Shown here piece after piece: positions 1-64,000 of a DNA stretch of 64,000 bases. Under the pieces are notes generated by a model that saw only the letters and a list, made by a program, of their open reading frames with translations, searched no databases and was not told where the DNA came from. Source of the DNA: Blattabacterium cuenoti (GTDB lineage Bacteria > Bacteroidota > Bacteroidia > Flavobacteriales > Blattabacteriaceae); assembly GCF_014251755.1 (NCBI RefSeq), contig NZ_CP059200.1, positions 226,286-290,285 of the forward strand. The letters are read 5' to 3'. The position numbers were made by a program, and so were the translations under genes. Each line of letters opens with the position of its first letter. Within the stretch, counting starts at the first letter, position 1.

Positions 1-60
1 GATGATAGATTCAAGGTTACAGAAAACACAAACAAAATATTAGGTATAACAAAAATATAA
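1..60 (+). CDS. 3' end of an unidentified gene (partial)
   Basis: Frame 1 is open from the window edge to a TAA at 58-60 and encodes 19 residues ending in NKILGITKI. The stop lies 60 bases before the serC start, which is a normal operon spacing here. The piece is too short to assign to a family, and it could be a chance open frame. Confidence 0.35.
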   Translation, partial: DDRFKVTENTNKILGITKI

Positions 61-120
61 TTGAGTTATTGTCTATCCATTTTACAATTTCAATTAGTAT
101 TTTTTTTAATTTTGATTTAT

Positions 121-1185
121 ATGAAAATACACAATTTCAATGCAGGACCTTCGGTTCTACCGAAAGAAGTTGTAAAAAAATCAGCTCAATCTATAATTAA
201 TTTTAATGGTTCGGGATTATCTTTACTTGAGATTTCTCATAGAAGTATAGATTTTTTAGAAATCATAGAAAAAGCTACTTTTTTAATAAAACGTATTATG
301 AATTTAAATGACGATTATGCTATTTTATTTCTTCAAGGAGGAGCTACATTACAATTTTCAATGATTCCATACAATTTAATGAATCAAAAAGCTGCTTATT
401 TAGATACAGGATTTTGGGCTTATAACGCGATTAAAGAAGCAAAAAAATTTGGAAAAGTAAAAGTTTTATTTTCCGGTAAAAATAAAAACTATACATATAT
501 ATCAACAAATTATCATATACCATGTGATATGGATTATTTTCATTGTACATCTAATAATACAATAGTTGGAACACAAATGAAAATATTCCCTAAAACATCT
601 ATTCCAATAGTTTGTGATATGTCTTCCGATATTTTTAGTAGAAAATTAAATTTTTGTCAGTTCGGGTTAATCTACGCCTCGGCACAAAAAAATGTAAGTT
701 CTGCAGGAATGACTATTGTAATTGTGAAAAAAAATATTTTAGGAACAATCAGGAAAAACATTCCTTCTTATATGGATTATAAAATTCATATACAAAATAA
801 TAGCATTTTAAATACTCCAAATGTTTTTTCTATTTATACTTCTATGTTGACTTTGAAATGGATAGAAAATAAAGGTGGTCTTTCTATTTTGGAAAAACAC
901 AATCAGAAAAAAGCTCAATTATTATATGATGAAATAGATCAAAATAATTTATTTGAAAATAAAATACATAAAAAAAATCGTTCTAATATGAATGTTACCT
1001 TTTTTTTAAAAGAAAAAAATTTAGAAAAAGAATTCAATAAAATGTGGAAAAAAGAAAATATTGTAGGATTAGATGGACATAGATATTTAGGGGGATATCG
1101 TGCTAGTATATATAATGCACTTCCATTAGAAAGTATTCAATTTCTCATTGAAATCATGAAAGAATTCGAAAGAAAATTTTCATAA
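121..1185 (+). CDS. serC: Phosphoserine aminotransferase
   Basis: SerC converts 3-phosphohydroxypyruvate and glutamate to phosphoserine in serine synthesis and uses pyridoxal phosphate in the cytoplasm. The 354-residue product begins with the family signature FNAGPSVLP near the N-terminus. The likely PLP lysine is Lys190 in the ASAQKN motif, and the conserved C-terminal GHRYLGGYRASIYNA stretch, with the phosphate-binding Arg, is present. The ATG at 121 is chosen because an upstream TTG extension at 61 adds a hydrophobic segment that SerC proteins lack. The stop overlaps the next start by one base (TAATG), so it is cotranscribed with the YggS gene. Confidence 0.95.
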   Translation: MKIHNFNAGPSVLPKEVVKKSAQSIINFNGSGLSLLEISHRSIDFLEIIEKATFLIKRIMNLNDDYAILFLQGGATLQFSMIPYNLMNQKAAYLDTGFWAYNAIKEAKKFGKVKVLFSGKNKNYTYISTNYHIPCDMDYFHCTSNNTIVGTQMKIFPKTSIPIVCDMSSDIFSRKLNFCQFGLIYASAQKNVSSAGMTIVIVKKNILGTIRKNIPSYMDYKIHIQNNSILNTPNVFSIYTSMLTLKWIENKGGLSILEKHNQKKAQLLYDEIDQNNLFENKIHKKNRSNMNVTFFLKEKNLEKEFNKMWKKENIVGLDGHRYLGGYRASIYNALPLESIQFLIEIMKEFERKFS

Positions 1186-1847
1186 TGAATCACATAATAG
1201 AAAATAGATTTTTTGGCATAAAAAAAATAATTCCAAAAAATGTGAAAATTTTAGCCGTTTCTAAAAATCAAGATATTTCTTCCATAAAACAATTATATAG
1301 ACTAGGACATAGAGATTTTGGAGAAAATTATATTCAAGAAATAGTGAAAAAATATAAAAAATTACCCAAAGATATTCGATGGCATATGATTGGAAGAATC
1401 CAAAGTAATAAATTAAAATATATAATACCTTTTATTCATTTAATTCATAGCGTACAAAATATAAAACAAATTAATATAATAAATAAAATAGCATTAAAAC
1501 ATAAAAAAACGATCAATTGTCTTTTACAAATCAAAATTTGTAATGATAAAAAGAAATCAGGAATCACTTTTCAAGAAGCTTCAAAAATATTGGAAAACAA
1601 AACTTTTAAAGAGATGAAAAATATAAAAATAATAGGAATAATGGGGATAGCTTCTTTTCAAGAATTAAAAAAAGTACATAATGAATTTTCATATTTACGT
1701 AAATTATATAATGAATATCAAAATAAGTACGGACATAACATTCTTTCTATGGGAATGAGCAGAGATTATAATATAGCTATAAAATATGGAAGTACAATTA
1801 TTAGACTAGGTACTTTAATTTTTGGTAATCGAAAAAAAACTATCTAA
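1185..1847 (+). CDS. YggS/PROSC family PLP homeostasis protein
   Basis: This 220-residue cytoplasmic protein belongs to the alanine-racemase-like TIM-barrel family that binds pyridoxal phosphate without a known reaction and buffers cellular PLP. The likely PLP lysine is Lys27 in KILAVSKN. The family blocks FGENYIQE, WHMIGRIQSNK and the C-terminal SMGMSRDY and RLGT...FG stretches are all recognisable. It starts inside the serC stop codon, which fits translational coupling of two PLP proteins. Its 3' end overlaps the convergent trpA by 8 bases. The length is normal for the family. Confidence 0.9.
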   Translation: MNHIIENRFFGIKKIIPKNVKILAVSKNQDISSIKQLYRLGHRDFGENYIQEIVKKYKKLPKDIRWHMIGRIQSNKLKYIIPFIHLIHSVQNIKQINIINKIALKHKKTINCLLQIKICNDKKKSGITFQEASKILENKTFKEMKNIKIIGIMGIASFQELKKVHNEFSYLRKLYNEYQNKYGHNILSMGMSRDYNIAIKYGSTIIRLGTLIFGNRKKTI

Positions 1848-2613
1848 TAGATTTTATATATTTTTTTATACTTTCTTCCAATTTATTCTTATCCAATGAT
1901 TGAATAAAAGAACTTCCAATGATTCCTCCATTAGCATATTGACATGATAAATCAAAAGTCTTTTTATCTTTTATACCAAACCCTATCAATTTTGGAATGT
2001 TGAAATACAATTTTTTGATACGTTTGAAAAATGATATTTGTTCTTTTCCAAAAGGATTAACATTTACTGTACCTGTAGTAGAACTAGAAGAGGCTATATA
2101 TAAAAATCCATTACTGATTTGACTTAACATGAATATTCTATCGGAACTGGTTTTCGGAGTAATTAAAAATATCATAGATAACATATATTTTTCAAATATA
2201 TTTTGATACTTATGTAAAAAAATTTCAACCGGAAGATCCGGTAAAATTAATCCTGAAACACCTGATTCTTTGCATCTTTTTAAAAATTTATCTTCTCCAA
2301 ATTGATAAAATTGATTATAATATCCCATAAAAATAATAGGAACTTTTATTTTTTCCTTAATTTTTTCGATTTGATTAAATAATAAAGAGATATTCATTCC
2401 ATTACTCAACGAAATTTGATTACTTTTTTGGATAATCATTCCATCTGCCAAAGGATCAGAATAGGGAATTCCTATTTCAATTAAATCTACAGAAAGATTT
2501 TGCAAAATTTTTATTATTTTTTCTGTACTATTTATACAAGGAAATCCTGCTGTAAAATAAATGCATAATATGTTTTTATTTTTATTTTTAAATAAATTAT
2601 GTATTTGATTCAT
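1840..2613 (-). CDS. trpA: Tryptophan synthase alpha chain
   Basis: TrpA cleaves indole-3-glycerol phosphate to indole, which tunnels to TrpB. The 257-residue product keeps the two catalytic acids in EIGIPYSDPLADG (Glu46 and Asp57, matching Glu49 and Asp60 of E. coli). It also keeps the phosphate-binding GFGI and GGIIGSSF loops of the TIM barrel. It is the last gene of the trp operon and overlaps the end of trpB by 17 bases. Its terminal codons overlap the convergent yggS gene. No degradation is visible. Confidence 0.96.
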   Translation of the reverse strand: MNQIHNLFKNKNKNILCIYFTAGFPCINSTEKIIKILQNLSVDLIEIGIPYSDPLADGMIIQKSNQISLSNGMNISLLFNQIEKIKEKIKVPIIFMGYYNQFYQFGEDKFLKRCKESGVSGLILPDLPVEIFLHKYQNIFEKYMLSMIFLITPKTSSDRIFMLSQISNGFLYIASSSSTTGTVNVNPFGKEQISFFKRIKKLYFNIPKLIGFGIKDKKTFDLSCQYANGGIIGSSFIQSLDKNKLEESIKKYIKSIR

Positions 2614-3799
2614 TATTTGAAAATTTAAAAAAGAATTTATCGTAAATATTAATATCTTTATCTCCTCTTCCAGATAAAGTCACAATTACTATATCCTTTT
2701 TATGAAATGGTATTTTTTTTAATGCAGCTAATGCATGGGCACTTTCTAAAGCAGGAATAATTCCTTCTGATCGAGTTAATTCATATCCCGCTTGTAAAGC
2801 TTCTTCATCTTTGGAATGCAAAAAATTGACACGTTTTTTTACAAAAAGATGAGCAAACATAGGTCCAATTCCTGGATAATCTAATCCCGGAGATATAGAA
2901 TAAGCGGGAAAAATTTGACCATATTTGTCTTGTAGAATCAATGTCATACTACCATGTAATACCCCTTTTGATCCACAGTGAATAGCCGAAGCTGTTTTTT
3001 TTGTTCTAATACCTAAACCTGAAGCTTCTACAGCTATAAGATTAACGGAGTCATCATCCAAAAAATGATAAAAAGATCCTGCAGCATTGCTTCCTCCTCC
3101 TATGCAAGCTATCACATAATTAGGAGAAGAAGACCCTTCTATTTTTTCTAGTTGCATTTTAATTTCTTCACTGATAATAGATTGAATATCTGCAACCATT
3201 TGAGGATAAGGATGAGGCCCCACTGTAGAACCTATTAAATAATAACTTTCAGGATAATTAATCCAATAACGAATGGATTCATTAACAGCATCTTTGAGTG
3301 TTTTCTCTCCACTAAAAACTGGAATGACTTCAGCTCCAAGAGATTTCATTCGAATAACATTACTATATTGACGTTGCATATCTGTTTTTCCCATAAAAAT
3401 TACACATTCTAAATGCATTAATGCACAAATCGTAGCTGTTGCTACTCCATGTTGTCCCGCACCTGTTTCTGCAACAACTTTTCTTTTTCCTAACTCTTTT
3501 GCCAGTAAAGTTTGACCAATCGCATTATTGATTTTATGAGATCCTGTATGATTTAGATCTTCTCGTTTAAGATAAATTTTAGCATTATATTGATCGGAAT
3601 ATTTTTTGCAAAAAAATAAAGGAGTTGGTCTTCCAACATAGTTTTTTAGCAATTTTCTATATAATTTTTGATATTTATTACTCGTAATAATTTTTTTATA
3701 TTTACCCTGTAGTTCTGTTATATTATCATGTAACATTTCAGGAATAAAAGCACCCCCAAACTCTCCATAATATCCATTTTTATCAACAAAAAATTTCAT
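2597..3799 (-). CDS. trpB: Tryptophan synthase beta chain
   Basis: TrpB joins indole and serine to make tryptophan with PLP. The 400-residue product carries the PLP lysine Lys89 in NHTGSHKINNA and the phosphate-binding GGGSNA loop. It also has the conserved GRPTPL and ETGAGQHGVA segments, the latter holding the catalytic Glu. It is full length for a standard TrpB1. The ATG overlaps the trpF stop by four bases (ATGA), a sign of translational coupling. Confidence 0.97.
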   Translation of the reverse strand: MKFFVDKNGYYGEFGGAFIPEMLHDNITELQGKYKKIITSNKYQKLYRKLLKNYVGRPTPLFFCKKYSDQYNAKIYLKREDLNHTGSHKINNAIGQTLLAKELGKRKVVAETGAGQHGVATATICALMHLECVIFMGKTDMQRQYSNVIRMKSLGAEVIPVFSGEKTLKDAVNESIRYWINYPESYYLIGSTVGPHPYPQMVADIQSIISEEIKMQLEKIEGSSSPNYVIACIGGGSNAAGSFYHFLDDDSVNLIAVEASGLGIRTKKTASAIHCGSKGVLHGSMTLILQDKYGQIFPAYSISPGLDYPGIGPMFAHLFVKKRVNFLHSKDEEALQAGYELTRSEGIIPALESAHALAALKKIPFHKKDIVIVTLSGRGDKDINIYDKFFFKFSNNESNT

Positions 3800-4446
3800 A
3801 ATGTTCTTATTTTTTTTATAAAGGCATTTAACTTTATATCATCTTTTTTTCCTGGAAAAATTTCAAATCTACTATTAACATCGATTCCAAATATTCTCGC
3901 ATGAGAAAAATTTTTGATTGTATCAAAATCTTGTATTCCAATTCCTCCACTTAAAAAAAATGGAACTTGAAAAGTATATTCATAAAGTTTTTTCCAACAA
4001 AATTTTTTTCCACTTCCTCCATAATAAATTGTATTGCTATCAAATAAAAAATAATTACAAAAAGGAATATAATTCACAATTTTTTTAAAATCAAAAAAAT
4101 CATTTATTCTAAAAGCTTTAATTAATTTCAATCCTTTTTTGAATAGTTTTTCACAATAAAAAGGACTTTCTGTCCCATGTAATTGAATAAAATCTAGTTG
4201 ATTTTTTTTTTTTATTTTCAATATGTTTTCTTCTGATTCGTTTACAAAAACTCCTATTTTTATAATTTCTTTTTTTAGTTTTGGAATCACAAAATCAAAA
4301 CCTACAAATCTAGGAGAATTAGGATAAAATATAAAACCCATAAAATCAGGTAATAAGTCAGAAATTTTTTGTATGTTAAATTTCATTCCGCATATTTTTA
4401 TTTTTAATAGCTGGAATTTGATATTGATCTGATCAACCAATTTCAT
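3796..4446 (-). CDS. trpF: Phosphoribosylanthranilate isomerase
   Basis: TrpF isomerises phosphoribosylanthranilate to the ribulose form in tryptophan synthesis. The KIKICGMK motif with the catalytic Cys opens the barrel, and the GGSGKKF and LSGGIG phosphate loops follow with a DVNSRFE catalytic-Asp region near the end. The ATG at 4446 gives 216 residues and lies 5 bases after the trpC stop. A TTG at 4455 overlapping that stop would add three residues. Either start leaves a short N-terminal extension before KIKICGMK, so the true start is uncertain. It is a separate gene here, not fused to trpC as in E. coli. Confidence 0.93.
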   Translation of the reverse strand: MKLVDQINIKFQLLKIKICGMKFNIQKISDLLPDFMGFIFYPNSPRFVGFDFVIPKLKKEIIKIGVFVNESEENILKIKKKNQLDFIQLHGTESPFYCEKLFKKGLKLIKAFRINDFFDFKKIVNYIPFCNYFLFDSNTIYYGGSGKKFCWKKLYEYTFQVPFFLSGGIGIQDFDTIKNFSHARIFGIDVNSRFEIFPGKKDDIKLNAFIKKIRTL

Positions 4447-4451
4447 TTCAT

Positions 4452-5249
4452 TCAATTCAATTTTTTTGATAAAGATTCTATAAAATATTTACAAATTTTT
4501 CCGGGATCCTTTTTTTTCATAAAATATTCTCCAATTAAAAAACCTTCAAATCCTTGCTTTTTTAATTTCAATATATGATTGATATCATTAATTCCACTTT
4601 CTGCAATTTTTACATAACTATTAGAAATTTTCGAAGATAAATTCAAACACCGATTATAATCCACAATAAAAGTTTGTAAATTTCTATTATTAATTCCTAC
4701 AATATCAATATCCAAATTTTCTGTTATTTTATCTATTTCAAATTCATTATGAATTTCAATAATAACTTCTAAATCAATACTTTTTGATAATTTAGAGAAG
4801 TTATATATTTGGTTTTTAGAAAGAATTCCGGCAATTAATAAGATCACATCAGCTCCTATCGATTTAGATTCTATAATTTGATATTCATCAATAATAAAAT
4901 CCTTTCTTAATATAGGAATCGAAACTATAGATCGTGATTTTTTTAAATTTTCATTTTTACCAAAAAAAAAATGTTGATCTGTAAGAATAGATATTCCACT
5001 CACTCCTGCAGATTCATAATCTTTTACTACTTTTTCTATTAATGCCGTATTATTAATAACTCCTTTAGATGGAGATTTGCATTTAAATTCGGCAATGATC
5101 CCCGTATGGCTACTCCTTATCTTTTTTACAAGAGAAAAGGTTTTTCTTTGAAAAAGAAAACTTTTTTCCAATTTTTTTATAGGGTGTATAATTTTTTTAT
5201 TGGATACCTCTTTTTGTTTTACCGATACAATTTTTTCAAGAATATTCAT
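4452..5249 (-). CDS. trpC: Indole-3-glycerol phosphate synthase
   Basis: TrpC closes the indole ring to make indole-3-glycerol phosphate. The 265-residue TIM barrel shows the conserved IIAEFKCKSPSKG block with a catalytic Lys, LRKDFIID with a second catalytic Lys, the GINNRNL motif, and AESGI followed by GEYFM near the C-terminus. It is single-domain and of normal length. Its ATG overlaps the trpD stop by one base, continuing the tight operon packing. Confidence 0.96.
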   Translation of the reverse strand: MNILEKIVSVKQKEVSNKKIIHPIKKLEKSFLFQRKTFSLVKKIRSSHTGIIAEFKCKSPSKGVINNTALIEKVVKDYESAGVSGISILTDQHFFFGKNENLKKSRSIVSIPILRKDFIIDEYQIIESKSIGADVILLIAGILSKNQIYNFSKLSKSIDLEVIIEIHNEFEIDKITENLDIDIVGINNRNLQTFIVDYNRCLNLSSKISNSYVKIAESGINDINHILKLKKQGFEGFLIGEYFMKKKDPGKICKYFIESLSKKLN

Positions 5250-6247
5250 TATAAGCTTAATAATTTTTTTAGAATATTCTTTGCTTTTCCACTTTTTAAC
5301 GAACGTTTTGCTTTATCATAATTATTTTCAAGACTATCTTGATTTAACAAACATAATGCAAATGTGGCATTTGTTAAAACTACTTCATTTTGAGCTAAAG
5401 TTCCTTCTCCAGATAAAACGCTAATAAATATACGAATATTTTCTTCTGTATTTTTTCCTCCTTTTAATTCATATGGATTTACTTTAACCTTTTTTTTTCC
5501 TATTTTTAATTCTTCTATAGAATAAAATCGTTCCCCTTTTGGGGAATAACATTTTACATCACTAGTAAGCGTAATTTCATCGTAACCATCTAAACTGTGA
5601 ATAATCGCATAATTATTTTTCGTATTTTGATACATATAATAATATATTCTTGCCAATTCTAAATTATTGACTCCTAATAATTGATTTTTTGGTTTTCCTG
5701 GATTTAACAATGGACCAAGTGTATTAAAAATTGTTTTAACTCCTAATTTCTTTCTTATTCCAGATATAATATTTAATACGGGATGAAATATAGGAGCATG
5801 TAAATAACAAATTCCTACTTTATCTAATTGATTTTTCAAATTTTCTTCTTTATTAGTAAAATGATATCCTAATCCTTTTAATATATTGGAAGATCCAGTA
5901 ATAGAGGTAGAATTAAAACTTCCATGTTTAATCACTTTTTCTCCTGTTCCTGCTACTATAAAACATGCTAAAGTAGAAATATTAAAAGTATTTTTTCCAT
6001 CTCCACCCGTTCCTACAATGTCAATAGCATTAAACTCTGTAAGATTAATTTTTATAGATAGTTCCATCATAGCTTGTTTAAAACCTACTATTTCTTCTAA
6101 AGTAGGATATCTCATATGATATATAGTAGCTATAGCTACAGCTTGTGTTTGATTAATTTTTCCTTTTGATAATTCTATCAAAAGATTTTTAGCTTCCTGT
6201 TTTGTCAATGTTTTTTCTACAAAAAGACTTTCTAATATTTTATTCAT
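5249..6247 (-). CDS. trpD: Anthranilate phosphoribosyltransferase
   Basis: TrpD transfers phosphoribose from PRPP to anthranilate. The 332-residue protein has the PRPP-binding VGTGGDGKNTFNIST motif, the KHGSFNSTSITGSS segment with the anthranilate-contacting residues, and the TIFNTLGPLLNP stretch. It is a stand-alone transferase without a fused TrpG domain. It overlaps the trpG end by 8 bases and is translated directly before trpC. Confidence 0.96.
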   Translation of the reverse strand: MNKILESLFVEKTLTKQEAKNLLIELSKGKINQTQAVAIATIYHMRYPTLEEIVGFKQAMMELSIKINLTEFNAIDIVGTGGDGKNTFNISTLACFIVAGTGEKVIKHGSFNSTSITGSSNILKGLGYHFTNKEENLKNQLDKVGICYLHAPIFHPVLNIISGIRKKLGVKTIFNTLGPLLNPGKPKNQLLGVNNLELARIYYYMYQNTKNNYAIIHSLDGYDEITLTSDVKCYSPKGERFYSIEELKIGKKKVKVNPYELKGGKNTEENIRIFISVLSGEGTLAQNEVVLTNATFALCLLNQDSLENNYDKAKRSLKSGKAKNILKKLLSL

Positions 6248-6830
6248 AATATATTTTTAAATTCAACCAATTATCTATAATTTTTTCTCCATATGGAGTT
6301 AAAATAGATTCTGGATGAAATTGTACCCCACACACATCATAAAATTTATGACGTAAAGCCATAATTTCTCCCTTATTTCCAATAGCTGTAACTTTGAGTT
6401 CTTCAGGAAAGTTATGTGGAGATATAATCCAAGAATGATAACGTCCAACTTTAATTTTTCTAGGTAATTGTTGAAACAAAATTTCTTGTGTATCCACAAT
6501 TTTGATTAAACTAGATATTCCATGATAAACCTTTTTTGTATTTAGAAGACAAGCTCCAAAAACTTCTCCTATCGCTTGTTGACCTAAACAAATTCCAAAA
6601 ATACTTTTAGTAGAATAAAAAGTTTTTACTAAAGGTTTCAAAATATGCGCTTCATCAGGGATTCCAGGTCCTGGGGAAAGAATAATTTTATGATATTTCT
6701 CTATATCAGAAAGTTTAATTTCATTATTTCTAGATACTTGTACAGGATTTTTTGTTAATTTTTTTACAGTATGTACAAGATTATAAGTAAAAGAATCATA
6801 ATTATCCAAAATCAGTATTTTATTCATCAT
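6240..6830 (-). CDS. trpG: Anthranilate synthase glutaminase subunit
   Basis: TrpG is the class I glutamine amidotransferase that supplies ammonia to TrpE. The 196-residue protein has the nucleophile Cys81 in GICLGQQAIGE, the LSPGPG oxyanion loop, and the catalytic His-Glu in GVQFHPES. The gene begins with two successive ATG codons, and either could be used. It lies 7 bases after trpE and overlaps trpD by 8. A PabA role for folate is possible in principle, but the operon context favours tryptophan synthesis. Confidence 0.95.
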   Translation of the reverse strand: MMNKILILDNYDSFTYNLVHTVKKLTKNPVQVSRNNEIKLSDIEKYHKIILSPGPGIPDEAHILKPLVKTFYSTKSIFGICLGQQAIGEVFGACLLNTKKVYHGISSLIKIVDTQEILFQQLPRKIKVGRYHSWIISPHNFPEELKVTAIGNKGEIMALRHKFYDVCGVQFHPESILTPYGEKIIDNWLNLKIYYE

Positions 6831-6837
6831 AAATACT

Positions 6838-8247
6838 TCATATATTTTTAGCTAGTTCTATAGCTTTAAATAAGGCCATTAGCTTATTATTCACTTCTTC
6901 CAACTCTTTTTCTTCTTTAGAATCAGAAACAATTCCTGCACCAGCTTGAAAAAATAAAGTATTATTTTTACTTACAAAAGAACGAATGACTATAGCCGTA
7001 TTAATACAAGAATTATTTAATCCAAAAAAACCAATTGCTCCCCCATATATACCTCTATGTTGATTTTCAATTTTATCAATCAATTCCATCGCTTTATATT
7101 TAGGAGCTCCAGAGAGAGTTCCTGCAGGAAAAGTATCTCCAAATACTTTTATAATTGATAGATTTTTTTCTAGTTTTCCGGAGACTTTAGATACCATATG
7201 AAATACATGAGAAAAAACTTGAATTTCTTTAAATTCTTCTATTTTTACGTTAGAAGAATTTTTACTCAGATCGTTTCTCGCTAAATCTACTAACATGACA
7301 TGTTCTGCATTTTCTTTTGGATTTTTTGCAAGATTTTCTGAAAGTTTTTTATCCTTTTCTTTATTTCCTGATCTTTTGATTGTTCCTGCAATTGGATTTA
7401 TATAGGCAATTTGGTTATTAATAATGAGTTGTGATTCTGGAGAAGATCCAAATAATTTATAATTTCCATAATCGAAATAAAAAAGATATGGAGAAGGATT
7501 TATAAATCGCAAAGCACGATACACATTAAACTCATCTCCTTTAAATTTTTGTTGAAATTGACGAGATAATACTATTTGAAAAACATCTCCACGTAAACAA
7601 GCTTTGATTCCTAGAGATACCATCTTTTTGTATTCTACATCTGTTACATTTGAATAACGATTTCCAACAGATTTAAATGGAAAAGATAGAAAAATTTTTT
7701 TTTGAATCAATTCTATCAATTGATTTATGTAAGTTTTTTTTTTAAAATCAGAAAATTGATGTTCAATAACATATATTTCATGATGAAAATGATGGAACAC
7801 TATCAAGTTTTTATAAAAACACAATCGTATTTTTGGAATATTATATATTTCTTGAATGGGAGCATGAAATTGAATATTTTCAAAATATTGAATACTATCA
7901 TAAGATAGATATCCATATAAACCGGAATAAGAAAAAGTTGTATTTTCATTCTCAAACTTTTGAAAAAAATCCTCAATGAAAATTTGAATGTCTAACTTTT
8001 CGTTTAGAAAAATATGTTTCTGAACACAATTAGGATATGATATTCGTAATACATCTCGATCTAAAATCAGTTCAGAAATAGGATTAATACAAAGAATAGA
8101 AGAATTTTTTTTGGTAATCTGATAATCAAAAGATTCTAATAATAATGTATTAGGAAAAATATCTCTTAATTTGAAATATAATTCTATTGGTGTAGTACGA
8201 TCAGCCAAAATTTTTTTATGAATAGTTCTAAAATTAAATTTTAACAT
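6838..8247 (-). CDS. trpE: Anthranilate synthase component I
   Basis: TrpE makes anthranilate from chorismate with ammonia from TrpG. The 469-residue product ends in the chorismate-binding domain. That domain contains FSRQF-type residues (IVLSRQFQQKF), the PIAGTIKRSG motif, DLARNDL, and the FPAGTLSGAPK and GIYGGAIGFFG blocks. It is the first gene of the minus-strand trp operon. The region upstream has no leader ORF with Trp codons, so classical attenuation is not evident. The ATG at 8247 is unambiguous. Confidence 0.96.
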   Translation of the reverse strand: MLKFNFRTIHKKILADRTTPIELYFKLRDIFPNTLLLESFDYQITKKNSSILCINPISELILDRDVLRISYPNCVQKHIFLNEKLDIQIFIEDFFQKFENENTTFSYSGLYGYLSYDSIQYFENIQFHAPIQEIYNIPKIRLCFYKNLIVFHHFHHEIYVIEHQFSDFKKKTYINQLIELIQKKIFLSFPFKSVGNRYSNVTDVEYKKMVSLGIKACLRGDVFQIVLSRQFQQKFKGDEFNVYRALRFINPSPYLFYFDYGNYKLFGSSPESQLIINNQIAYINPIAGTIKRSGNKEKDKKLSENLAKNPKENAEHVMLVDLARNDLSKNSSNVKIEEFKEIQVFSHVFHMVSKVSGKLEKNLSIIKVFGDTFPAGTLSGAPKYKAMELIDKIENQHRGIYGGAIGFFGLNNSCINTAIVIRSFVSKNNTLFFQAGAGIVSDSKEEKELEEVNNKLMALFKAIELAKNI

Positions 8248-8361
8248 GGCTTAGTGGGATTTTGATATGAGAAAAAAAATTGTCATAAAAACAATCCTAA
8301 AACAAAAATATTGCATAAACAATATTGAAGAATACACCATTTAAATGACATTTACATTATG

Positions 8362-8369
8362 CAAATATA
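8362..8369 (-). promoter_or_regulatory. Candidate Bacteroidota -7 element upstream of trpE
   Basis: Read on the minus strand these bases are TATATTTG, a perfect match to the TAnnTTTG -7 box known for Bacteroidota housekeeping promoters. It lies 114 bases before the trpE ATG within the 186-base divergent gap. I found no convincing -33 TTTG at the expected distance, so this is only a candidate. Confidence 0.35.
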
Positions 8370-8433
8370 AATAAACTTTTCCTATTTTTTTTTGATTTTA
8401 ATTATCGATCATTCAATTTATCATTCAATTAAT

Positions 8434-10242
8434 ATGAAAATATTCATTTTTATTGTTTTTCTTTTTGTCTCTTTTGATAACATGGAAGAAAAAATGATGA
8501 AAATACATATTGATGAAAAAAAAACAGAAAATATGGAGTTTTATCATCCTACTTATCAAGATTATAAATATTGGACGGAAGAAAAAGACATAAAAAAATG
8601 TTTTTTAGAAAAATCTTTTTCCATAAAAAAATATCATTCTCATAATTTTTTGAAATCTGATGAAATCGGATTATTCAATAATGGAAAAGATTTGTTTGTT
8701 CCTATAGATGAAAAATTTCTTATAGAAAATTTTAATAAACAAATGCCTAAAAAAATGTTTTTTTTTAAGGATCCTTTTTTTTATCGTGAAAAAATTCAAT
8801 ATTTCGATGTTCGAACTCCTATTTCGGAAATTCTTTATATAAATGACTTTTTGAAAAAAGAAAAAACATTAGGTGTTTTTTTTTCTCAAAGTTTTAATGA
8901 AAAAATTAATTATTCTATAGATTATAGAAATTTTCATTTACATAACGAACCTGACTTAAAAAAAAGGAAAAATTTAGTACTAACTACTTTCAATTTTAAA
9001 GATCATCATAATGATTATAATTATAAATCTTGGGGTCATTATCTTTTACAAAAATTGGATACAGAAGAAAAAGAAGAATTTCCAAAATGGAATATTAGAA
9101 ATTATAAAAATGCTTTCTTATCTCATAAGAAATTAATTCATAGTCGATTTTATATAAGTTTTATTCAAAAAATTTTGGATTTCAAAGAAAAAAACAGGTC
9201 ATTTTTCTTGAAAACTTATATAGAATACGAAAAATATTTTAAAAATCATTCGTTTCAAAATTTTCAAAAAAAAATAAATCATTCTTATTTAAGAAATGGT
9301 TTATTTCTAATATTCAATCAAAAAAAAATCCATATAGAAATCGGATCTATTTTTGATAGAATACATTATCAATTATTTAATAATAATTATAATAATAAAA
9401 ATAAATATATCAATGGGTTATCAATACAAACTAAAATTCATTATCCCATTAATAATATTTTCGAATTGTATTCAAACGGAAAATGGATTGTAGAAAATAA
9501 TAATATTAAAAAGTCTTTATTTCAGACTAATGTTATGTTATATGCATTTTTATTTCCAAAATTTGAGATTCTCACTCAATTGAGTATTGATGAAAATGAT
9601 AATGGGATTTACAATAATTTTATTCCTATTTATGTTTTAAAAAAAAATAAAGATTGTTATAATAATTATTATAATCATGAACGAAAAAAAACAATGAATT
9701 TTTCTTTAAATTTTGACAAAGAAAAATATTATATTTCCTTTTATGTTTCTAGATTGAATCATTTTTTTCAACATCAGGAAAAAAAAATGGAAAAATTTTT
9801 TTCATATGGATTTAATATCAAAACAACACATGATATATGGAAATTTCAATTAAATAATATTTTATTATATCAAAAATATAATTCTGATTCATTAATTTAT
9901 TCTATTCCAAAATTTTTATCGAGAAGTACAATTTTTTATCAAGATAGTTACTTTCATAAAGCTTTATTTATACAAACAGGTTTTTCTTTTCATTATTTCA
10001 GTAAATTTTTTTATCCAAAACAAGATAATCTTTTTGATTTTCAGTCATTTTCTTTTGAAAAAGAGTGTTTTTCTCCTCCTCAAATTGGAGGAATTCCTTT
10101 TGTGGATTATTTTTTCAATTTTAAAATCCATAGAACTATGTTTTATTTCAAGATCCAAAATATAGGATTTTATGATATTTATAACCCTCATGATAATAAA
10201 TTAGTTATTAAAACTGGTTTATTGTGGAATCTTTTTACTTGA
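8434..10242 (+). CDS. Porin_10-like putative outer membrane porin
   Basis: This 602-residue protein looks like the Bacteroidota putative porin family (Porin_10). It starts with a short hydrophobic signal-like segment (KIFIFIVFLFVSF). It then shows the YFDVRTPISEILYIND and LGVFFSQSFNEKINY stretches that resemble the family's fydT+tP-te-lyy block, followed by many short alternating aromatic strands typical of a beta-barrel. It ends in an aromatic residue region (LLWNLFT) close to the usual C-terminal strand. It is very rich in Lys, Asn and Phe from base bias, so similarity is weak in places. The ATG at 8434 is preferred to a TTG at 8392 because it gives the signal peptide directly. It is divergent from trpE. 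Confidence 0.6.
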   Translation: MKIFIFIVFLFVSFDNMEEKMMKIHIDEKKTENMEFYHPTYQDYKYWTEEKDIKKCFLEKSFSIKKYHSHNFLKSDEIGLFNNGKDLFVPIDEKFLIENFNKQMPKKMFFFKDPFFYREKIQYFDVRTPISEILYINDFLKKEKTLGVFFSQSFNEKINYSIDYRNFHLHNEPDLKKRKNLVLTTFNFKDHHNDYNYKSWGHYLLQKLDTEEKEEFPKWNIRNYKNAFLSHKKLIHSRFYISFIQKILDFKEKNRSFFLKTYIEYEKYFKNHSFQNFQKKINHSYLRNGLFLIFNQKKIHIEIGSIFDRIHYQLFNNNYNNKNKYINGLSIQTKIHYPINNIFELYSNGKWIVENNNIKKSLFQTNVMLYAFLFPKFEILTQLSIDENDNGIYNNFIPIYVLKKNKDCYNNYYNHERKKTMNFSLNFDKEKYYISFYVSRLNHFFQHQEKKMEKFFSYGFNIKTTHDIWKFQLNNILLYQKYNSDSLIYSIPKFLSRSTIFYQDSYFHKALFIQTGFSFHYFSKFFYPKQDNLFDFQSFSFEKECFSPPQIGGIPFVDYFFNFKIHRTMFYFKIQNIGFYDIYNPHDNKLVIKTGLLWNLFT

Positions 10243-10291
10243 TAAAAAAAATTAATCTGTAAAAAAACGTAATTTTATTTGTCAAAAATGA

Positions 10292-10957
10292 ATGAAAATG
10301 AAAAAGTTTTTTTATTTCGGATTATTTTTTTTGATGTCATTGTTTTCTTTTTCACAAAATTCACAAGAAAAAAATAAAGAAATAGAAAATGTAATTGAAT
10401 ATGTTAAAAAATATGCTGTTTTTGCTATTGAAGAAATGGAAAAATTTGGGATTCCAGCTAGTATTAAGTTGGGTCAAGGAATTTTAGAATCTTCTAGTGG
10501 AAAGAGTTGTTTATCCAAAGCAACGAATAACCATTTTGGAATTAAATGTGGAAAAAATTGGATGGGAGATATTTATTACCATGATGATGATCTTCCAAAA
10601 GAATGTTTTCGAAAATATAATTCTGTGAAAGAATCTTTTCATGATCACTCCAAATTTTTACAACAACCACGTTATTCTAAATTGTTTCTTCTTAAAAAAG
10701 ATGATTATCAAGCTTGGGCTTCGGAACTTAAGAAAGCAGGTTATGCTACATCCTTAAATTATGAAAATTTGCTAATTGATCAAATAAAAAAATATGATTT
10801 ATGGAAATTTGATCAAAGTACTTCTTTCAAGATAGAAAAAGAAATCAATCAATATTTAAATTACATAATGAAAAAAAATAAAGATTCTTTTTTCAGAAGA
10901 TTGAGTAAAAAATTACGTTTTTTTATAGAATTTTTTTTTCAATACAAAAAAAATTGA
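10292..10957 (+). CDS. Secreted glucosaminidase (FlgJ/Bax-like)
   Basis: This 221-residue protein begins with a signal peptide (KKFFYFGLFFLMSLFSFS) and carries a glucosaminidase domain at about residues 30-170. The domain shows the IKLGQGILESSSGKS motif with the likely catalytic Glu, NNHFGIKCG, the FRKYNSVKESFHDHSKFL block, and the YATSLNYENLLIDQI end. It should cleave peptidoglycan glycan strands in the periplasm. Related Bacteroidota proteins often have a LysM domain after this domain. Here only a basic tail follows, so the cell wall-binding part seems lost. ATG codons at 10292 and 10298 are both possible. Confidence 0.82.
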   Translation: MKMKKFFYFGLFFLMSLFSFSQNSQEKNKEIENVIEYVKKYAVFAIEEMEKFGIPASIKLGQGILESSSGKSCLSKATNNHFGIKCGKNWMGDIYYHDDDLPKECFRKYNSVKESFHDHSKFLQQPRYSKLFLLKKDDYQAWASELKKAGYATSLNYENLLIDQIKKYDLWKFDQSTSFKIEKEINQYLNYIMKKNKDSFFRRLSKKLRFFIEFFFQYKKN

Positions 10958-11006
10958 ATGGGGTGAAAAACAATCATTTTTGGTTGAGAATTAAAATTTA
11001 TTGAAT

Positions 11007-11405
11007 ATGAATCCTAATAATTTAAGGTATAGTAAAAATCATGAATGGATAGGTATACCAAATGAAAAACATCAAGCTTATGTAGGCATCACTCATTTCG
11101 CTCAAAATGAGTTAGGAGATATTGTTTATTTAGATGTAGAAAATTCTATAATAGGAAGAACAATAAAAGTAGAGAATTCATTTGGAACAATAGAAGCGGT
11201 AAAAACTGTTTCAGATTTGTTTATGCCTGTTTCGGGATGTATTCTTGCAATTAATAATAAATTATTATCCAACCCAGAACTTATTAATAAAAGTTCTTAT
11301 AACGAAGGATGGATTATTCAAATAAAAATTATAGAATTCAAAGAATATGATAAATTAATGTCCTCAAAAGAATATCAAAAATACATACAACAGGAATCCA
11401 ATTAA
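11007..11405 (+). CDS. gcvH: Glycine cleavage system H protein
   Basis: GcvH is the lipoyl carrier of the glycine cleavage complex, shuttling the aminomethyl group from GcvP to GcvT. The 132-residue protein matches the family from RYSKNHEWI through VGITHFAQNELGDIVY to the lipoyl site FGTIEAVKTVSD, whose Lys is near residue 65. It ends in a normal GWIIQIK segment. The ATG at 11007 is preferred over a TTG two codons earlier. The partner genes gcvT and gcvP are not in this window. It sits 18 bases before ccoI, possibly only by chance. Confidence 0.95.
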   Translation: MNPNNLRYSKNHEWIGIPNEKHQAYVGITHFAQNELGDIVYLDVENSIIGRTIKVENSFGTIEAVKTVSDLFMPVSGCILAINNKLLSNPELINKSSYNEGWIIQIKIIEFKEYDKLMSSKEYQKYIQQESN

Positions 11406-11423
11406 CCAATCAGGAAATACAAT

Positions 11424-13664
11424 ATGAAAAAACAGAACATTTTTGATTTTCTTGATGATGAAAAAATTTCAGAAAAAATCATTGATTATCATCATAAAAA
11501 CATTACTACAGTTCGTTTTTTCATTCCTTCTATTCACTGTGTTTCTTGTGTTTTGATTTTGGAAAGTTTACCGAAACTATATAAAAATATTTTGAATTCT
11601 ACTGTTGATTTTTCAAGTAAAAAAATTTGGATTACATATAATAATATTGAATTTAAATTGAGTGATATAGCTCAATTACTTGATAGTATGGGATATAAAC
11701 CTTCTATTAATTTTGAATCTATAGAAAACAGAAAATCATTGGGTAGAAAATTAATAGGAAAACTAGCTATTTCTTTTTTTTGTTTCGGAAATATTATGCT
11801 TTTAGCTATTCCAGAATATGTTGGAGCTCTTAAAGAAGATATATGGTTTATGAACCATCGTAATTTTTTTCGCTATCTCATGATGATTTTATCTTTACCT
11901 GTCGTCGTGTTTTCTTTTACTGATCATATCAAATATGCTGTATTGGGATTAAAAAAACATGTTTTGAATATGAATGTTCCAATTTCTATTGGAATATTAG
12001 TTCTTTTTTTATGGAGTTGTTATGAGGTTTTCTTGGATTTAGGTTCGGGTTATTTTGATAGCCTTTCTAGTTTTTCATTATTTCTACTTATAAGTAAAAT
12101 ATTTCAAATACAGACTCATAATAAAATTCTATCTTTTGATAAAAATTACAAATCTTTTTATCCCGCTTTAATAACAAAAATACATAGTAATAAAAAAGAA
12201 GAAAAAATTATGCTTTCTTATTTGAAAAAAGGAGATTTGATTTTAATCAGAAATGAAGAAATTGTTCCTGCTGATTCTATATTAATGAAAGGGAATGCTA
12301 TATTAGATAATAGTTTTATTACAGGAGAATCTGATTTGATCAGTAGTACAAAAATGGGAGAACGAATTTATGCTGGTTCTAAACAAAAAGGAGAAGCAAT
12401 TCTGATAAAAGTAATCAAAAATATGGATCATAGTTATTTGAGTTTATTATGGAATAAGAATAAATCTAATCGTCTTCGTCATAAGAAATTATTTGATTTA
12501 AATTCAATCTCTACTAGATTCAGTCAATATTTTACTCCTATTATTTTGATAATTACGATTGTAACTGGAATATACTGGTCTTTTAGTCATGATGTTTCAA
12601 AAATTTTTCATACAGTTTTTTCCGTTTTGATTATTACTTGTCCTTGTGCTTTAGTTCTTTCTACTCCATTAATTTTCGGAAATATGATACGTGTTTTTTC
12701 CAAAAAGGGTTTTTATGTAAAAGATATTTTCACAATGGAAAGAATTTCGTCATCTAAAACTTTAATTTTTGATAAAACTGGAACTATAACTGATCCCAAT
12801 AAAGAAAAAATATTTTTTGTAGGAAATATGAAAAATGAAGAAAAAAAAATGATAGCTTCTTTATTAAAAAATTCAAGTCATCCTTTAAGTCAAAAAATAT
12901 TATCAGAATTATCGATAAAAGATTTTTATTTTATAAAAAATTTTAGAGAAATTATAGGGAAAGGATTAGAAGGGATCATAAGAGATGTACCGGTTAAAAT
13001 TGGATCTTCCAAATATTTAGGGATTACAAATAAAATAATTAATGAAAATGAAATTAATCAAACTACAGTTTTTATTTCGATAAATCATAAGTTCGTAGGG
13101 TATTTTCTATTTAGGAATTATTATCGTGAGGGTATAGAAAAAATGTTTCAAAATTTAAAAGAATATAAAATTGTTATTCTTTCTGGAGATCATAATGATT
13201 TAGAAAAAAAATATTTAAAATCTATTTTACCAAAATCAAGTCAGGTTTTTTTTAGTCAAAGTCCAGAAGATAAATTAAATTATGTGAAAAAATTACAAGA
13301 AAAAGGAGAAACAATTATAATGTTTGGAGATGGAATTAATGATTGTGCTGCGTTAAATCAAAGTGAAGTAGGAATTTCTGTATCCGAAAATCCAACTAGT
13401 TTTTTTCCAAGTTGTGATGCTTTTATGCAATCCAATTGTATGAATCAAATTTTTTTATTTTTGAAAATATCCAAAGTATCTACAAAATTAGTATTCATAA
13501 ATTTGATGATTAGTTTACTTTATAATAGTATAGGAATTTTTTTTGCAGTCACCGGAAATTTAAACCCTTTTATAGCCGCTATTTTAATGCCTTTAAGTTC
13601 TTTTTCTGTTATTTTTTTTTCGATGATATCAACTTGGATCGTTTCACGAAAATTAATATTTTAG
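11424..13664 (+). CDS. ccoI: Copper-transporting P-type ATPase for cbb3 oxidase assembly
   Basis: This 746-residue P1B-ATPase should deliver copper for assembly of the cbb3 oxidase encoded just downstream. An N-terminal heavy-metal domain has a metal-binding pair in HCVSC (Cys39 and Cys42). The transmembrane CPC motif is at residues 406-408, the phosphorylation Asp is Asp450 in DKTGT, the SSHPLS segment holds the nucleotide-domain HP pair, and the hinge motif is GDGINDCAAL. The family also includes general copper exporters. The position directly before ccoS and ccoNO supports the CcoI/FixI role. Confidence 0.92.
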   Translation: MKKQNIFDFLDDEKISEKIIDYHHKNITTVRFFIPSIHCVSCVLILESLPKLYKNILNSTVDFSSKKIWITYNNIEFKLSDIAQLLDSMGYKPSINFESIENRKSLGRKLIGKLAISFFCFGNIMLLAIPEYVGALKEDIWFMNHRNFFRYLMMILSLPVVVFSFTDHIKYAVLGLKKHVLNMNVPISIGILVLFLWSCYEVFLDLGSGYFDSLSSFSLFLLISKIFQIQTHNKILSFDKNYKSFYPALITKIHSNKKEEKIMLSYLKKGDLILIRNEEIVPADSILMKGNAILDNSFITGESDLISSTKMGERIYAGSKQKGEAILIKVIKNMDHSYLSLLWNKNKSNRLRHKKLFDLNSISTRFSQYFTPIILIITIVTGIYWSFSHDVSKIFHTVFSVLIITCPCALVLSTPLIFGNMIRVFSKKGFYVKDIFTMERISSSKTLIFDKTGTITDPNKEKIFFVGNMKNEEKKMIASLLKNSSHPLSQKILSELSIKDFYFIKNFREIIGKGLEGIIRDVPVKIGSSKYLGITNKIINENEINQTTVFISINHKFVGYFLFRNYYREGIEKMFQNLKEYKIVILSGDHNDLEKKYLKSILPKSSQVFFSQSPEDKLNYVKKLQEKGETIIMFGDGINDCAALNQSEVGISVSENPTSFFPSCDAFMQSNCMNQIFLFLKISKVSTKLVFINLMISLLYNSIGIFFAVTGNLNPFIAAILMPLSSFSVIFFSMISTWIVSRKLIF

Positions 13665-13667
13665 TTT

Positions 13668-13817
13668 ATGGATATAATAATTATTATGATCTTATCTAGT
13701 ATTTCTTTAGGAGCATTTTTTCTCATATTTTTTTTAATTTGTCTTTATTCTGGACAATTTGATGATTATGAATCTCCTAGTATTAGAATTTTTATTGATG
13801 ATTTTGAAAAAAATTAA
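13668..13817 (+). CDS. ccoS: Cbb3 oxidase assembly protein CcoS
   Basis: A 49-codon ORF starts at the ATG at 13668, three bases after the ccoI stop, and ends with TAA at 13815-13817. The product has one transmembrane helix at about residues 3-26, followed by YSGQFDDYESPSIRIFIDD. This matches the diagnostic SGQFDDLE-P--RILFDD signature of CcoS/FixS. CcoS is a small membrane protein needed for cofactor insertion into CcoN. It sits in its classical place between the copper ATPase and the oxidase subunits and is followed 8 bases later by ccoNO. Confidence 0.93.
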   Translation: MDIIIIMILSSISLGAFFLIFFLICLYSGQFDDYESPSIRIFIDDFEKN

Positions 13818-13825
13818 ATTTTCTG

Positions 13826-16021
13826 ATGAAATTCAAAACATATTATTATAATAACAGTATTGTAAAAGCTTTTTTGTATGCTACTATGTTTTGGGCAACA
13901 ATTGGATTTTTAGCTGGGTTATTTGTAGCTCTATTATTATTTTATCCTGAAATTCCTGAGATTTTTTTTGGTAAAAATCTGAAAGATACTCAAGGGATCA
14001 TGGGGTTCGGTAGATGGAGAATGTTACATACAAGTACGGCTGTTTTTGCTTTTGTAGGAAATGTGATTTTCACTGGTTATTATTATGCTTTACAACGTTT
14101 ATTAAAAACAAGAATTTACAGTGATCTCCTGAGTTGGATTCATTTTTGGGGATGGCAAATATTTATTATTTCTACTTGGATTACTTTTTTATTAGGAATT
14201 AATACAAGTAAAGAATACGCTGAACATGAATGGCCTATAGATATAGGAGTATTTTTTATTTGGATCATTTACGGAATAAATATGATTGGAAGTATTCTGA
14301 AAAGAAAAATTAAACATTTATATGTTAGCATTTGGTTTTTATTAGGAACATGGGTAGCTGTGGGTATGTTACATGTATTTAACAATCTTGAATTACCTAT
14401 ATCTCTTTTATCTTTTAAAAGTTATTCTATATATGCTGGAGTACAAGATGCTTTAATGCAATGGTGGTATGGACACAATGCTGTGGCATTTATTTTAACT
14501 ACCCCTATACTGGGTTTGATGTATTATTTTGTTCCAAAAGCGTCTAATCAACCAATTTTTTCTTATAAACTTTCCATTATACATTTTTGGTCATTAATAT
14601 TTATATACATTTGGGCAGGTCCTCATCATTTAATGTACACATCTCTTCCTAATTGGGCTCAAATGTTGGGTACTATTTTTTCAATTATGTTAATCGCTCC
14701 TTCTTGGGGGGGGATGTTGAATGGGTTACTTACTTTAAGAGGAGCTTGGGATCAAATGAAAAAAAATCCTATTTTGAAGTTTTTTGTAGTTGGAATTACA
14801 TGTTATGGAATGGCTACTTTTGAGGGCCCAATGTTAGCAACGAAAACTCTGAATTCAATAGGACATTTTACAGATTGGGTCATCGCTCATGTTCATTTAG
14901 GTACTTTGGGATGGAATGGATTTATGGCTTTTGGAATTATATATTGGTTAACACAAAAAATGTGGAATACAAAATTGTATTCTATTTCATTGGCTAATAT
15001 TCATTTTTGGCTAGGTGTTTCTGGTCTTATTTTATACATTTTTCCCATGTATTGCGGATCTATTTTACAATCTATCATGTGGAAGAAATTTAATCCTGAT
15101 GGTACTTTAGCTTATAAAAATTTCTTAGATTCTGTTTTATCTATTATTCCATTTTATAAAATGAGATTTGTAGGTGGAATGATTTATTTTTTAGGTTTTG
15201 TTTTAATGATTTATAATATTTTTAAAACAATAAAACAAGGTTCTTCATTAGATAATGAAGAATTTCAATGCGATCCTTTTTATGGAAGTTCTGTAAAAGA
15301 AGATCAAGGGGATACATTTCACGGATGGTTAGAAAAGAAACCAATACAATTGACAATTCTTTCTTTTATAGCAGTAGCTATTGGAGGTTTTATAGAAATT
15401 ATACCTACTTTAGTGATTAAATCGAATGTTCCTACAATTCATAATGTTAAACCTTATAAAGCTCTAGAATTAGAAGGTAGAGATTTATTTGTAAGAGAAG
15501 GATGTAACGCTTGTCACAGTGCACAAGTTCGTCCGTTTAGAGATGAAGTAGTTCGTTATGGAGAATATTCTAAAGCTGGAGAATTTGTGTACGATCATCC
15601 ATTTCTTTGGGGTTCTAAACGAACAGGCCCTGATTTGGCTAGAGAAGGAGGAAAAAATCCTAATTCTTGGCATTTCAATCACATGTATAATCCTCGTTCT
15701 ACTTCTCCTGGATCTATTATGCCAAGATATCCTTGGTTAATTTATAATGAATTGGATAGATCTAATACAGAAAAAAAAGTGAAAGCCATGATAAAATTAG
15801 GAGTTCCATATACTTTGGAATACATAAAAAATGTAAATCAAGATATGAATCATCAAGCGAGTCAAATTGTGTATGAAATTTATCAAGAACATCCAAGTTT
15901 GAGAAAGAAAATAGATCAACAAAAAAAAAGAGAAAAAGAAAAATTTATTCCATTAGAAAAAAGAGAAATTATAGCTCTTATTGCTTATTTACAACGATTA
16001 GGTAAAGATATAAAATCCTAA
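13826..16021 (+). CDS. ccoNO: Fused cbb3 cytochrome c oxidase subunits CcoN-CcoO
   Basis: This 731-residue protein joins the haem-copper catalytic subunit CcoN (residues 1 to about 480, around 12 transmembrane helices) to the membrane-bound cytochrome c subunit CcoO (about 500-731). CcoN features include the MLHTSTAVFAF and WWYGHNAVAF haem/Cu histidine regions, PHHLMYTSLPNWAQ, and the HVHLGTLGWNG helix with haem ligands. CcoO has one haem c motif CNACH at Cys560-His564, then RTGPDL and SIMPRYPWL with the axial Met. N-O fusions are typical of Bacteroidota. It is the terminal oxidase for low oxygen. Confidence 0.96.
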   Translation: MKFKTYYYNNSIVKAFLYATMFWATIGFLAGLFVALLLFYPEIPEIFFGKNLKDTQGIMGFGRWRMLHTSTAVFAFVGNVIFTGYYYALQRLLKTRIYSDLLSWIHFWGWQIFIISTWITFLLGINTSKEYAEHEWPIDIGVFFIWIIYGINMIGSILKRKIKHLYVSIWFLLGTWVAVGMLHVFNNLELPISLLSFKSYSIYAGVQDALMQWWYGHNAVAFILTTPILGLMYYFVPKASNQPIFSYKLSIIHFWSLIFIYIWAGPHHLMYTSLPNWAQMLGTIFSIMLIAPSWGGMLNGLLTLRGAWDQMKKNPILKFFVVGITCYGMATFEGPMLATKTLNSIGHFTDWVIAHVHLGTLGWNGFMAFGIIYWLTQKMWNTKLYSISLANIHFWLGVSGLILYIFPMYCGSILQSIMWKKFNPDGTLAYKNFLDSVLSIIPFYKMRFVGGMIYFLGFVLMIYNIFKTIKQGSSLDNEEFQCDPFYGSSVKEDQGDTFHGWLEKKPIQLTILSFIAVAIGGFIEIIPTLVIKSNVPTIHNVKPYKALELEGRDLFVREGCNACHSAQVRPFRDEVVRYGEYSKAGEFVYDHPFLWGSKRTGPDLAREGGKNPNSWHFNHMYNPRSTSPGSIMPRYPWLIYNELDRSNTEKKVKAMIKLGVPYTLEYIKNVNQDMNHQASQIVYEIYQEHPSLRKKIDQQKKREKEKFIPLEKREIIALIAYLQRLGKDIKS

Positions 16022-16042
16022 TACGAAAATAAAAAAAAGTTC

Positions 16043-16243
16043 ATGATAAGTTTTTTTAAGCAATACTTTACAGGAGAAAAAAATATAGGGATCTTTCAAT
16101 CTGTTATGTTAATTTTGTTTTTATTGTCATTTGTTTGTTTAATATTTTTTGTGTTTTCAAAATCTAAGAAATATTATCATAAAATCAGTTTAATTCCTTT
16201 AGAATTAGAAAAAGAAAAAAAAAGGAAAGATTATGAGATCTAA
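16043..16243 (+). CDS. ccoQ: Small CcoQ-like cbb3 oxidase subunit
   Basis: The 66-residue product has one strong transmembrane helix (about residues 17-40) followed by a charged tail, as in CcoQ/FixQ. Sequence conservation in this family is low, so the call rests mainly on size, topology and place. It lies 21 bases after ccoNO and overlaps the ccoP start by 11. CcoQ is thought to stabilise the oxidase complex. Confidence 0.75.
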   Translation: MISFFKQYFTGEKNIGIFQSVMLILFLLSFVCLIFFVFSKSKKYYHKISLIPLELEKEKKRKDYEI

Positions 16244-17120
16244 AATTCCTTCTTTTATTCTGATTCCTTCTATTTTATCTGTTATCATATTCATGTTTTA
16301 TGTGTTTTTTGTAAGTTATAATCATATATCTTATTTAGTCCATCCTATTACTATATTTTGTTTTATTATAATTACGGTATTATTGTATATTTTGGAATCT
16401 ATCAATCATTTGATTTTTAGAATAAAATTGCAATTTCTTTCAAAAGAAAAAAGAAAAAAGATTTTTGAAGAAAATGAAGGAAATTATTTTTATAGACTTT
16501 ACAGATTTATATTTTATGATTCTAAAAAAATCAATCATGATGAAGTAAAAAAAATAGATCATGGATTTGACGGAATTATAGAATTAGATAACAAATTACC
16601 TATGTGGTGGGTTCATCTTTTTTATCTAACAATTGTTTTTTCCGCAATTTATTTTTTTTCTTATTTATTCATAGATTTTTCTAATCCTTATAAGGAATAT
16701 GATATAGCTTATAAAAATCAATTAAAAGAAATTGAAATTTTTGAAAAAAACACCCCACAAGTAACTATAACAAATGCATGTTTTCAGGAAAAATTAATCA
16801 ATCATGGTAAAATTCTTTTCAAGGAAAATTGTGCAACTTGTCATCAATCGGATGGAAGTGGAAATATAGGTCCTAATTTAACAGATGATTATTGGATCAA
16901 TGTAAAAGAAAAAGATTTATTTAAAAACATATATTCTGTAATATGGAATGGGAGCGATAATAATCCGACTATGCGTGCTTTTGGTCAATTAGGAGAAATT
17001 AAAGGAAATGATATTGAAAAAATATCCAGTTATGTTTATTTTATAAACCAAAAATATAAAAAACCTTTAATAGGAAAAGCTCCTCAAGGAATAAAAATAA
17101 AAAAATGGAATCAGATATAA
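16233..17120 (+). CDS. ccoP: Cbb3 oxidase cytochrome c subunit CcoP
   Basis: CcoP passes electrons toward the oxidase core. The 295-residue product has two N-terminal transmembrane helices (about residues 8-30 and 36-55) and a third near residues 126-146. It then has a single haem c motif CATCH at Cys200-His204 with GPNLTDDYWI and a Met-containing RAFGQL segment as the likely axial ligand. The N-terminal FixP signature HGFDGI-ELDNKLPMWW is clear. Only one CXXCH motif is visible, whereas proteobacterial CcoP has two. The start overlaps ccoQ by 11 bases. Confidence 0.93.
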   Translation: MRSKIPSFILIPSILSVIIFMFYVFFVSYNHISYLVHPITIFCFIIITVLLYILESINHLIFRIKLQFLSKEKRKKIFEENEGNYFYRLYRFIFYDSKKINHDEVKKIDHGFDGIIELDNKLPMWWVHLFYLTIVFSAIYFFSYLFIDFSNPYKEYDIAYKNQLKEIEIFEKNTPQVTITNACFQEKLINHGKILFKENCATCHQSDGSGNIGPNLTDDYWINVKEKDLFKNIYSVIWNGSDNNPTMRAFGQLGEIKGNDIEKISSYVYFINQKYKKPLIGKAPQGIKIKKWNQI

Positions 17121-17182
17121 GTCAAATTATCTTATCCATAGTTAATTTTCTTTTTTTTGATAAAAAACTCAAAGTTTGAATT

Positions 17183-17629
17183 ATGAAAATGAAATTCAAT
17201 TGGGATACTGGAATCGTGTTATCTTTAGTTTTTTTTATAATCTTTATCACTTATATTGCTTTCTTTTTTCCACATGTAGGAAGTCAACTTGTATCAGATA
17301 GATATTATGAAGAAGAAATGAAATATCAAGAAATTATAAATGAGAAAAAAAATGTGTCAAAACTTCCTATCAAAATCAAAGTTTTCATTTTAAATTCTGG
17401 AATTAAAATAATATTTCCTCCTGTTAACAATGATATTCATGGTTTTTTTACTTTATTTAGATCTTCTTCTAAAGATTTAGATTTTACGCAGTTTTTCAAA
17501 CTTTTGAAAAATTCCAAAAAAATATTATTGATTCCTAAAAGATTTTTGAAAAAAGGATATTATAAACTGATAATTCGATGGAAAACAGATAAAAAATTTT
17601 TTTTTGAAAAAGATATTTTTTGGAATTAA
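17183..17629 (+). CDS. ccoH: FixH/CcoH family oxidase assembly protein
   Basis: This 148-residue protein has an N-terminal membrane helix (KFNWDTGIVLSLVFFIIFITYIAFF) followed by SDRYYEEEMKYQEIINEKKNV. That conserved FixH/CcoH pattern is a helix, then YY--E--YQ. The rest is a small periplasmic beta domain ending in the GYYKLIIRW strand. CcoH is tied to cbb3 maturation or stability. In related Bacteroidota clusters a ccoG ferredoxin gene often lies between ccoP and ccoH. Here only 62 bases separate them and no ccoG is present. Confidence 0.88.
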   Translation: MKMKFNWDTGIVLSLVFFIIFITYIAFFFPHVGSQLVSDRYYEEEMKYQEIINEKKNVSKLPIKIKVFILNSGIKIIFPPVNNDIHGFFTLFRSSSKDLDFTQFFKLLKNSKKILLIPKRFLKKGYYKLIIRWKTDKKFFFEKDIFWN

Positions 17630-17678
17630 CATAGATAGATATTTTTATCTGTTTCAACATTTTAATATTTTAAACATA

Positions 17679-19961
17679 ATGAGAAAAAATATAAGTAATC
17701 TTCGTGAAGAATCTTTAGATTACCATAGCCAATTTCCTTCTGGAAAAATACAAATAACCCCTACAAAAAAATATAGAAGTCAAAAAGATTTATCTCTTGC
17801 TTATTCTCCAGGAGTTGCTGAACCTTGCAAGGAAATTGCTCGTTCTTCTATAGAAGTATATAAATACACATCTAAAGGAAATCTTGTAGCAGTGATTACT
17901 AATGGATCTGCTGTATTAGGTCTTGGTGATATTGGAGCATTAGCCTCTAAACCAGTTATGGAAGGAAAAGCTCTTTTATTTAAAATATTTTCCGGAATTG
18001 ATGTTTTTGATATAGAAATAGATGAATCTGATCCAGAAAAATTTATAGAAACAGTAAAAGCTATTGCTCCTACTTTTGGAGGAATTAATTTAGAAGATAT
18101 CAAAGCTCCAGAAGCTTTCGAAATAGAAAAAAGACTAAAAAAAGAACTTAATATTCCTGTCATGCATGACGATCAACATGGAACAGCTATTATTTCAGGA
18201 GCAGCATTACTGAATGCGATTACTTATGTAGATAAAAAAATTCATAAAATTAAAATGGTAGTAAATGGAGCCGGTGCGGCAGCTATTTCTTGTGCAAGAA
18301 CATATAAACAACTTGGAGTAAAACCTGAAAATATTTTGATGTTTGATAGTAAAGGGTTATTACATGCTTCAAGGAAAGATTTAAATAAAGAAAAAAAAGA
18401 ATTTACCGTAAATACTTTTCCCATTAAAAAATTGGAGGATGCTATTTATAATGCAGACGTTTTCATAGGGTTATCTATAGGAGGAATATTAACGCCTAAG
18501 ATGTTAAAAAGTATGGCTAAAGATCCAATTGTATTTGCTATGGCAAATCCTGATCCAGAAATCAATTATAATTTAGCTATTAAAGTACGTCCAGATGTGA
18601 TTATGGCTACAGGAAGAAGTGATTATCCCAATCAGGTGAATAACGTATTAGGATTTCCTTATATATTTAGAGGAGCATTAGATGTTCATGCTAATGTAAT
18701 TAATGATGAAATGAAACTTGCGGCAGTACATGCGATAGCTTCTTTAGCAAAAGAACCTGTTCCAGAACAGGTCAATATTGTTTATAATAAGAAAAATATT
18801 TCTTTTGGAAAAGAATATATCATTCCGAAACCTTTTGATAATCGTTTAATAACTCGTGTTGCTCCTGCTGTTGCAAAAGCAGCTATGGATTCTGGAGTAG
18901 CAAGAAATCCTATTTTAGATTGGAAAATTTATCAAGAAAAATTGCTTGATAGAATGGGTTATGAAACTAAAATACTTCGAATGATTCAAAACCGAGCCCG
19001 TACAAATCCTAAAAAAATTGTTTTTTGTAATGGAGAAGAATATGATATTCTTAAATCGGTTCAAATTCTTCACGAAGAAGGAATTGTTTCTATTTCCATA
19101 GTTTTAGGAAATGAAAATCGTATCAAACGTTTAATTCATGAAAATCATTTAGATGTTGAATTAGAAATTATAGATCCAGAAAAAGAAGAAAATATAAAAA
19201 AAGTAGAAGAATTTTCCAAAATTCTTTGGAAAAGAAGAAATAGAAAAGGGTTAACTTTATATGATTCAAAAATTCGTATGCGTACGAATGATCATTTTGG
19301 AGCTATGATGGTGGATCAAGGAAAGGCAGATGCTGTTCTTACAGGGTATTCTAAAAGTTTTTCATTAAGTTTACGTCCTTTGTTAGAAGTAATAGGAAAA
19401 GCTGATTTTATACACAACAAAACGGCAGGAATGATGATTTTATTAACAAAACGTGGACCTCTATTTTTAGCAGATACAGCCGTGATTCCAGATCCAACAA
19501 GTGAGGAGTTAGCTAGAATAGCTTTAATGGTTTCTCACGTGGTGCAAGGTTTCGATATAAAACCACGTATAGCTATGTTATCTTTTCAAAATTTTTCATC
19601 TAATCCTAAAATATCTTCTAAAGTTTCTCAAACAGTCTCTTTTTTACATAAAAAATATCCAGATTTGATAGTATATGGAGAAGTTCACCCTGATTTTGTT
19701 TTGAATGAATTTTTGTTATATAGAAAATTTCCTTTTTCTAAACTTGTTAAAAAAAGAGCAAATATTTTTATTTTTCCAAATTTAGAATCAGGAAATTTGA
19801 CTTATAAATTTATTAGAGGATTAGGAGATGTTCAAACTATTGGTCCTGTCATGTTAGGAATGCGGAAACCAGCACATATTATGCAAAAGCAATCTAGCAT
19901 AGAAGAAATAGTTAATCTAGCTACTTTGGCTGTAATAGATGCACAAATGAGATCAAATTAA
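17679..19961 (+). CDS. maeB: NADP-dependent malic enzyme with phosphotransacetylase-like domain
   Basis: MaeB decarboxylates malate to pyruvate with NADP. The 760-residue protein has the malic enzyme N domain with SLAYSPGVAEPC and MEGKALLFK, and the catalytic DIEIDESDPEKF and NLEDIKAPEAF region. The NADP-binding fold VNGAGAAAISCAR follows, and a C-terminal PTA-like domain lies from about residue 430 (MRTNDHFGAMMVDQGKADAVLTG). That domain is regulatory in known MaeB proteins. The ATG at 17679 matches the family start. A TTG extension from 17604 would overlap ccoH. Its 3' end overlaps murI by 9 bases at a hairpin. Confidence 0.95.
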   Translation: MRKNISNLREESLDYHSQFPSGKIQITPTKKYRSQKDLSLAYSPGVAEPCKEIARSSIEVYKYTSKGNLVAVITNGSAVLGLGDIGALASKPVMEGKALLFKIFSGIDVFDIEIDESDPEKFIETVKAIAPTFGGINLEDIKAPEAFEIEKRLKKELNIPVMHDDQHGTAIISGAALLNAITYVDKKIHKIKMVVNGAGAAAISCARTYKQLGVKPENILMFDSKGLLHASRKDLNKEKKEFTVNTFPIKKLEDAIYNADVFIGLSIGGILTPKMLKSMAKDPIVFAMANPDPEINYNLAIKVRPDVIMATGRSDYPNQVNNVLGFPYIFRGALDVHANVINDEMKLAAVHAIASLAKEPVPEQVNIVYNKKNISFGKEYIIPKPFDNRLITRVAPAVAKAAMDSGVARNPILDWKIYQEKLLDRMGYETKILRMIQNRARTNPKKIVFCNGEEYDILKSVQILHEEGIVSISIVLGNENRIKRLIHENHLDVELEIIDPEKEENIKKVEEFSKILWKRRNRKGLTLYDSKIRMRTNDHFGAMMVDQGKADAVLTGYSKSFSLSLRPLLEVIGKADFIHNKTAGMMILLTKRGPLFLADTAVIPDPTSEELARIALMVSHVVQGFDIKPRIAMLSFQNFSSNPKISSKVSQTVSFLHKKYPDLIVYGEVHPDFVLNEFLLYRKFPFSKLVKKRANIFIFPNLESGNLTYKFIRGLGDVQTIGPVMLGMRKPAHIMQKQSSIEEIVNLATLAVIDAQMRSN

Positions 19962-20759
19962 AAAAATGTGTTTTAAAAACACATTTTTTCCAAAAAGAAT
20001 TCGTACTTTTTTTTCAAAAAAAATGGGAATAGAGCTAGACGTATAAAAAATAGGAAATTTATTATAGATAGGATGGAAGCATAATAATTTTTCTTCACTT
20101 AATTTTTTTTTTATTTCTTGTACTACTATTTTTTGAATATCAATTAAATGAACTTTTCCATGAAAAAAATTTTTGATTTCTTGTTTCAAAAATAAATAAT
20201 GAGTACAAGCCAATAATATTGCATCTATTGATTTTAAGTGATTTAAATAATTTTTTATAATAGGATTTATTTTTTTTATTTCCCAACCATTTTCTATAAT
20301 AGGGGCTAATAAAGGAGTAGACATTTGAATGACATCTAAATGATGATAGTATCTTTTGATTTTTTTTGTATAAAAATTTGAATGTATCGTAGCAGGCGTA
20401 GCAATGATTCCTATTTTTTTATAAGAAAGAAAAACTGTGTTTTTTACAACAGGATCTATAACATTAAATATTAATATTTTTTTATGAAATTGTTTTTGAA
20501 TCAGATCCAAAGCATTAGATGCAATAGAATTGCATGCTATGACTAAAGCTTTACATTTTTTTTCATAAAGAAAAGAAGCGATTTTCATAGAATTTTTTAT
20601 AATAAATTCTTTAGATTTTTCTCCATAAGGCATATTTTTTGTGTCTCCAAAATAAATAAAATATTCATTAGGCATTTGAATTTTCATTTCTTTAGCTATT
20701 AAAAGTCCGCCAATTCCAGAATCAAATATCCCTATTGGAGATAATGGACTGATTTTCAT
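19953..20759 (-). CDS. murI: Glutamate racemase
   Basis: MurI makes D-glutamate for peptidoglycan. The 268-residue protein has the IGIFDSGIGGL start with the catalytic Asp-Ser and the two catalytic cysteines Cys76 (VIACNSIASNA) and Cys185 (LLACTHYLFL). YFGDTKNMPYG is also clear. The C-terminal residues NVFLKHIF are encoded by the palindrome that also looks like a terminator, so the tail is probably not under protein-level selection. The gene follows a small membrane ORF by two bases on the same strand. Confidence 0.95.
   Translation of the reverse strand: MKISPLSPIGIFDSGIGGLLIAKEMKIQMPNEYFIYFGDTKNMPYGEKSKEFIIKNSMKIASFLYEKKCKALVIACNSIASNALDLIQKQFHKKILIFNVIDPVVKNTVFLSYKKIGIIATPATIHSNFYTKKIKRYYHHLDVIQMSTPLLAPIIENGWEIKKINPIIKNYLNHLKSIDAILLACTHYLFLKQEIKNFFHGKVHLIDIQKIVVQEIKKKLSEEKLLCFHPIYNKFPIFYTSSSIPIFFEKKVRILFGKNVFLKHIFLI
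19961..19989. terminator. Bidirectional hairpin terminator between maeB and murI
   Basis: A near-perfect inverted repeat has arms AAAAAATGTGTTTT (19961-19974) and AAAACACATTTTTT (19976-19989). Read either way it gives an A-tract, a TGTGTTTT-type stem and a T-tract, the shape of an intrinsic terminator for both convergent genes. It begins at the last base of the maeB stop and lies wholly inside the murI coding sequence. Confidence 0.7.
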
Positions 20760-20761
20760 AT

Positions 20762-20974
20762 TTACATTAAATTAAATGGAAAACGAATTATAAAATCTAA
20801 TACAGAAAATAAAAATAAAACCGGATGAATAATTTTTTTATGTTGATTTTGATATAATTTTTTGTAAAAAAGAAGAAATATAAAAAATACTAGAATCATC
20901 GTGATTGTATGTTCAATCAGATTGAAACAAATTTTTTTTTGTTTGAAAAGATTAACAATCTCAATTTTATTCAA
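20762..20974 (-). CDS. Small hypothetical membrane protein
   Basis: The 70-residue ORF starts with TTG at 20974 and has no ATG before residue 26. One transmembrane stretch (MILVFFIFLLFY) and a second weakly hydrophobic segment ending in RFPFNLM are visible. The stop is two bases before the murI start, and this operon-like spacing is the main reason to keep it. I do not recognise the family. It could be a shortened remnant of a larger gene or a chance ORF. Confidence 0.4.
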   Translation of the reverse strand: MNKIEIVNLFKQKKICFNLIEHTITMILVFFIFLLFYKKLYQNQHKKIIHPVLFLFSVLDFIIRFPFNLM

Positions 20975-21005
20975 AATTTGAACAAGGATAATAATGAATA
21001 TTGAT

Positions 21006-21059
21006 AAATATCATTTCATTCCCATGATGAAAACAATCATCAACAAAATCATGATATTT
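21006..21059. other. Nested inverted repeats downstream of rpsT
   Basis: The 111-base gap between rpsT and the small membrane ORF contains an outer 9-bp inverted repeat (AAATATCAT at 21006-21014 with ATGATATTT at 21051-21059). Nested inside is a 6-bp repeat (TGATGA at 21025-21030 with TCATCA at 21037-21042, loop of six). No T-tract follows on the minus strand right after it, so it is not a classical terminator. It may be an RNA-processing or stability structure after rpsT. Confidence 0.35.
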
Positions 21060-21085
21060 TATTATAAAAATTTATTCATTATTTA

Positions 21086-21328
21086 TTAACTAATTAAAAT
21101 TTTTTTACTCAATTTTTTTTTCAATCTAGCAGCTTTATTCACATGTATAATATTTTTCTTGGCTAATTTATCTATCATGGAAAGAACAATAGAATATTGT
21201 TTTTTGTTTTTATTATCTATTAACAATTTTTTAATAGCTGTCTTAGTACTTTTATACGCATATTTATTACGTAATCGTCTAGTATGATTCTGTCTAATTC
21301 TTTTTAAAGAAGATAAATGATTTGCCAT
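21086..21328 (-). CDS. rpsT: 30S ribosomal protein S20
   Basis: S20 binds 16S rRNA in the small subunit. The 80-residue, highly basic protein opens MANHLSSLKRIRQNHTRRLRNKY and continues with helical Lys-rich segments, including HVNKAARLKKKLSKKI, as expected for bS20. The ATG lies 12 bases after the 3' end of tRNA-Glu on the same strand, so the two are probably transcribed together. Confidence 0.95.
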   Translation of the reverse strand: MANHLSSLKRIRQNHTRRLRNKYAYKSTKTAIKKLLIDNKNKKQYSIVLSMIDKLAKKNIIHVNKAARLKKKLSKKILIS

Positions 21329-21340
21329 AAAAAATAATTA

Positions 21341-21412
21341 TAGCCCATAGGGGAATTGAACCCCTCTTTCCAGGATGAAAACCTGACGTCCTAACCAATA
21401 GACGAATGGGCC
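21341..21412 (-). tRNA. tRNA-Glu (anticodon TTC)
   Basis: Read on the minus strand, the 72 bases fold as a cloverleaf. The acceptor GGCCCAT pairs with ATGGGCT, with a G-U first pair. The D-arm is GTCTATTGGTTAGGAC, the anticodon loop TTTTCAT holds TTC, and the T-arm is AGGGG-TTCAATT-CCCCT. The discriminator base is A. The 3' CCA is not encoded and must be added by the nucleotidyltransferase. Confidence 0.95.
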
Positions 21413-21483
21413 TTTGATCAAATAATAATTAATGATACAAATTAAATTTTTTTTATCTTTAATACAAGTATTTTGTTTTTGTT

Positions 21484-21491
21484 TATATTTG
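21484..21491 (+). promoter_or_regulatory. Candidate Bacteroidota -7 element upstream of the NlpC/P60 gene
   Basis: The bases read TATATTTG, a perfect TAnnTTTG -7 box. Transcription from it would begin near 21497, about 40-50 bases before a signal-peptide-like open frame that joins the NlpC/P60 gene and more than 110 bases before its first GTG. No clear -33 TTTG is visible at 19-21 bases upstream. Confidence 0.4.
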
Positions 21492-21612
21492 GGTATCTCT
21501 TTTCTTGATCTGTTTTTGTTTTAAACAATAAAAAAAGTTTATCATAAATTCTAAAATTCTTTTACTTATAATTTTTTATTATCATCTTATTTCTATTTCA
21601 TTATATGGAAAT

Positions 21613-22143
21613 GTGGAATGCAATAAAAAATATGAAAGAATTTCTTTCAGGAAAAAAAAACAAAATATGTATAGAAATAATTCAAAAAATTATTTTCAAT
21701 TTTTGAATCAAAAACTGTTTTTTAAAGAACAGATAGAATGCATTATAGAAAAAGCTAAAAATTACATGTATACTCCATATAAATATGGAGGAAATAATAC
21801 CAAAACTGGAATAGATTGTTCCGCTTTAATCAAAAATATTTTTGCCTCCTATCATATATTCTTACCACGTATTTCTTACAATCAAGCCCAAAAAGGTTTT
21901 TTTGTTCCCAAAAACAAAATAAAAAAAGGAGACTTATTATTTTTTTCAACAACAACAGGAATATCTAAAAAAATCAATCATGTAGGAATGGTGATCCATA
22001 CGAGCAATAAAAATATATCTTTTATTCATGCATCTACATCCAATGGAGTGATTATCTCTCAATTATATAAAAAATACTGGAATCATAAATTCATTATGGC
22101 AAGAAGAATTTTTTTTTCTTCAGAAGAAAGAAAAATCAATTAA
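21613..22143 (+). CDS. NlpC/P60 family cell wall endopeptidase
   Basis: The product has an NlpC/P60 cysteine peptidase domain, which cuts peptide bonds of peptidoglycan stems. Counting from the GTG at 21613, the catalytic residues are Cys69 (GIDCSALIKN), His123 (INHVGMVIH) and the polar third His139 (FIHAST). The GDLLFF and YGGNN segments also fit. The annotated start gives no export signal. The same frame is open upstream to a stop at 21529-21531 and would encode KKFIINSK followed by a hydrophobic run ending ISISLYG, a convincing signal peptide. No ATG, GTG or TTG starts it. Its 3' end overlaps convergent aroA by 24 bases. Confidence 0.85.
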   Translation: MECNKKYERISFRKKKQNMYRNNSKNYFQFLNQKLFFKEQIECIIEKAKNYMYTPYKYGGNNTKTGIDCSALIKNIFASYHIFLPRISYNQAQKGFFVPKNKIKKGDLLFFSTTTGISKKINHVGMVIHTSNKNISFIHASTSNGVIISQLYKKYWNHKFIMARRIFFSSEERKIN

Positions 22144-23373
22144 AAAACCTAAAGATTCTAAGTCCTTCCAAAAATTAGGATATGATTTTTCTACAACATT
22201 GGGTTTTTCTATTTTGATAAAATCATAGCATAATCCAAATGTAGAAAAAGACATTGCCATTCTGTGATCTTGATAAGTTCGAATTCTGATAAAAGAATCC
22301 ATTTTTTTTCTATAAAAATCTGTTATTTTTAAACAAGATTTCGTAATTTTTGTTATCACCCCAAATTTTAAAAGCTCTTCTTTCAATGCTTGTAATCTAT
22401 CTGTTTCTTTAATTTTCAATGTTTCTAATCCTTTTAAACTGCATTTAATGCCAATCGCTGCACAAGTAACAACAATAGTTTGAGCAAGATCTGGTGTTTT
22501 ATTCAAATCTAATTCAATAAATTTTGGTAATAAAAAATTCAATTTTTTCTTTAATGTTATTACATTTTTATCAAAAATAGTAGATATTCCAAAATATTGA
22601 TTGTATATATTACAAACTTCTTTATCTCCTTGCAAACTCTTATTGCTATATGAACGTAAAATAATATGGCTTTTCTTTGCAATAGCGGACATAGAATAAT
22701 AGTAAGAAGCAGAACTCCAATCTGATTCTACAGAAAAACATTTTTTTCCCTGATTTTTGATGGGATAAATATGAATCATTCTTTCTTTCCAATCAGCTTT
22801 TATTCCGGCTAAAGTCAGTAAATCGAAAGTCATTTTTATGTAGGGAATAGATGTAATATTTCCTTTTAAATAAATTTTTAATCCCATTTTAAATTGACTA
22901 GATATTAACATAAGAGAACTTATATACTGACTGCTAATTTTTGCATTCATATCTATTTCTCCTCCTAAAATTTTTTTTCCAAAAATTTGTATTGGAGGAA
23001 AGCCTTCTTTTTCTAAATAATAAATTTCGGATCCTAGCTTTTTTAGAGCTTCTACGAGTACAAAAATCGGCCTTTCTTTCATTCTATCTGATCCTGTTAA
23101 TATTACTTTTTTCCCTTCTTGTATAGAGAAATAAGAGGTTAAAAAACGCATAGCAGTTCCCGCATGATGAATATCTAATATATTAGAAGGACTAATTAAA
23201 CTTTTTTTTAATATTTTTGTATCTTCACAATTAGAAAGATTTTCAATATGAATGTCATCTTTATAAATAGCTTTTAAAATTAAAAGACGATTAGATATAC
23301 TTTTAGATCCCGTTATAGATATAGAACCATATAAGGCCCTCTTATTTTTGTAAATTTTAATATAAGAAGACAT
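22120..23373 (-). CDS. aroA: 3-phosphoshikimate 1-carboxyvinyltransferase (EPSP synthase)
   Basis: AroA adds the enolpyruvyl group to shikimate 3-phosphate in the route to chorismate, the substrate of TrpE. The 417-residue protein has the SITGSKSISNRLLIL start with the substrate-binding Lys-Ser, HAGTAMRFLTSYF in place of the usual N-AGTA-RFL, SSQYISSLML, the ESDWSSASYYYS block, and the KETDRLQALKEEL and TYQDHRMAMSF motifs. It is intact and of normal length. It is the third gene of a minus-strand run with the transketolase genes and the MazG-like gene. Confidence 0.95.
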   Translation of the reverse strand: MSSYIKIYKNKRALYGSISITGSKSISNRLLILKAIYKDDIHIENLSNCEDTKILKKSLISPSNILDIHHAGTAMRFLTSYFSIQEGKKVILTGSDRMKERPIFVLVEALKKLGSEIYYLEKEGFPPIQIFGKKILGGEIDMNAKISSQYISSLMLISSQFKMGLKIYLKGNITSIPYIKMTFDLLTLAGIKADWKERMIHIYPIKNQGKKCFSVESDWSSASYYYSMSAIAKKSHIILRSYSNKSLQGDKEVCNIYNQYFGISTIFDKNVITLKKKLNFLLPKFIELDLNKTPDLAQTIVVTCAAIGIKCSLKGLETLKIKETDRLQALKEELLKFGVITKITKSCLKITDFYRKKMDSFIRIRTYQDHRMAMSFSTFGLCYDFIKIEKPNVVEKSYPNFWKDLESLGFLIDFSFF

Positions 23374-23378
23374 ATTTT

Positions 23379-23714
23379 TTATTTCAATTTTTTATTTTTA
23401 TGATGTCTGACATGATCTCTTCTTTTCTTTTTTTCTAATTTTCTATGAAATGATTTTTCCAAATCTATTCCAGTCTGATTTGCTAAACAAATTATAATAA
23501 ATAATACATCTGATAATTCTTCTCCAAGATCTTCATTTTTTTTACAGTTTTTTTTTTTTGATTGTTCTCCATAATTTCTAGCAATAATTCTAGAAACTTC
23601 CCCCACTTCTTCAGATAAAAGAATTGTATTCGTTAATATATCAAAATAACGAATTCCATAATTTATGATCCAATTATGAACTAATTTTTGTAAATCTTTA
23701 ATTTCCAATATCAA
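23379..23714 (-). CDS. MazG-like nucleotide pyrophosphohydrolase
   Basis: This 111-residue all-alpha protein has the MazG/dUTPase-like metal motif LLSEEVGEVSRIIAR followed by EELSDVLFIIICLANQTGIDLE, with EE and E-x-x-D acid pairs that bind magnesium. It should hydrolyse a nucleoside triphosphate to the monophosphate. Which one is not visible. The only usable start is a TTG at 23714, five bases after the transketolase stop, since no ATG precedes the conserved region. A Lys-rich tail follows the domain. Confidence 0.8.
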   Translation of the reverse strand: MILEIKDLQKLVHNWIINYGIRYFDILTNTILLSEEVGEVSRIIARNYGEQSKKKNCKKNEDLGEELSDVLFIIICLANQTGIDLEKSFHRKLEKKKRRDHVRHHKNKKLK

Positions 23715-23718
23715 TAAC

Positions 23719-24696
23719 TTATTGTTTGTTTTTATTTTTCAAAACGAATTCTACATGATTTATAATAGATTCACGATCAATATCATATTTTTTTAAAAGT
23801 TCCATAGGCTTTCCACTTTCTCCAAAAATGTCGTTAACAGCTACTAAACTTTGAATAACAGACCATTTTTTATTCTTAACAGTGGTCAATACTCTGGCAA
23901 TACTTTCTCCTAATCCTCCCCAATAATTGTGTTCTTCTGCAGTAACAATACATTTTGTTTTATTAATCGATTTCAAAATTGTATGTTCATCTAATGGTTT
24001 AATTGTATGAACATTAATAACTTCACATTCTATTCCTTTTTTTTCGTATAAAATCTTAGATGCTTCTAAAGACTCCCAAACTAAATGTCCTGTACTAACA
24101 ATAGTAACATCTTTTCCCTCTGTTAATACTACCGCTTTTCCAATTTCAAATATTTGATCTTCATCTGTAAAATTAGCTACAGAAGGACGACCAAAACGTA
24201 AATATACTGGACCAAAATGATTAGATATGGCTATCGTTGCGGCATAAGTTTGATTATAATCACAAGTATTAATCACGGTCATACCAGGTAACATTTTCAT
24301 CATTCCTATATCTTCTAAACTTTGATGTGTTGCTCCATCTTCTCCTATCGTTAATCCAGAATGAGAAGCACATATTTTTACATTTTTGTAAGAATAAGCA
24401 ATGGACTGTCGTATTTGATCATAAACACGAGATGTAGCAAAATTAGCAAATGTTCCAGCAAATGGAATATATTCCCCAATACTAAGTCCAGCTGCAATTC
24501 CTATCATATTAGCTTCTGCGATTCCTATTTGAAAAAATCTTTCAGGAAATTCTTGTGAAAACTGATCCATAAACAAAGAAGTCGTAAGATCTGCACATAA
24601 TGCGACTACTTTATGATTTTTTCTTCCCAAAAAAGTTAAAGCTTTTCCAAAACCGGCTCTCGTTTCTTTTAGTCCTTGATTTTCATATTGTCTCAT
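23719..24696 (-). CDS. Transketolase, C-terminal subunit
   Basis: This 325-residue protein has the pyrimidine-binding and C-terminal domains of transketolase. It shows RAGFGKALTFLG, the catalytic-Glu block FQIGIAEANMIGIAAGL, FATSRVYDQIRQSIAYS, the GLTIGEDGATHQ loop, and a C-domain with VTAEEHNYWGGLG. It forms the active enzyme with the N-terminal subunit encoded 16 bases upstream. The enzyme moves two-carbon units in the pentose phosphate path. Two-gene transketolases are common in Bacteroidota and archaea. Confidence 0.93.
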   Translation of the reverse strand: MRQYENQGLKETRAGFGKALTFLGRKNHKVVALCADLTTSLFMDQFSQEFPERFFQIGIAEANMIGIAAGLSIGEYIPFAGTFANFATSRVYDQIRQSIAYSYKNVKICASHSGLTIGEDGATHQSLEDIGMMKMLPGMTVINTCDYNQTYAATIAISNHFGPVYLRFGRPSVANFTDEDQIFEIGKAVVLTEGKDVTIVSTGHLVWESLEASKILYEKKGIECEVINVHTIKPLDEHTILKSINKTKCIVTAEEHNYWGGLGESIARVLTTVKNKKWSVIQSLVAVNDIFGESGKPMELLKKYDIDRESIINHVEFVLKNKNKQ

Positions 24697-24712
24697 AATA
24701 AAAAAATATATA

Positions 24713-25570
24713 TTATAATGGATAGTCTCCTAAAGAAGTTTCAGGAAGTTGATGTAAAGCTTTCTTCAATTCTTCTTCATTGGGAGCTTTTCCATGCCAT
24801 GCATTATTTCCCACCATAAAATCTACACCATATCCCATTTGAGTATATAATATGATTAAAATAGGTTTTCCTTTTCCAGTTTCATTTTGGGCTTTTTTTA
24901 AAATGTTAATCACTTTTTCAATATTGTTTCCTTCTAATTCTTCTAGAACTTTCCAATCAAAGGATTCGAATTTTTTTTTTAAATCTCCTAAAGGTAATAC
25001 TTCATCTGTTGTCCCATCTATTTGTTGCCCATTATAATCTACAGTAGCTATATAATTATCTATTTTTCTAGAACCTGCATATAAAACTGCTTCCCAAATT
25101 TGTCCTTCATTTAATTCTCCATCTCCATGCAAACTGTAAATTATACTACTCAATTCTTTGTTTAGTTTTTTTGATAAAGCAGCACCAATAGATATAGACA
25201 TTCCTTGTCCTAAAGAACCAGAAGAAATTCGTATTCCGGGTAGTCCTCCATGTACAGATGGATGTCCTTGTAAACGAGAATTTAACTTTCTAAAAGTAGA
25301 TAATTCTTTAATCGAAAAAAAACCAGAACGAGCTAATATGCTATAATAAACAGGAGATATATGTCCATTGGATAAGAAAAAAAGGTCTTCTCCTTTCCCA
25401 TCTATAGAAAATTTATTTGAATTATAATGCATGATCTTTTGATATAAAGAAACCAAATACTCTGTACACCCTAAAGATCCACCAGGATGTCCAGATTTTG
25501 CGTTATTTACCATACGTAAAACATCTCTTCTCACTTGAATACACAAATCTTTTAAATAACGTACATTCAT
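24713..25570 (-). CDS. Transketolase, N-terminal subunit
   Basis: The 285-residue protein is the thiamine diphosphate-binding half of transketolase. It has AKSGHPGGSLGCTEYLV, LSNGHISPVYYSILA, SGSLGQGMSISIGAAL, and the ThDP/magnesium motif GDGELNEGQIWEA with VDYNGQQIDG. It ends with MGYGVDFMVGNNAWHGKAP. The ATG at 25570 matches the family. A TTG three codons earlier is less likely. The gene is divergent from smpB across 70 bases. Confidence 0.93.
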   Translation of the reverse strand: MNVRYLKDLCIQVRRDVLRMVNNAKSGHPGGSLGCTEYLVSLYQKIMHYNSNKFSIDGKGEDLFFLSNGHISPVYYSILARSGFFSIKELSTFRKLNSRLQGHPSVHGGLPGIRISSGSLGQGMSISIGAALSKKLNKELSSIIYSLHGDGELNEGQIWEAVLYAGSRKIDNYIATVDYNGQQIDGTTDEVLPLGDLKKKFESFDWKVLEELEGNNIEKVINILKKAQNETGKGKPILIILYTQMGYGVDFMVGNNAWHGKAPNEEELKKALHQLPETSLGDYPL

Positions 25571-25640
25571 TTTTTTCAATTTTTGTTTGTATATTTTTTT
25601 CGTGTTTGACTATTTCACAAAAGTAACAATTAATTTCATT

Positions 25641-26090
25641 ATGAGTATTCTCAATAGAAAAGCAAGATTTAAATATCATTTTATGGAACATTACGTATCT
25701 GGAATACAATTATTTGGTACAGAAGTAAAATCAATAAGACAAAATAAGGCCAATATAATGGAAAGTTTTTGTCAAATGAGACATGGAGAGTTGTATTCTA
25801 TCAATATGTATATAGCTGAATATAAATTTGGAACAAACTGGAATCACTCAAGTAGAAGAGAAAGAAAATTATTATTGAAAAAACAAGAATTAATAAAAAT
25901 CAATAAAAAATTAAAAAATCCAGGTTTAACTTTAATACCCATAGAATTATTTTTTAATGATAAAGGATATATAAAAATGAAAATAGTTTTAGCTAAAGGA
26001 AAAAAAACATATGATAAACGTGAATCTTTGCGTAAAAAAGATTTTTTTAGGGAAATTCAGCAATCTTTTAAATTAAAAAATCGTATTTAA
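25641..26090 (+). CDS. smpB: SsrA-binding protein SmpB
   Basis: SmpB binds tmRNA and brings it to stalled ribosomes for trans-translation. The 149-residue protein has the conserved RKARFKYHF start, YVSGIQLFGTEVKSIRQNKANI, FCQMRHGELYSINMYIAEY, and the C-terminal AKGKKTYDKRESLRKKD tail that mimics codon-anticodon pairing. The ATG at 25641 is the family start. An upstream TTG at 25587 would add 18 unrelated residues. The tmRNA gene itself is not in this window. Confidence 0.95.
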   Translation: MSILNRKARFKYHFMEHYVSGIQLFGTEVKSIRQNKANIMESFCQMRHGELYSINMYIAEYKFGTNWNHSSRRERKLLLKKQELIKINKKLKNPGLTLIPIELFFNDKGYIKMKIVLAKGKKTYDKRESLRKKDFFREIQQSFKLKNRI

Positions 26091-26112
26091 TTTATTTTTG
26101 AAATCAAATCTT

Positions 26113-26120
26113 TATATTTG
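26113..26120 (+). promoter_or_regulatory. Candidate Bacteroidota -7 element upstream of the OmpA-like gene
   Basis: The bases are TATATTTG, a perfect TAnnTTTG box 26 bases before the ATG at 26147. A TTTG at 26097-26100 lies only 12 bases upstream, shorter than the usual spacing, so the -33 element is unclear. The position fits a short leader for a highly expressed outer membrane protein. Confidence 0.45.
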
Positions 26121-26146
26121 TTTAGATTTAAAGAAATTATAGTTTT

Positions 26147-27523
26147 ATGAGAAACGTCAATTTTTTTATTATTGCTTTATTTACTTTTTTTTCGTCTGTT
26201 TTTTCCCAAGAAGATTCGAAAGAAAAATGGTTTATCCGAATAGGAGCACATGATATAAATTATTATCCGATAACGTCTCCTTTTGAAGGTTTTTTTCTAA
26301 AAAAGAATAATAGTTTTAATCCCGTTATTTCTAGCATAGAATTAGAACATCAGATCAAGAAACATATGGGAGTGTATTTAAATGCTTCATTAGGAATGGT
26401 AGACAATCCAAGATGGAAAATAGAAAATAACTTTTTTATGAAGTTAAGTCATGGAGTGAATTTATATATGTTACCTCATAACAAGCATAACAAGTTTGAT
26501 CCTTATTTAAAATTGGGATTAGGTTATCATAAATTCAATAATTATCTCAATAGAGAATTGAGAATTTCAGAAACAAAATATTTTAAAACGAATAAAAAAA
26601 ATTTTTTTCTATTAAATAGTGGATTAGGGTTTAATTTATGGATGGTTCCTAACTTTGGATTTAATGTTCAAAGCACTTATAATCAAATATTTGCAAAACA
26701 ATCAGAAGATTATTTAAATTTTTGGAAACATAATGTAGGATTGATTTTCCGTTTTGGTGGAACCCTACAAATTCATAAACATGATCATAAAACGGTTGGA
26801 GAAACAGATCAAGATAATTTTTATTCCGTTCTTCCCATTAAAGAAAAAGAAGAAGAAAAAGAAAAAAAAATTTGTTGTAATAATCAAGAAGACTCAGATA
26901 ATGATGGAGTTTTAGATCAGGAAGATTCCTGTCCAAATCAATTTGGATTAAAAAAATTTCAGGGTTGTCCAGATACAGATTTAGATAATATTCCGGATCA
27001 GGAAGATTCCTGTCCAAATCAATTTGGATTAAAAAAATTTCAGGGTTGTCCAGATACAGATTTAGATAATATTCCGGATCAGGAAGATTCCTGTCCAAAT
27101 CAATTTGGATTAAAAAAATTTCAGGGTTGTCCGGATACAGATTTAGATAATATTCCGGATCAGGAAGATAGATGCCCAAACAAATTTGGAAAAAAAGAAC
27201 ATCAAGGATGTCCTCATGTAGTTTTTTATCCTATTTTATTCAATTTTGGTAAATTTTCATTATCTCCTCATTCTTTAACAAAAATTAATAAAATTGCTGA
27301 AATCATGATTAATATTCTTCCTAATTCTAAATTTTACATCAATGGATATACAGATCCGAATGGAAAATCCGATTTGAATAAGATTCTATCTGTAAAAAGA
27401 GCTTATTCCGTATTTGAAGCTTTAGTATCTAAAGGGGTAGATGCTTCTAGAATAGAAATTAGAGGATTAGGAATCGAAAAGAAAAAAGGACGATGTGTTG
27501 AAATCATAATCAAAAAGTCATAA
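26147..27523 (+). CDS. OmpA family outer membrane protein with TSP3 repeats
   Basis: This 458-residue protein links the outer membrane to peptidoglycan. It starts with a signal peptide (residues 1-21, ending SSVFSQ). An eight-strand-like beta-barrel follows to about residue 215 (FGFNVQSTYNQ, HNVGLIFRFGG). A set of 27-residue calcium-binding TSP3 repeats begins at Asp257 (DQEDSCPNQFGLKKFQGCPD), and a C-terminal OmpA domain runs from about residue 365. That domain's NGYTDPNGKSDLNKILSVKRA motif holds the DAP-binding Asp and Arg. Three repeats are almost identical in DNA, with a fourth diverged. The gene ends at a hairpin terminator. Confidence 0.93.
   Translation: MRNVNFFIIALFTFFSSVFSQEDSKEKWFIRIGAHDINYYPITSPFEGFFLKKNNSFNPVISSIELEHQIKKHMGVYLNASLGMVDNPRWKIENNFFMKLSHGVNLYMLPHNKHNKFDPYLKLGLGYHKFNNYLNRELRISETKYFKTNKKNFFLLNSGLGFNLWMVPNFGFNVQSTYNQIFAKQSEDYLNFWKHNVGLIFRFGGTLQIHKHDHKTVGETDQDNFYSVLPIKEKEEEKEKKICCNNQEDSDNDGVLDQEDSCPNQFGLKKFQGCPDTDLDNIPDQEDSCPNQFGLKKFQGCPDTDLDNIPDQEDSCPNQFGLKKFQGCPDTDLDNIPDQEDRCPNKFGKKEHQGCPHVVFYPILFNFGKFSLSPHSLTKINKIAEIMINILPNSKFYINGYTDPNGKSDLNKILSVKRAYSVFEALVSKGVDASRIEIRGLGIEKKKGRCVEIIIKKS
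26915..27157 (+). repeat. Three tandem 81-bp repeats in the OmpA-like gene
   Basis: Copies begin at 26915, 26996 and 27077, each 81 bp (27 codons) and starting GATCAGGAAGAT. Copy 3 differs by one base in CCAGAT to CCGGAT (near 27132), and copy 1 has the same unit. A fourth, diverged copy starts at 27158. The repeats are in frame, so copy-number change by recombination or slippage would keep the gene open. Confidence 0.95.
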
Positions 27524-27533
27524 AATCATAAAT

Positions 27534-27567
27534 AAAAAAAGTCTCTTGATTTTCAAGAGGCTTTTTT
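27534..27567. terminator. Bidirectional hairpin terminator between the OmpA-like gene and tatC
   Basis: An A7 tract (27534-27540) is followed by GTCTCTTGA (27541-27549), a TTT loop, TCAAGAGGC (27553-27561) and TTTTTT. The nine-base stem has one G-U pair. It can act for the plus-strand OmpA-like gene and, read the other way, for tatC, whose stop codon is inside the right arm. Confidence 0.75.
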
Positions 27568-28353
27568 GTTTGTCTGAAAAGAGATATATACACTTACTTG
27601 ATAAAGTATTAGAAGAGGAATTAATACGATGATTGTACTTAAAATATCTCCAGGTGTTATAGCAGAAGCTATAACTAACAGGATCAGAAAAGCATGTTTT
27701 CTGTATTTTTTTAAAAATGAATAAGATATTAATTCCATTTTAGTTAGAAAAAATATAAGAAATGGAAATAAAAAAAGAATCCCCATAGAAAACACGGAAT
27801 GAACGATTAAAGAAATATAATCTGATAAATCAAATATATTTTTCGGAATATAACTTATTCTAAAAGAATATCCAAAATGAATTAAAAATGGACATAATAC
27901 AAAATAACCGAAAAAAATACCTAATAAAAACAAAAAAGTAACCATGATCAATATCCATAGAGAATATTTCTTTTCTTCATCCGAAAGAGCCGGTTTAATA
28001 AATTTCCAAAATTCATAAACAACATAAGGAAATGATAAAATGACTCCTCCTATGAAGCAAGTCCATACATAAATATTGAATTGACCAAATATTTGTCTAT
28101 TTTGTATTTCTAAATTTTTATCTAAAAAAGAAACGGAGTTCAAATGTATACCTAAAAATGAATTTGCTAATTTGTAAAAAACACGGTAAGTAATGAAATC
28201 TGTTTTTGCGGGACCAAAAATAATGTAATCAAATATAATATATTTATTGTTCATTAAAATAATCATTGCAATAATGATTGCACAAAGACAATGAATTATA
28301 TGTTTTCTTAATTCCTCTATATGTTTCCAAAACGGCATTTTATTTTTATTCAT
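27553..28353 (-). CDS. tatC: Twin-arginine translocase subunit TatC
   Basis: TatC is the receptor of the Tat pathway, which moves folded proteins over the inner membrane. The 266-residue protein opens with MPFWKHIEELRKHIIHC, the conserved first block containing the signal-binding Glu. It has six predicted helices, FPYVVYEFWKFIKPALSDEEKKY, and SAITPGDILSTIIVLIPLLILYQVSVYIS at the end. It is intact. TatA is not in the window. Cofactor-bearing exported proteins would need it. Confidence 0.95.
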   Translation of the reverse strand: MNKNKMPFWKHIEELRKHIIHCLCAIIIAMIILMNNKYIIFDYIIFGPAKTDFITYRVFYKLANSFLGIHLNSVSFLDKNLEIQNRQIFGQFNIYVWTCFIGGVILSFPYVVYEFWKFIKPALSDEEKKYSLWILIMVTFLFLLGIFFGYFVLCPFLIHFGYSFRISYIPKNIFDLSDYISLIVHSVFSMGILFLFPFLIFFLTKMELISYSFLKKYRKHAFLILLVIASAITPGDILSTIIVLIPLLILYQVSVYISFQTNKKAS

Positions 28354-28429
28354 TAAAATTAAATTTTATAAAAAAATAATATATTTATTTTCAATAAAAA
28401 TTGTAATTTTCATGTTAAATTTCATATAC

Positions 28430-29452
28430 ATGAAATGTGGAATTATAGGACTTCCCAATACGGGAAAATCAACATTTTTTAATCTGATTTCCAACTCAAA
28501 AGCTTTATCAGAAAATTTTCCTTTTTGTACCATAGAACCTAATTATGGAATCACAAAAGTTCCAGATAAAAGATTATACGAATTAAAAAAAATCATTAAT
28601 TCTCCTACTACAAAAATTATTCCATCTGAAATAAAAATAGTAGATATAGCTGGATTAATTAAAGGGGCGCATAAAGGAGAAGGTTTAGGAAATAAATTTT
28701 TATCTCATGTTCGTGAAACAAATGTCATCATACACATGATTCGTTTTTTTCGTGATAAAAGTGTCCTTCATGTGGAAGGATCTGTAAATCCTATTAGAGA
28801 TAAAGAGATTATTGATATGGAATTACAGTTTAAAGACATAGAAACGATAGAAAAAAAATTAGAAAAAACTATTAAAAAAAATCAAGTCAATAAATCTACA
28901 CATATACTGAAAAAAATTTCTTCTTTTTTAAAAGAAGGAAAAAATATTAGAATGTATCCCTTTCAAGAAAATGAACAAGAATATATAAAAGATTTACAGT
29001 TACTCACTGTTAAACCTGTTCTTTATATATGTAATCTAGACATAGATGATAAAAAATTAGATCAAAAAACTAATTTGCATATAGAAAGTATGAAAAAAAT
29101 GGTAAAAAGGGAAAATTCTACTTTAGTAATTTTATCATTAAAAAAAAATTGTATAGAACTTGATCAAGTGTTGAAAAATACCTATAAATTACTAAACTTA
29201 CAAAGTTTTTTTACGATAGGAAAAAAAGAAATTCGATCTTGGTCTATTCCTAATCCATGTACAGCTTATGAAGCGTCTTCAGTGATTCATACAGATTTTA
29301 AAAAAGGATTTATTCGAGCAAAAGTTATTCATTATAATGATTTTATAAAACATAGATCTGAAGAAAATGTGAAAAAAGCAGGAAAAATATTATTAGCAGG
29401 AAAAAATTATCTCATTCAAGATGGAGATCTTATTCACTTCCGATTCAATTAA
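28430..29452 (+). CDS. ychF: YchF/OLA1 family ATPase
   Basis: YchF is a ribosome-associated Obg-like P-loop ATPase. The 340-residue protein has the Walker A GLPNTGKST near the start, FPFCTIEPNYG, IVDIAGLIKGAHKGEGLGNKFL, and a C-terminal TGS domain ending AGKNYLIQDGDLIHFRF. NKMD-like base recognition is replaced by ICNLDIDD, as in the ATP-specific YchF group. The second ATG at 28430 is chosen because the family starts with K-GIIGLPN. An ATG at 28412 adds six residues. The end overlaps the convergent peptidase gene by 8 bases. Confidence 0.94.
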   Translation: MKCGIIGLPNTGKSTFFNLISNSKALSENFPFCTIEPNYGITKVPDKRLYELKKIINSPTTKIIPSEIKIVDIAGLIKGAHKGEGLGNKFLSHVRETNVIIHMIRFFRDKSVLHVEGSVNPIRDKEIIDMELQFKDIETIEKKLEKTIKKNQVNKSTHILKKISSFLKEGKNIRMYPFQENEQEYIKDLQLLTVKPVLYICNLDIDDKKLDQKTNLHIESMKKMVKRENSTLVILSLKKNCIELDQVLKNTYKLLNLQSFFTIGKKEIRSWSIPNPCTAYEASSVIHTDFKKGFIRAKVIHYNDFIKHRSEENVKKAGKILLAGKNYLIQDGDLIHFRFN

Positions 29453-30533
29453 TAAAAAACTGATTTATATTATTATTAATTTCTTGTAAAGTTTCAAAAA
29501 TAAGTAATATAGTTAGTTCTACATCTTTTTTATGAACCATTTCTACTGTAGTATGCATATATTTAAGAGGAATGGAAATTAAAGCAGACAATACTCCCTT
29601 ATTGGAATAAGCGAAAGCATCTGTATCTGTTCCTGTGCTAGATGATACCAAACGTTGAAAATGTATTTTTTTCCTATTAGCAGTATTAATCATCAATTCT
29701 CTAATACTTTTATGTATTGAAGGAGCATATCCAATGACAGGTCCTAATCCACATTTGATATCCCCTTGTATTTTTTTATCAATCATAGGACTACAAGTAT
29801 CATGTATGACATCGGTAACAATTGCCACATTGGGTTGTATAGTTTGAGAAATCATTTTTGCCCCTTTAAAACCCACTTCTTCTTGAACTGAATTTACTAT
29901 ATATAATCCAAATTTTAGATTTATCCCATTTTCAATTATAATTTTTGCTACTTCTGCTATAATAAACCCTCCTATTTTATTATCTAATGCTTTAGATACA
30001 AAATAATTTTGATTCATAATAAAAAACTTATCAGGATAAGTAATCATACAACCTACATGAACCCCCATATTAATTGCTTCAGTCTTATTGGAAACACCAA
30101 TATCTACAAATAGATTCTCTACATTAGGATATTTTTCTGATGAAGGTTTTCTTGTATGAATAGCAGGCCATCCAAATACTCCATGTATAAATCCTTTTTC
30201 CGTATGAATGATTACTCTTTTAGATGGAGCAATTTGATGATCGGTACCTCCATTACGAGATACATATATTATTCCTTCTTCTGTGATATAATTAACGTAC
30301 CATGATATTTCATCAACATGAGCTTCAAGAATCAATTTGTATGGAGAATTAGGATTAATAATTCCTACTGCTGTCCCATATAAATCAGTTTGTATTTTTT
30401 CTATATAAGAACTAATATGGTTTGTCCATATTTGTTGTCCTTCATTTTCATTTCCTGTTGGGGAACATTTATTCAAATATTTTTCAAGAAATTGAATAGA
30501 TTCACTATTAATTGAATATGAATAATTACTCAT
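29445..30533 (-). CDS. M42 family metallopeptidase
   Basis: This 363-residue cytoplasmic aminopeptidase belongs to the M42 glutamyl aminopeptidase/cellulase-like family. Metal and catalytic residues are visible in EAHVDEISW (His ligand), KALDNKIGGFI (bridging Asp), VQEEVGFKGA (catalytic Glu pair) and VTDVIHDTC. A late SSTGTDTDAF and YMHTTVEMVHKKD supply the last His ligand. The start at 30533 overlaps the dapF end by 8 bases. A longer frame inside dapF is not supported. It probably recycles peptides into amino acids. Confidence 0.9.
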   Translation of the reverse strand: MSNYSYSINSESIQFLEKYLNKCSPTGNENEGQQIWTNHISSYIEKIQTDLYGTAVGIINPNSPYKLILEAHVDEISWYVNYITEEGIIYVSRNGGTDHQIAPSKRVIIHTEKGFIHGVFGWPAIHTRKPSSEKYPNVENLFVDIGVSNKTEAINMGVHVGCMITYPDKFFIMNQNYFVSKALDNKIGGFIIAEVAKIIIENGINLKFGLYIVNSVQEEVGFKGAKMISQTIQPNVAIVTDVIHDTCSPMIDKKIQGDIKCGLGPVIGYAPSIHKSIRELMINTANRKKIHFQRLVSSSTGTDTDAFAYSNKGVLSALISIPLKYMHTTVEMVHKKDVELTILLIFETLQEINNNINQFFIN

Positions 30534-31356
30534 TTTTTTTCGATTTATAAAAATCCTCCATAAGGATGGATCCTTTAAATATAAATTTAACATTTCCGGT
30601 TAAATGAATATCAAAATATTCATTTTTTGTTTTTTTTAATGAAACCCATAATTTTCCTCCAAGAGTTTGGACTAAAATTTCTCCCACATCATTTTTTATT
30701 TTATTTGTTTCACATGCGGCGATGACAGAGGCAACAACTCCTGTTCCACAAGATAAAGTTTCGTTTTCTACTCCTCTTTCATAAGTACGAACTTGTAGCA
30801 TATTATTTTTAAGTATTTTTACAAAATTCACATTGACTCCTTTTTCCAAATAAGGACTTTGAAATCTAATTTTTTTTCCTTCTTGATATATGTTTTTTTC
30901 ATTGATTTTTTCTACAAATAAAATATGATGTGGAGAACCTGTATTTAAAAAAACGTATTTTTTATGAATTTCTATTGTATTTTTATCTATATCAAGAAGT
31001 TTTATAGAAACCAAATTATCATTATTCCTTATAAATCCATCATGATATCCATCTATAGCTCGAAAATGAATTTTATTTTTTTTTGGGATTCCTAATTGAT
31101 TCGCAAAAGAAATTGCACATCTCCCCCCATTTCCACACATTGTGCTTTCTTTTCCATCAGAATTACAATATTTCATATAAAAATCACTTTTATATTCATC
31201 ATCATTTTGAATCAAAATAATTCCATCGGCTCCAACTCCAAAATGTCTATCACACAATTTTTTAAATAAAAAAGGATTTTCTATTTTTTGTTGTCTAGAA
31301 TCTAGGAGTATGAAATCATTTCCAGTTCCTTGATATTTATAAAAATTCAATTTCAT
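30526..31356 (-). CDS. dapF: Diaminopimelate epimerase
   Basis: DapF converts LL- to meso-diaminopimelate for lysine and peptidoglycan. The 276-residue protein has both catalytic cysteines in TMCGNGGRC and ETLSCGTGV, the start KYQGTGNDFILLD, and GSPHHILFV. It supplies the amino acid that MurE, also encoded in this window, adds to the stem peptide. The gene starts the minus-strand pair with the M42 peptidase and is divergent from htrA across 85 bases. Confidence 0.95.
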   Translation of the reverse strand: MKLNFYKYQGTGNDFILLDSRQQKIENPFLFKKLCDRHFGVGADGIILIQNDDEYKSDFYMKYCNSDGKESTMCGNGGRCAISFANQLGIPKKNKIHFRAIDGYHDGFIRNNDNLVSIKLLDIDKNTIEIHKKYVFLNTGSPHHILFVEKINEKNIYQEGKKIRFQSPYLEKGVNVNFVKILKNNMLQVRTYERGVENETLSCGTGVVASVIAACETNKIKNDVGEILVQTLGGKLWVSLKKTKNEYFDIHLTGNVKFIFKGSILMEDFYKSKKNE

Positions 31357-31405
31357 AACAACGAATTTAATATTATTTTTTAAACTGTAAAATTATTTAT
31401 TTCCA

Positions 31406-31413
31406 TATATTTG
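31406..31413 (+). promoter_or_regulatory. Candidate Bacteroidota -7 element upstream of htrA
   Basis: The bases are TATATTTG, a perfect TAnnTTTG box 28 bases before the htrA ATG. It is the only such match in the 85-base divergent gap. The -33 region has no clear TTTG, which may reflect base drift. Confidence 0.4.
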
Positions 31414-31441
31414 TTTGTGTGTAATCACTAACAAAATATAA

Positions 31442-32944
31442 ATGAAGAAAATAGTTTTTTATATTGTACTGAGCAGTATTATGAGTTCAATAATAACTAT
31501 TGCTGCATATAAACAATACGCTAAAGAAGACCCTTTACTTTTTCCATATACTTCAAAAACAAGGCTTACCTCATCAGATTCTTCCTCATTGGTTAGTTCT
31601 GCTGGTTTTCCTGATTTTACTAGAGTCGTATCAAAAACCATACATGCAGTAGTCAATGTTAAAAATTATTCAAAAAAATATAACAATCAATTTGATCCAT
31701 TTGATTTCTTTTTTGGATTTCCTGATGATTTTGGAAACAATAGAGAAAAAAAACCTCAAAGAAATGAGATTCCTGGACTTCATGGATCTGGAGTCATTCT
31801 ATCCCCTGATGGATATATTGTGACTAATAATCATGTCATAAAAGATGCAGAAAAAATAGAAATTACTCTTAGTGATCAAAGAACTTATAAAGCGAAATTA
31901 ATAGGAACCGATCCTAGTACCGATATTGCTTTATTAAAAATTAATGAAACAAATTTACCCTTTATTTATTTTTCGGATTCTAATAAAGTACAAGTAGGAG
32001 AATGGGTTCTAGCGATAGGAAATCCTTTTGATTTAAACTCTACTGTTACAGCCGGGATCATAAGTGCAAAAAATAGAAGTTTGGGGATATTAAGAGGAGA
32101 AACACTATCATCTTCTTCTATTGAATCTTTTTTCCAAACAGATGCAGCGGTCAATCCTGGAAATAGTGGAGGTGCTTTAATTAACACAAATGGGGAATTA
32201 ATTGGAATTAACACAGCCATTTCTTCAGCTTCAGGAAATTTTATAGGATATAGTTTTGCGGCTCCTTCTAATTTGGTAGCAAAAGTGATCCAAGACATAA
32301 AAAAATACGGAACCGTACAACGTGCATATTTAGGAGTGAGAGGAATGGATCTTTCTAAAACAGAATATTTAAAAGCTTATAATAAAGAAACACATCAAAA
32401 TATAAAATCACAACAAGGTTTTTTAATAGGAGAAATATTTGAAAAAAGTGGAGCGTCAGATGCAGGACTTAAAAAAGGAGATATCATAAAAAGCATAGAT
32501 GGAAAACCTATACAAAATGTTGCAGATCTTTCATTTATTGTAGGGACAAAACATCCAGGAGATAAAGTCAACGTGAATATTATACGTAACAAACAAAAGA
32601 TAATTTTTCACGTTATTTTAAAAGATTTACAAGGAAGAACAAAAATAAGAACTAAAGAAGAAATGACTCCATCTGAATTATTAGGCGTAATATTTGAGCC
32701 ACTTAGTCAAGAATATAAAAAAAATTTTGGAATTGGTTATGGTATTAGAATAAAAGAGATCAGATCAGGTCGTTTAAGTGCTATCGGTTTGGAAGAAGGA
32801 GATATCATTTTATCTATTAATGGAGTCAATATGAAAAAACCTAATGATGTGGATAGAGTTTTAAAAAAATACTCAGGAGATGTGACCATAAAATCGATAA
32901 AACAAAATGGACAAGTATATATAGCAGGATTTGAAATGAATTAA
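31442..32944 (+). CDS. htrA: HtrA/DegP-like periplasmic serine protease
   Basis: This 500-residue protease/chaperone degrades misfolded envelope proteins. A signal anchor (about residues 3-23) is followed by a trypsin-like domain with the triad His131 (VTNNHVIKDA), Asp161 (STDIALLKI) and Ser242 (NPGNSGGALI). Two PDZ domains follow, one around residues 290-390 (AYLGVRGM, GLKKGDIIKSIDGKPI) and one near the end (AIGLEEGDIILSINGV). All catalytic residues are kept. It stands alone on the plus strand between divergent and convergent neighbours, with its own candidate promoter. Confidence 0.95.
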   Translation: MKKIVFYIVLSSIMSSIITIAAYKQYAKEDPLLFPYTSKTRLTSSDSSSLVSSAGFPDFTRVVSKTIHAVVNVKNYSKKYNNQFDPFDFFFGFPDDFGNNREKKPQRNEIPGLHGSGVILSPDGYIVTNNHVIKDAEKIEITLSDQRTYKAKLIGTDPSTDIALLKINETNLPFIYFSDSNKVQVGEWVLAIGNPFDLNSTVTAGIISAKNRSLGILRGETLSSSSIESFFQTDAAVNPGNSGGALINTNGELIGINTAISSASGNFIGYSFAAPSNLVAKVIQDIKKYGTVQRAYLGVRGMDLSKTEYLKAYNKETHQNIKSQQGFLIGEIFEKSGASDAGLKKGDIIKSIDGKPIQNVADLSFIVGTKHPGDKVNVNIIRNKQKIIFHVILKDLQGRTKIRTKEEMTPSELLGVIFEPLSQEYKKNFGIGYGIRIKEIRSGRLSAIGLEEGDIILSINGVNMKKPNDVDRVLKKYSGDVTIKSIKQNGQVYIAGFEMN

Positions 32945-32952
32945 TTCATACT

Positions 32953-34035
32953 TTATTTACTTCTATTCCAATAAAAGAACAAGGTAATGATTCCATAAAT
33001 AACATTGGGAAGCCAAACAGATAAATAAGAAGGAATATAATCTTTGTTGGAATATATTTTTGTGATTTCTATAAAAAAAATATAAAAAAAAGCTAATATA
33101 ATTCCTATAATCATGTTATAAGCAATTTCTCCTTTTTTTTTTCTTGTAGATATAGATAAACCCAAAATTGTGAATATTAAAGTAGAAAAGGGTAAACTTG
33201 TTCTTTGATAATATTCATTTAAATGCATATTTATATTTTTTTTGTCTCCTTCCATATTAATAAATTTTTTCAACTCATGAATATTCATAGTTTCTGCTAT
33301 ATATTCTTCCGGTAAAAATTGTTCCGGTTTTATGGGTAGTCTTATAATTTTATAATTTCCCATAACAAAAAAATCACGATTTTTCTTGATTGTAGTTTCT
33401 CTGTAATCAAATAGAATATATATGTTATATTTTTTATACCAATATATGATTTTAGATTTTAGAATATATGTTATATTTTTTCCATTAAATTTTTGATATA
33501 CACATTTTTTTCCTATATTTTTCTTTTTTGAAAAATTTTGAATAAAAATATATTCATTTTTTGAAATTTGAGTACTGATCGTTTGATTTTTTTCATATTT
33601 ATTTTTATGTCTTGGACTTAACATATATTGATAATGAAATTGATTTTTCTTTTTGTTAGCTATAGGTAAAAAATAATAATTGATGATTAAAGCTATAATT
33701 CCTATCATAATAGCTGAGACCAAATAAGGAAGTGTCAATCTTCTAAAACTAATTCCGCTTGATAGAATCGCTGTGATTTCTGAATGATGGGTTAATTTAG
33801 ATGTGAAAAAAATAACAGACAAAAAAACAGAAATAGGAGAAAAAGTGTTAATTAACCATATGGACCAAAAAGGATAATAAAAAATTAAAGCTTCTTTAAT
33901 AGATCCTTGATTATTTTCTAAACGATGCATCCGTTGAGATATGTCTATAACTATAGATAAGATCTGTAGAGAAATGGTAATAAATATGAAAGTCACAATG
34001 AAATTACGAATTATATAACGATCAATAATTTTCAT
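32953..34035 (-). CDS. LptF/LptG family permease
   Basis: This 360-residue inner membrane protein matches the YjgP/YjgQ family, the permease half of the LPS export ABC transporter. The N-terminus KIIDRYIIRNFIVTFIFITI is typical, with helices near residues 10-30, 55-80 and 100-125. A periplasmic beta-jellyroll part follows, then three C-terminal helices (LPFSTLIFTILGLSIS, YNMIIGIILAFFYIFF). The family has two paralogues, LptF and LptG, that cannot be told apart safely here. It is downstream of tgt with a 4-base gap. It implies that the outer membrane still receives LPS. Confidence 0.88.
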   Translation of the reverse strand: MKIIDRYIIRNFIVTFIFITISLQILSIVIDISQRMHRLENNQGSIKEALIFYYPFWSIWLINTFSPISVFLSVIFFTSKLTHHSEITAILSSGISFRRLTLPYLVSAIMIGIIALIINYYFLPIANKKKNQFHYQYMLSPRHKNKYEKNQTISTQISKNEYIFIQNFSKKKNIGKKCVYQKFNGKNITYILKSKIIYWYKKYNIYILFDYRETTIKKNRDFFVMGNYKIIRLPIKPEQFLPEEYIAETMNIHELKKFINMEGDKKNINMHLNEYYQRTSLPFSTLIFTILGLSISTRKKKGEIAYNMIIGIILAFFYIFFIEITKIYSNKDYIPSYLSVWLPNVIYGIITLFFYWNRSK

Positions 34036-34039
34036 AATA

Positions 34040-35164
34040 TTATAAACGTTCTTGTAACAAAGGAATCATAGATTTTTTCCAATAAAAGAATTTATTGTGC
34101 ATGATATGAATTTTTGCTTCTTGAAGAAGATGAAAATAAAAAGAAAGATTATGGATAGAAGCAATCTCTTTTGCTAAATTATCTCTAGATAAAAAAAGAT
34201 GTCTAACATAAGATTTACTATACAATTGATCTACAAAAGAGTTCCCGAATTCATCTAAGCAGGAATAGTCTTTTTCCCATTTTTTGTTTTTGATATTCAT
34301 GATTCCTTTCCATGTAAATAGCATTCCATGACGTCCATTCCTTGTAGGAAGAACGCAATCAAACATATCTATTCCAAGAGAAATTCCTTCTAAAATATCT
34401 GTAGGACTCCCCACTCCCATTAAATATCGCGGTTTTTTTTTAGGTAAAATGTCTGTTAATAAATCAGTAATGCTATGTGTTTGTTCTTTTTCTTCTCCTA
34501 AACTTAATCCCCCTATCGCATACCCTTCCGATTTTAACAATGAAATTTCTTCTGTAAAAGATCTCCTTAAATCCGGATAAATACTTCCTTGTATAATCGG
34601 AAAAAAACTTTGCTTATAATTATATATTTCTGGATTTTTTTCTAAATAAGAAGAACATTTTTTTAACCAACTATGTGTTTTTTTTAAGGATTTTTGAGCT
34701 TCTGTATGACTACAGGGAAAAGGGGGGCAATCGTCGAAAGCCATAATAATGTCTCCACCTATAAAACGTTGAATTTTCATAGATGTTTCAGGAGAAAAAA
34801 AATGAAAAGATCCATTTATCATAGATTTAAATAGAACTCCGTCTTCAGTAATTTTATTTGATTTTTTCAATGAAAAAATTTGAAAACCTCCACTATCTGT
34901 TAATATAGATCCCTTCCAATTTAGAAAAGAATGAATTCCTCCGGCTTCATGTAAGACTTCAATACCGGGTTGAAAATGTAAATGATAAGTATTTCCAATA
35001 ATTATTTTATACATTTTATAAAGTTCATGTGTTGGAACAGACTTTACATAGCCTTTTGAAGCAACTGGCATAAAAATAGGAGTTTCGATTTTACCATGAT
35101 CTGTTTCTAAAATTCCTATTCTTGCTTTGGAATAACTATCTGTTTTAATTAAGTTGAATTTCAT
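34040..35164 (-). CDS. tgt: Queuine tRNA-ribosyltransferase
   Basis: Tgt swaps guanine 34 for the queuosine precursor in tRNAs with GUN anticodons. The 374-residue protein has GNTYHLHFQPG, LTDSGGFQIFSL with the catalytic Asp, AFDDCPPFP, GGLSLGEE, and MFDCVLPTRNGRHG with the nucleophile Asp. The zinc site usually CTCY-C-SRAYLRHL is here YSCLDEFGNSF...YSKSYVRHLF, so the first Cys ligands look partly replaced. It precedes the LptF/G-like gene as in many Flavobacteriales. Confidence 0.93.
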   Translation of the reverse strand: MKFNLIKTDSYSKARIGILETDHGKIETPIFMPVASKGYVKSVPTHELYKMYKIIIGNTYHLHFQPGIEVLHEAGGIHSFLNWKGSILTDSGGFQIFSLKKSNKITEDGVLFKSMINGSFHFFSPETSMKIQRFIGGDIIMAFDDCPPFPCSHTEAQKSLKKTHSWLKKCSSYLEKNPEIYNYKQSFFPIIQGSIYPDLRRSFTEEISLLKSEGYAIGGLSLGEEKEQTHSITDLLTDILPKKKPRYLMGVGSPTDILEGISLGIDMFDCVLPTRNGRHGMLFTWKGIMNIKNKKWEKDYSCLDEFGNSFVDQLYSKSYVRHLFLSRDNLAKEIASIHNLSFYFHLLQEAKIHIMHNKFFYWKKSMIPLLQERL

Positions 35165-35248
35165 TTGAAAAAGATTTTAACAAATTAAACGATATATGTA
35201 ACATATAGTAGTTATAAAACATAATTTCGTACTATTTATTTATAAAAA

Positions 35249-36145
35249 ATGAATTCTCAATATCACCATAAACCAGTTCTTCTAGAAGAAAGTATAGAAA
35301 ATTTAATTACAAATCCAAACGGAATTTATGTAGACACTACATTTGGTGGAGGAGGACATTCTGATGCCATTCTAAAAAAATTAAATCAAAAAGGAACTCT
35401 AATAGCTTTGGATCAGGATCAGGAATCAATCAAAAGAAATTTGATTATAGATAAACGTTTTCATCTATTTCACAATAATTTTATTCATATACGTGATATT
35501 TTGAATCAAAACCGGATTGATAAAGTATCAGGAATATTAGTGGATTTAGGGATTTCATCTTTACAAATAGATAATCCTATAAGAGGTTTTTCGAATAGAT
35601 CCAATTGTATTTTAGATATGAGAATGAATCAGAAATCTTTGTATTCTGCTCAACATGTTATAAATGAATCTTCAAAGCAAAAATTATTTCATATATTTTA
35701 TGAATATGGAGAATTTAAAAATGCAAGAAACATTGCAGAAAAAATATTTAAAACACGTTTAAAAAAAAATATAAAAACGGCTTTGGATTTAGTTCATCTT
35801 TTTTTTATAAAAGGATCTTTTAAAAAGAGAAAAAGATTTTTTGCTAGACTTTTTCAGTCTATACGAATAGAAGTTAATAATGAAATAAATGTTTTAAAGG
35901 ATTTTTTATTAGAATCTTCTAAAATCCTATTACCAGGAGGTAGAATAGCCGTGATTTCATATCATTCTATAGAAGATAGAATCATTAAATATTTTTTTAA
36001 AAAAGGAATTATAATAGATAAAATCAATTTTAAAATTCTTCCATTCAGAATGATCCATAAAAAAGTAATTAAACCAAGTTTTCAAGAAATCATAAAAAAT
36101 ACACGATCTAGAAGCGCTAGATTAAGAATTGCAGAAAAAACTTAA
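35249..36145 (+). CDS. rsmH: 16S rRNA m4C1402 methyltransferase RsmH
   Basis: RsmH methylates N4 of C1402 in 16S rRNA using SAM. The 298-residue protein has YHHKPVLLEESIENL, the SAM-binding VDTTFGGGGHSDAIL, ALDQDQESI, GILVDLGISSLQID, and the C-terminal GGRIAVISYHSIEDRIIK. It opens the division and cell wall cluster. The mraZ gene that normally precedes it is absent. The 84 bases upstream hold no ORF or clear promoter match. Confidence 0.95.
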   Translation: MNSQYHHKPVLLEESIENLITNPNGIYVDTTFGGGGHSDAILKKLNQKGTLIALDQDQESIKRNLIIDKRFHLFHNNFIHIRDILNQNRIDKVSGILVDLGISSLQIDNPIRGFSNRSNCILDMRMNQKSLYSAQHVINESSKQKLFHIFYEYGEFKNARNIAEKIFKTRLKKNIKTALDLVHLFFIKGSFKKRKRFFARLFQSIRIEVNNEINVLKDFLLESSKILLPGGRIAVISYHSIEDRIIKYFFKKGIIIDKINFKILPFRMIHKKVIKPSFQEIIKNTRSRSARLRIAEKT

Positions 36146-36170
36146 ATCATAAAAAAAATAATATCATAAA

Positions 36171-36521
36171 ATGAAAACGAATATACCAGATATCCTGAAA
36201 GGAAAATTTTTAGTAAAAAAAGATGCTTATCGTAGTTGGAATTTTATTGTTTTTATTACTGTACTATCTTTAATTAGCATTACCAGTTCACATATGATGG
36301 ACCGAAAAATTCGACAAATCACTAAAATTAGTGAAGAAATCAAGGAATTAAAATCTGAATATGCAGATTTACACAGTAAATGTATGAAAATGCAATTAGC
36401 CTCTTTTATAAGAAAAAAATTAGTTAATGGATTAAAACATTTAGAATCTCCTCCATACGAATTAGTCATAATAGAAGAAGATCATAATAAAAATATGGAT
36501 GAGACACAATCAAATCAATAA
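36171..36521 (+). CDS. FtsL-like division protein
   Basis: The 116-residue product has a short cytoplasmic stretch, one transmembrane helix at about residues 23-42 (FIVFITVLSLISITSSHM), then a heptad-like coiled coil (KITKISEEIKELKSEYADLHSKC). This is the FtsL topology, and the place between rsmH and ftsI is the classical ftsL slot. Sequence similarity in the family is very low, so the call rests on topology and context. It should bind FtsB-like and FtsQ partners at the septum. The stop overlaps the ftsI start by one base. Confidence 0.8.
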   Translation: MKTNIPDILKGKFLVKKDAYRSWNFIVFITVLSLISITSSHMMDRKIRQITKISEEIKELKSEYADLHSKCMKMQLASFIRKKLVNGLKHLESPPYELVIIEEDHNKNMDETQSNQ

Positions 36522-38494
36522 TGAAACGGAAAAGATATATTTTATTATATAAATCTTATTTAGTTGGTTTTTTCTTCATATTTATTGCTGCATTAATTAT
36601 TTTCAATTTATTCTATATTCAAAATTATTCAGAAGGATACAAAAAATCTGTTTTAAAAAAAACGATTAGAACCAATTTAATTAAAGCTAAACGTGGAAAT
36701 ATTTATGCGTCAGATAATAGTATTTTAGCAATGTCTGTTATAAGATATGAAATTCACATCGATTTTAGGTCCATATCTGAAGAATTATTTCAAGAAAATA
36801 TTTATTCTTTATGTAATGCTTTGGAACTTTTATTTAAAAAACCGAAATTTTTTTTCTATAAAAAATTTCAATACGAAAAAAAAAAGGGAAGTAGATATTT
36901 CTTATTAGCAAAGAATTTAGATTATCCACATTTTAAAATATTACGAAAATTACCCATCTTCAATAAGGGACAAATACGAGGTGGGTTCATTGTAGAAAAA
37001 AAAATATGTAGAATTCACACATTAGAAAATATTGGAAAAAGAACATTAGGATATGATGATCATAGAGGAAAAGCAGGATTAGAAGGGGCTTTTAGCAAAT
37101 ATTTGAAAGGAAAAGATGGAAAAAGATTAGAACAACGTATTAGCTTTAAAATATGGAAACCATTGAAGTCAAGAAACGAAATTAATCCAGAAGATGGAAA
37201 AGACGTTTATTCCACTATAGATATATCTTTACAAGATATAGCCTATCATGCATTACTTCAAGAATTATTCATTTCTCAGGCAGATCATGGATGTGTTATT
37301 TTAATGGATGTAAAAAGTGGAGAAATTTCTGCAATGATCAATCTGGAAAAAACAAAAAAAAAAACTTACGAAGATTTAAAAAATTTTTCAGTATGGGAAG
37401 GAAGTGAACCTGGGTCTACTTTTAAAACAATGTCTATTCTTGCCGCTTTAGAAGATAAAAAAATAGATGTAGATATGATTGTCAATACCAAAGGCGGAGT
37501 CATGAAATTGAGAGGAAAAGAAATACGAGATAGTCATTATAATGGAAATATTGAAATGAATCCAAAACAAATTTTAGAATTATCTTCAAACGTAGGAATA
37601 GCAAAAATTATTTATGATAATTATAAAGAAAATCCGGAACAATTCATAGAACATTTCCGTAAATGGAAATTGGATAGAAAAATAGGAATTGACATACCGG
37701 GAGAAAGCATGCCTTTTATTCCAAAACCTGGAAAAAAAAATTGGAGTAGCATTACCTTGCCATGGATGACTTTTGGATATAATATTAAACTAACTCCTTT
37801 ACAAATACTCACTTTTTACAATGCTATTGCAAACCATGGAAAAATGATTAAACCTCTATTGATTAGAGAAATCAAATATCATGGAAAAAGTATAAAAAAA
37901 TATACAAAACCTATCATTATGAATCCTTCTATAGCTAGAAAATCTTCTTTAATTAAAATTCAAAATATGTTAGAAGGAGTAGTCAAAAATGGAACCGCTA
38001 AAAAATATTATAATCCAGAATATCCTTATGCGGGAAAAACAGGAACAACACAGTTAAATTATTGGATGAAAGGAAAACCCTTATCTTACAACAGTTCTTT
38101 TGTAGGATACTTTCCTGCTAAAAATCCAAAATATTCTTGTATTGTAGTCATTTCAAAACCAGAAAAAGGGTACTACGGGATAGAGGTCGCCGTTCCTGTA
38201 TTTGACAAAATTGCTAAATCTATTTATCCTAGAATAGAAAGAAAAATACTTTTAAAAAAAAAAGAAATTCAAGAGAATTTACTAAATCAAATTATAGAAT
38301 CAAGAAATTTTTTTATTGATAAATGGATAATGCCTAATGTTGTCTCTGTTCCTGGAAAAGAAATTATCCCTATATTAGAAAACAGGGGTTTTCACATTCA
38401 ATATGAAGGAATAGGAAAAGTGTTGACTCAATCTATTCAACCAGGAACAAAATTGAAAAAAAATCAGATTATATTTTTGAAACTAGAAGAATGA
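36521..38494 (+). CDS. ftsI: Septal peptidoglycan transpeptidase (FtsI/PBP3-type) with PASTA domain
   Basis: FtsI crosslinks septal peptidoglycan. The 657-residue protein has a membrane anchor (residues 12-33) and a class B dimerisation domain. The transpeptidase domain has the nucleophile motif Ser299-Lys302 (GSTFK), SSN at 355-357 and KTGT at 506-509. A C-terminal PASTA domain lies from about residue 610 (MPNVVSVPGKEIIPILENRGF). All motifs are intact. The gene keeps three long in-frame A-tracts (A10 at 36876, A11 at 37354, A9 at 37732) that are prone to slippage. It overlaps murE by 4 bases. Confidence 0.96.
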   Translation: MKRKRYILLYKSYLVGFFFIFIAALIIFNLFYIQNYSEGYKKSVLKKTIRTNLIKAKRGNIYASDNSILAMSVIRYEIHIDFRSISEELFQENIYSLCNALELLFKKPKFFFYKKFQYEKKKGSRYFLLAKNLDYPHFKILRKLPIFNKGQIRGGFIVEKKICRIHTLENIGKRTLGYDDHRGKAGLEGAFSKYLKGKDGKRLEQRISFKIWKPLKSRNEINPEDGKDVYSTIDISLQDIAYHALLQELFISQADHGCVILMDVKSGEISAMINLEKTKKKTYEDLKNFSVWEGSEPGSTFKTMSILAALEDKKIDVDMIVNTKGGVMKLRGKEIRDSHYNGNIEMNPKQILELSSNVGIAKIIYDNYKENPEQFIEHFRKWKLDRKIGIDIPGESMPFIPKPGKKNWSSITLPWMTFGYNIKLTPLQILTFYNAIANHGKMIKPLLIREIKYHGKSIKKYTKPIIMNPSIARKSSLIKIQNMLEGVVKNGTAKKYYNPEYPYAGKTGTTQLNYWMKGKPLSYNSSFVGYFPAKNPKYSCIVVISKPEKGYYGIEVAVPVFDKIAKSIYPRIERKILLKKKEIQENLLNQIIESRNFFIDKWIMPNVVSVPGKEIIPILENRGFHIQYEGIGKVLTQSIQPGTKLKKNQIIFLKLEE

Positions 38495-39966
38495 AAAAAC
38501 TATTAAAAGATGTTTTAAAAAAAATATATGTGTTAAAAATAATAGGAAAAAATCCTTTTAAATTGATAGAAGGAATTTCTATGAGTTCTAAAATAGTGAA
38601 GAAAAATATGATTTTTGTAGCTATAAAAGGAAAAAGAACAGATGGACATAAATTTATTATAGATGCAATCCAAAAAGGTGCAAATACTATAATTTGTGAA
38701 AAAAGTTCTTCCTTCATCCCTATTCATAAACATATCACTTATGTATTTGTTTTAGATTCTATGGAAGCTTTAGGAATTATATCGTCTCATTTTTATGATC
38801 ATCCTACAAAAAAAATAAAATTAATAGGAATAACCGGAACAAATGGAAAAACCTCTGTAGCTACGATCCTTCATCAGTTATTTTCTAAAATGGGAGAAAA
38901 AAATATTCTTATTTCTACTATGGGAATAAAAATTTTATCCATAAAATATCCTACTACACATACAACTCCGAATATTATTGAAATTAATAAATATTTAAAT
39001 ATTTCAATACAAAAAGGGTGTAAATACGCTTTTATGGAAGTAAGTTCACATGGAATCCATCAAAAAAGAATTGCAGGATTATTATTTCAAGGAGGAGTTT
39101 TTACGAATATTACACATGATCACTTAGATTATCATAGATCTTTTGATCATTATTTATCTACTAAAAGGTTTTTTTTTGAAAATTTATCTAAAAAAGCTTT
39201 TGCATTAATCAATTCCGATGATGAAAATTCGCATCAAATCATAAAAAAAACTTTAGCTAAAACCTATTTTTATGGTATAAAAAAAAATTCCAATTTTAAA
39301 ATTCAAATTTTGAAAGAAAACATGAATGGAAATCAATTACTAATTGATGGTCATCAAATTTATACCTATTTGATAGGAAAATTTAATATTTATAATCTAT
39401 TAGCTAGTTACGCTACAGCTATTTTATTAGGAAAAAATAAAGAGAACATTCTGAAACAAATAAAATATGTAAAACCCATAAAAGGACGTTTTGAGCAATT
39501 TTTATCCAATTCAGGTATTCATATTATTGTGGATTATGCCCACAATCCAGATGGATTAAAATCTATTTTAAATAGTCTTAAAATTATAAAAAAAAATAAT
39601 GAAAAATTAATTTGTGTCATAGGTTGTGGAGGAAATAGAGATATAAAAAAACGTTCTTTAATGGGAAAAATTGTTTATGAAACATGTGATATCTCTATTT
39701 TTACATCCGATAATCCTAGAGAGGAAAATATCAATATCATATTCAATGATATGAAAAATTTTAAATCATATCTAAACAAAAAATCTATTTTAACGTTTGT
39801 AAAACGAGAAGAAGCGATTCAAACGGCCATTCAAATGGCAAAAAAAAAAGATATTATTCTAATAGCTGGAAAAGGACATGAAACTTTTCAAGAAATAAAA
39901 GGAATACGTTATTCTTTTAATGATATGAAAATTGCTAAAAATTTGTTAAAAACTTACAATAAGTAA
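38491..39966 (+). CDS. murE: UDP-MurNAc-tripeptide synthetase (meso-DAP adding)
   Basis: MurE adds meso-diaminopimelate to UDP-MurNAc-L-Ala-D-Glu. The 491-residue protein has the ATP-binding GITGTNGKTSVATIL, the carbamylated-lysine region, the TTHTTPN substrate loop, and DYAHNPDGL. The specificity motif DNPR (TSDNPREENI) marks DAP rather than lysine, in line with dapF in this window. Near its 3' end an A10 tract (39840-39849) precedes GATATT, the same context in which murD has lost one A. Here the frame is intact. Confidence 0.96.
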   Translation: MKKLLKDVLKKIYVLKIIGKNPFKLIEGISMSSKIVKKNMIFVAIKGKRTDGHKFIIDAIQKGANTIICEKSSSFIPIHKHITYVFVLDSMEALGIISSHFYDHPTKKIKLIGITGTNGKTSVATILHQLFSKMGEKNILISTMGIKILSIKYPTTHTTPNIIEINKYLNISIQKGCKYAFMEVSSHGIHQKRIAGLLFQGGVFTNITHDHLDYHRSFDHYLSTKRFFFENLSKKAFALINSDDENSHQIIKKTLAKTYFYGIKKNSNFKIQILKENMNGNQLLIDGHQIYTYLIGKFNIYNLLASYATAILLGKNKENILKQIKYVKPIKGRFEQFLSNSGIHIIVDYAHNPDGLKSILNSLKIIKKNNEKLICVIGCGGNRDIKKRSLMGKIVYETCDISIFTSDNPREENINIIFNDMKNFKSYLNKKSILTFVKREEAIQTAIQMAKKKDIILIAGKGHETFQEIKGIRYSFNDMKIAKNLLKTYNK

Positions 39967-39967
39967 G

Positions 39968-41152
39968 ATGATTTATTTTTTTAATAAATACTTAATTATA
40001 AATTCTATTTTTTATAGAGCTATTATCGCTTTTTTTTTATCGTTTTGTATAGCTTTTATTTTGTATCAAAAAATTATATGTTGGAATCAAAAAAATAGTA
40101 TGATAGGAGAAAAAATACGAGATCTTGGACTTTTTGGTCAAAAAGAAAAAGAAGGAACCCCAACTATGGGAGGTATTGTTATGATATTTTCTACGTTAAT
40201 TTCTACAATATTGTTCTCTACTTTAAATAATGTATATGTATTAATGTTGATCATGACCACATTGTATATGGGTTGTATTGGATTGATAGATGATTATATT
40301 AAAATAAAACATAATAAAAAAGGACTTAGTATAATGGGAAAAATATTTAGTCAAATTTTATTAGGAATTTTTATTGGAATCACTATGTACTTTAACACAA
40401 ACATTTCTATTCAAAAACAAAAAATAGAATCAAAAAATTCACATTTTTTGAAAAAAAAAGAATATGGGTTCAATACCACTATTCCCATTTTATCTTCCAT
40501 ATATCATAATCATGAATTTAACTATGCTTATCTTTTGAGTTGGTATAATCAAAAATGGAAAAAATATGCATGGATTGTTTATATTCCTATTGTTATTGGA
40601 ATTATTACGTTTTTATCCAATGGAGCTAATTTAACGGATGGAATAGATGGATTAACAGCTGGAATTTCTTCTATTATTTTTTCTCTATTTTCTTTATTAT
40701 CTATAATTTCCAGTAATAAAATATATTCCTTCTATTTTCATTTTATATATATTCCTCATTTAGAAGAAATCATTATATTTTCTTTTTCTTTTTTAGGATC
40801 TTTAATAAGTTTTCTTTGGTATAATACTTATCCAGCTCAAATTTTCATGGGAGATACAGGAAGCTTAACTATAGGAGGAGTCATCGCAACACTAGCTATT
40901 ATAAATAGAAAAGAATTAATATTGCCTATTTTGTGTGGAATTTTTTTTATAGAAAATATTTCTGTAATCATGCAAGTATTGTATTTTAGATATTCTAAAA
41001 ACAAATATGGTATAGGAAAAAGAGTTTTTTTAATGGCTCCTTTACATCATCATTTTCAAAAATTAGGATATCATGAAAATAAGATTTTCAATCGTTTTAT
41101 TATCATACAAATGATGCTTTCTATGTTAGTATTTCTTTTATTAATTATATAA
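39968..41152 (+). CDS. mraY: Phospho-MurNAc-pentapeptide transferase
   Basis: MraY joins phospho-MurNAc-pentapeptide to undecaprenyl phosphate to form lipid I at the inner membrane. The 394-residue protein has about ten helices, with the conserved GTPTMGGIV, the catalytic Asp pair in GLIDDYIKI, NLTDGIDGLTAG, and FMGDTGSL. The HHHF motif in APLHHHFQK is kept. The longer form with a loop near residues 135-190 is common in Bacteroidota. It begins two bases after the murE stop. Confidence 0.96.
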   Translation: MIYFFNKYLIINSIFYRAIIAFFLSFCIAFILYQKIICWNQKNSMIGEKIRDLGLFGQKEKEGTPTMGGIVMIFSTLISTILFSTLNNVYVLMLIMTTLYMGCIGLIDDYIKIKHNKKGLSIMGKIFSQILLGIFIGITMYFNTNISIQKQKIESKNSHFLKKKEYGFNTTIPILSSIYHNHEFNYAYLLSWYNQKWKKYAWIVYIPIVIGIITFLSNGANLTDGIDGLTAGISSIIFSLFSLLSIISSNKIYSFYFHFIYIPHLEEIIIFSFSFLGSLISFLWYNTYPAQIFMGDTGSLTIGGVIATLAIINRKELILPILCGIFFIENISVIMQVLYFRYSKNKYGIGKRVFLMAPLHHHFQKLGYHENKIFNRFIIIQMMLSMLVFLLLII

Positions 41153-41169
41153 AAAAATATAAACAAACA

Positions 41170-42533
41170 ATGAAAAAAAAATTTATAGTTGTATTAGGTG
41201 GAGGAGAAAGTGGAGTAGGAGCAGCTTTATTAGCTAAGAAAAATGGATTAAAAACATTTTTATCGGATTCTGGAATTATTATAAATAAATACAAAAAAAT
41301 TTTAATAAAGAATAAAATTCCTTTTGAAGAAAAAGGACATACAGAGAATATTATCATTCAAAATGCTATTAAAGTGATAAAAAGTCCTGGAATTTCTAGA
41401 AATAATCCTTTGATAAAAAAAATCAATTATTTAGGGATTCCTATACAATCCGAATTAGAATTCGGTAAAAGTTATATAGAAAATTCTTATGTTATTGGAA
41501 TTACAGGAAGTAATGGAAAAACAACGACCTGTTCCATTATTTATAAAATACTTAAAAAAGAAGGAATGAATGTAGAAATAGCAGGAAATATTGGACAGAG
41601 TTTTTCTAAAAACATTATAAAAAAAAAGATATTTATATATTAGAAATGAGTAGTTTTCAATTAGATGATTGTTTGAATTTTCGTTCAAATATTGCCGTAT
41701 TATTAAACATAACAAGAGATCATTTAAATAGATATGATAATAATATTGAGAATTATATTGATTCCAAATTTCGAATAGCAACTTTTCAAAAAAAAGAAGA
41801 TATTTTCATTTATAATCATGATGATCCTATTATAAGAGAGGGAATAAAAAAATATGCCATTGCATCTCATTGTATTCCTTTTTCTATGAAGGAAGAATTG
41901 CATGTTGGAGCTTATATAAAAGCTAACAAAATATTTATTCGAAATCGAAAAAATCAAGAAATATATTTTTTAAATGTAAAAGATATTCCTTTAATAGGAG
42001 ATCATAATCTCTATAATATTATGGCTTCATTAATTATATCCGAAATATTAAACGTAAAAAAAGAATCAATAATTTCCATACTATTAAAATTGAAATCAAT
42101 AGAACATCGTATGGAAAAAATATCAAATATAAATGGAGTACAATTTATTAATGATTCTAAAGCCACTAATGTAAATGCCGTTTTTTATGCATTAAAAAGT
42201 ATAAATGCGCCTATTATATGGATAGTAGGAGGAGAAGATAAAGGAAATAATTATGTAGAATTAATTCCTTTGGTTAAAAAAAAAGTAAAAGCCATAATTT
42301 GTTTAGGAAAAAATAATGAAAAAATTATAAATTTTTTTAAAAATATCATTGATATCATTTTGGAAACAAAAAACATTAAAAAAGCTGTTTATATGGCTTA
42401 TATATTATCCTATCAGGGAGATAATGTTTTATTTTCTCCTGCTTGTTCTAGTTTTGATCTTTTTAAAGATTATAAAGAAAGAGGAAATCAATTTAAGCAA
42501 GAAGTAAGAAAACTAATTTATGAAAGTTTATGA
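41170..42533 (+). pseudogene. murD: murD interrupted by a one-base slip in a poly(A) tract, possibly still functional
   Basis: MurD adds D-glutamate to UDP-MurNAc-L-alanine. The N-terminal part (41170 to a TAG at 41641-41643) has the ATP loop ITGSNGKTTTCSI. The C-terminal part (open from 41646) has SSFQLDDC, TRDHLNRYD, FINDSKATN and GGEDKGNNY. The reading frame shifts in an A9 run at 41619-41627. One added A gives IKKKDIYILEMSSFQ across the junction and a single 454-codon protein of normal MurD length. Everything else looks conserved, so recent loss, a sequencing error, or rescue by transcriptional slippage are all possible. It overlaps ftsW by 14 bases. Confidence 0.93.
41619..41627 (+). other. 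A9 tract at the murD frameshift (possible slippage site)
   Basis: Nine consecutive A bases precede GATATT. The upstream frame reads ATA-AAA-AAA-AAG and then stops at 41641. Insertion of one A restores the downstream murD frame. RNA polymerase slippage on such runs would give a mix of in-frame and out-of-frame transcripts. Confidence 0.6.
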
Positions 42534-43722
42534 AAAAATCAATCTGTTTTTAAAAAAATATATAAAAGGAGATAGATATTTATGGGCTTTCATCTCTTTA
42601 CTGGCTATATTTTCATTTTTACCAGTTTATTCTGCTAGTACAAACTTAGTTACTACATATGGAGATACGAATACTGTATTTCGTTATTTATTTAAACATA
42701 CTGTTTTGTTGTTAGTCGGTTTTTGTATCCTTTTTTTCACTCAATTTATAGACTATAAATATTTTTACAAAATGTCTATTCTTTTCATGCCTATAATATT
42801 CATTTTATTAATTTTTACAATGAGTCAAAGAAAAGAATTAGATGGAGTAAATGCTTCTCGTTGGTTACATATTCCTATTATCAATATAACTTTTCAAACT
42901 TCCAGTATCGCTGGATTAGTTCTTTTCATTTATTGTGCAAGATATTTATCTCAAAAAAAGAAAGAACGAATCAACTTGAAAAATTCTTTTTTTTCCTTGT
43001 ATTTACCAATATTTTTGATCATTGGACTGATTTTTCCATCGGATGGATCTACTGCTGCTATTATTTTTATATCCGTTTTAATTTTACTTTTTATAGGAGG
43101 AAACCCATTGACAAGTGTTATAGGATTTTTTTTCATGGGTTTTTTATTTTCAGGAATATATATTTATTCTGTTATAAAATGGGGAGATAAAAAACCTATA
43201 AATAGGGTTTATACATGGAAAAGTCGTATAGAAAAATTTTTGGATCATGAATCTGAAGAAAATTATCAAATAAAACAATCTAAAACGGCTATTGTTTTAG
43301 GAAATAAATTGGGTCGTGGTCCTGGAAAGAGTGTTTTAAAAGCTTTTCTTCCTCAATCTTCTTCAGATTTTATCTATGCTATTATCATAGAAGAATATGG
43401 ATCTGTTGGAGGTGTAATTCTTTTATTCATTTATATACTAATTCTCATGAGAATTATGATAATAGCGACGAAAGTACAAAATTATTCTTGTTCTTTATTG
43501 GTTCTTTCTGTAGGTTTTCCTGTTATTAATCAAGCACTTATTAATATGGGAATTGCTGTGGGTTTATTTCCAGTCACAGGACAAACTTTGCCTCTGATTA
43601 GTGCTGGAGGTACTTCTATATGGGTTACTTTTTTAAGTTTTGGGATCATATTAAGCGTCAGTCGACTGATATATTCTTCGAATGACACACCCACTAAAAT
43701 TATAACTCATCATGAATCATAA
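42520..43722 (+). CDS. ftsW: Lipid II glycosyltransferase FtsW
   Basis: FtsW polymerises lipid II at the septum together with FtsI. The 400-residue SEDS-family protein has about ten helices, ASRWLHIP with the conserved Arg, the FPSDGSTAAI loop, the LGRGPGKSVLKAFLPQSSSDFIYAIIIEEYG block with the catalytic Asp, and GLFPVTGQTLPLISAGGTSI. It is the SEDS gene of the dcw cluster, so FtsW rather than RodA is preferred. Its start is inside the murD 3' end and its end overlaps murG by 11 bases. Confidence 0.94.
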   Translation: MKVYEKINLFLKKYIKGDRYLWAFISLLAIFSFLPVYSASTNLVTTYGDTNTVFRYLFKHTVLLLVGFCILFFTQFIDYKYFYKMSILFMPIIFILLIFTMSQRKELDGVNASRWLHIPIINITFQTSSIAGLVLFIYCARYLSQKKKERINLKNSFFSLYLPIFLIIGLIFPSDGSTAAIIFISVLILLFIGGNPLTSVIGFFFMGFLFSGIYIYSVIKWGDKKPINRVYTWKSRIEKFLDHESEENYQIKQSKTAIVLGNKLGRGPGKSVLKAFLPQSSSDFIYAIIIEEYGSVGGVILLFIYILILMRIMIIATKVQNYSCSLLVLSVGFPVINQALINMGIAVGLFPVTGQTLPLISAGGTSIWVTFLSFGIILSVSRLIYSSNDTPTKIITHHES

Positions 43723-44821
43723 GATTTCAACCCCTAAAATAATTATTGGAAGTGGAGGAACCGGAGGACACATATATCCGGGAATAGCTATTGCTAACGA
43801 ACTTAAAAAAAAAATTCCAAAAATTGATATTTTGTTTATTGGATCTAAAAATCATATGGAAATGCGAGAAATACCAAAATGGGGTTTTTCCATTGAAAAA
43901 ATTTGTATTTCAGGTGGAAAAAATAAATTTTTTTCTCTATCAGCTTTTATTGTATCTATACAACTAATATATAGCTTATTTTTGGCAAATAAAATTATGA
44001 AAAGATTTTCTCCAAATATAGTTATCGGAACAGGTGGTTTTGTCAGTTTTCCTACCTTATATGCTGCAAAAAAAAATAAGATACCTATTTTGATTCAAGA
44101 ACAGAATTCTTTTCCTGGACTGACTAATAGAATATTTTCTCGTTATGCGAATAAAATATGCATTGCTTATGAGCAAACAAAAAAATTTTTTCCCCAAAAA
44201 AAAACGATTATAACTGGAAATCCAGTCAGATCTGAAATCTTACACTTGCCTAGTAAAGAAAAAGCTTGTATTCATTTAGGGTTAAACATAAAAAAACCTA
44301 TCATTTTATCTATAGGAGGGAGTCAAGGATCCAATAGTATGAATAATGCTTGGATAAAAGGATTAAAACGGATAATAGAATTGGATATGCAACTAATTTG
44401 GCAAGTAGGAAAACTTGATTTTTATCAAATTACAAAAAATAAAATGTCTCATCATTCGAATATTCTTTTCATGGAATTTATTGAAAATATACCAGTATGT
44501 TATGCTGCTGCAGATATCATTGTATCTAGAGCTGGAGCTTTGACTATATCAGAAATATGTTTAATAGGAAAACCATATATATTGATTCCTTTTCCTTGTT
44601 CTTCAAATGATCATCAAAATCAAAATGCTAAAATATTAGAAGAAAAAAAAGCGGCTTTAATTATAAAAAATGAGGAAATAGAGAAAAAATTAGTGAATTC
44701 TGTTATAAAATTAGTGAATGATTCCAGCATGAAAAAAAAAATGAGTAAAAATCTATTAAAATTAGGAAAACCTAAAGCAACAAACGATATTGTAAACGAG
44801 ATTTTACAAATTATTTTATGA
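43712..44821 (+). CDS. murG: UDP-GlcNAc transferase MurG
   Basis: MurG makes lipid II from lipid I at the inner face of the membrane. The 369-residue GT-B protein has the GSGGTGGHIYPG loop, GTGGFVSFPTLYAA, QEQNSFPGLTNR, GGSQGSNSMNN, and the C-terminal donor-binding SRAGALTISEI and PFPCSSNDHQNQNA. All key motifs are present. It overlaps murC by four bases (ATGA). Confidence 0.96.
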   Translation: MNHKISTPKIIIGSGGTGGHIYPGIAIANELKKKIPKIDILFIGSKNHMEMREIPKWGFSIEKICISGGKNKFFSLSAFIVSIQLIYSLFLANKIMKRFSPNIVIGTGGFVSFPTLYAAKKNKIPILIQEQNSFPGLTNRIFSRYANKICIAYEQTKKFFPQKKTIITGNPVRSEILHLPSKEKACIHLGLNIKKPIILSIGGSQGSNSMNNAWIKGLKRIIELDMQLIWQVGKLDFYQITKNKMSHHSNILFMEFIENIPVCYAAADIIVSRAGALTISEICLIGKPYILIPFPCSSNDHQNQNAKILEEKKAALIIKNEEIEKKLVNSVIKLVNDSSMKKKMSKNLLKLGKPKATNDIVNEILQIIL

Positions 44822-46194
44822 ACTTCAAAAAAATTTCTTTTTTTTATTTTATAGGAATAGGAGGAATGGGGATGAGTTCCCTCGCTAGATATTTTCATAC
44901 TATGGGTAAAACTGTTTGTGGTCATGATCAAAATAAAACCTTTTTGACAAAAGAATTAGAAAAAGAAGGAATATCTATCAATTATCATGATAGTATAGAA
45001 ATATTACCAAAATGGGTATTATCCAAACAATGTTTGATTGTGTATACCCCAGCCATTCCTAGTCATCATAAACAATGGATGTATTTAAAAAAATATGGTA
45101 AAAATGTAAAAAAACGTTCTCAAGTATTAGCTTTCATTACAGAAAATGAGATTTGTATAGCCATAGGAGGGACACATGGAAAAACAACTACTTGTACCTT
45201 ATTAGGACATATTTTATATAGTTATGGAATGAATATCACTGCTTTTTTAGGAGGAATATCTGAAAATTATAAATCAAATTTAATATTGAATCATGTATTG
45301 AATGGAAGAAAAATTTTTTTGGTAGAAGCAGACGAATTTGACCATTCTTTTTTATATTTATCTCCTAATATAGCATGTATAACGTCTTTTGACCAAGATC
45401 ATGTAGATATTTATCCAAAAAAAGAAAACCTGAAAAAGGCTTATATAGCTTTTTCAAATAGAATCAAAAAACCATATAAGAAAATATTTCTTTGCCAAGA
45501 AGGATCTTGTCGATTCAATAACGCAATATATTATTCTGTACTACAAGGAGAAAATTATTATTCCGATCATCTTAATATAAAAGAAAATAAATGGTATTTT
45601 GATTTTCATACTCCTACAGAAACATGGAAATCTTTACCTTTACCTATTCCAGGTCAACATAATTTAAAAAACGTTACTGCAGCATTAGCTATTTCTGATT
45701 ATCTAAAAATTCCTAAAGAAGAAATCAGAAAAGCTTTATTTTTCTTTAAAGGGATCAAAAGAAGATATTCCATTCATTATCAATCTTCAAATAAAATATA
45801 TATAGATGATTACGCACATCATCCTACAGAAATCAATGCTTTGATCTCTACTGTAAGAGAATGTTTTCCAAATAAAAAGATATTGGGTATTTTTCAACCT
45901 CATTTATTTAGTAGAACTAAATTTTTTGAAAAATCTTTTGCTAAAAGTTTAGAACATCTTGATATTCTAATTTTACTAGATATTTATCCAGCTAGAGAAT
46001 TTCCCATAAATGGAACAAATTCTAATAGTTTATTAGAGAAAATAAAAATGAGTTCTAAAGAAATATCTTCTTTTTCCAAAATTTTAGAAAAAATTGAAAA
46101 AAAACATTTTGATATTATTCTAACAATGGGAGCTGGAAATATAGATACCTTAATTCTTCCTATCAAAGAATGGTTGTATAAACGATATGGATAA
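44818..46194 (+). CDS. murC: UDP-N-acetylmuramate-L-alanine ligase
   Basis: MurC adds the first amino acid, L-alanine, to UDP-MurNAc. The 458-residue protein has GIGGMGMSSLARYF, the ATP loop GGTHGKTTTCTLLG, VEADEFDHSFL, DQDHVDIYP, and DDYAHHPTEINA. It is full length with an intact frame. It overlaps the ftsQ start by 8 bases. No ddl gene follows, unlike in E. coli. Confidence 0.96.
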   Translation: MNFKKISFFYFIGIGGMGMSSLARYFHTMGKTVCGHDQNKTFLTKELEKEGISINYHDSIEILPKWVLSKQCLIVYTPAIPSHHKQWMYLKKYGKNVKKRSQVLAFITENEICIAIGGTHGKTTTCTLLGHILYSYGMNITAFLGGISENYKSNLILNHVLNGRKIFLVEADEFDHSFLYLSPNIACITSFDQDHVDIYPKKENLKKAYIAFSNRIKKPYKKIFLCQEGSCRFNNAIYYSVLQGENYYSDHLNIKENKWYFDFHTPTETWKSLPLPIPGQHNLKNVTAALAISDYLKIPKEEIRKALFFFKGIKRRYSIHYQSSNKIYIDDYAHHPTEINALISTVRECFPNKKILGIFQPHLFSRTKFFEKSFAKSLEHLDILILLDIYPAREFPINGTNSNSLLEKIKMSSKEISSFSKILEKIEKKHFDIILTMGAGNIDTLILPIKEWLYKRYG

Positions 46195-46927
46195 ATCAAT
46201 GAAAAAGAATAAAACATCCTTTATCATTATTTTATTATTATATATGATTTGTATGATCTATCTTTTTTATTTTTCTAAAAAAACACATCAAAACAGAACT
46301 TTAAAAAAATTTAATATTGTCATTGATTCCTTATCTAACAATCATTTTGTAAATGAAGAAATTATTAAAAATATTCTATTTTATAAAACAAAAAAAATGG
46401 AAAAAAAAATCGGTCAATTATGTATATTAAGAATGGAAAAAAAATTAAATCATTACCCTTTTATCAAAAAATCTGAAGTGTTTCTTAGTGTAGATGGAAC
46501 TTTAAATATTAAAATTTGGCAAAAAGAACCTATATTAAGAATCAAAAATGGAAAGAAAGAATCTTATCTTACTACAGATGCGGAAAATTTAGAACTTTCC
46601 TCTTTTTTTTCATCAAAAGTTGTATTAGCAAAAGGTCCTTTTTCAAAAGAAGAAAAAAAATATTTAACGAATTTAGTCAAATTCATAAACTCCGATGAAT
46701 TATTAAAAAACCAAATTATTAGCATAAAAAAAAATAAGAAAAATTCATTTGTTTTAATTCCAAAAATAGGAAATCATCATATTATATTAGGAAATATAAA
46801 AAATTTTAAAAATAAATTGAATAAATTAAAAGCATTTTATAATCAGTACCTAAATAAAATAGATATTAATCAATACAAAAGTATTGATTTACAATATAAA
46901 GACCAAGTAGTCGCAAAAAAAAGATAA
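46187..46927 (+). CDS. ftsQ: FtsQ-like division protein
   Basis: The 246-residue product has a short N-terminal cytoplasmic tail, a helix at about residues 10-28 (FIIILLLYMICMIYLFYF), a POTRA-like region (NEEIIKNILFYKTKKMEKKIG... HYPFIKKSEVFLSVDGTLNIKI), then the FtsQ beta domain (WQKEPILRI, YLTTDAENL). Topology and the place between murC and ftsA support FtsQ. Sequence conservation is weak. It scaffolds the divisome at the membrane. The ATG at 46187 or the one at 46199 could be used. Confidence 0.88.
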   Translation: MDKSMKKNKTSFIIILLLYMICMIYLFYFSKKTHQNRTLKKFNIVIDSLSNNHFVNEEIIKNILFYKTKKMEKKIGQLCILRMEKKLNHYPFIKKSEVFLSVDGTLNIKIWQKEPILRIKNGKKESYLTTDAENLELSSFFSSKVVLAKGPFSKEEKKYLTNLVKFINSDELLKNQIISIKKNKKNSFVLIPKIGNHHIILGNIKNFKNKLNKLKAFYNQYLNKIDINQYKSIDLQYKDQVVAKKR

Positions 46928-46931
46928 GTCT

Positions 46932-48296
46932 ATGGAATATCAAGATATAGCTATAGGTCTTGATGTGGGAACCACAAAGATTGTAGCTATGGTAGGAAGG
47001 AGAAATGAATATAATAAAATTGAGATCTTAGGCATAGGGAAATCTAAAAGTGTAGGTGTACATAGAGGGGTTGTAAATAATATTACTCAAACAATTGAAG
47101 CTATTCGTGAAGCGGTATCTGAAGCAGAGCATAGTTCGGGTTTAAAAATAAAAGAAGTTATTGTTGGAATAGCAGGACAACATATTAGAAGTCTACAACA
47201 TAATGATTATATTACTAGATTAGATTTTGAAAATGTTATCAGTCAAAAAGATATACAAAAATTAATAGATCAAGTTCATAAACTGATTATGCAACCAGGA
47301 GAAGAAATTATTCATGTTCTTCCACAAGAATATAAAGTCGATAGTCAAGCAGAAATAGGAGAACCAATAGGAATGTATGGAAGTCGTTTAGAAGCAAATT
47401 TTCATGTAGTTGTAGGACAAATTTCTTCAATACGAAATATTGGAAGATGTGTAAAAGCGGCAGGATTGGATTTATCGGGAATGACCTTAGAACCTTTAGC
47501 TTCTGCTGAAGCTGTATTAAGTACAGAAGAAAGAGAAGCAGGGGTTGCTTTAGTGGATATAGGAGGAGGGACTACGGATATTGCTATATTTAAAGATAAC
47601 ATTATTCGTCATACTGCCGTGATTCCTTTTGGAGGAAATGTCATTACTGAAAATATAAAAACAGATTGTTTGATTATTGAACGACAAGCCGAATTACTAA
47701 AAATCAAATTTGGATCTGCATGGCCAGGAGAAAATAAGGAAACAGAAATTGTTTGTATTCCTGGATTAAGAGGTCGTGATCCTAAAGAAATTTCTTTAAA
47801 ACACCTTTCCCAAATTATTCATATACGAGTATGTGAAATTGTGGAACAAGTCAATGTAGAAATAAAAAATTATGGAAATGAAGAACAAAAAAAAAGACTG
47901 ATTGCAGGATTAGTTATGACAGGTGGAGGTTCTCAACTTAAACATATTCGTCCATTAACAGAATATATTACTGGAATGGACGTTCGTATAGGTTATTCTA
48001 ATGAACATATAGCAGGAGGGAAAAACGGGATTATAAGTAATCCAGAATATGCAACATCTATAGGGTTAGTAATTAAAGGACTTGATGATAAAAAAAAATA
48101 TCTTTGTACAAACGCGGAGATGGAACATAGATATCATAGATATGATGAAAATTCTGAGTTGATTTCTACAAAGTTTTATAATAAAAATCGTAGATTAAAT
48201 TCTGAAGAGGATCAGAAAAAGAAAAAAAATAAAACAAAATCTTTTCTTGAAATTTGGGCAGATAAGTTCCGTCAAATATTGAATGATACAGAATAA
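46932..48296 (+). CDS. ftsA: Cell division protein FtsA
   Basis: FtsA is an actin-like ATPase that ties FtsZ filaments to the membrane. The 454-residue protein has the phosphate-1 loop IGLDVGTTKIVAMVG, VNNITQTIEAIREAV, the LVDIGGGTTDIAIF phosphate-2 motif, and LVMTGGGSQLKHI for adenosine binding. After a variable linker a C-terminal amphipathic stretch FLEIWADKFRQILND matches the membrane-targeting helix. All domains are present and the frame is intact. Confidence 0.96.
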   Translation: MEYQDIAIGLDVGTTKIVAMVGRRNEYNKIEILGIGKSKSVGVHRGVVNNITQTIEAIREAVSEAEHSSGLKIKEVIVGIAGQHIRSLQHNDYITRLDFENVISQKDIQKLIDQVHKLIMQPGEEIIHVLPQEYKVDSQAEIGEPIGMYGSRLEANFHVVVGQISSIRNIGRCVKAAGLDLSGMTLEPLASAEAVLSTEEREAGVALVDIGGGTTDIAIFKDNIIRHTAVIPFGGNVITENIKTDCLIIERQAELLKIKFGSAWPGENKETEIVCIPGLRGRDPKEISLKHLSQIIHIRVCEIVEQVNVEIKNYGNEEQKKRLIAGLVMTGGGSQLKHIRPLTEYITGMDVRIGYSNEHIAGGKNGIISNPEYATSIGLVIKGLDDKKKYLCTNAEMEHRYHRYDENSELISTKFYNKNRRLNSEEDQKKKKNKTKSFLEIWADKFRQILNDTE

Positions 48297-48307
48297 TAAA
48301 CTATGAA

Positions 48308-49666
48308 ATGAAAAAAGAAGATTTTATAAAGAAAGAAAACGATCAATTGGAATTTCCAAAAAATCGTTCAGCTTCCATCAAAGTAATTGGAGTAGGAGGA
48401 GGAGGAAGTAATGCTTTAAGTCATATGTTTGAACAAGGAATTACTGGGGTTGATTTTATTGCGTGTAATACAGATGCACAAGCGTTAAATAATAATCCAG
48501 TTCCTATAAAAATTCAATTAGGAGCTTCTATTACAGAAGGTCTTGGTGCTGGAGCTGATCCAGAAGTAGGAGAAAAGGCCGCATTAGAAAGTTTGGAGGA
48601 AATAAAAAGTATTTTAGATTCTAATACTAAAATGACCTTTATTACAGCAGGAATGGGTGGAGGAACGGGAACGGGTGCTGCTCCAATTATTGCAGGAATT
48701 TCTAAAGAGAAAGGAATTCTAACTGTAGGGATCGTTACAATTCCATTTCATTTTGAAGGAAAAATGAGATTACAACAAGCTCAAAAAGGAATAGAAGCAT
48801 TAAGAAAAAATGTGGATTCTCTCATTGTGATTAATAATGATAAATTGAGAGAATTATATGGAAATCTAGGATTTAAAGCGGGTTTTTCAAAAGCTGATGA
48901 AGTTTTAACGACTGCAGCTAAGGGCATTGCAGAAGTCATCACTCATCATTATAAACAAAATATAGATTTAAGAGATACAAGAACCGTTTTAAAAGAAAGT
49001 GGAACGGCTGTTATGGGTTCTTCTATTGCTGTTGGAGAAAATCGCGCAAAGGAAGCTGTTGTCCAAGCTTTAGATTCCCCATTATTGAATGATAATAAAA
49101 TTACGGGAGCCAAGAATGTTCTTCTTCTTATTGTTTCAGGAAAAATAGAAATAACTATAGATGAAATAGGAATTATCAGTGATTATATACAAGCTGAAGC
49201 AGGAAACAATGCCAATATTATAATGGGTCTAGGGGAAGACGAAGGGTTGGAAGAAAGTATTTCAGTTACTATAGTGGCTACGGGATTTCCTACGGAAATA
49301 CAGAGAGCTATTAATCATGAAGAAAAAAAAATATTTCATAGATTAGAAGAACCTTATGAACAAAAATTAAACAAAATGGAAGATATCCATTCTTATTCTA
49401 AACGGATTGATCCTGATTTTTCAAAAACTTATTCAAAATCCAGTCATTTAGAAAAATTTTATTATAAAAATAAAAAAGATGATTGTTTATCGAATCAAAA
49501 ACAAAACATTTTTGATCGGTCTATACAGACAAATTTTTTTAAAGAAAAAAAACATACAAAATACATGTTAGAAGATAGTTTTGATCTTCCGATTTCATAC
49601 AATGAAAATGAAAAAAAAATCTTAAAACGTAAAAAAGAAAATAATACAAATCGAGAGTTAAATTGA
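48308..49666 (+). CDS. ftsZ: Cell division GTPase FtsZ
   Basis: FtsZ forms the division ring. The 452-residue protein has GVGGGGSNALSHM, the tubulin signature GGGTGTGAAPIIA, NNDKLRELYG, the KADEVLTTAAKGIAEVI T7 loop, and the C-domain MGSSIAVGENRAKEAV. The linker after about residue 330 is Lys/Asn rich. The tail around DSFDLPISYNEN may be the partner-binding peptide in a diverged form. The final basic segment is unlike the usual compact end. Its TGA is overlapped by the TTG start of hisS. Confidence 0.96.
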   Translation: MKKEDFIKKENDQLEFPKNRSASIKVIGVGGGGSNALSHMFEQGITGVDFIACNTDAQALNNNPVPIKIQLGASITEGLGAGADPEVGEKAALESLEEIKSILDSNTKMTFITAGMGGGTGTGAAPIIAGISKEKGILTVGIVTIPFHFEGKMRLQQAQKGIEALRKNVDSLIVINNDKLRELYGNLGFKAGFSKADEVLTTAAKGIAEVITHHYKQNIDLRDTRTVLKESGTAVMGSSIAVGENRAKEAVVQALDSPLLNDNKITGAKNVLLLIVSGKIEITIDEIGIISDYIQAEAGNNANIIMGLGEDEGLEESISVTIVATGFPTEIQRAINHEEKKIFHRLEEPYEQKLNKMEDIHSYSKRIDPDFSKTYSKSSHLEKFYYKNKKDDCLSNQKQNIFDRSIQTNFFKEKKHTKYMLEDSFDLPISYNENEKKILKRKKENNTNRELN

Positions 49667-51072
49667 TCAATCTTCCCAAAGGAACCAGAGATTACTCATC
49701 TATCGAAATGAGTAAACGAAATTATTTAATTCAAACAATTCGAACACAATTTGAACTTTTTGGTTTTGATCCTATAGAAACTCCTTCCATAGAAAATATT
49801 TCCACTCTTATTGGTAAATATGGAGAAGAAGGAGATACCTTAATGTTTAAATTGCTCCATTCAGGTAATTTTTTAAAAAAAAGAATTTTAGATTTTTTAA
49901 AAAAAATAAAAAATGATCAAGAAATGGTTGTGAATCATGTTGTGGAAAAATGTTTCATTGAACATATGTCGAATAAAGCTCTGAGATATGATTTAACGGT
50001 TCCTTTTGTTCGTTATGTAGTTATGCATAAAAATGAAATCGTTTTTCCTTTTAAAAGATACCAAATACAACCTGTATGGCGTGCAGATAAACCTCAAAAA
50101 GGAAGATTGAGAGAATTTTATCAATGTGATGCAGATATGATATCATTTTCTTGGTCTTTATGGGAAGAAATAGAATTAATTCAACTTTGTGACGAAATTT
50201 TTACTAAATTAAATTTTCCTATTATTATCTATATTAATCATAGAGATATATTAAGAGGACTAGTTGAAATAGCTGGAATAAAAAATAATTTATGGAAAGA
50301 TTTTACTACATCTTTAGATAAATGGAATAAAATTGGACGCGATTTAGTAAAAAAAGAAATGCTTTCCAAAGGAATTACATCTTTATCTTTTGATAAAGTG
50401 GCATTTTTTTTTGATATGGAAGAAAATTTCTATCATAAAGAAAAACATTTAACTATAGCTTTACAAAATTCTGAAATAGGAAAAAAAGGATTACGAGATC
50501 TGAGTTTTATTTATAGAAAAATAAAGAATATTTCTTTACAAAAGACAAAATTGGAATGGAATATTTCTTTAGCTAGAGGAATGAATTATTATACAGGGAC
50601 AATATTAGAAATTGTTCCATTCTATAATAAGAGTTTTATTTCTATTGGAGGAGGAGGTAGATATGATCAATTAGCTCATTCATTTGGATTAAACAATATT
50701 TATGGGGTAGGAATTTCTTTAGGATTGGATCGAATTTATTTAGCCATGGAGCAAAAAAATCTATTTCAAACTGTTTCTAATTATCCTTCAAAAGTTTTGT
50801 TTATTAATTTCGGAAATGAAGAGGTTTTGTATGCATACAAAATAATCCAATTTTTGAGAAAAAAAGGAATTTCTACTCAATTATATCCTAATGCAGACAA
50901 AATAGGAAAACAATTTAGATATGCTAATGATAACAATATTCGATTTGTTATTAGTATCGGAAAAAATGAAATCAATCAAAATAAAATCAGAATGAAAGAT
51001 CTTCAAAAAAGAACAGAAAAAGAATACGATAACATTAACAACGTTGTGAATCAATTAACGAAAAAATTATGA
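49663..51072 (+). CDS. hisS: Histidyl-tRNA synthetase
   Basis: HisS charges tRNA-His. The 469-residue class II enzyme has PKGTRDYSS at its start, motif 2 in RYDLTVPFVRYVV and KRYQIQPVWRAD-P, REFYQCDADMI, ARGMNYYTGTILEIV (histidine loop) and GGGGRYDQLAHSFG, with GISLGLDRIY as motif 3. The first codon is TTG at 49663, overlapping the ftsZ stop as TTGA, because no ATG lies before the conserved GTRD. It is the only non-division gene of this operon. Confidence 0.95.
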   Translation: MINLPKGTRDYSSIEMSKRNYLIQTIRTQFELFGFDPIETPSIENISTLIGKYGEEGDTLMFKLLHSGNFLKKRILDFLKKIKNDQEMVVNHVVEKCFIEHMSNKALRYDLTVPFVRYVVMHKNEIVFPFKRYQIQPVWRADKPQKGRLREFYQCDADMISFSWSLWEEIELIQLCDEIFTKLNFPIIIYINHRDILRGLVEIAGIKNNLWKDFTTSLDKWNKIGRDLVKKEMLSKGITSLSFDKVAFFFDMEENFYHKEKHLTIALQNSEIGKKGLRDLSFIYRKIKNISLQKTKLEWNISLARGMNYYTGTILEIVPFYNKSFISIGGGGRYDQLAHSFGLNNIYGVGISLGLDRIYLAMEQKNLFQTVSNYPSKVLFINFGNEEVLYAYKIIQFLRKKGISTQLYPNADKIGKQFRYANDNNIRFVISIGKNEINQNKIRMKDLQKRTEKEYDNINNVVNQLTKKL

Positions 51073-51702
51073 TAAAATTGGATTAAGTGCTTTTTTCTTC
51101 CAAAGAAAAAATCCGACTATAGCCAATAGAAGAAGAATAATAAATAAAATTCCTGTTAATATAAAACCTTTCAAAAAATAAATAAAAACGGAAATTCCGT
51201 TTCCCACCATCCAAAATATCCAATTTTCTACTTTTTTCATGGACATTTGATACATACCCGAAAAATAAATACTTGTTGTCAGAATATCCATCCAATCAGA
51301 ATGATACTGAAGTTTTCCATAAAACAAATAAACCATTATACTGAAAATACAAGTGGATAAAAACAAAATAAAGGTATAAAAATAATCTTTTTTATTGCAA
51401 AAAGTAATAGGTTTTTTTTTATTTTTATCCTTTTTATACATCCATGTATACCATCCATAAAAACTCATCAACGTGTAATACAAGTTAATAATAAAATTTC
51501 CATAAAGAGAAGTATCAAAAGTTAAATAACTATATATAATAGTGCTAACTATTCCTATTGGATATCCCCATACATTATTTTTTTGAACATAAAATACACT
51601 AAATATTGTAAATGCTACAGCTGTTAATTCTAACATTATGTGAAAAAAACTATTATGATAATAGGGGGATAAAAGGATATCTATCCAATAATCATGATTC
51701 AT
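51067..51702 (-). CDS. pnuC: Nicotinamide riboside transporter PnuC family
   Basis: PnuC proteins carry nicotinamide riboside (or a related vitamin) across the inner membrane by facilitated diffusion. The 211-residue protein has seven likely helices, the N-terminal NNVWGYPIGIVSTIIYSYLTFDTSLYGNFIINLYYTLMSFYGWYTW core that is the family hallmark, and the second-half WIFWMVGNGISVFIYFLKGF. It lies downstream of the phosphopantetheinyl transferase gene. The substrate could be another B vitamin, since family members differ. Uptake would link this symbiont to a host-supplied precursor. Confidence 0.88.
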   Translation of the reverse strand: MNHDYWIDILLSPYYHNSFFHIMLELTAVAFTIFSVFYVQKNNVWGYPIGIVSTIIYSYLTFDTSLYGNFIINLYYTLMSFYGWYTWMYKKDKNKKKPITFCNKKDYFYTFILFLSTCIFSIMVYLFYGKLQYHSDWMDILTTSIYFSGMYQMSMKKVENWIFWMVGNGISVFIYFLKGFILTGILFIILLLLAIVGFFLWKKKALNPILS

Positions 51703-51707
51703 AGTAA

Positions 51708-52343
51708 TTATTTGTCTATAATATAAACTAAGTAATATTCTTCTATTTTTCGATAGAAAGCATAAAATCGCTTACTATAGGAATTTTTTATAATCCAGCA
51801 TGATACACAAGAATTGTTTTGAAGGTAAAAAGGAGAAACTTTATAATGATTTAAAAAACTATAAAAAATTCCTCCTTCTAGTTTATATAAACTTTCTTTA
51901 ATTCCCCATATAATATGTAAATAATCTTCTTCATAATTTGGATGAATAAAGATAGATTCATCATCCCTAATAAATTTTTTCTTTATTCTTACTATTTTTT
52001 TATCTTTTCGTAATTTTTCTATGTCTATTCCTATATGATAAGAACTTATAGCTATGGCTATTTTTTCAAAAGAATGACTTAAAGAAATATGTTTTCCTGA
52101 AGGAAAAAGAAAAGGTTTTCTTTTTTCATTATAAAAAATATTCATTTTTATACCTATATATCTCAAAGCAGAACGTATTCCTAAAAATTCTTTTTTTCGT
52201 TTTTCTGATAATGATAAAAAAAACATCTTCTCTTGATCTGAAAGATTCAGTTTTCTTAAAAACATAGTTTCTAAAAAATGTTTCCATTTAAAAACTATGA
52301 TCATAGTATGAAGAGTATGAAATTTATAGGTATAAAAATTCAT
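51708..52343 (-). CDS. 4'-phosphopantetheinyl transferase superfamily protein
   Basis: This enzyme family loads phosphopantetheine from CoA on to acyl carrier proteins. The 211-residue protein has the Sfp-type signature HIGIDIEKL and the metal/catalytic WGIKESLYKLEG, plus the upstream KPFLFPSGKHISLSHSFEKIAIAIS block with the Ser-His CoA contact. It is a single-copy candidate for making holo-ACP in fatty acid synthesis. It is followed by pnuC with a 5-base gap. The C-terminal part is short and poorly conserved. Confidence 0.88.
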   Translation of the reverse strand: MNFYTYKFHTLHTMIIVFKWKHFLETMFLRKLNLSDQEKMFFLSLSEKRKKEFLGIRSALRYIGIKMNIFYNEKRKPFLFPSGKHISLSHSFEKIAIAISSYHIGIDIEKLRKDKKIVRIKKKFIRDDESIFIHPNYEEDYLHIIWGIKESLYKLEGGIFYSFLNHYKVSPFYLQNNSCVSCWIIKNSYSKRFYAFYRKIEEYYLVYIIDK

Positions 52344-52406
52344 TCTATTTTAGAATTTTTTTAAATCTAGCCATTTTTTTTGTACTATTGTGAATATTAT
52401 TGAATT

Positions 52407-53432
52407 ATGTTGTATAAAGAAATTGAAAAAGCGTTAAAAAATGTTATTATTATTGATAATAAAAATATTGTAGAATCTGGTTGGGTAAAAAAAATAGATT
52501 TATTAAATAATGAAATCAGAATTTATTTGAGTTTATCCAATCCTGCTATGCATATAAAAAACAAACTCATCAAAGAGATAAACCGTTCTATAAAAAATCA
52601 AAATATTTTAGAAACAATCCGCATCAAAATAGAAATAAAATCAGATACGAAAATAAAACCTGAAATAAAAAATATCATAGCTGTAGCTTCTGGAAAAGGA
52701 GGGGTAGGAAAATCCACAATAGCAACAAACATAGCAGTTTCTTTAGTTCATATGGGTTTTTATGTTGGATTATTAGATGCGGATATTTATGGTCCATCTA
52801 TTCCATTAATGTTTAATCTTAAAGAGGAATCGGTGAATTTACAACAACATCGAAATGGAATCTTGAATCCTATTACTAGTTATGGAGTTAAAATTATATC
52901 TATAGGTTTTTTTTCAAAATATGGACAGGCTATTGTTTGGAGGGGTCCCATGGTAACTAAAGTTTTGAGACAATTTATGTATGAAATCAATTGGGGAAAA
53001 TTAGATTTTTTAATTGTAGATTTACCTCCAGGAACAGGAGATATTCATTTATCTCTTTTGCAAGAAATTTCATTATTCAAATTAAAAGGAATTGTTATCG
53101 TAAGTACATCTCAAAAAATAGCCTTATCGGACGTTAATCGGTCTGTAGGAATGTTTCGTATTAAATCTATTTATGTTCCCATACTTGGAATTATAGAAAA
53201 TATGTCTTATGTTTTTTCAAAAAAAACTAAAGAAAAATGCTATTTTTTTGGAAAAAATGGAGTAAGAGATTTTTCAAAAGAAATGAATCTTTTTTTTCTT
53301 GGAGAAATTCCTATGTTACAAACAATACGAGAATATTCAGATTTGGGAATTCCTATCGTTTTAAAAAACAAGGAGATTAGAAATCTCTTTATCAGCATCA
53401 CGAAAAATATGATCAAACAAATAAAATTATAA
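52407..53432 (+). CDS. Mrp/NBP35-type P-loop iron-sulfur carrier ATPase
   Basis: This 341-residue protein of the Mrp/ApbC family has an N-terminal MIP18-like domain (residues 1-80) and a deviant Walker A SGKGGVGKST at 95-104. DADIYGPSIP, WRGPMVTKVLRQF, FLIVDLPPGTGDIHLS and GIIENMSYVF follow. It should transfer iron-sulfur clusters to target enzymes such as respiratory proteins. The CxxC pair seen in many proteobacterial homologues after the ENMS motif is absent, with only one Cys there. The gene stands alone. Confidence 0.92.
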   Translation: MLYKEIEKALKNVIIIDNKNIVESGWVKKIDLLNNEIRIYLSLSNPAMHIKNKLIKEINRSIKNQNILETIRIKIEIKSDTKIKPEIKNIIAVASGKGGVGKSTIATNIAVSLVHMGFYVGLLDADIYGPSIPLMFNLKEESVNLQQHRNGILNPITSYGVKIISIGFFSKYGQAIVWRGPMVTKVLRQFMYEINWGKLDFLIVDLPPGTGDIHLSLLQEISLFKLKGIVIVSTSQKIALSDVNRSVGMFRIKSIYVPILGIIENMSYVFSKKTKEKCYFFGKNGVRDFSKEMNLFFLGEIPMLQTIREYSDLGIPIVLKNKEIRNLFISITKNMIKQIKL

Positions 53433-54230
53433 ACAAAGTTTTATAAATTCTTTTACTATTAATATTAGAAGAGATATAGATTTTTTGATTTCTTTATTAT
53501 AAAAAAATGGCTTAAAATCGGAATTTTTATGTTCATCATATTTTTTATATAATCCCATTATAATGGATATAGCAAATACTCGTAAATTCATATGTCTAGC
53601 TTTTATGACATCTGATACTATATCTATGCCTACACTATCTCCTCCCATAGATCGTATCATTGCATATTCTGCATAGGTTTTATAATTAGAATAAGGATAA
53701 GCGACATATACTCCTTTCTGAATAATAATATTATGATTCATTGCAATATTTTCTGCAATTTCTATCATTTTTTTATCATATGGTTCTGTAATTTCAAAAA
53801 ATCTATTTTTTATAAATTCTTTTATATTAGAACTTTCCGGAAAAAAATTAATATGATCCTTAACCAACATAACATCTCCCATTTTGTAGTTTGGATTGAC
53901 CCCACCAGAAATATTAATCAATATGAATTTGTCTATTCCTATATTTTTACACAAGACAATCGAGAAATTGTTTGTTCTATTTTCTTCAGAAAAAGGTTCT
54001 ATTAAAAGAACCACATTTTTATCTTCTATTTTTCCGAAAATAAATTTTCCATATAAATTTTTTTTTGAGAAAAGGGGTATTTCTTCATAAGAAATGGATA
54101 TAGGATTTTTGATCTCTTTTATCAATTGATCAAATTGATTTCCTAATAATAAAATTCCAAAATCAGGTTTTTCTTTGATTTTGTTTTGGATATATTGTTT
54201 TGATTTTTCTAAAGTCATAGTCATTAACAT
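53427..54230 (-). CDS. Purine nucleoside phosphorylase-like protein with lost active site
   Basis: The 267-residue protein aligns along its length with trimeric PNP enzymes that release purine bases. Fold markers are INISGGVNPNYKMGDVMLVKDHINFFPE, KGVYVAYPYSNYKTYAEYAMIRSMGGDSVGIDIVSDVIKARH, and RVFAISIIMG. However, most active-site residues of the family are changed. GSGLG became GNQFD, GRFHYYEGY became EPFSEENRTN, the FETPAE Glu became Lys in YKTYAE, GMSTVPEV became GIDIVSDV, and the SVITN Asn became Gly. ATG codons at 54230, 54224 and 54218 are possible starts. It may be a decaying gene or a binding protein. Confidence 0.75.
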   Translation of the reverse strand: MLMTMTLEKSKQYIQNKIKEKPDFGILLLGNQFDQLIKEIKNPISISYEEIPLFSKKNLYGKFIFGKIEDKNVVLLIEPFSEENRTNNFSIVLCKNIGIDKFILINISGGVNPNYKMGDVMLVKDHINFFPESSNIKEFIKNRFFEITEPYDKKMIEIAENIAMNHNIIIQKGVYVAYPYSNYKTYAEYAMIRSMGGDSVGIDIVSDVIKARHMNLRVFAISIIMGLYKKYDEHKNSDFKPFFYNKEIKKSISLLILIVKEFIKLCL

Positions 54231-54345
54231 AATAAAATTCAAGTTTTTATAAAATTATATTCTACAAATAAAATTCCAAAAAAAAGGAAAAAAATAAAAC
54301 AAAGGTAAATGGTTTGATTGATTTAATCATTTGATCAATTTTGAC

Positions 54346-55368
54346 TTATTGTATGATATTTACTTCCTTCGATAAAGAAATTCCAAACTTTTTTTTTATG
54401 TTTTTCGTTATTCTTTCTGAAAAAGAATAGATCTCCATTCCAGTAGCTTTTCCATAGTTTACTAAAATAATAGGTTTTTTTTCATATATTCCTACATTTC
54501 CAATTTTTTTTCCTTTCCATCCTATATTTTCAATTAATGAATTAGCAGATAGTTTTACTTTATGATTAGAAATACTATAACCTGTGATAGTAGGATGTTG
54601 ATGTTGTAGTTTTTTAAAATCACAAATCCCTACTGTAGGATTGATAAAGAAACTCCCAGCATTTCCAATTTTTTTTGGATTTGGAAGTTTTTTCTGTCTA
54701 ACATTAAAAATGGCCTGACTTAAATCGTTAAGAGTAGGCATTTTAATATTCATATTTTCTAATTCTTTTTGAATTTCCACATAAGATGTATTTAATTGTT
54801 TATATTTCTTTATTAAAAGAAAAAAAACAGATAAAATCAGAAATTTATTTCTATAATGAGGATGCTTAAAGAAAGAGTAACGATATTTGAATTGACATTC
54901 TTCACGTGTAAATTCTCTTATTTTTCTATTATAGATTTCATATGCTTGTACTTTTATTAAAGTATCTTTTACTTCTGCTCCATATGCTCCAATGTTTTGA
55001 ATGGGAGCAGCTCCAACTGTACCAGGAATAAATGATAAGTTTTCTAACCCACTAAATCCTTTTTTAATCGTCCAGTTTACAAATTCATTCCAATTTTCTC
55101 CAGCAAAAGCTTGAACAATGACTTGAGAATGATTTTCTTTGATCACTTTCTTTCCTTTTATTCCCATTTTCATGATTAATCCCGGATAATAATTTTTTAA
55201 AAAAAGAATATTACTTCCATTTCCTAAAAAAAGTTTTGAAATGGATGGATATATATCAAAAATTTTTAGAATTTCTTCTATACTTTGTACTACTACAAAA
55301 TAACGAGCATAAACATTTATTCCAAATGTATTAAATTTTTTTAGAGAAAAGTTTTTTTGAATGAACAT
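54346..55368 (-). CDS. murB: UDP-N-acetylenolpyruvoylglucosamine reductase
   Basis: MurB reduces the enolpyruvyl group to form UDP-MurNAc with FAD and NADPH. The 340-residue type I protein has FGINVYARYFVVVQS, LGNGSNILFLKNYYPGLIMKM, GLENLSFIPGTVGAAPIQNIGAYGAEVKD (FAD), and ECQFKYRYSFFK. LPNPKKIGNAGSFFINP holds the catalytic Ser, and SANSLIENIGWKG lies near the end. All key motifs are present. It lies 115 bases upstream of the PNP-like gene on the same strand and is divergent from the YtxH gene. Confidence 0.95.
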   Translation of the reverse strand: MFIQKNFSLKKFNTFGINVYARYFVVVQSIEEILKIFDIYPSISKLFLGNGSNILFLKNYYPGLIMKMGIKGKKVIKENHSQVIVQAFAGENWNEFVNWTIKKGFSGLENLSFIPGTVGAAPIQNIGAYGAEVKDTLIKVQAYEIYNRKIREFTREECQFKYRYSFFKHPHYRNKFLILSVFFLLIKKYKQLNTSYVEIQKELENMNIKMPTLNDLSQAIFNVRQKKLPNPKKIGNAGSFFINPTVGICDFKKLQHQHPTITGYSISNHKVKLSANSLIENIGWKGKKIGNVGIYEKKPIILVNYGKATGMEIYSFSERITKNIKKKFGISLSKEVNIIQ

Positions 55369-55472
55369 GTGAAAAATATTTCATAAATACATAAATACAA
55401 TTTTGTACGTAAATATTGTATGATTAAATTTATCCGTAGTAAATAAAAATAAAATAGAAAATTGTTTTTTTT

Positions 55473-55736
55473 ATGAAAAAAGGAGGAAGTTTTTTTTGGG
55501 GCGTCTTTTTAGGAACCATAGCCGGTTTAATAGTGGGAATGATATTATCTACAAAAAAAGAGGAAAAAATCAAAAATATATTAGAAAAAAAAACAGAAGA
55601 ATTAAGAGATTCCTTACAGGAAATTGGTAAAAAAATTGGAAAAAAAGTGCATAAAATTAAATCAGATTTTGAATCTAAGTGGAAAAAAAATAAAATAGAA
55701 AAAATAGATCAAGTAGAAGATGAATTAGGAACTTAA
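55473..55736 (+). CDS. YtxH domain protein
   Basis: The 87-residue product has a glycine-rich N-terminal helix (FFWGVFLGTIAGLIVGMIL, residues 7-25) followed by TKKEEKIKNIL and a long charged amphipathic coil. This is the YtxH/gas-vesicle-like pattern widespread in Bacteroidota. The function is unknown. It is probably membrane tethered. It is followed 28 bases later by a small holin-like membrane protein gene, a pairing often seen in Flavobacteriales. Confidence 0.8.
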   Translation: MKKGGSFFWGVFLGTIAGLIVGMILSTKKEEKIKNILEKKTEELRDSLQEIGKKIGKKVHKIKSDFESKWKKNKIEKIDQVEDELGT

Positions 55737-55764
55737 AACTGAATAAGTTTTTTATTGTTTTAAA

Positions 55765-56094
55765 ATGTTCTTTTTTATTAAAAATTTTATCCATAAAAAA
55801 TGGTGTATTTTTAGAAATGAAGTCATTCAAATATTGATTTCCATCATGACAGAAGTTTTTTTGAATTTTTTATTATTGATATTTTGCATTTTTATTTTTT
55901 TTTTAATAAGCCTTTCTTTATGTTTTTTTCTTTCTTTTTATGTTGGAAATTATGTTATTGGATTTGGAATTCTCACTTTTTCATATTTTTTAATTTTTAT
56001 TGTTACATTTTTTTTTGGTAAAAAAATTACACGATTTTTAATAAAAAATTTATTAAATAAATTTTTTATTAAATTATTTAATAGTAAAAAATAA
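55765..56094 (+). CDS. Holin-X-like small membrane protein
   Basis: This 109-residue protein has a basic N-terminus and two strong transmembrane stretches (about residues 30-55 and 60-92), typical of the putative phage-holin superfamily III (Phage_holin_3_6/Holin-X) proteins of Bacteroidota. Despite the family name, no phage genes are nearby. It likely acts with the preceding YtxH protein at the membrane. Assignment is by topology and neighbourhood, as sequence conservation is low. Confidence 0.6.
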   Translation: MFFFIKNFIHKKWCIFRNEVIQILISIMTEVFLNFLLLIFCIFIFFLISLSLCFFLSFYVGNYVIGFGILTFSYFLIFIVTFFFGKKITRFLIKNLLNKFFIKLFNSKK

Positions 56095-56099
56095 TATTT

Positions 56100-56861
56100 A
56101 TGAAAAAATTAGAAATCGTTTATGGAATACATCCATTGATAGAAGCGATTTTAGCTAAAAAAAATATTAGGAAGCTTTTCTTTCAAAGAGGATTGAGACA
56201 AACATCAAATGCTTACAAAAAATTAATAAATCTTTCCAAAAAAAAACATATTTCAATTCAATACGTTTCAAAACAAAAATTTTATCAATTGAAAAATAAA
56301 AATCATCAAGGAGTTTTTGCTATTCTTTCTCCTATAGAAACGTATCACATAAAAGATTTACTTCCTATATTTTATGAAAAAGGAAAAAATCCCCTTTTGA
56401 TCATTCTAGATCGAATTCAAGATGTAAGAAATTTCGGATCTATCATACGAACTGCTGCATGCGCAGGAGCAGATGCTATCATTATTCCAAAAAAAAATAC
56501 AGCGATGATTGGATCTGATGCAATCAAAACTTCTTCAGGTGCTTTATTTAAAGTTCCAATATGTCAAGAAAAAAATCTATTGAACACAATAGATTTTTTG
56601 AAGAACTCTGGATTGAAAATTGTTTCTGCTACAGAAAAATCCAATATATATTGGTATAATATTGATTTTTCAGGTCCAACAGCTTTAATACTAGGAAATG
56701 AAGAAAAAGGAATTTCTTCCCAATATTTAAAAATTTCCTACGAAAAAGCAAAAATTCCAGCTATAAAAGGAATTTCATCTTTAAACGTATCTGTAGCTTG
56801 TGGTGTGATTTTATATGAAATTTTCAGACAAAGAAAATATAAATCTAAAACTCACTTTTAA
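56100..56861 (+). CDS. rlmB: TrmH/RlmB family rRNA methyltransferase
   Basis: This 253-residue SPOUT-class enzyme should 2'-O-methylate a guanosine in 23S rRNA. It has an N-terminal L30e-like RNA-binding domain ([25 protein letters not shown]). The knotted SAM domain follows with [43 protein letters not shown] and [27 protein letters not shown]. Motifs 1-3 are complete. The exact target (RlmB versus another TrmH type) cannot be told from sequence alone. The 3' end overlaps pheS by 17 bases. Confidence 0.9.
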
Positions 56862-57831
56862 ATTGTTTTAAAAAACGAATATCATTATCAAAATAAATTC
56901 TAATATCTTTTATTTTATAAATTATTAGAGCTAAACGTTCAATTCCTAATCCAAAAGCAAATCCAGAATAAATTTCTGAATCAATATTTACGTTTTTCAA
57001 AACTTGGGGATCTATCATTCCACAACCCATAATTTCTATCCATTCACTATTGCAATATAGATCTACTTCAGCACTAGGCTCTGTAAATGGAAAATAAGAA
57101 GGACGAAATCTCATTTTTGCTTCTCCAAAAAGAGAAGTGATTAAATAATGAATCGTTTGTTTTAAATCAGAAAAAGAAACTTTTTTGTCTATATAAAATC
57201 CTTCCGATTGATGAAACATGAAATTGGAACGTGATGAAATGGTTTCATTTCTATATACTTTTCCGATAGACAACACACGAAAAGGCGGACTGTGTTTCTT
57301 CATATACCGTATTTGCACAGAAGAAGTATGTGTACGCAACAAAACATCTGGATGTTTGCACAAAAAAAATGTATCTTGCATTTCTCTGGATGGATGAAAA
57401 ATAGGAATATTTAAAGCTGTAAAATTATGCCAATCATCTTCTATTTCAGGCCCATCTACATAAGTAAATCCAATTTTTATAAAAAGATCTATTATTCTAT
57501 TTTTTAAAATAGATAGGGGATGTCTGGATCCAATTTCGATCGATGTTCCAGGTATAGTAGGATCGAATTTGAGTCCTTTTTCATTTGAAATCTCATTTTT
57601 AGAGTGAAAAATATTTATTTTATTCTGAGCTTCTTTTTTTAACTCATTAATAATTTTTCCATAAATTTTTCTTTTATGAATAGAAATTTTTTTTAATTCT
57701 TTAAATAAAATTGTTATAATTCCCTTTTTTTTACCTAAAAATTCAATTCTAAATGTTTCTAAATCATTAGATGTTTTAATATGAAAACATTGGAGATCTT
57801 TTTTAATTTTTTCTATTTTTTTTTGATCCAT
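56845..57831 (-). CDS. pheS: Phenylalanyl-tRNA synthetase alpha chain
   Basis: PheS is the catalytic subunit of the alpha2beta2 phenylalanyl-tRNA synthetase. The 328-residue class II protein has a coiled-coil N-terminus, motif 1 around [34 protein letters not shown], motif 2 in [20 protein letters not shown], and motif 3 [21 protein letters not shown] and [11 protein letters not shown] line the Phe pocket. It is complete. PheT is not in the window. The gene follows a conserved unknown by 6 bases. Confidence 0.96.
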
Positions 57832-57837
57832 ATTTTT

Positions 57838-58200
57838 TTATTCAATAATATTTTCGTCATTCATATAACGAATAATAGCTTTTTTTATTAAAAATAATTG
57901 TTCTTCCGGATTAAAAGGAATCTTATTTTTCAATATATAATGAGGCCATCCTTCCTTATCTTTTCCAAGAAAAAAATAATAACCAAAAGGTTCTAATATT
58001 CTACATATTGCAATATGTAGAATATTGATTTTATCTTCTTGATTGAAAAATATATTCTTTCCTTTTCCTAATTCTTGAATTCCTATTATATAAATAATTC
58101 CAATTATATCAATTTTTCCTTCTATAGAAAAATTATTTTGTATATATGATATGACTTTATTCCAATTGATATGAAATTCTTGCATACATTTTTTTTTCAT
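57838..58200 (-). CDS. Conserved Bacteroidota protein of unknown function
   Basis: The 120-residue protein is soluble, with the recognisable blocks KIDIIGIIYIIGIQELGKGK, LHIAICRILEPFGYY, GKDKEGWPHYILKNKIPF and EEQLFLIKKAIIRYM. I recall close small proteins in free-living Flavobacteriia but know of no tested function. It sits directly upstream of pheS on the same strand. Its retention in a reduced genome suggests a useful role. The start may be the ATG at 58200 or an internal Met (MQEF). Confidence 0.75.
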   Translation of the reverse strand: MKKKCMQEFHINWNKVISYIQNNFSIEGKIDIIGIIYIIGIQELGKGKNIFFNQEDKINILHIAICRILEPFGYYFFLGKDKEGWPHYILKNKIPFNPEEQLFLIKKAIIRYMNDENIIE

Positions 58201-58242
58201 TTGATTTAGTTAGTGTATTAAACAAAATAGTAAAATATAGTG

Positions 58243-58752
58243 ATGTTAGATATAATTATTATAATTCTAGTTTTATATGGTGGATATCATGGATATCAAA
58301 AAGGATTAATTTCTCAATTATTCATGTTTATGATATTTTTTTTGTTGATTTTCAAAGGTTTTTATGTTTTTGATGTTGTAACAAAAATCTTAACAGAAGT
58401 CAATATAGTAAGCAAAAAATCCTATATTTTTATCATTGATTCTATCATAATTTCTATTTTTTCTATTATTTTTATAGCTTTTATAACTAAAAAAATTATA
58501 GAATTCATAATGATTATCACATGGATGAAACCTATAGATAGATTGGGTGGTGGAATATTAGGCATGATTAAATATTTTTTTTGTTTTTCTATATGTATTT
58601 TCTTTTTAAAAGAAGCAAATAAAAAAATAGATCTTTTTCCTTATCATTTTTTACAACATTCCTTTGAAAAAGAATTTCAATTTTTTTTCTATCAAAAAGG
58701 ATCTTGTTTTAAACAATTGAAAGAATTATATTTTAAATTTTATGAACTTTAA
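58243..58752 (+). CDS. CvpA family membrane protein
   Basis: The 169-residue product has four predicted helices and the CvpA family N-terminal LDIIIIILVLYGGYHGYQKGLISQLF pattern, with MKPIDRLGGGILGMIKYFF as the conserved second block. CvpA proteins are named for colicin V production and have been linked to envelope and cell-shape functions. The exact role is open. The ATG at 58243 is chosen over a GTG one codon earlier. Its end overlaps the LuxE-like gene by 11 bases, suggesting an operon. Confidence 0.85.
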   Translation: MLDIIIIILVLYGGYHGYQKGLISQLFMFMIFFLLIFKGFYVFDVVTKILTEVNIVSKKSYIFIIDSIIISIFSIIFIAFITKKIIEFIMIITWMKPIDRLGGGILGMIKYFFCFSICIFFLKEANKKIDLFPYHFLQHSFEKEFQFFFYQKGSCFKQLKELYFKFYEL

Positions 58753-59737
58753 AAAAAAGATTTTTTCTATATTAGAAAAAGAAGAATTCGAGAATTTGAC
58801 ATGGAATATATTCCATTATCAAATAAAATATAACAAAATTTATAAAATTTATCTTCAATCCTTAGATATAAATCCATTGAAAATAAAAAAAATTTCTGAA
58901 ATTCCTTTTTTACCTATTTCGTTTTTTAAAACGCATCGTATTTTGAGTAGTAAGAGAACGGATTGTTACGATGGTATTTTTACCAGCAGTGGAACTACTG
59001 GGATAAAAAGTAAACATTATGTAAAAAAATTGAGTGTTTATATTGATAGTATTAGAAATAGTTTTGAATTTTTTTATGGTCCAATAGAGAAATTTAAGTT
59101 TTTAGGATTTTTTCCTCTATCTCGAAAAGATTCTTCTTTAATTTACATGGTCAAATATTTGATACAAAAAACCCATAAAAATGGAAGTCATTTTGTTCCT
59201 TATACTTCTTATAAAGATAGAAAACTGATTTTTAATCAAAATGATAAAAATATTTTCATTTTTGGACTAAGTTTTTCTTTATTGGATTTTATAGAAGAAA
59301 ATAATCATTTGAAACAAAATAAAAATCAAAACCAAGTCATCATTATGGAAACAGGAGGGATGAAAGGAAAAAGAAAAGAAATCATTAGAGAAGAATTACA
59401 CGATATTTTAAAAAAATTTTTTTTTGTAAAGGAAATTCATTCAGAATATGGAATGACAGAAATACTTTCTCAAGCGTATGCAAAAAAAAACGGTATATTT
59501 CAATGTCCTCCTTGGATGAGAATCTACATAAGAGATCCTGAAGATCCTTTGATACATGTAGATAACAATAAAATAGGAGGAATTGATATTATTGATTTAT
59601 CAAATTATTTATCTTGTCCTTTTCTTTCTACCGAAGATTTGGGAAAAAAAATTAATGATAATGAATTCGAAGTATTAGGAAGAATGGATTTTTCAGACAT
59701 GCGAGGATGTAATTTAATGAATCCCTTAAAAAGCTAA
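58742..59737 (+). CDS. LuxE-like acyl-protein synthetase / ANL-type adenylating enzyme
   Basis: This 331-residue protein belongs to the LuxE/acyl-protein synthetase group of ANL enzymes. It has an adenylate-forming P-loop FTSSGTTGIKSKH, followed by SFFKTHRI-type N-terminal residues, SLIYMVKYLI, FGLSFSLLDFIEE, METGGMKGKRKEIIREEL, and SEYGMTEILSQAY with the catalytic ANL motif. It lacks the full C-terminal domain of CoA ligases. It should activate an acyl group or carboxylate as an AMP ester. The substrate is not visible. In Bacteroidota such genes occur near surface-sugar or flexirubin-type genes, but none are here. Confidence 0.78.
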   Translation: MNFKKKIFSILEKEEFENLTWNIFHYQIKYNKIYKIYLQSLDINPLKIKKISEIPFLPISFFKTHRILSSKRTDCYDGIFTSSGTTGIKSKHYVKKLSVYIDSIRNSFEFFYGPIEKFKFLGFFPLSRKDSSLIYMVKYLIQKTHKNGSHFVPYTSYKDRKLIFNQNDKNIFIFGLSFSLLDFIEENNHLKQNKNQNQVIIMETGGMKGKRKEIIREELHDILKKFFFVKEIHSEYGMTEILSQAYAKKNGIFQCPPWMRIYIRDPEDPLIHVDNNKIGGIDIIDLSNYLSCPFLSTEDLGKKINDNEFEVLGRMDFSDMRGCNLMNPLKS

Positions 59738-62035
59738 AAAAGATGCGTCTTTTTTGGATGAAATATTGTATAATGCATTGTGATACAAGAGAATGATCTC
59801 TTCTATGCTTTCCGTCATTTTTTTTGATTGTAAAAGAAGATCCAACATCAAAAAAGTGTTTTTTGTTCCATATTTATTATGTATAATTCCCATAACTTGT
59901 TGATTCATTTGTTCCTCAATTTTTTTCAAAATTTTATTTTGTATTGTACAAGAAAATTGAATCTTTTTACAATTTTTATCTGTTGTTATTTTTTTTATGA
60001 TGTTAAAATGTTCAATCATAAGATGTTCAAGTATTCGTAAATTCTTTTTTTGTTGATATTTTAAAGGTTTATGGCTATTGATTACATGAAACAATGTATG
60101 ATTCGTAATAATATCTGAAGATTCAATGATTTCTTTAGTTTTGCTGTATATATGTAGATAAAGGATTCCAGCAATCGGTTCTCTATTCTCTGTTTTTCTA
60201 ATCACTTTAATTAAAGAGTTATGAATATTTGTAAAATTTTTTTTCACTTTTAAAAAATGATTTCGACTCTTTTGAAGAGTTTTTAAATTTTCTTGAGTAA
60301 TTCCTTCTATACTATTTTTGTAAATATTTTCAATATATTCAAGAATCGGTTTTAGAATCTCTAAGGTTTTGCTTAAAGTGTCCTCTAAAGTTAGATTCAC
60401 TATTCCAAAAAACGGTTTTTCTTTGATTTTTTGATCTTGCTCCTTATTATTATAATAAGTTTTATAAATTCGGTAAAAAACAAATAAAATCAAACAAATA
60501 AGGAAGGAAAGAGCCCATGCTTTCAAAAAGTATAAAAAAGAAGCCGTGATCCCTGCCATAGTAAAGGCCATTATCCCTGTTAAAAACCATCCTCTTATGA
60601 CTTTTAATACCCCTGAAATTCTATAAACAGCACTTTCTCTATCCCATGCTCTATCGGAAAGAGAAGTACCCATAGATACCATAAAAGTAACAAAAGTAGT
60701 AGATAATGGAAGTTTTTGAACTGTAGCTATAGATATCAGTATACTGGATATAGTTAAATTAGCAGAAGCTCTAACCAGGTCAAAAGCAACGTCGTCTTCT
60801 TTTTGTATTTCTTTTTGCTTAAAGTTTTTTTCTATTTTAACTAGAAATCTTTTAGGAAACAATATAAAGAAATGATTTCCTAAATATAAAAAAAATCGAA
60901 CAATTCCTCTAGAAAAAGAATTGGATAAAAATTTTTCTGGTCCTTCATTTTGTCTACTTAAATTCAGTTCTGTACTTGTTATATTTTTGGTTTTTTTGGA
61001 ACACCAAAGAGTGAAAATCATAATAATTCCTGCAAAAATTAAAACGGAAGATGGGGCCTGTACATTTCCAGATAAACTTTTCATATTGAATTTTTCAGCA
61101 GGAGGACTCCCAGATTCTTTCCATATATTATAAGATTGTATACCAGCTATAGGAATTCCGATAAAATTGACTAAATCATTTCCTGCAAAAGCCATAGCTA
61201 AAGAAAAAGTGCCATATAATACGACAAATTTTAATATATTATATCCTAAAGAAACAAATATTTTTGCGATAACAGTCCACGTTGAAAATAATATAAGCAA
61301 AAAAATCAAAAAATTATGATGAATCCATTTTATGAAATGTTGAATGAATAAAGAAAATCCTGTTAAATTTTCAACCGTAAAACCCTGTAAAGTACTATGC
61401 AATCCTCTTACTAACAGAAAATAAGTCATACTGCTCAATGAAATGGCACTCCATATGACCCCTACATATTTTAATCTACTTTCATATTCAAAACTAAATA
61501 AAAAACGAATAAAATAGTGAATAAAAGCACCAGAAGTAAAAGAAATGAGAATAGATAAAAAAATTCCTATACTAATGGTGAATGTTTTTTCCGCTTTAAT
61601 ATATAGAGTTAAATGATGAAAGGGTTCATTATTAAATGGAGAAGTCATTTTTATCATGGCTATGCTGAAGGCAGCGCCTAATAAACAAAAAACCATAGAT
61701 ACTGTAGTAGAAGTGGGATATCCTAAAGTATTAAAAACATCCAGTAAAATAATATCGGATATCATAACCGCTAAAAAAATAAAAATAATATCTGAAAAAT
61801 AGAAATAAGAAGGATCAAAAACTCCTTTTCTTGCTACTTCCATCATTCCACTAGACAAAAAAGCTCCTAATAAAATTCCTAAACTAGCAAAAACCATAAT
61901 AGTTCTACGAGAAGCCACTTGAGATCCAATAGCAGAATTTAGAAAATTCACGGCATCATTAATTAACCCAACAATAAGATCAAATATAGATAAGAAAAAA
62001 AGAACCACTATAATTGAGGAATAAAAAAGTTTCAT
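59726..62035 (-). CDS. PiT-family inorganic phosphate transporter with PhoU-like tail
   Basis: This 769-residue inner membrane transporter takes up phosphate, driven by protons or sodium. Two PiT signature repeats are present: GLINDAVNFLNSAIGSQVASRRTIM near the N-terminus and FAGNDLVNFIGIPIAG near residue 285. About twelve helices follow, including the late TTFVTFMVSMGTSLSDRAWDRESAVYRISGV segment. The region beyond about residue 530 is a helical soluble domain resembling DUF47/PhoU. This long form is usual in Bacteroidota. The ATG at 62035 begins the first helix. A GTG start at 62059 would add eight residues. Confidence 0.88.
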   Translation of the reverse strand: MKLFYSSIIVVLFFLSIFDLIVGLINDAVNFLNSAIGSQVASRRTIMVFASLGILLGAFLSSGMMEVARKGVFDPSYFYFSDIIFIFLAVMISDIILLDVFNTLGYPTSTTVSMVFCLLGAAFSIAMIKMTSPFNNEPFHHLTLYIKAEKTFTISIGIFLSILISFTSGAFIHYFIRFLFSFEYESRLKYVGVIWSAISLSSMTYFLLVRGLHSTLQGFTVENLTGFSLFIQHFIKWIHHNFLIFLLILFSTWTVIAKIFVSLGYNILKFVVLYGTFSLAMAFAGNDLVNFIGIPIAGIQSYNIWKESGSPPAEKFNMKSLSGNVQAPSSVLIFAGIIMIFTLWCSKKTKNITSTELNLSRQNEGPEKFLSNSFSRGIVRFFLYLGNHFFILFPKRFLVKIEKNFKQKEIQKEDDVAFDLVRASANLTISSILISIATVQKLPLSTTFVTFMVSMGTSLSDRAWDRESAVYRISGVLKVIRGWFLTGIMAFTMAGITASFLYFLKAWALSFLICLILFVFYRIYKTYYNNKEQDQKIKEKPFFGIVNLTLEDTLSKTLEILKPILEYIENIYKNSIEGITQENLKTLQKSRNHFLKVKKNFTNIHNSLIKVIRKTENREPIAGILYLHIYSKTKEIIESSDIITNHTLFHVINSHKPLKYQQKKNLRILEHLMIEHFNIIKKITTDKNCKKIQFSCTIQNKILKKIEEQMNQQVMGIIHNKYGTKNTFLMLDLLLQSKKMTESIEEIILLYHNALYNISSKKDASFLAF

Positions 62036-62091
62036 AATAAGAGGTATTATTGAATTCACAAAAAAACAAAAGTATATTTTTCAGGTTTTTT

Positions 62092-62703
62092 TTATAATTT
62101 TACAATTTTTTTTAAAGATTCTTTAATGAGATTTTCTACAGAAAATTCGGGATTTTTCTCCAAAATATCATCCAAAACTTTTTTAGACTTTTGAGGAGAA
62201 AATCCAAGTATACTCAAAGCACTTAAAGCTTCTTTTTTTATTAAGTAAGGATTATTTTCCAATAGTTTCACGTTTTTTTCTTTTTGAGAAAGAATTCCTT
62301 TAATAATTTTATCTTTTAGTTCTATAATAATTCTTTGAGCTGTTTTTGTTCCAATTCCTTTAACTTTGTTAAGCACTTTTATATCTTCTTTAGATATAGA
62401 TTTTTCTATTTCATATGGAGTCATAGAAGATAATAACATGATAGCAGAACTTGGACCTATTCCATTCACGGATATCAAATAAGAAAATATTTTTCTTTCT
62501 TTTTTATCAAAAAAACCGTACAATATATGTTTATTTTCTTTGATAAATAGATAAGTATGTATACAAATACATTTTCCTTCTTCTTCTAACAAAGAAGAAT
62601 AGGTATATGAGGATATATGAATATGATATCCGACTCCATGACAATCTATGATTAAATAAGATTTAGTTTTTTTAACTAACTTTCCTCTTAAGTGTGTTAT
62701 CAC
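62092..62703 (-). CDS. ruvA: Holliday junction branch migration protein RuvA
   Basis: RuvA binds Holliday junctions and loads RuvB. The 203-residue protein has the OB-fold start ITHLRGKLVKKT, GVGYHIHIS, the two helix-hairpin-helix motifs (YLISVNGIGPSSAIMLL and LNKVKGIGTKTAQRIIIELKDKI), and a C-terminal domain III (KEALSALSILGF). The start is a GTG at 62703, since no ATG precedes the conserved ITHLRGK. It keeps recombination ability in a small genome. Confidence 0.95.
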   Translation of the reverse strand: MITHLRGKLVKKTKSYLIIDCHGVGYHIHISSYTYSSLLEEEGKCICIHTYLFIKENKHILYGFFDKKERKIFSYLISVNGIGPSSAIMLLSSMTPYEIEKSISKEDIKVLNKVKGIGTKTAQRIIIELKDKIIKGILSQKEKNVKLLENNPYLIKKEALSALSILGFSPQKSKKVLDDILEKNPEFSVENLIKESLKKIVKL

Positions 62704-62749
62704 AACAATATGATCTGATCAATTCAATAGATAATAAAACCTAAACAAG

Positions 62750-64000
62750 TTATTTTTTTCTAAAAAAGATTTGTATGGGGACTCCTATAAAATCAAAGTG
62801 AGAACGAATTTTATTTTCAACAAATCTTGTATAAGATTTGTTTATGTATTGAGGAAAATTAGAAAAAAAAATAAATTTTGGCGTGCATGAAGGCAACTGA
62901 GTACAATATTTTATAGTTATGAATTTATTTTTTTTCTTAGGAGTAGGAGGTTTTTTTTTCAAAATTGGTAACATAATTTTATTTAAAATATTTGTTTTTA
63001 ATCTGTGATTACGGAATTTTAAAACATGATAAGCCATGGGAAGAATATCGTGTATTCCATCTTTATTTTTTGCGGATATAAAAAAAATGGGAACATTGTC
63101 AAATGGATAAATTTTTTTTCGGATCAAACATTTGTAATCTTCTTGTGTAGAAACATTTTTATTATGAAATAAATCCCATTTGTTAACAAGAATTATAATT
63201 CCTTTATGATTTTTTTTCACTAATCTAAAAATATTCATATCCTGTTTTTTCCATCCACAAGCAGCATCTATCATTAAAAAACAAACATCCGCATATTCTA
63301 TTGTTTTAAACGTTCTCATAGTAGAATAAAATTCAATGTTTTCTCTGATTTTTGATTTTTTTCTGACTCCAGGTGTATCTACTAAAATACATTCATATTT
63401 TTTGTAAAATACATCTAGACTATCTCTGGTTGTACCCGAAATATTTGTCACAATGTGATGGTTTTTATTTAAAAAAGAGTTAATCAAAGTTGATTTTCCG
63501 ACATTAGGACGTCCTACTATTGAAAAACGAGGAATAGATTGGTTTTCCAATATGTTTTCTTTTTGTTTCAAAAATTCCTGTTTGAATATTTCTATTAATT
63601 TATCTAGTAATTCTCCCGTACCACTCCCATTTATAGCTGATATATAGTAATATTTTTCAAATCCTAAACGGAAAAAATCTGTATCAGAATATATAGATTT
63701 TCCATTATCTACTTTATTCACAACTAATAAAATGATTTTATGACTTTTTCTTAATATTTGAGCAATTTCTCTATCTGCATCTAAGATTCCTATTTTGATA
63801 TCTATTAAAAATAAAATAATATCAGATTCTTTAATAGCTATGAAAATTTGGTTTCTGATTTCTTTTTCAAGTACATCATTTGTTAAAACAGAAAAACCTC
63901 CCGTGTCTATTACAGAAAATTGTACTCCATTCCATTCTGAACTCCCATAAATACGATCTCTTGTCACTCCACTTGTAACATGAACAATTGCTTTTCTTCT
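62750..64000 (-). CDS. der: Ribosome assembly GTPase Der (5' truncated by window edge)
   Basis: Der/EngA is a double GTPase needed for 50S assembly. The frame is open past the window edge and reads RRKAIVHVTSGVTRDRIYG at the cut, so about the first 30 residues, with the first Walker A, lie outside. The visible part has the first G3 DTGG and NKVD. The second GTPase domain has GRPNVGKSTLINSFL, SGTTRDSLD, DTPGVRKKSK and NKWD. A C-terminal KH-like domain has FIGVPIQIFFRKK at its end. A GTG at 63967 is not the start. Confidence 0.95.
   Translation of the reverse strand, partial: RRKAIVHVTSGVTRDRIYGSSEWNGVQFSVIDTGGFSVLTNDVLEKEIRNQIFIAIKESDIILFLIDIKIGILDADREIAQILRKSHKIILLVVNKVDNGKSIYSDTDFFRLGFEKYYYISAINGSGTGELLDKLIEIFKQEFLKQKENILENQSIPRFSIVGRPNVGKSTLINSFLNKNHHIVTNISGTTRDSLDVFYKKYECILVDTPGVRKKSKIRENIEFYSTMRTFKTIEYADVCFLMIDAACGWKKQDMNIFRLVKKNHKGIIILVNKWDLFHNKNVSTQEDYKCLIRKKIYPFDNVPIFFISAKNKDGIHDILPMAYHVLKFRNHRLKTNILNKIMLPILKKKPPTPKKKNKFITIKYCTQLPSCTPKFIFFSNFPQYINKSYTRFVENKIRSHFDFIGVPIQIFFRKK

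Follow-up and report, generated by a model that had tools for sequence, protein, structure and literature searches.

The locus examined here raises a simple question: can murD, a gene that is cut in two by a one-base shift in a run of A, still be a working gene and, if so, at which step of its expression is the frame restored? The gene lies in a window of 64,000 nucleotides (the whole stretch of DNA analysed), which corresponds to positions 226,286 to 290,285 of a 625,920-bp single-contig Blattabacterium genome whose nearest named relatives are Blattabacterium cuenoti, a cockroach symbiont. It sits within a division and cell-wall cluster, with mraY on one side and ftsW on the other. An initial annotation of this DNA, made by reading the letters, had described the other murein genes of the window as intact, and this is indeed what we found: murE, mraY, ftsW, murG, murC, ftsI, ftsQ, and ftsA are all unbroken ORFs. 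We looked for a second copy of murD in the same genome and found none. The features of the locus, together with those of three other split genes located outside the window, are listed in Table 1.

Table 1. Features of the split murD gene (positions in the window) and of three other genes split at A-runs (approximate positions in the same genome, outside the window).
Feature	Position	Strand	Description
murD N-terminal ORF	41170..41643	+	157 aa; N-terminal domain plus the portion of the central ATPase domain that carries the P-loop (GSNGKTT); TIGR01087 positions 2-146
murD C-terminal open frame	41610..42533	+	307 codons and stop; one base out of phase; LExSSFQL motif to C-terminus
A9 run	41619..41627	+	−1 frameshift site, presumed slippage site; exactly nine As
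Premature TAG	41641..41643	+	reached when murD is read without a shift
ATG in C-terminal frame	41646..41648	+	Met of LEMSSFQL, possible restart; in 12 of the 23 split genomes only
nadD (NAD synthesis)	~330064-330110 (genome)	−	split at an A10 run
mvk (mevalonate kinase)	~562382-562421 (genome)		split at an A10 run
topA	~362391-362431 (genome)		split at an A11 run

The initial annotation had proposed that a single base splits one murD gene spanning 41170 to 42533, a reading borne out by the two ORFs, which match the MurD model TIGR01087 on either side of the break and make up a whole-profile match to this family. The C-terminal frame accounts for positions 159-440 of the 441 in the model, with 263.7 bits (cut-off 211.95); since the two ORFs together cover positions 2-146 and 159-440, murD is otherwise complete, and the break thus separates the P-loop from the LExSSFQL motif within the central ATPase domain. 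The single shift aside, both frames are open. The orthologue from the Blattabacterium of Blattella (Bge), which is in frame, aligns with solved MurD structures over its entire length. The two frames share 34 nt, a stretch that spans the A-run, and the run is read in phase as ATA AAA AAA AAG. The earlier count of nine As was right, as was their placement; the C-terminal ORF that it had started at 41646 was confirmed in our ORF reading (41646-42533, 295 aa when counted from the ATG). It had also given the correct end for the N-terminal ORF, but not the correct context, as the stop does not directly follow AAA-AAA-AAG: four codons (ATA TTT ATA TAT) intervene.

Comparing murD in close relatives was one of the checks proposed with the initial annotation, and we carried it out across the genus. 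The gene is present in all 49 Blattabacterium genomes examined, with both halves kept in every one of them; it is out of frame at the same A-run in 23 and in frame in the other 26. All 23 splits are in the −1 phase (none in the +1 phase), and each falls in an uninterrupted stretch of 9-14 As, so that a pure A-run of at least nine at the shift and a frameshift conserved between species, two features expected of slippage, are both found here. The in-frame genes carry 0-13 As at this site, several of the runs being interrupted by other bases. Published genomes fall in both groups: murD is split in G016, taken as BPAA of Panesthia, and also in two further named records, ESCALves and AMAZOsp; it is in frame in G042 (taken as Bge of Blattella), G044 (taken as BGIGA of Blaberus), and G046 (taken as BNCIN of Nauphoeta). 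Within the same 20 kb, other genes have A-run breaks in only one or two genomes each. In the genome studied here, just 4 of the 521 sense-strand A-runs of at least nine in coding regions coincide with a broken frame, and the murD break is common to 23 of the 49 genomes, which is beyond chance.

We then placed the split and intact states on a maximum-likelihood tree built from nine flanking genes (4039 columns). Eight changes of state are required, against a mean of 16-17 when the labels are shuffled, and no shuffle gave a number as low. A well-supported clade of 15 genomes, including the symbionts of Blaberus, Nauphoeta, and Panesthia, is split at its base by parsimony; three more split genomes (G038, G029, and G015) lie outside this large clade. 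Inside it, the frame has been regained by two different routes: G044 has ten As, and G046 (locus L116) has kept its nine As and restored the frame by losing two bases some 15 positions past the run, a deletion that also removes the stop. The one-base deletion in the murD A-run is thus real and inherited.

An untranslated reading frame is expected to drift toward a dN/dS of 1. Behind the break, the median dN/dS of murD is 0.22 for pairs of split genomes vs. 0.30 for pairs of intact ones, so that purifying selection continues downstream of the frameshift. The N-terminal half gives 0.17 for both kinds of pairs, and the neighboring murein genes give similar values (0.22 for split and 0.26 for intact pairs in murC; 0.18 and 0.21 in murG). 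This undiminished selection, the maintenance of the split throughout an entire clade, and the cases of regained frame together argue that a full-length MurD is still made, an inference drawn from the genomes that agrees with the earlier suggestion that the loss of MurD function would be hard to survive.

The case is not unique to murD. We surveyed the 632 open frames of Bge against the genome studied here for breaks at A-runs of at least nine, and four genes are broken in the latter: murD, nadD, topA, and mvk. The reverse survey, for genes split at A-runs in Bge relative to the genome studied here, found no split gene; three hits were rejected, one being an upstream non-coding extension and the others ORFs that are not genes. 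Of the 49 genomes, 37 have a split nadD; in the loci read, the break always coincides with 10-11 uninterrupted As. Of these splits, 29 are in the −1 phase (which need +1) and eight, namely those of the genome studied here and seven relatives, are in the +1 phase (which need −1 or +2). For mvk, 17 genomes are split, every one in the −1 phase. The ratios behind the break in nadD and mvk are mostly below 0.5, with some noisy pairs above. topA is split in 13 genomes (11 in the −1 phase and two in the +1 phase); it is decaying in G016, contains an in-frame TGA ahead of the run in G044, and is absent or fragmentary in G038, G039, and G011, so a split A-run does not always mean that function is kept. 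In G046, topA (L210) has kept a shortened A-run and is back in frame through a downstream 2-base deletion, the second such repair in this genome. Nine of the genomes are free of all four splits.

Transcriptional slippage, the rescue put forward in the initial annotation, is the best fit to these data, and murD is probably still functional, its full-length product being obtained in this way. RNA polymerase would slip on the A9 run and insert one A (or 1 + 3n) in a share of the messages; the added A would join the two frames, and the corrected messages would be translated into a 454-residue MurD in which the N-terminal half is linked to DIYILEMSSFQLDDCLNFR. The uncorrected messages would give a dead fragment of 157 residues. 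Nine As is the common threshold length for transcriptional slippage in bacteria (PMC1088944). The purity of the run is a weak sign of selection, since conserved lysine codons are mostly AAA anyway (about 95%, with AAG at 4.6%) and the conservation of other in-frame A-runs is nearly as high.

An alternative that the initial annotation did not name is a −1 ribosomal slip: the message would faithfully keep its nine As, and the ribosome would step back by one base at A AAA AAG or A AAA AAA to produce full-length MurD. The phases fit this scheme as well, as every one of the 23 split murD genes can be corrected by a −1 slip and the mvk splits are likewise all −1; this uniformity, which −1 ribosomal frameshifting also predicts, counts against transcriptional slippage. 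Moreover, the reading ATA AAA AAA AAG includes both heptamers, and one or the other is found in phase, in the form X XXY YYZ, in the tracts listed. We nevertheless consider this explanation unlikely. No stable RNA structure that could act as a stimulator is found downstream of the run (z of +0.25 and +0.56 vs. shuffles), nor was any Shine-Dalgarno-like motif seen close upstream by inspection. The nadD gene is in the opposite phase in the genome studied here and in seven relatives: a polymerase varying the length of an A-run can serve both phases, whereas a single −1 ribosomal slip cannot, so that a second mechanism would be required. We infer that the shift probably takes place at transcription rather than at translation.

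It is also conceivable that murD is a pseudogene, either of recent origin or in decay, and that the cell can do without MurD activity or obtains it from elsewhere, for example from a host gene. Murein genes encoded by the insect host do occur in other symbioses, and a broken frame with no second murD in the genome is what such a scenario would look like. This reading is very improbable, however, given that both halves persist in all 49 genomes, that dN/dS behind the break (0.22) equals that of other murein genes, and that the split, although ancestral to the 15-genome clade, has been followed by no further decay and by two returns to frame. We give slightly less credit still to a MurD made as two chains, in which translation would restart at the ATG at 41646 and the resulting second chain would assemble with the first into a working enzyme: this ATG, which is present in 12 split genomes, stands two bases past the stop, a geometry compatible with a restart, but 11 of the 23 lack an ATG at the site (nine have neither ATG nor GTG), the next ATG can be as far as 30-138 codons in, and the cut divides the ATP-binding central domain, leaving the P-loop on one chain and the LExSSFQL motif on the other. 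Finally, the sequencing or assembly error that the initial annotation had kept as its plain alternative, homopolymers being indeed prone to errors, is effectively excluded, because 23 genomes, including a published one taken as BPAA of Panesthia, have murD broken in the same way at this A-run and cluster strongly on the tree, while only 4 of 521 A-runs are broken in the genome studied here.

The murD A-run might further act as an evolvable dose setting for murein synthesis, the out-of-frame state cutting MurD down to the slipped fraction; we regard this extension as rather improbable. Lineages would then enter and leave a low-output state, as the eight changes on the tree might reflect, perhaps because little murein is needed by a bacterium that lives sheltered inside host cells.

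Genes frameshifted in poly(A) tracts and rescued by transcriptional slippage have been described in Buchnera and Blochmannia (Tamas et al. 2008; Wernegreen et al. 2010, as cited in PMC3017870 and PMC5009743). The resemblance with Blattabacterium murD is close: an AT-rich obligate insect symbiont, a one-base shift in an A-run of at least nine, a gene that is otherwise intact, shared between species, and kept under constraint, with cell-wall genes among the known cases. On the other hand, Blattabacterium is a Bacteroidota symbiont, the gene is a different one (murD), and 49 genomes rather than a few are available; gains and returns to frame are repeated, one of the returns being due to a second-site deletion. 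In Thermus thermophilus dnaX (PMC1088944), a nine-A run likewise allows slippage to other frames, but there it yields a second, shorter product of an in-frame gene, whereas murD would need slippage for its sole functional product. The −1 ribosomal frameshifting of E. coli dnaX and of IS elements shares with murD an A AAA AAG heptamer in the correct phase; unlike in these systems, no stimulatory structure was found at murD, and not every frameshifted gene in this genome is in the −1 phase.

Among the papers available, judged by title and abstract, our literature search found no report of the murD split or of this kind of rescue in Blattabacterium, and frameshifts go unmentioned in a recent study of Blattabacterium pathways. 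The kind of phenomenon is already known from Buchnera and Blochmannia; the novelty lies in the group of organisms, in murD as the affected gene, in how many genomes are involved, and in the gains and losses of the break that can be seen among them. Frameshift rescue at A-tracts would thereby be extended from gammaproteobacterial symbionts to an ancient symbiont of the Bacteroidota, the association of Blattabacterium with cockroaches being more than 200 million years old (PMC9603385), and with dozens of genomes at hand, the gain, persistence, and reversal of frameshifts can be traced on a tree. Blattabacterium genes listed as pseudogenes, such as the mevalonate kinase gene, so annotated under the name mvaK in at least one published genome (PMC6039017), may be working genes; likewise, murD, nadD, and mvk should not be dropped from metabolic reconstructions on the grounds of a split A-run.

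Two further essential murein genes show isolated A-run breaks: an A9/A10 run splits murG in two genomes (L110 in G033 and L133 in G003), and A11 runs split murE in two others (L118 in G019 and L143 in G008). In the coding regions of the genome studied here, runs of at least nine comprise 521 A-runs on the sense strand vs. 117 T-runs.
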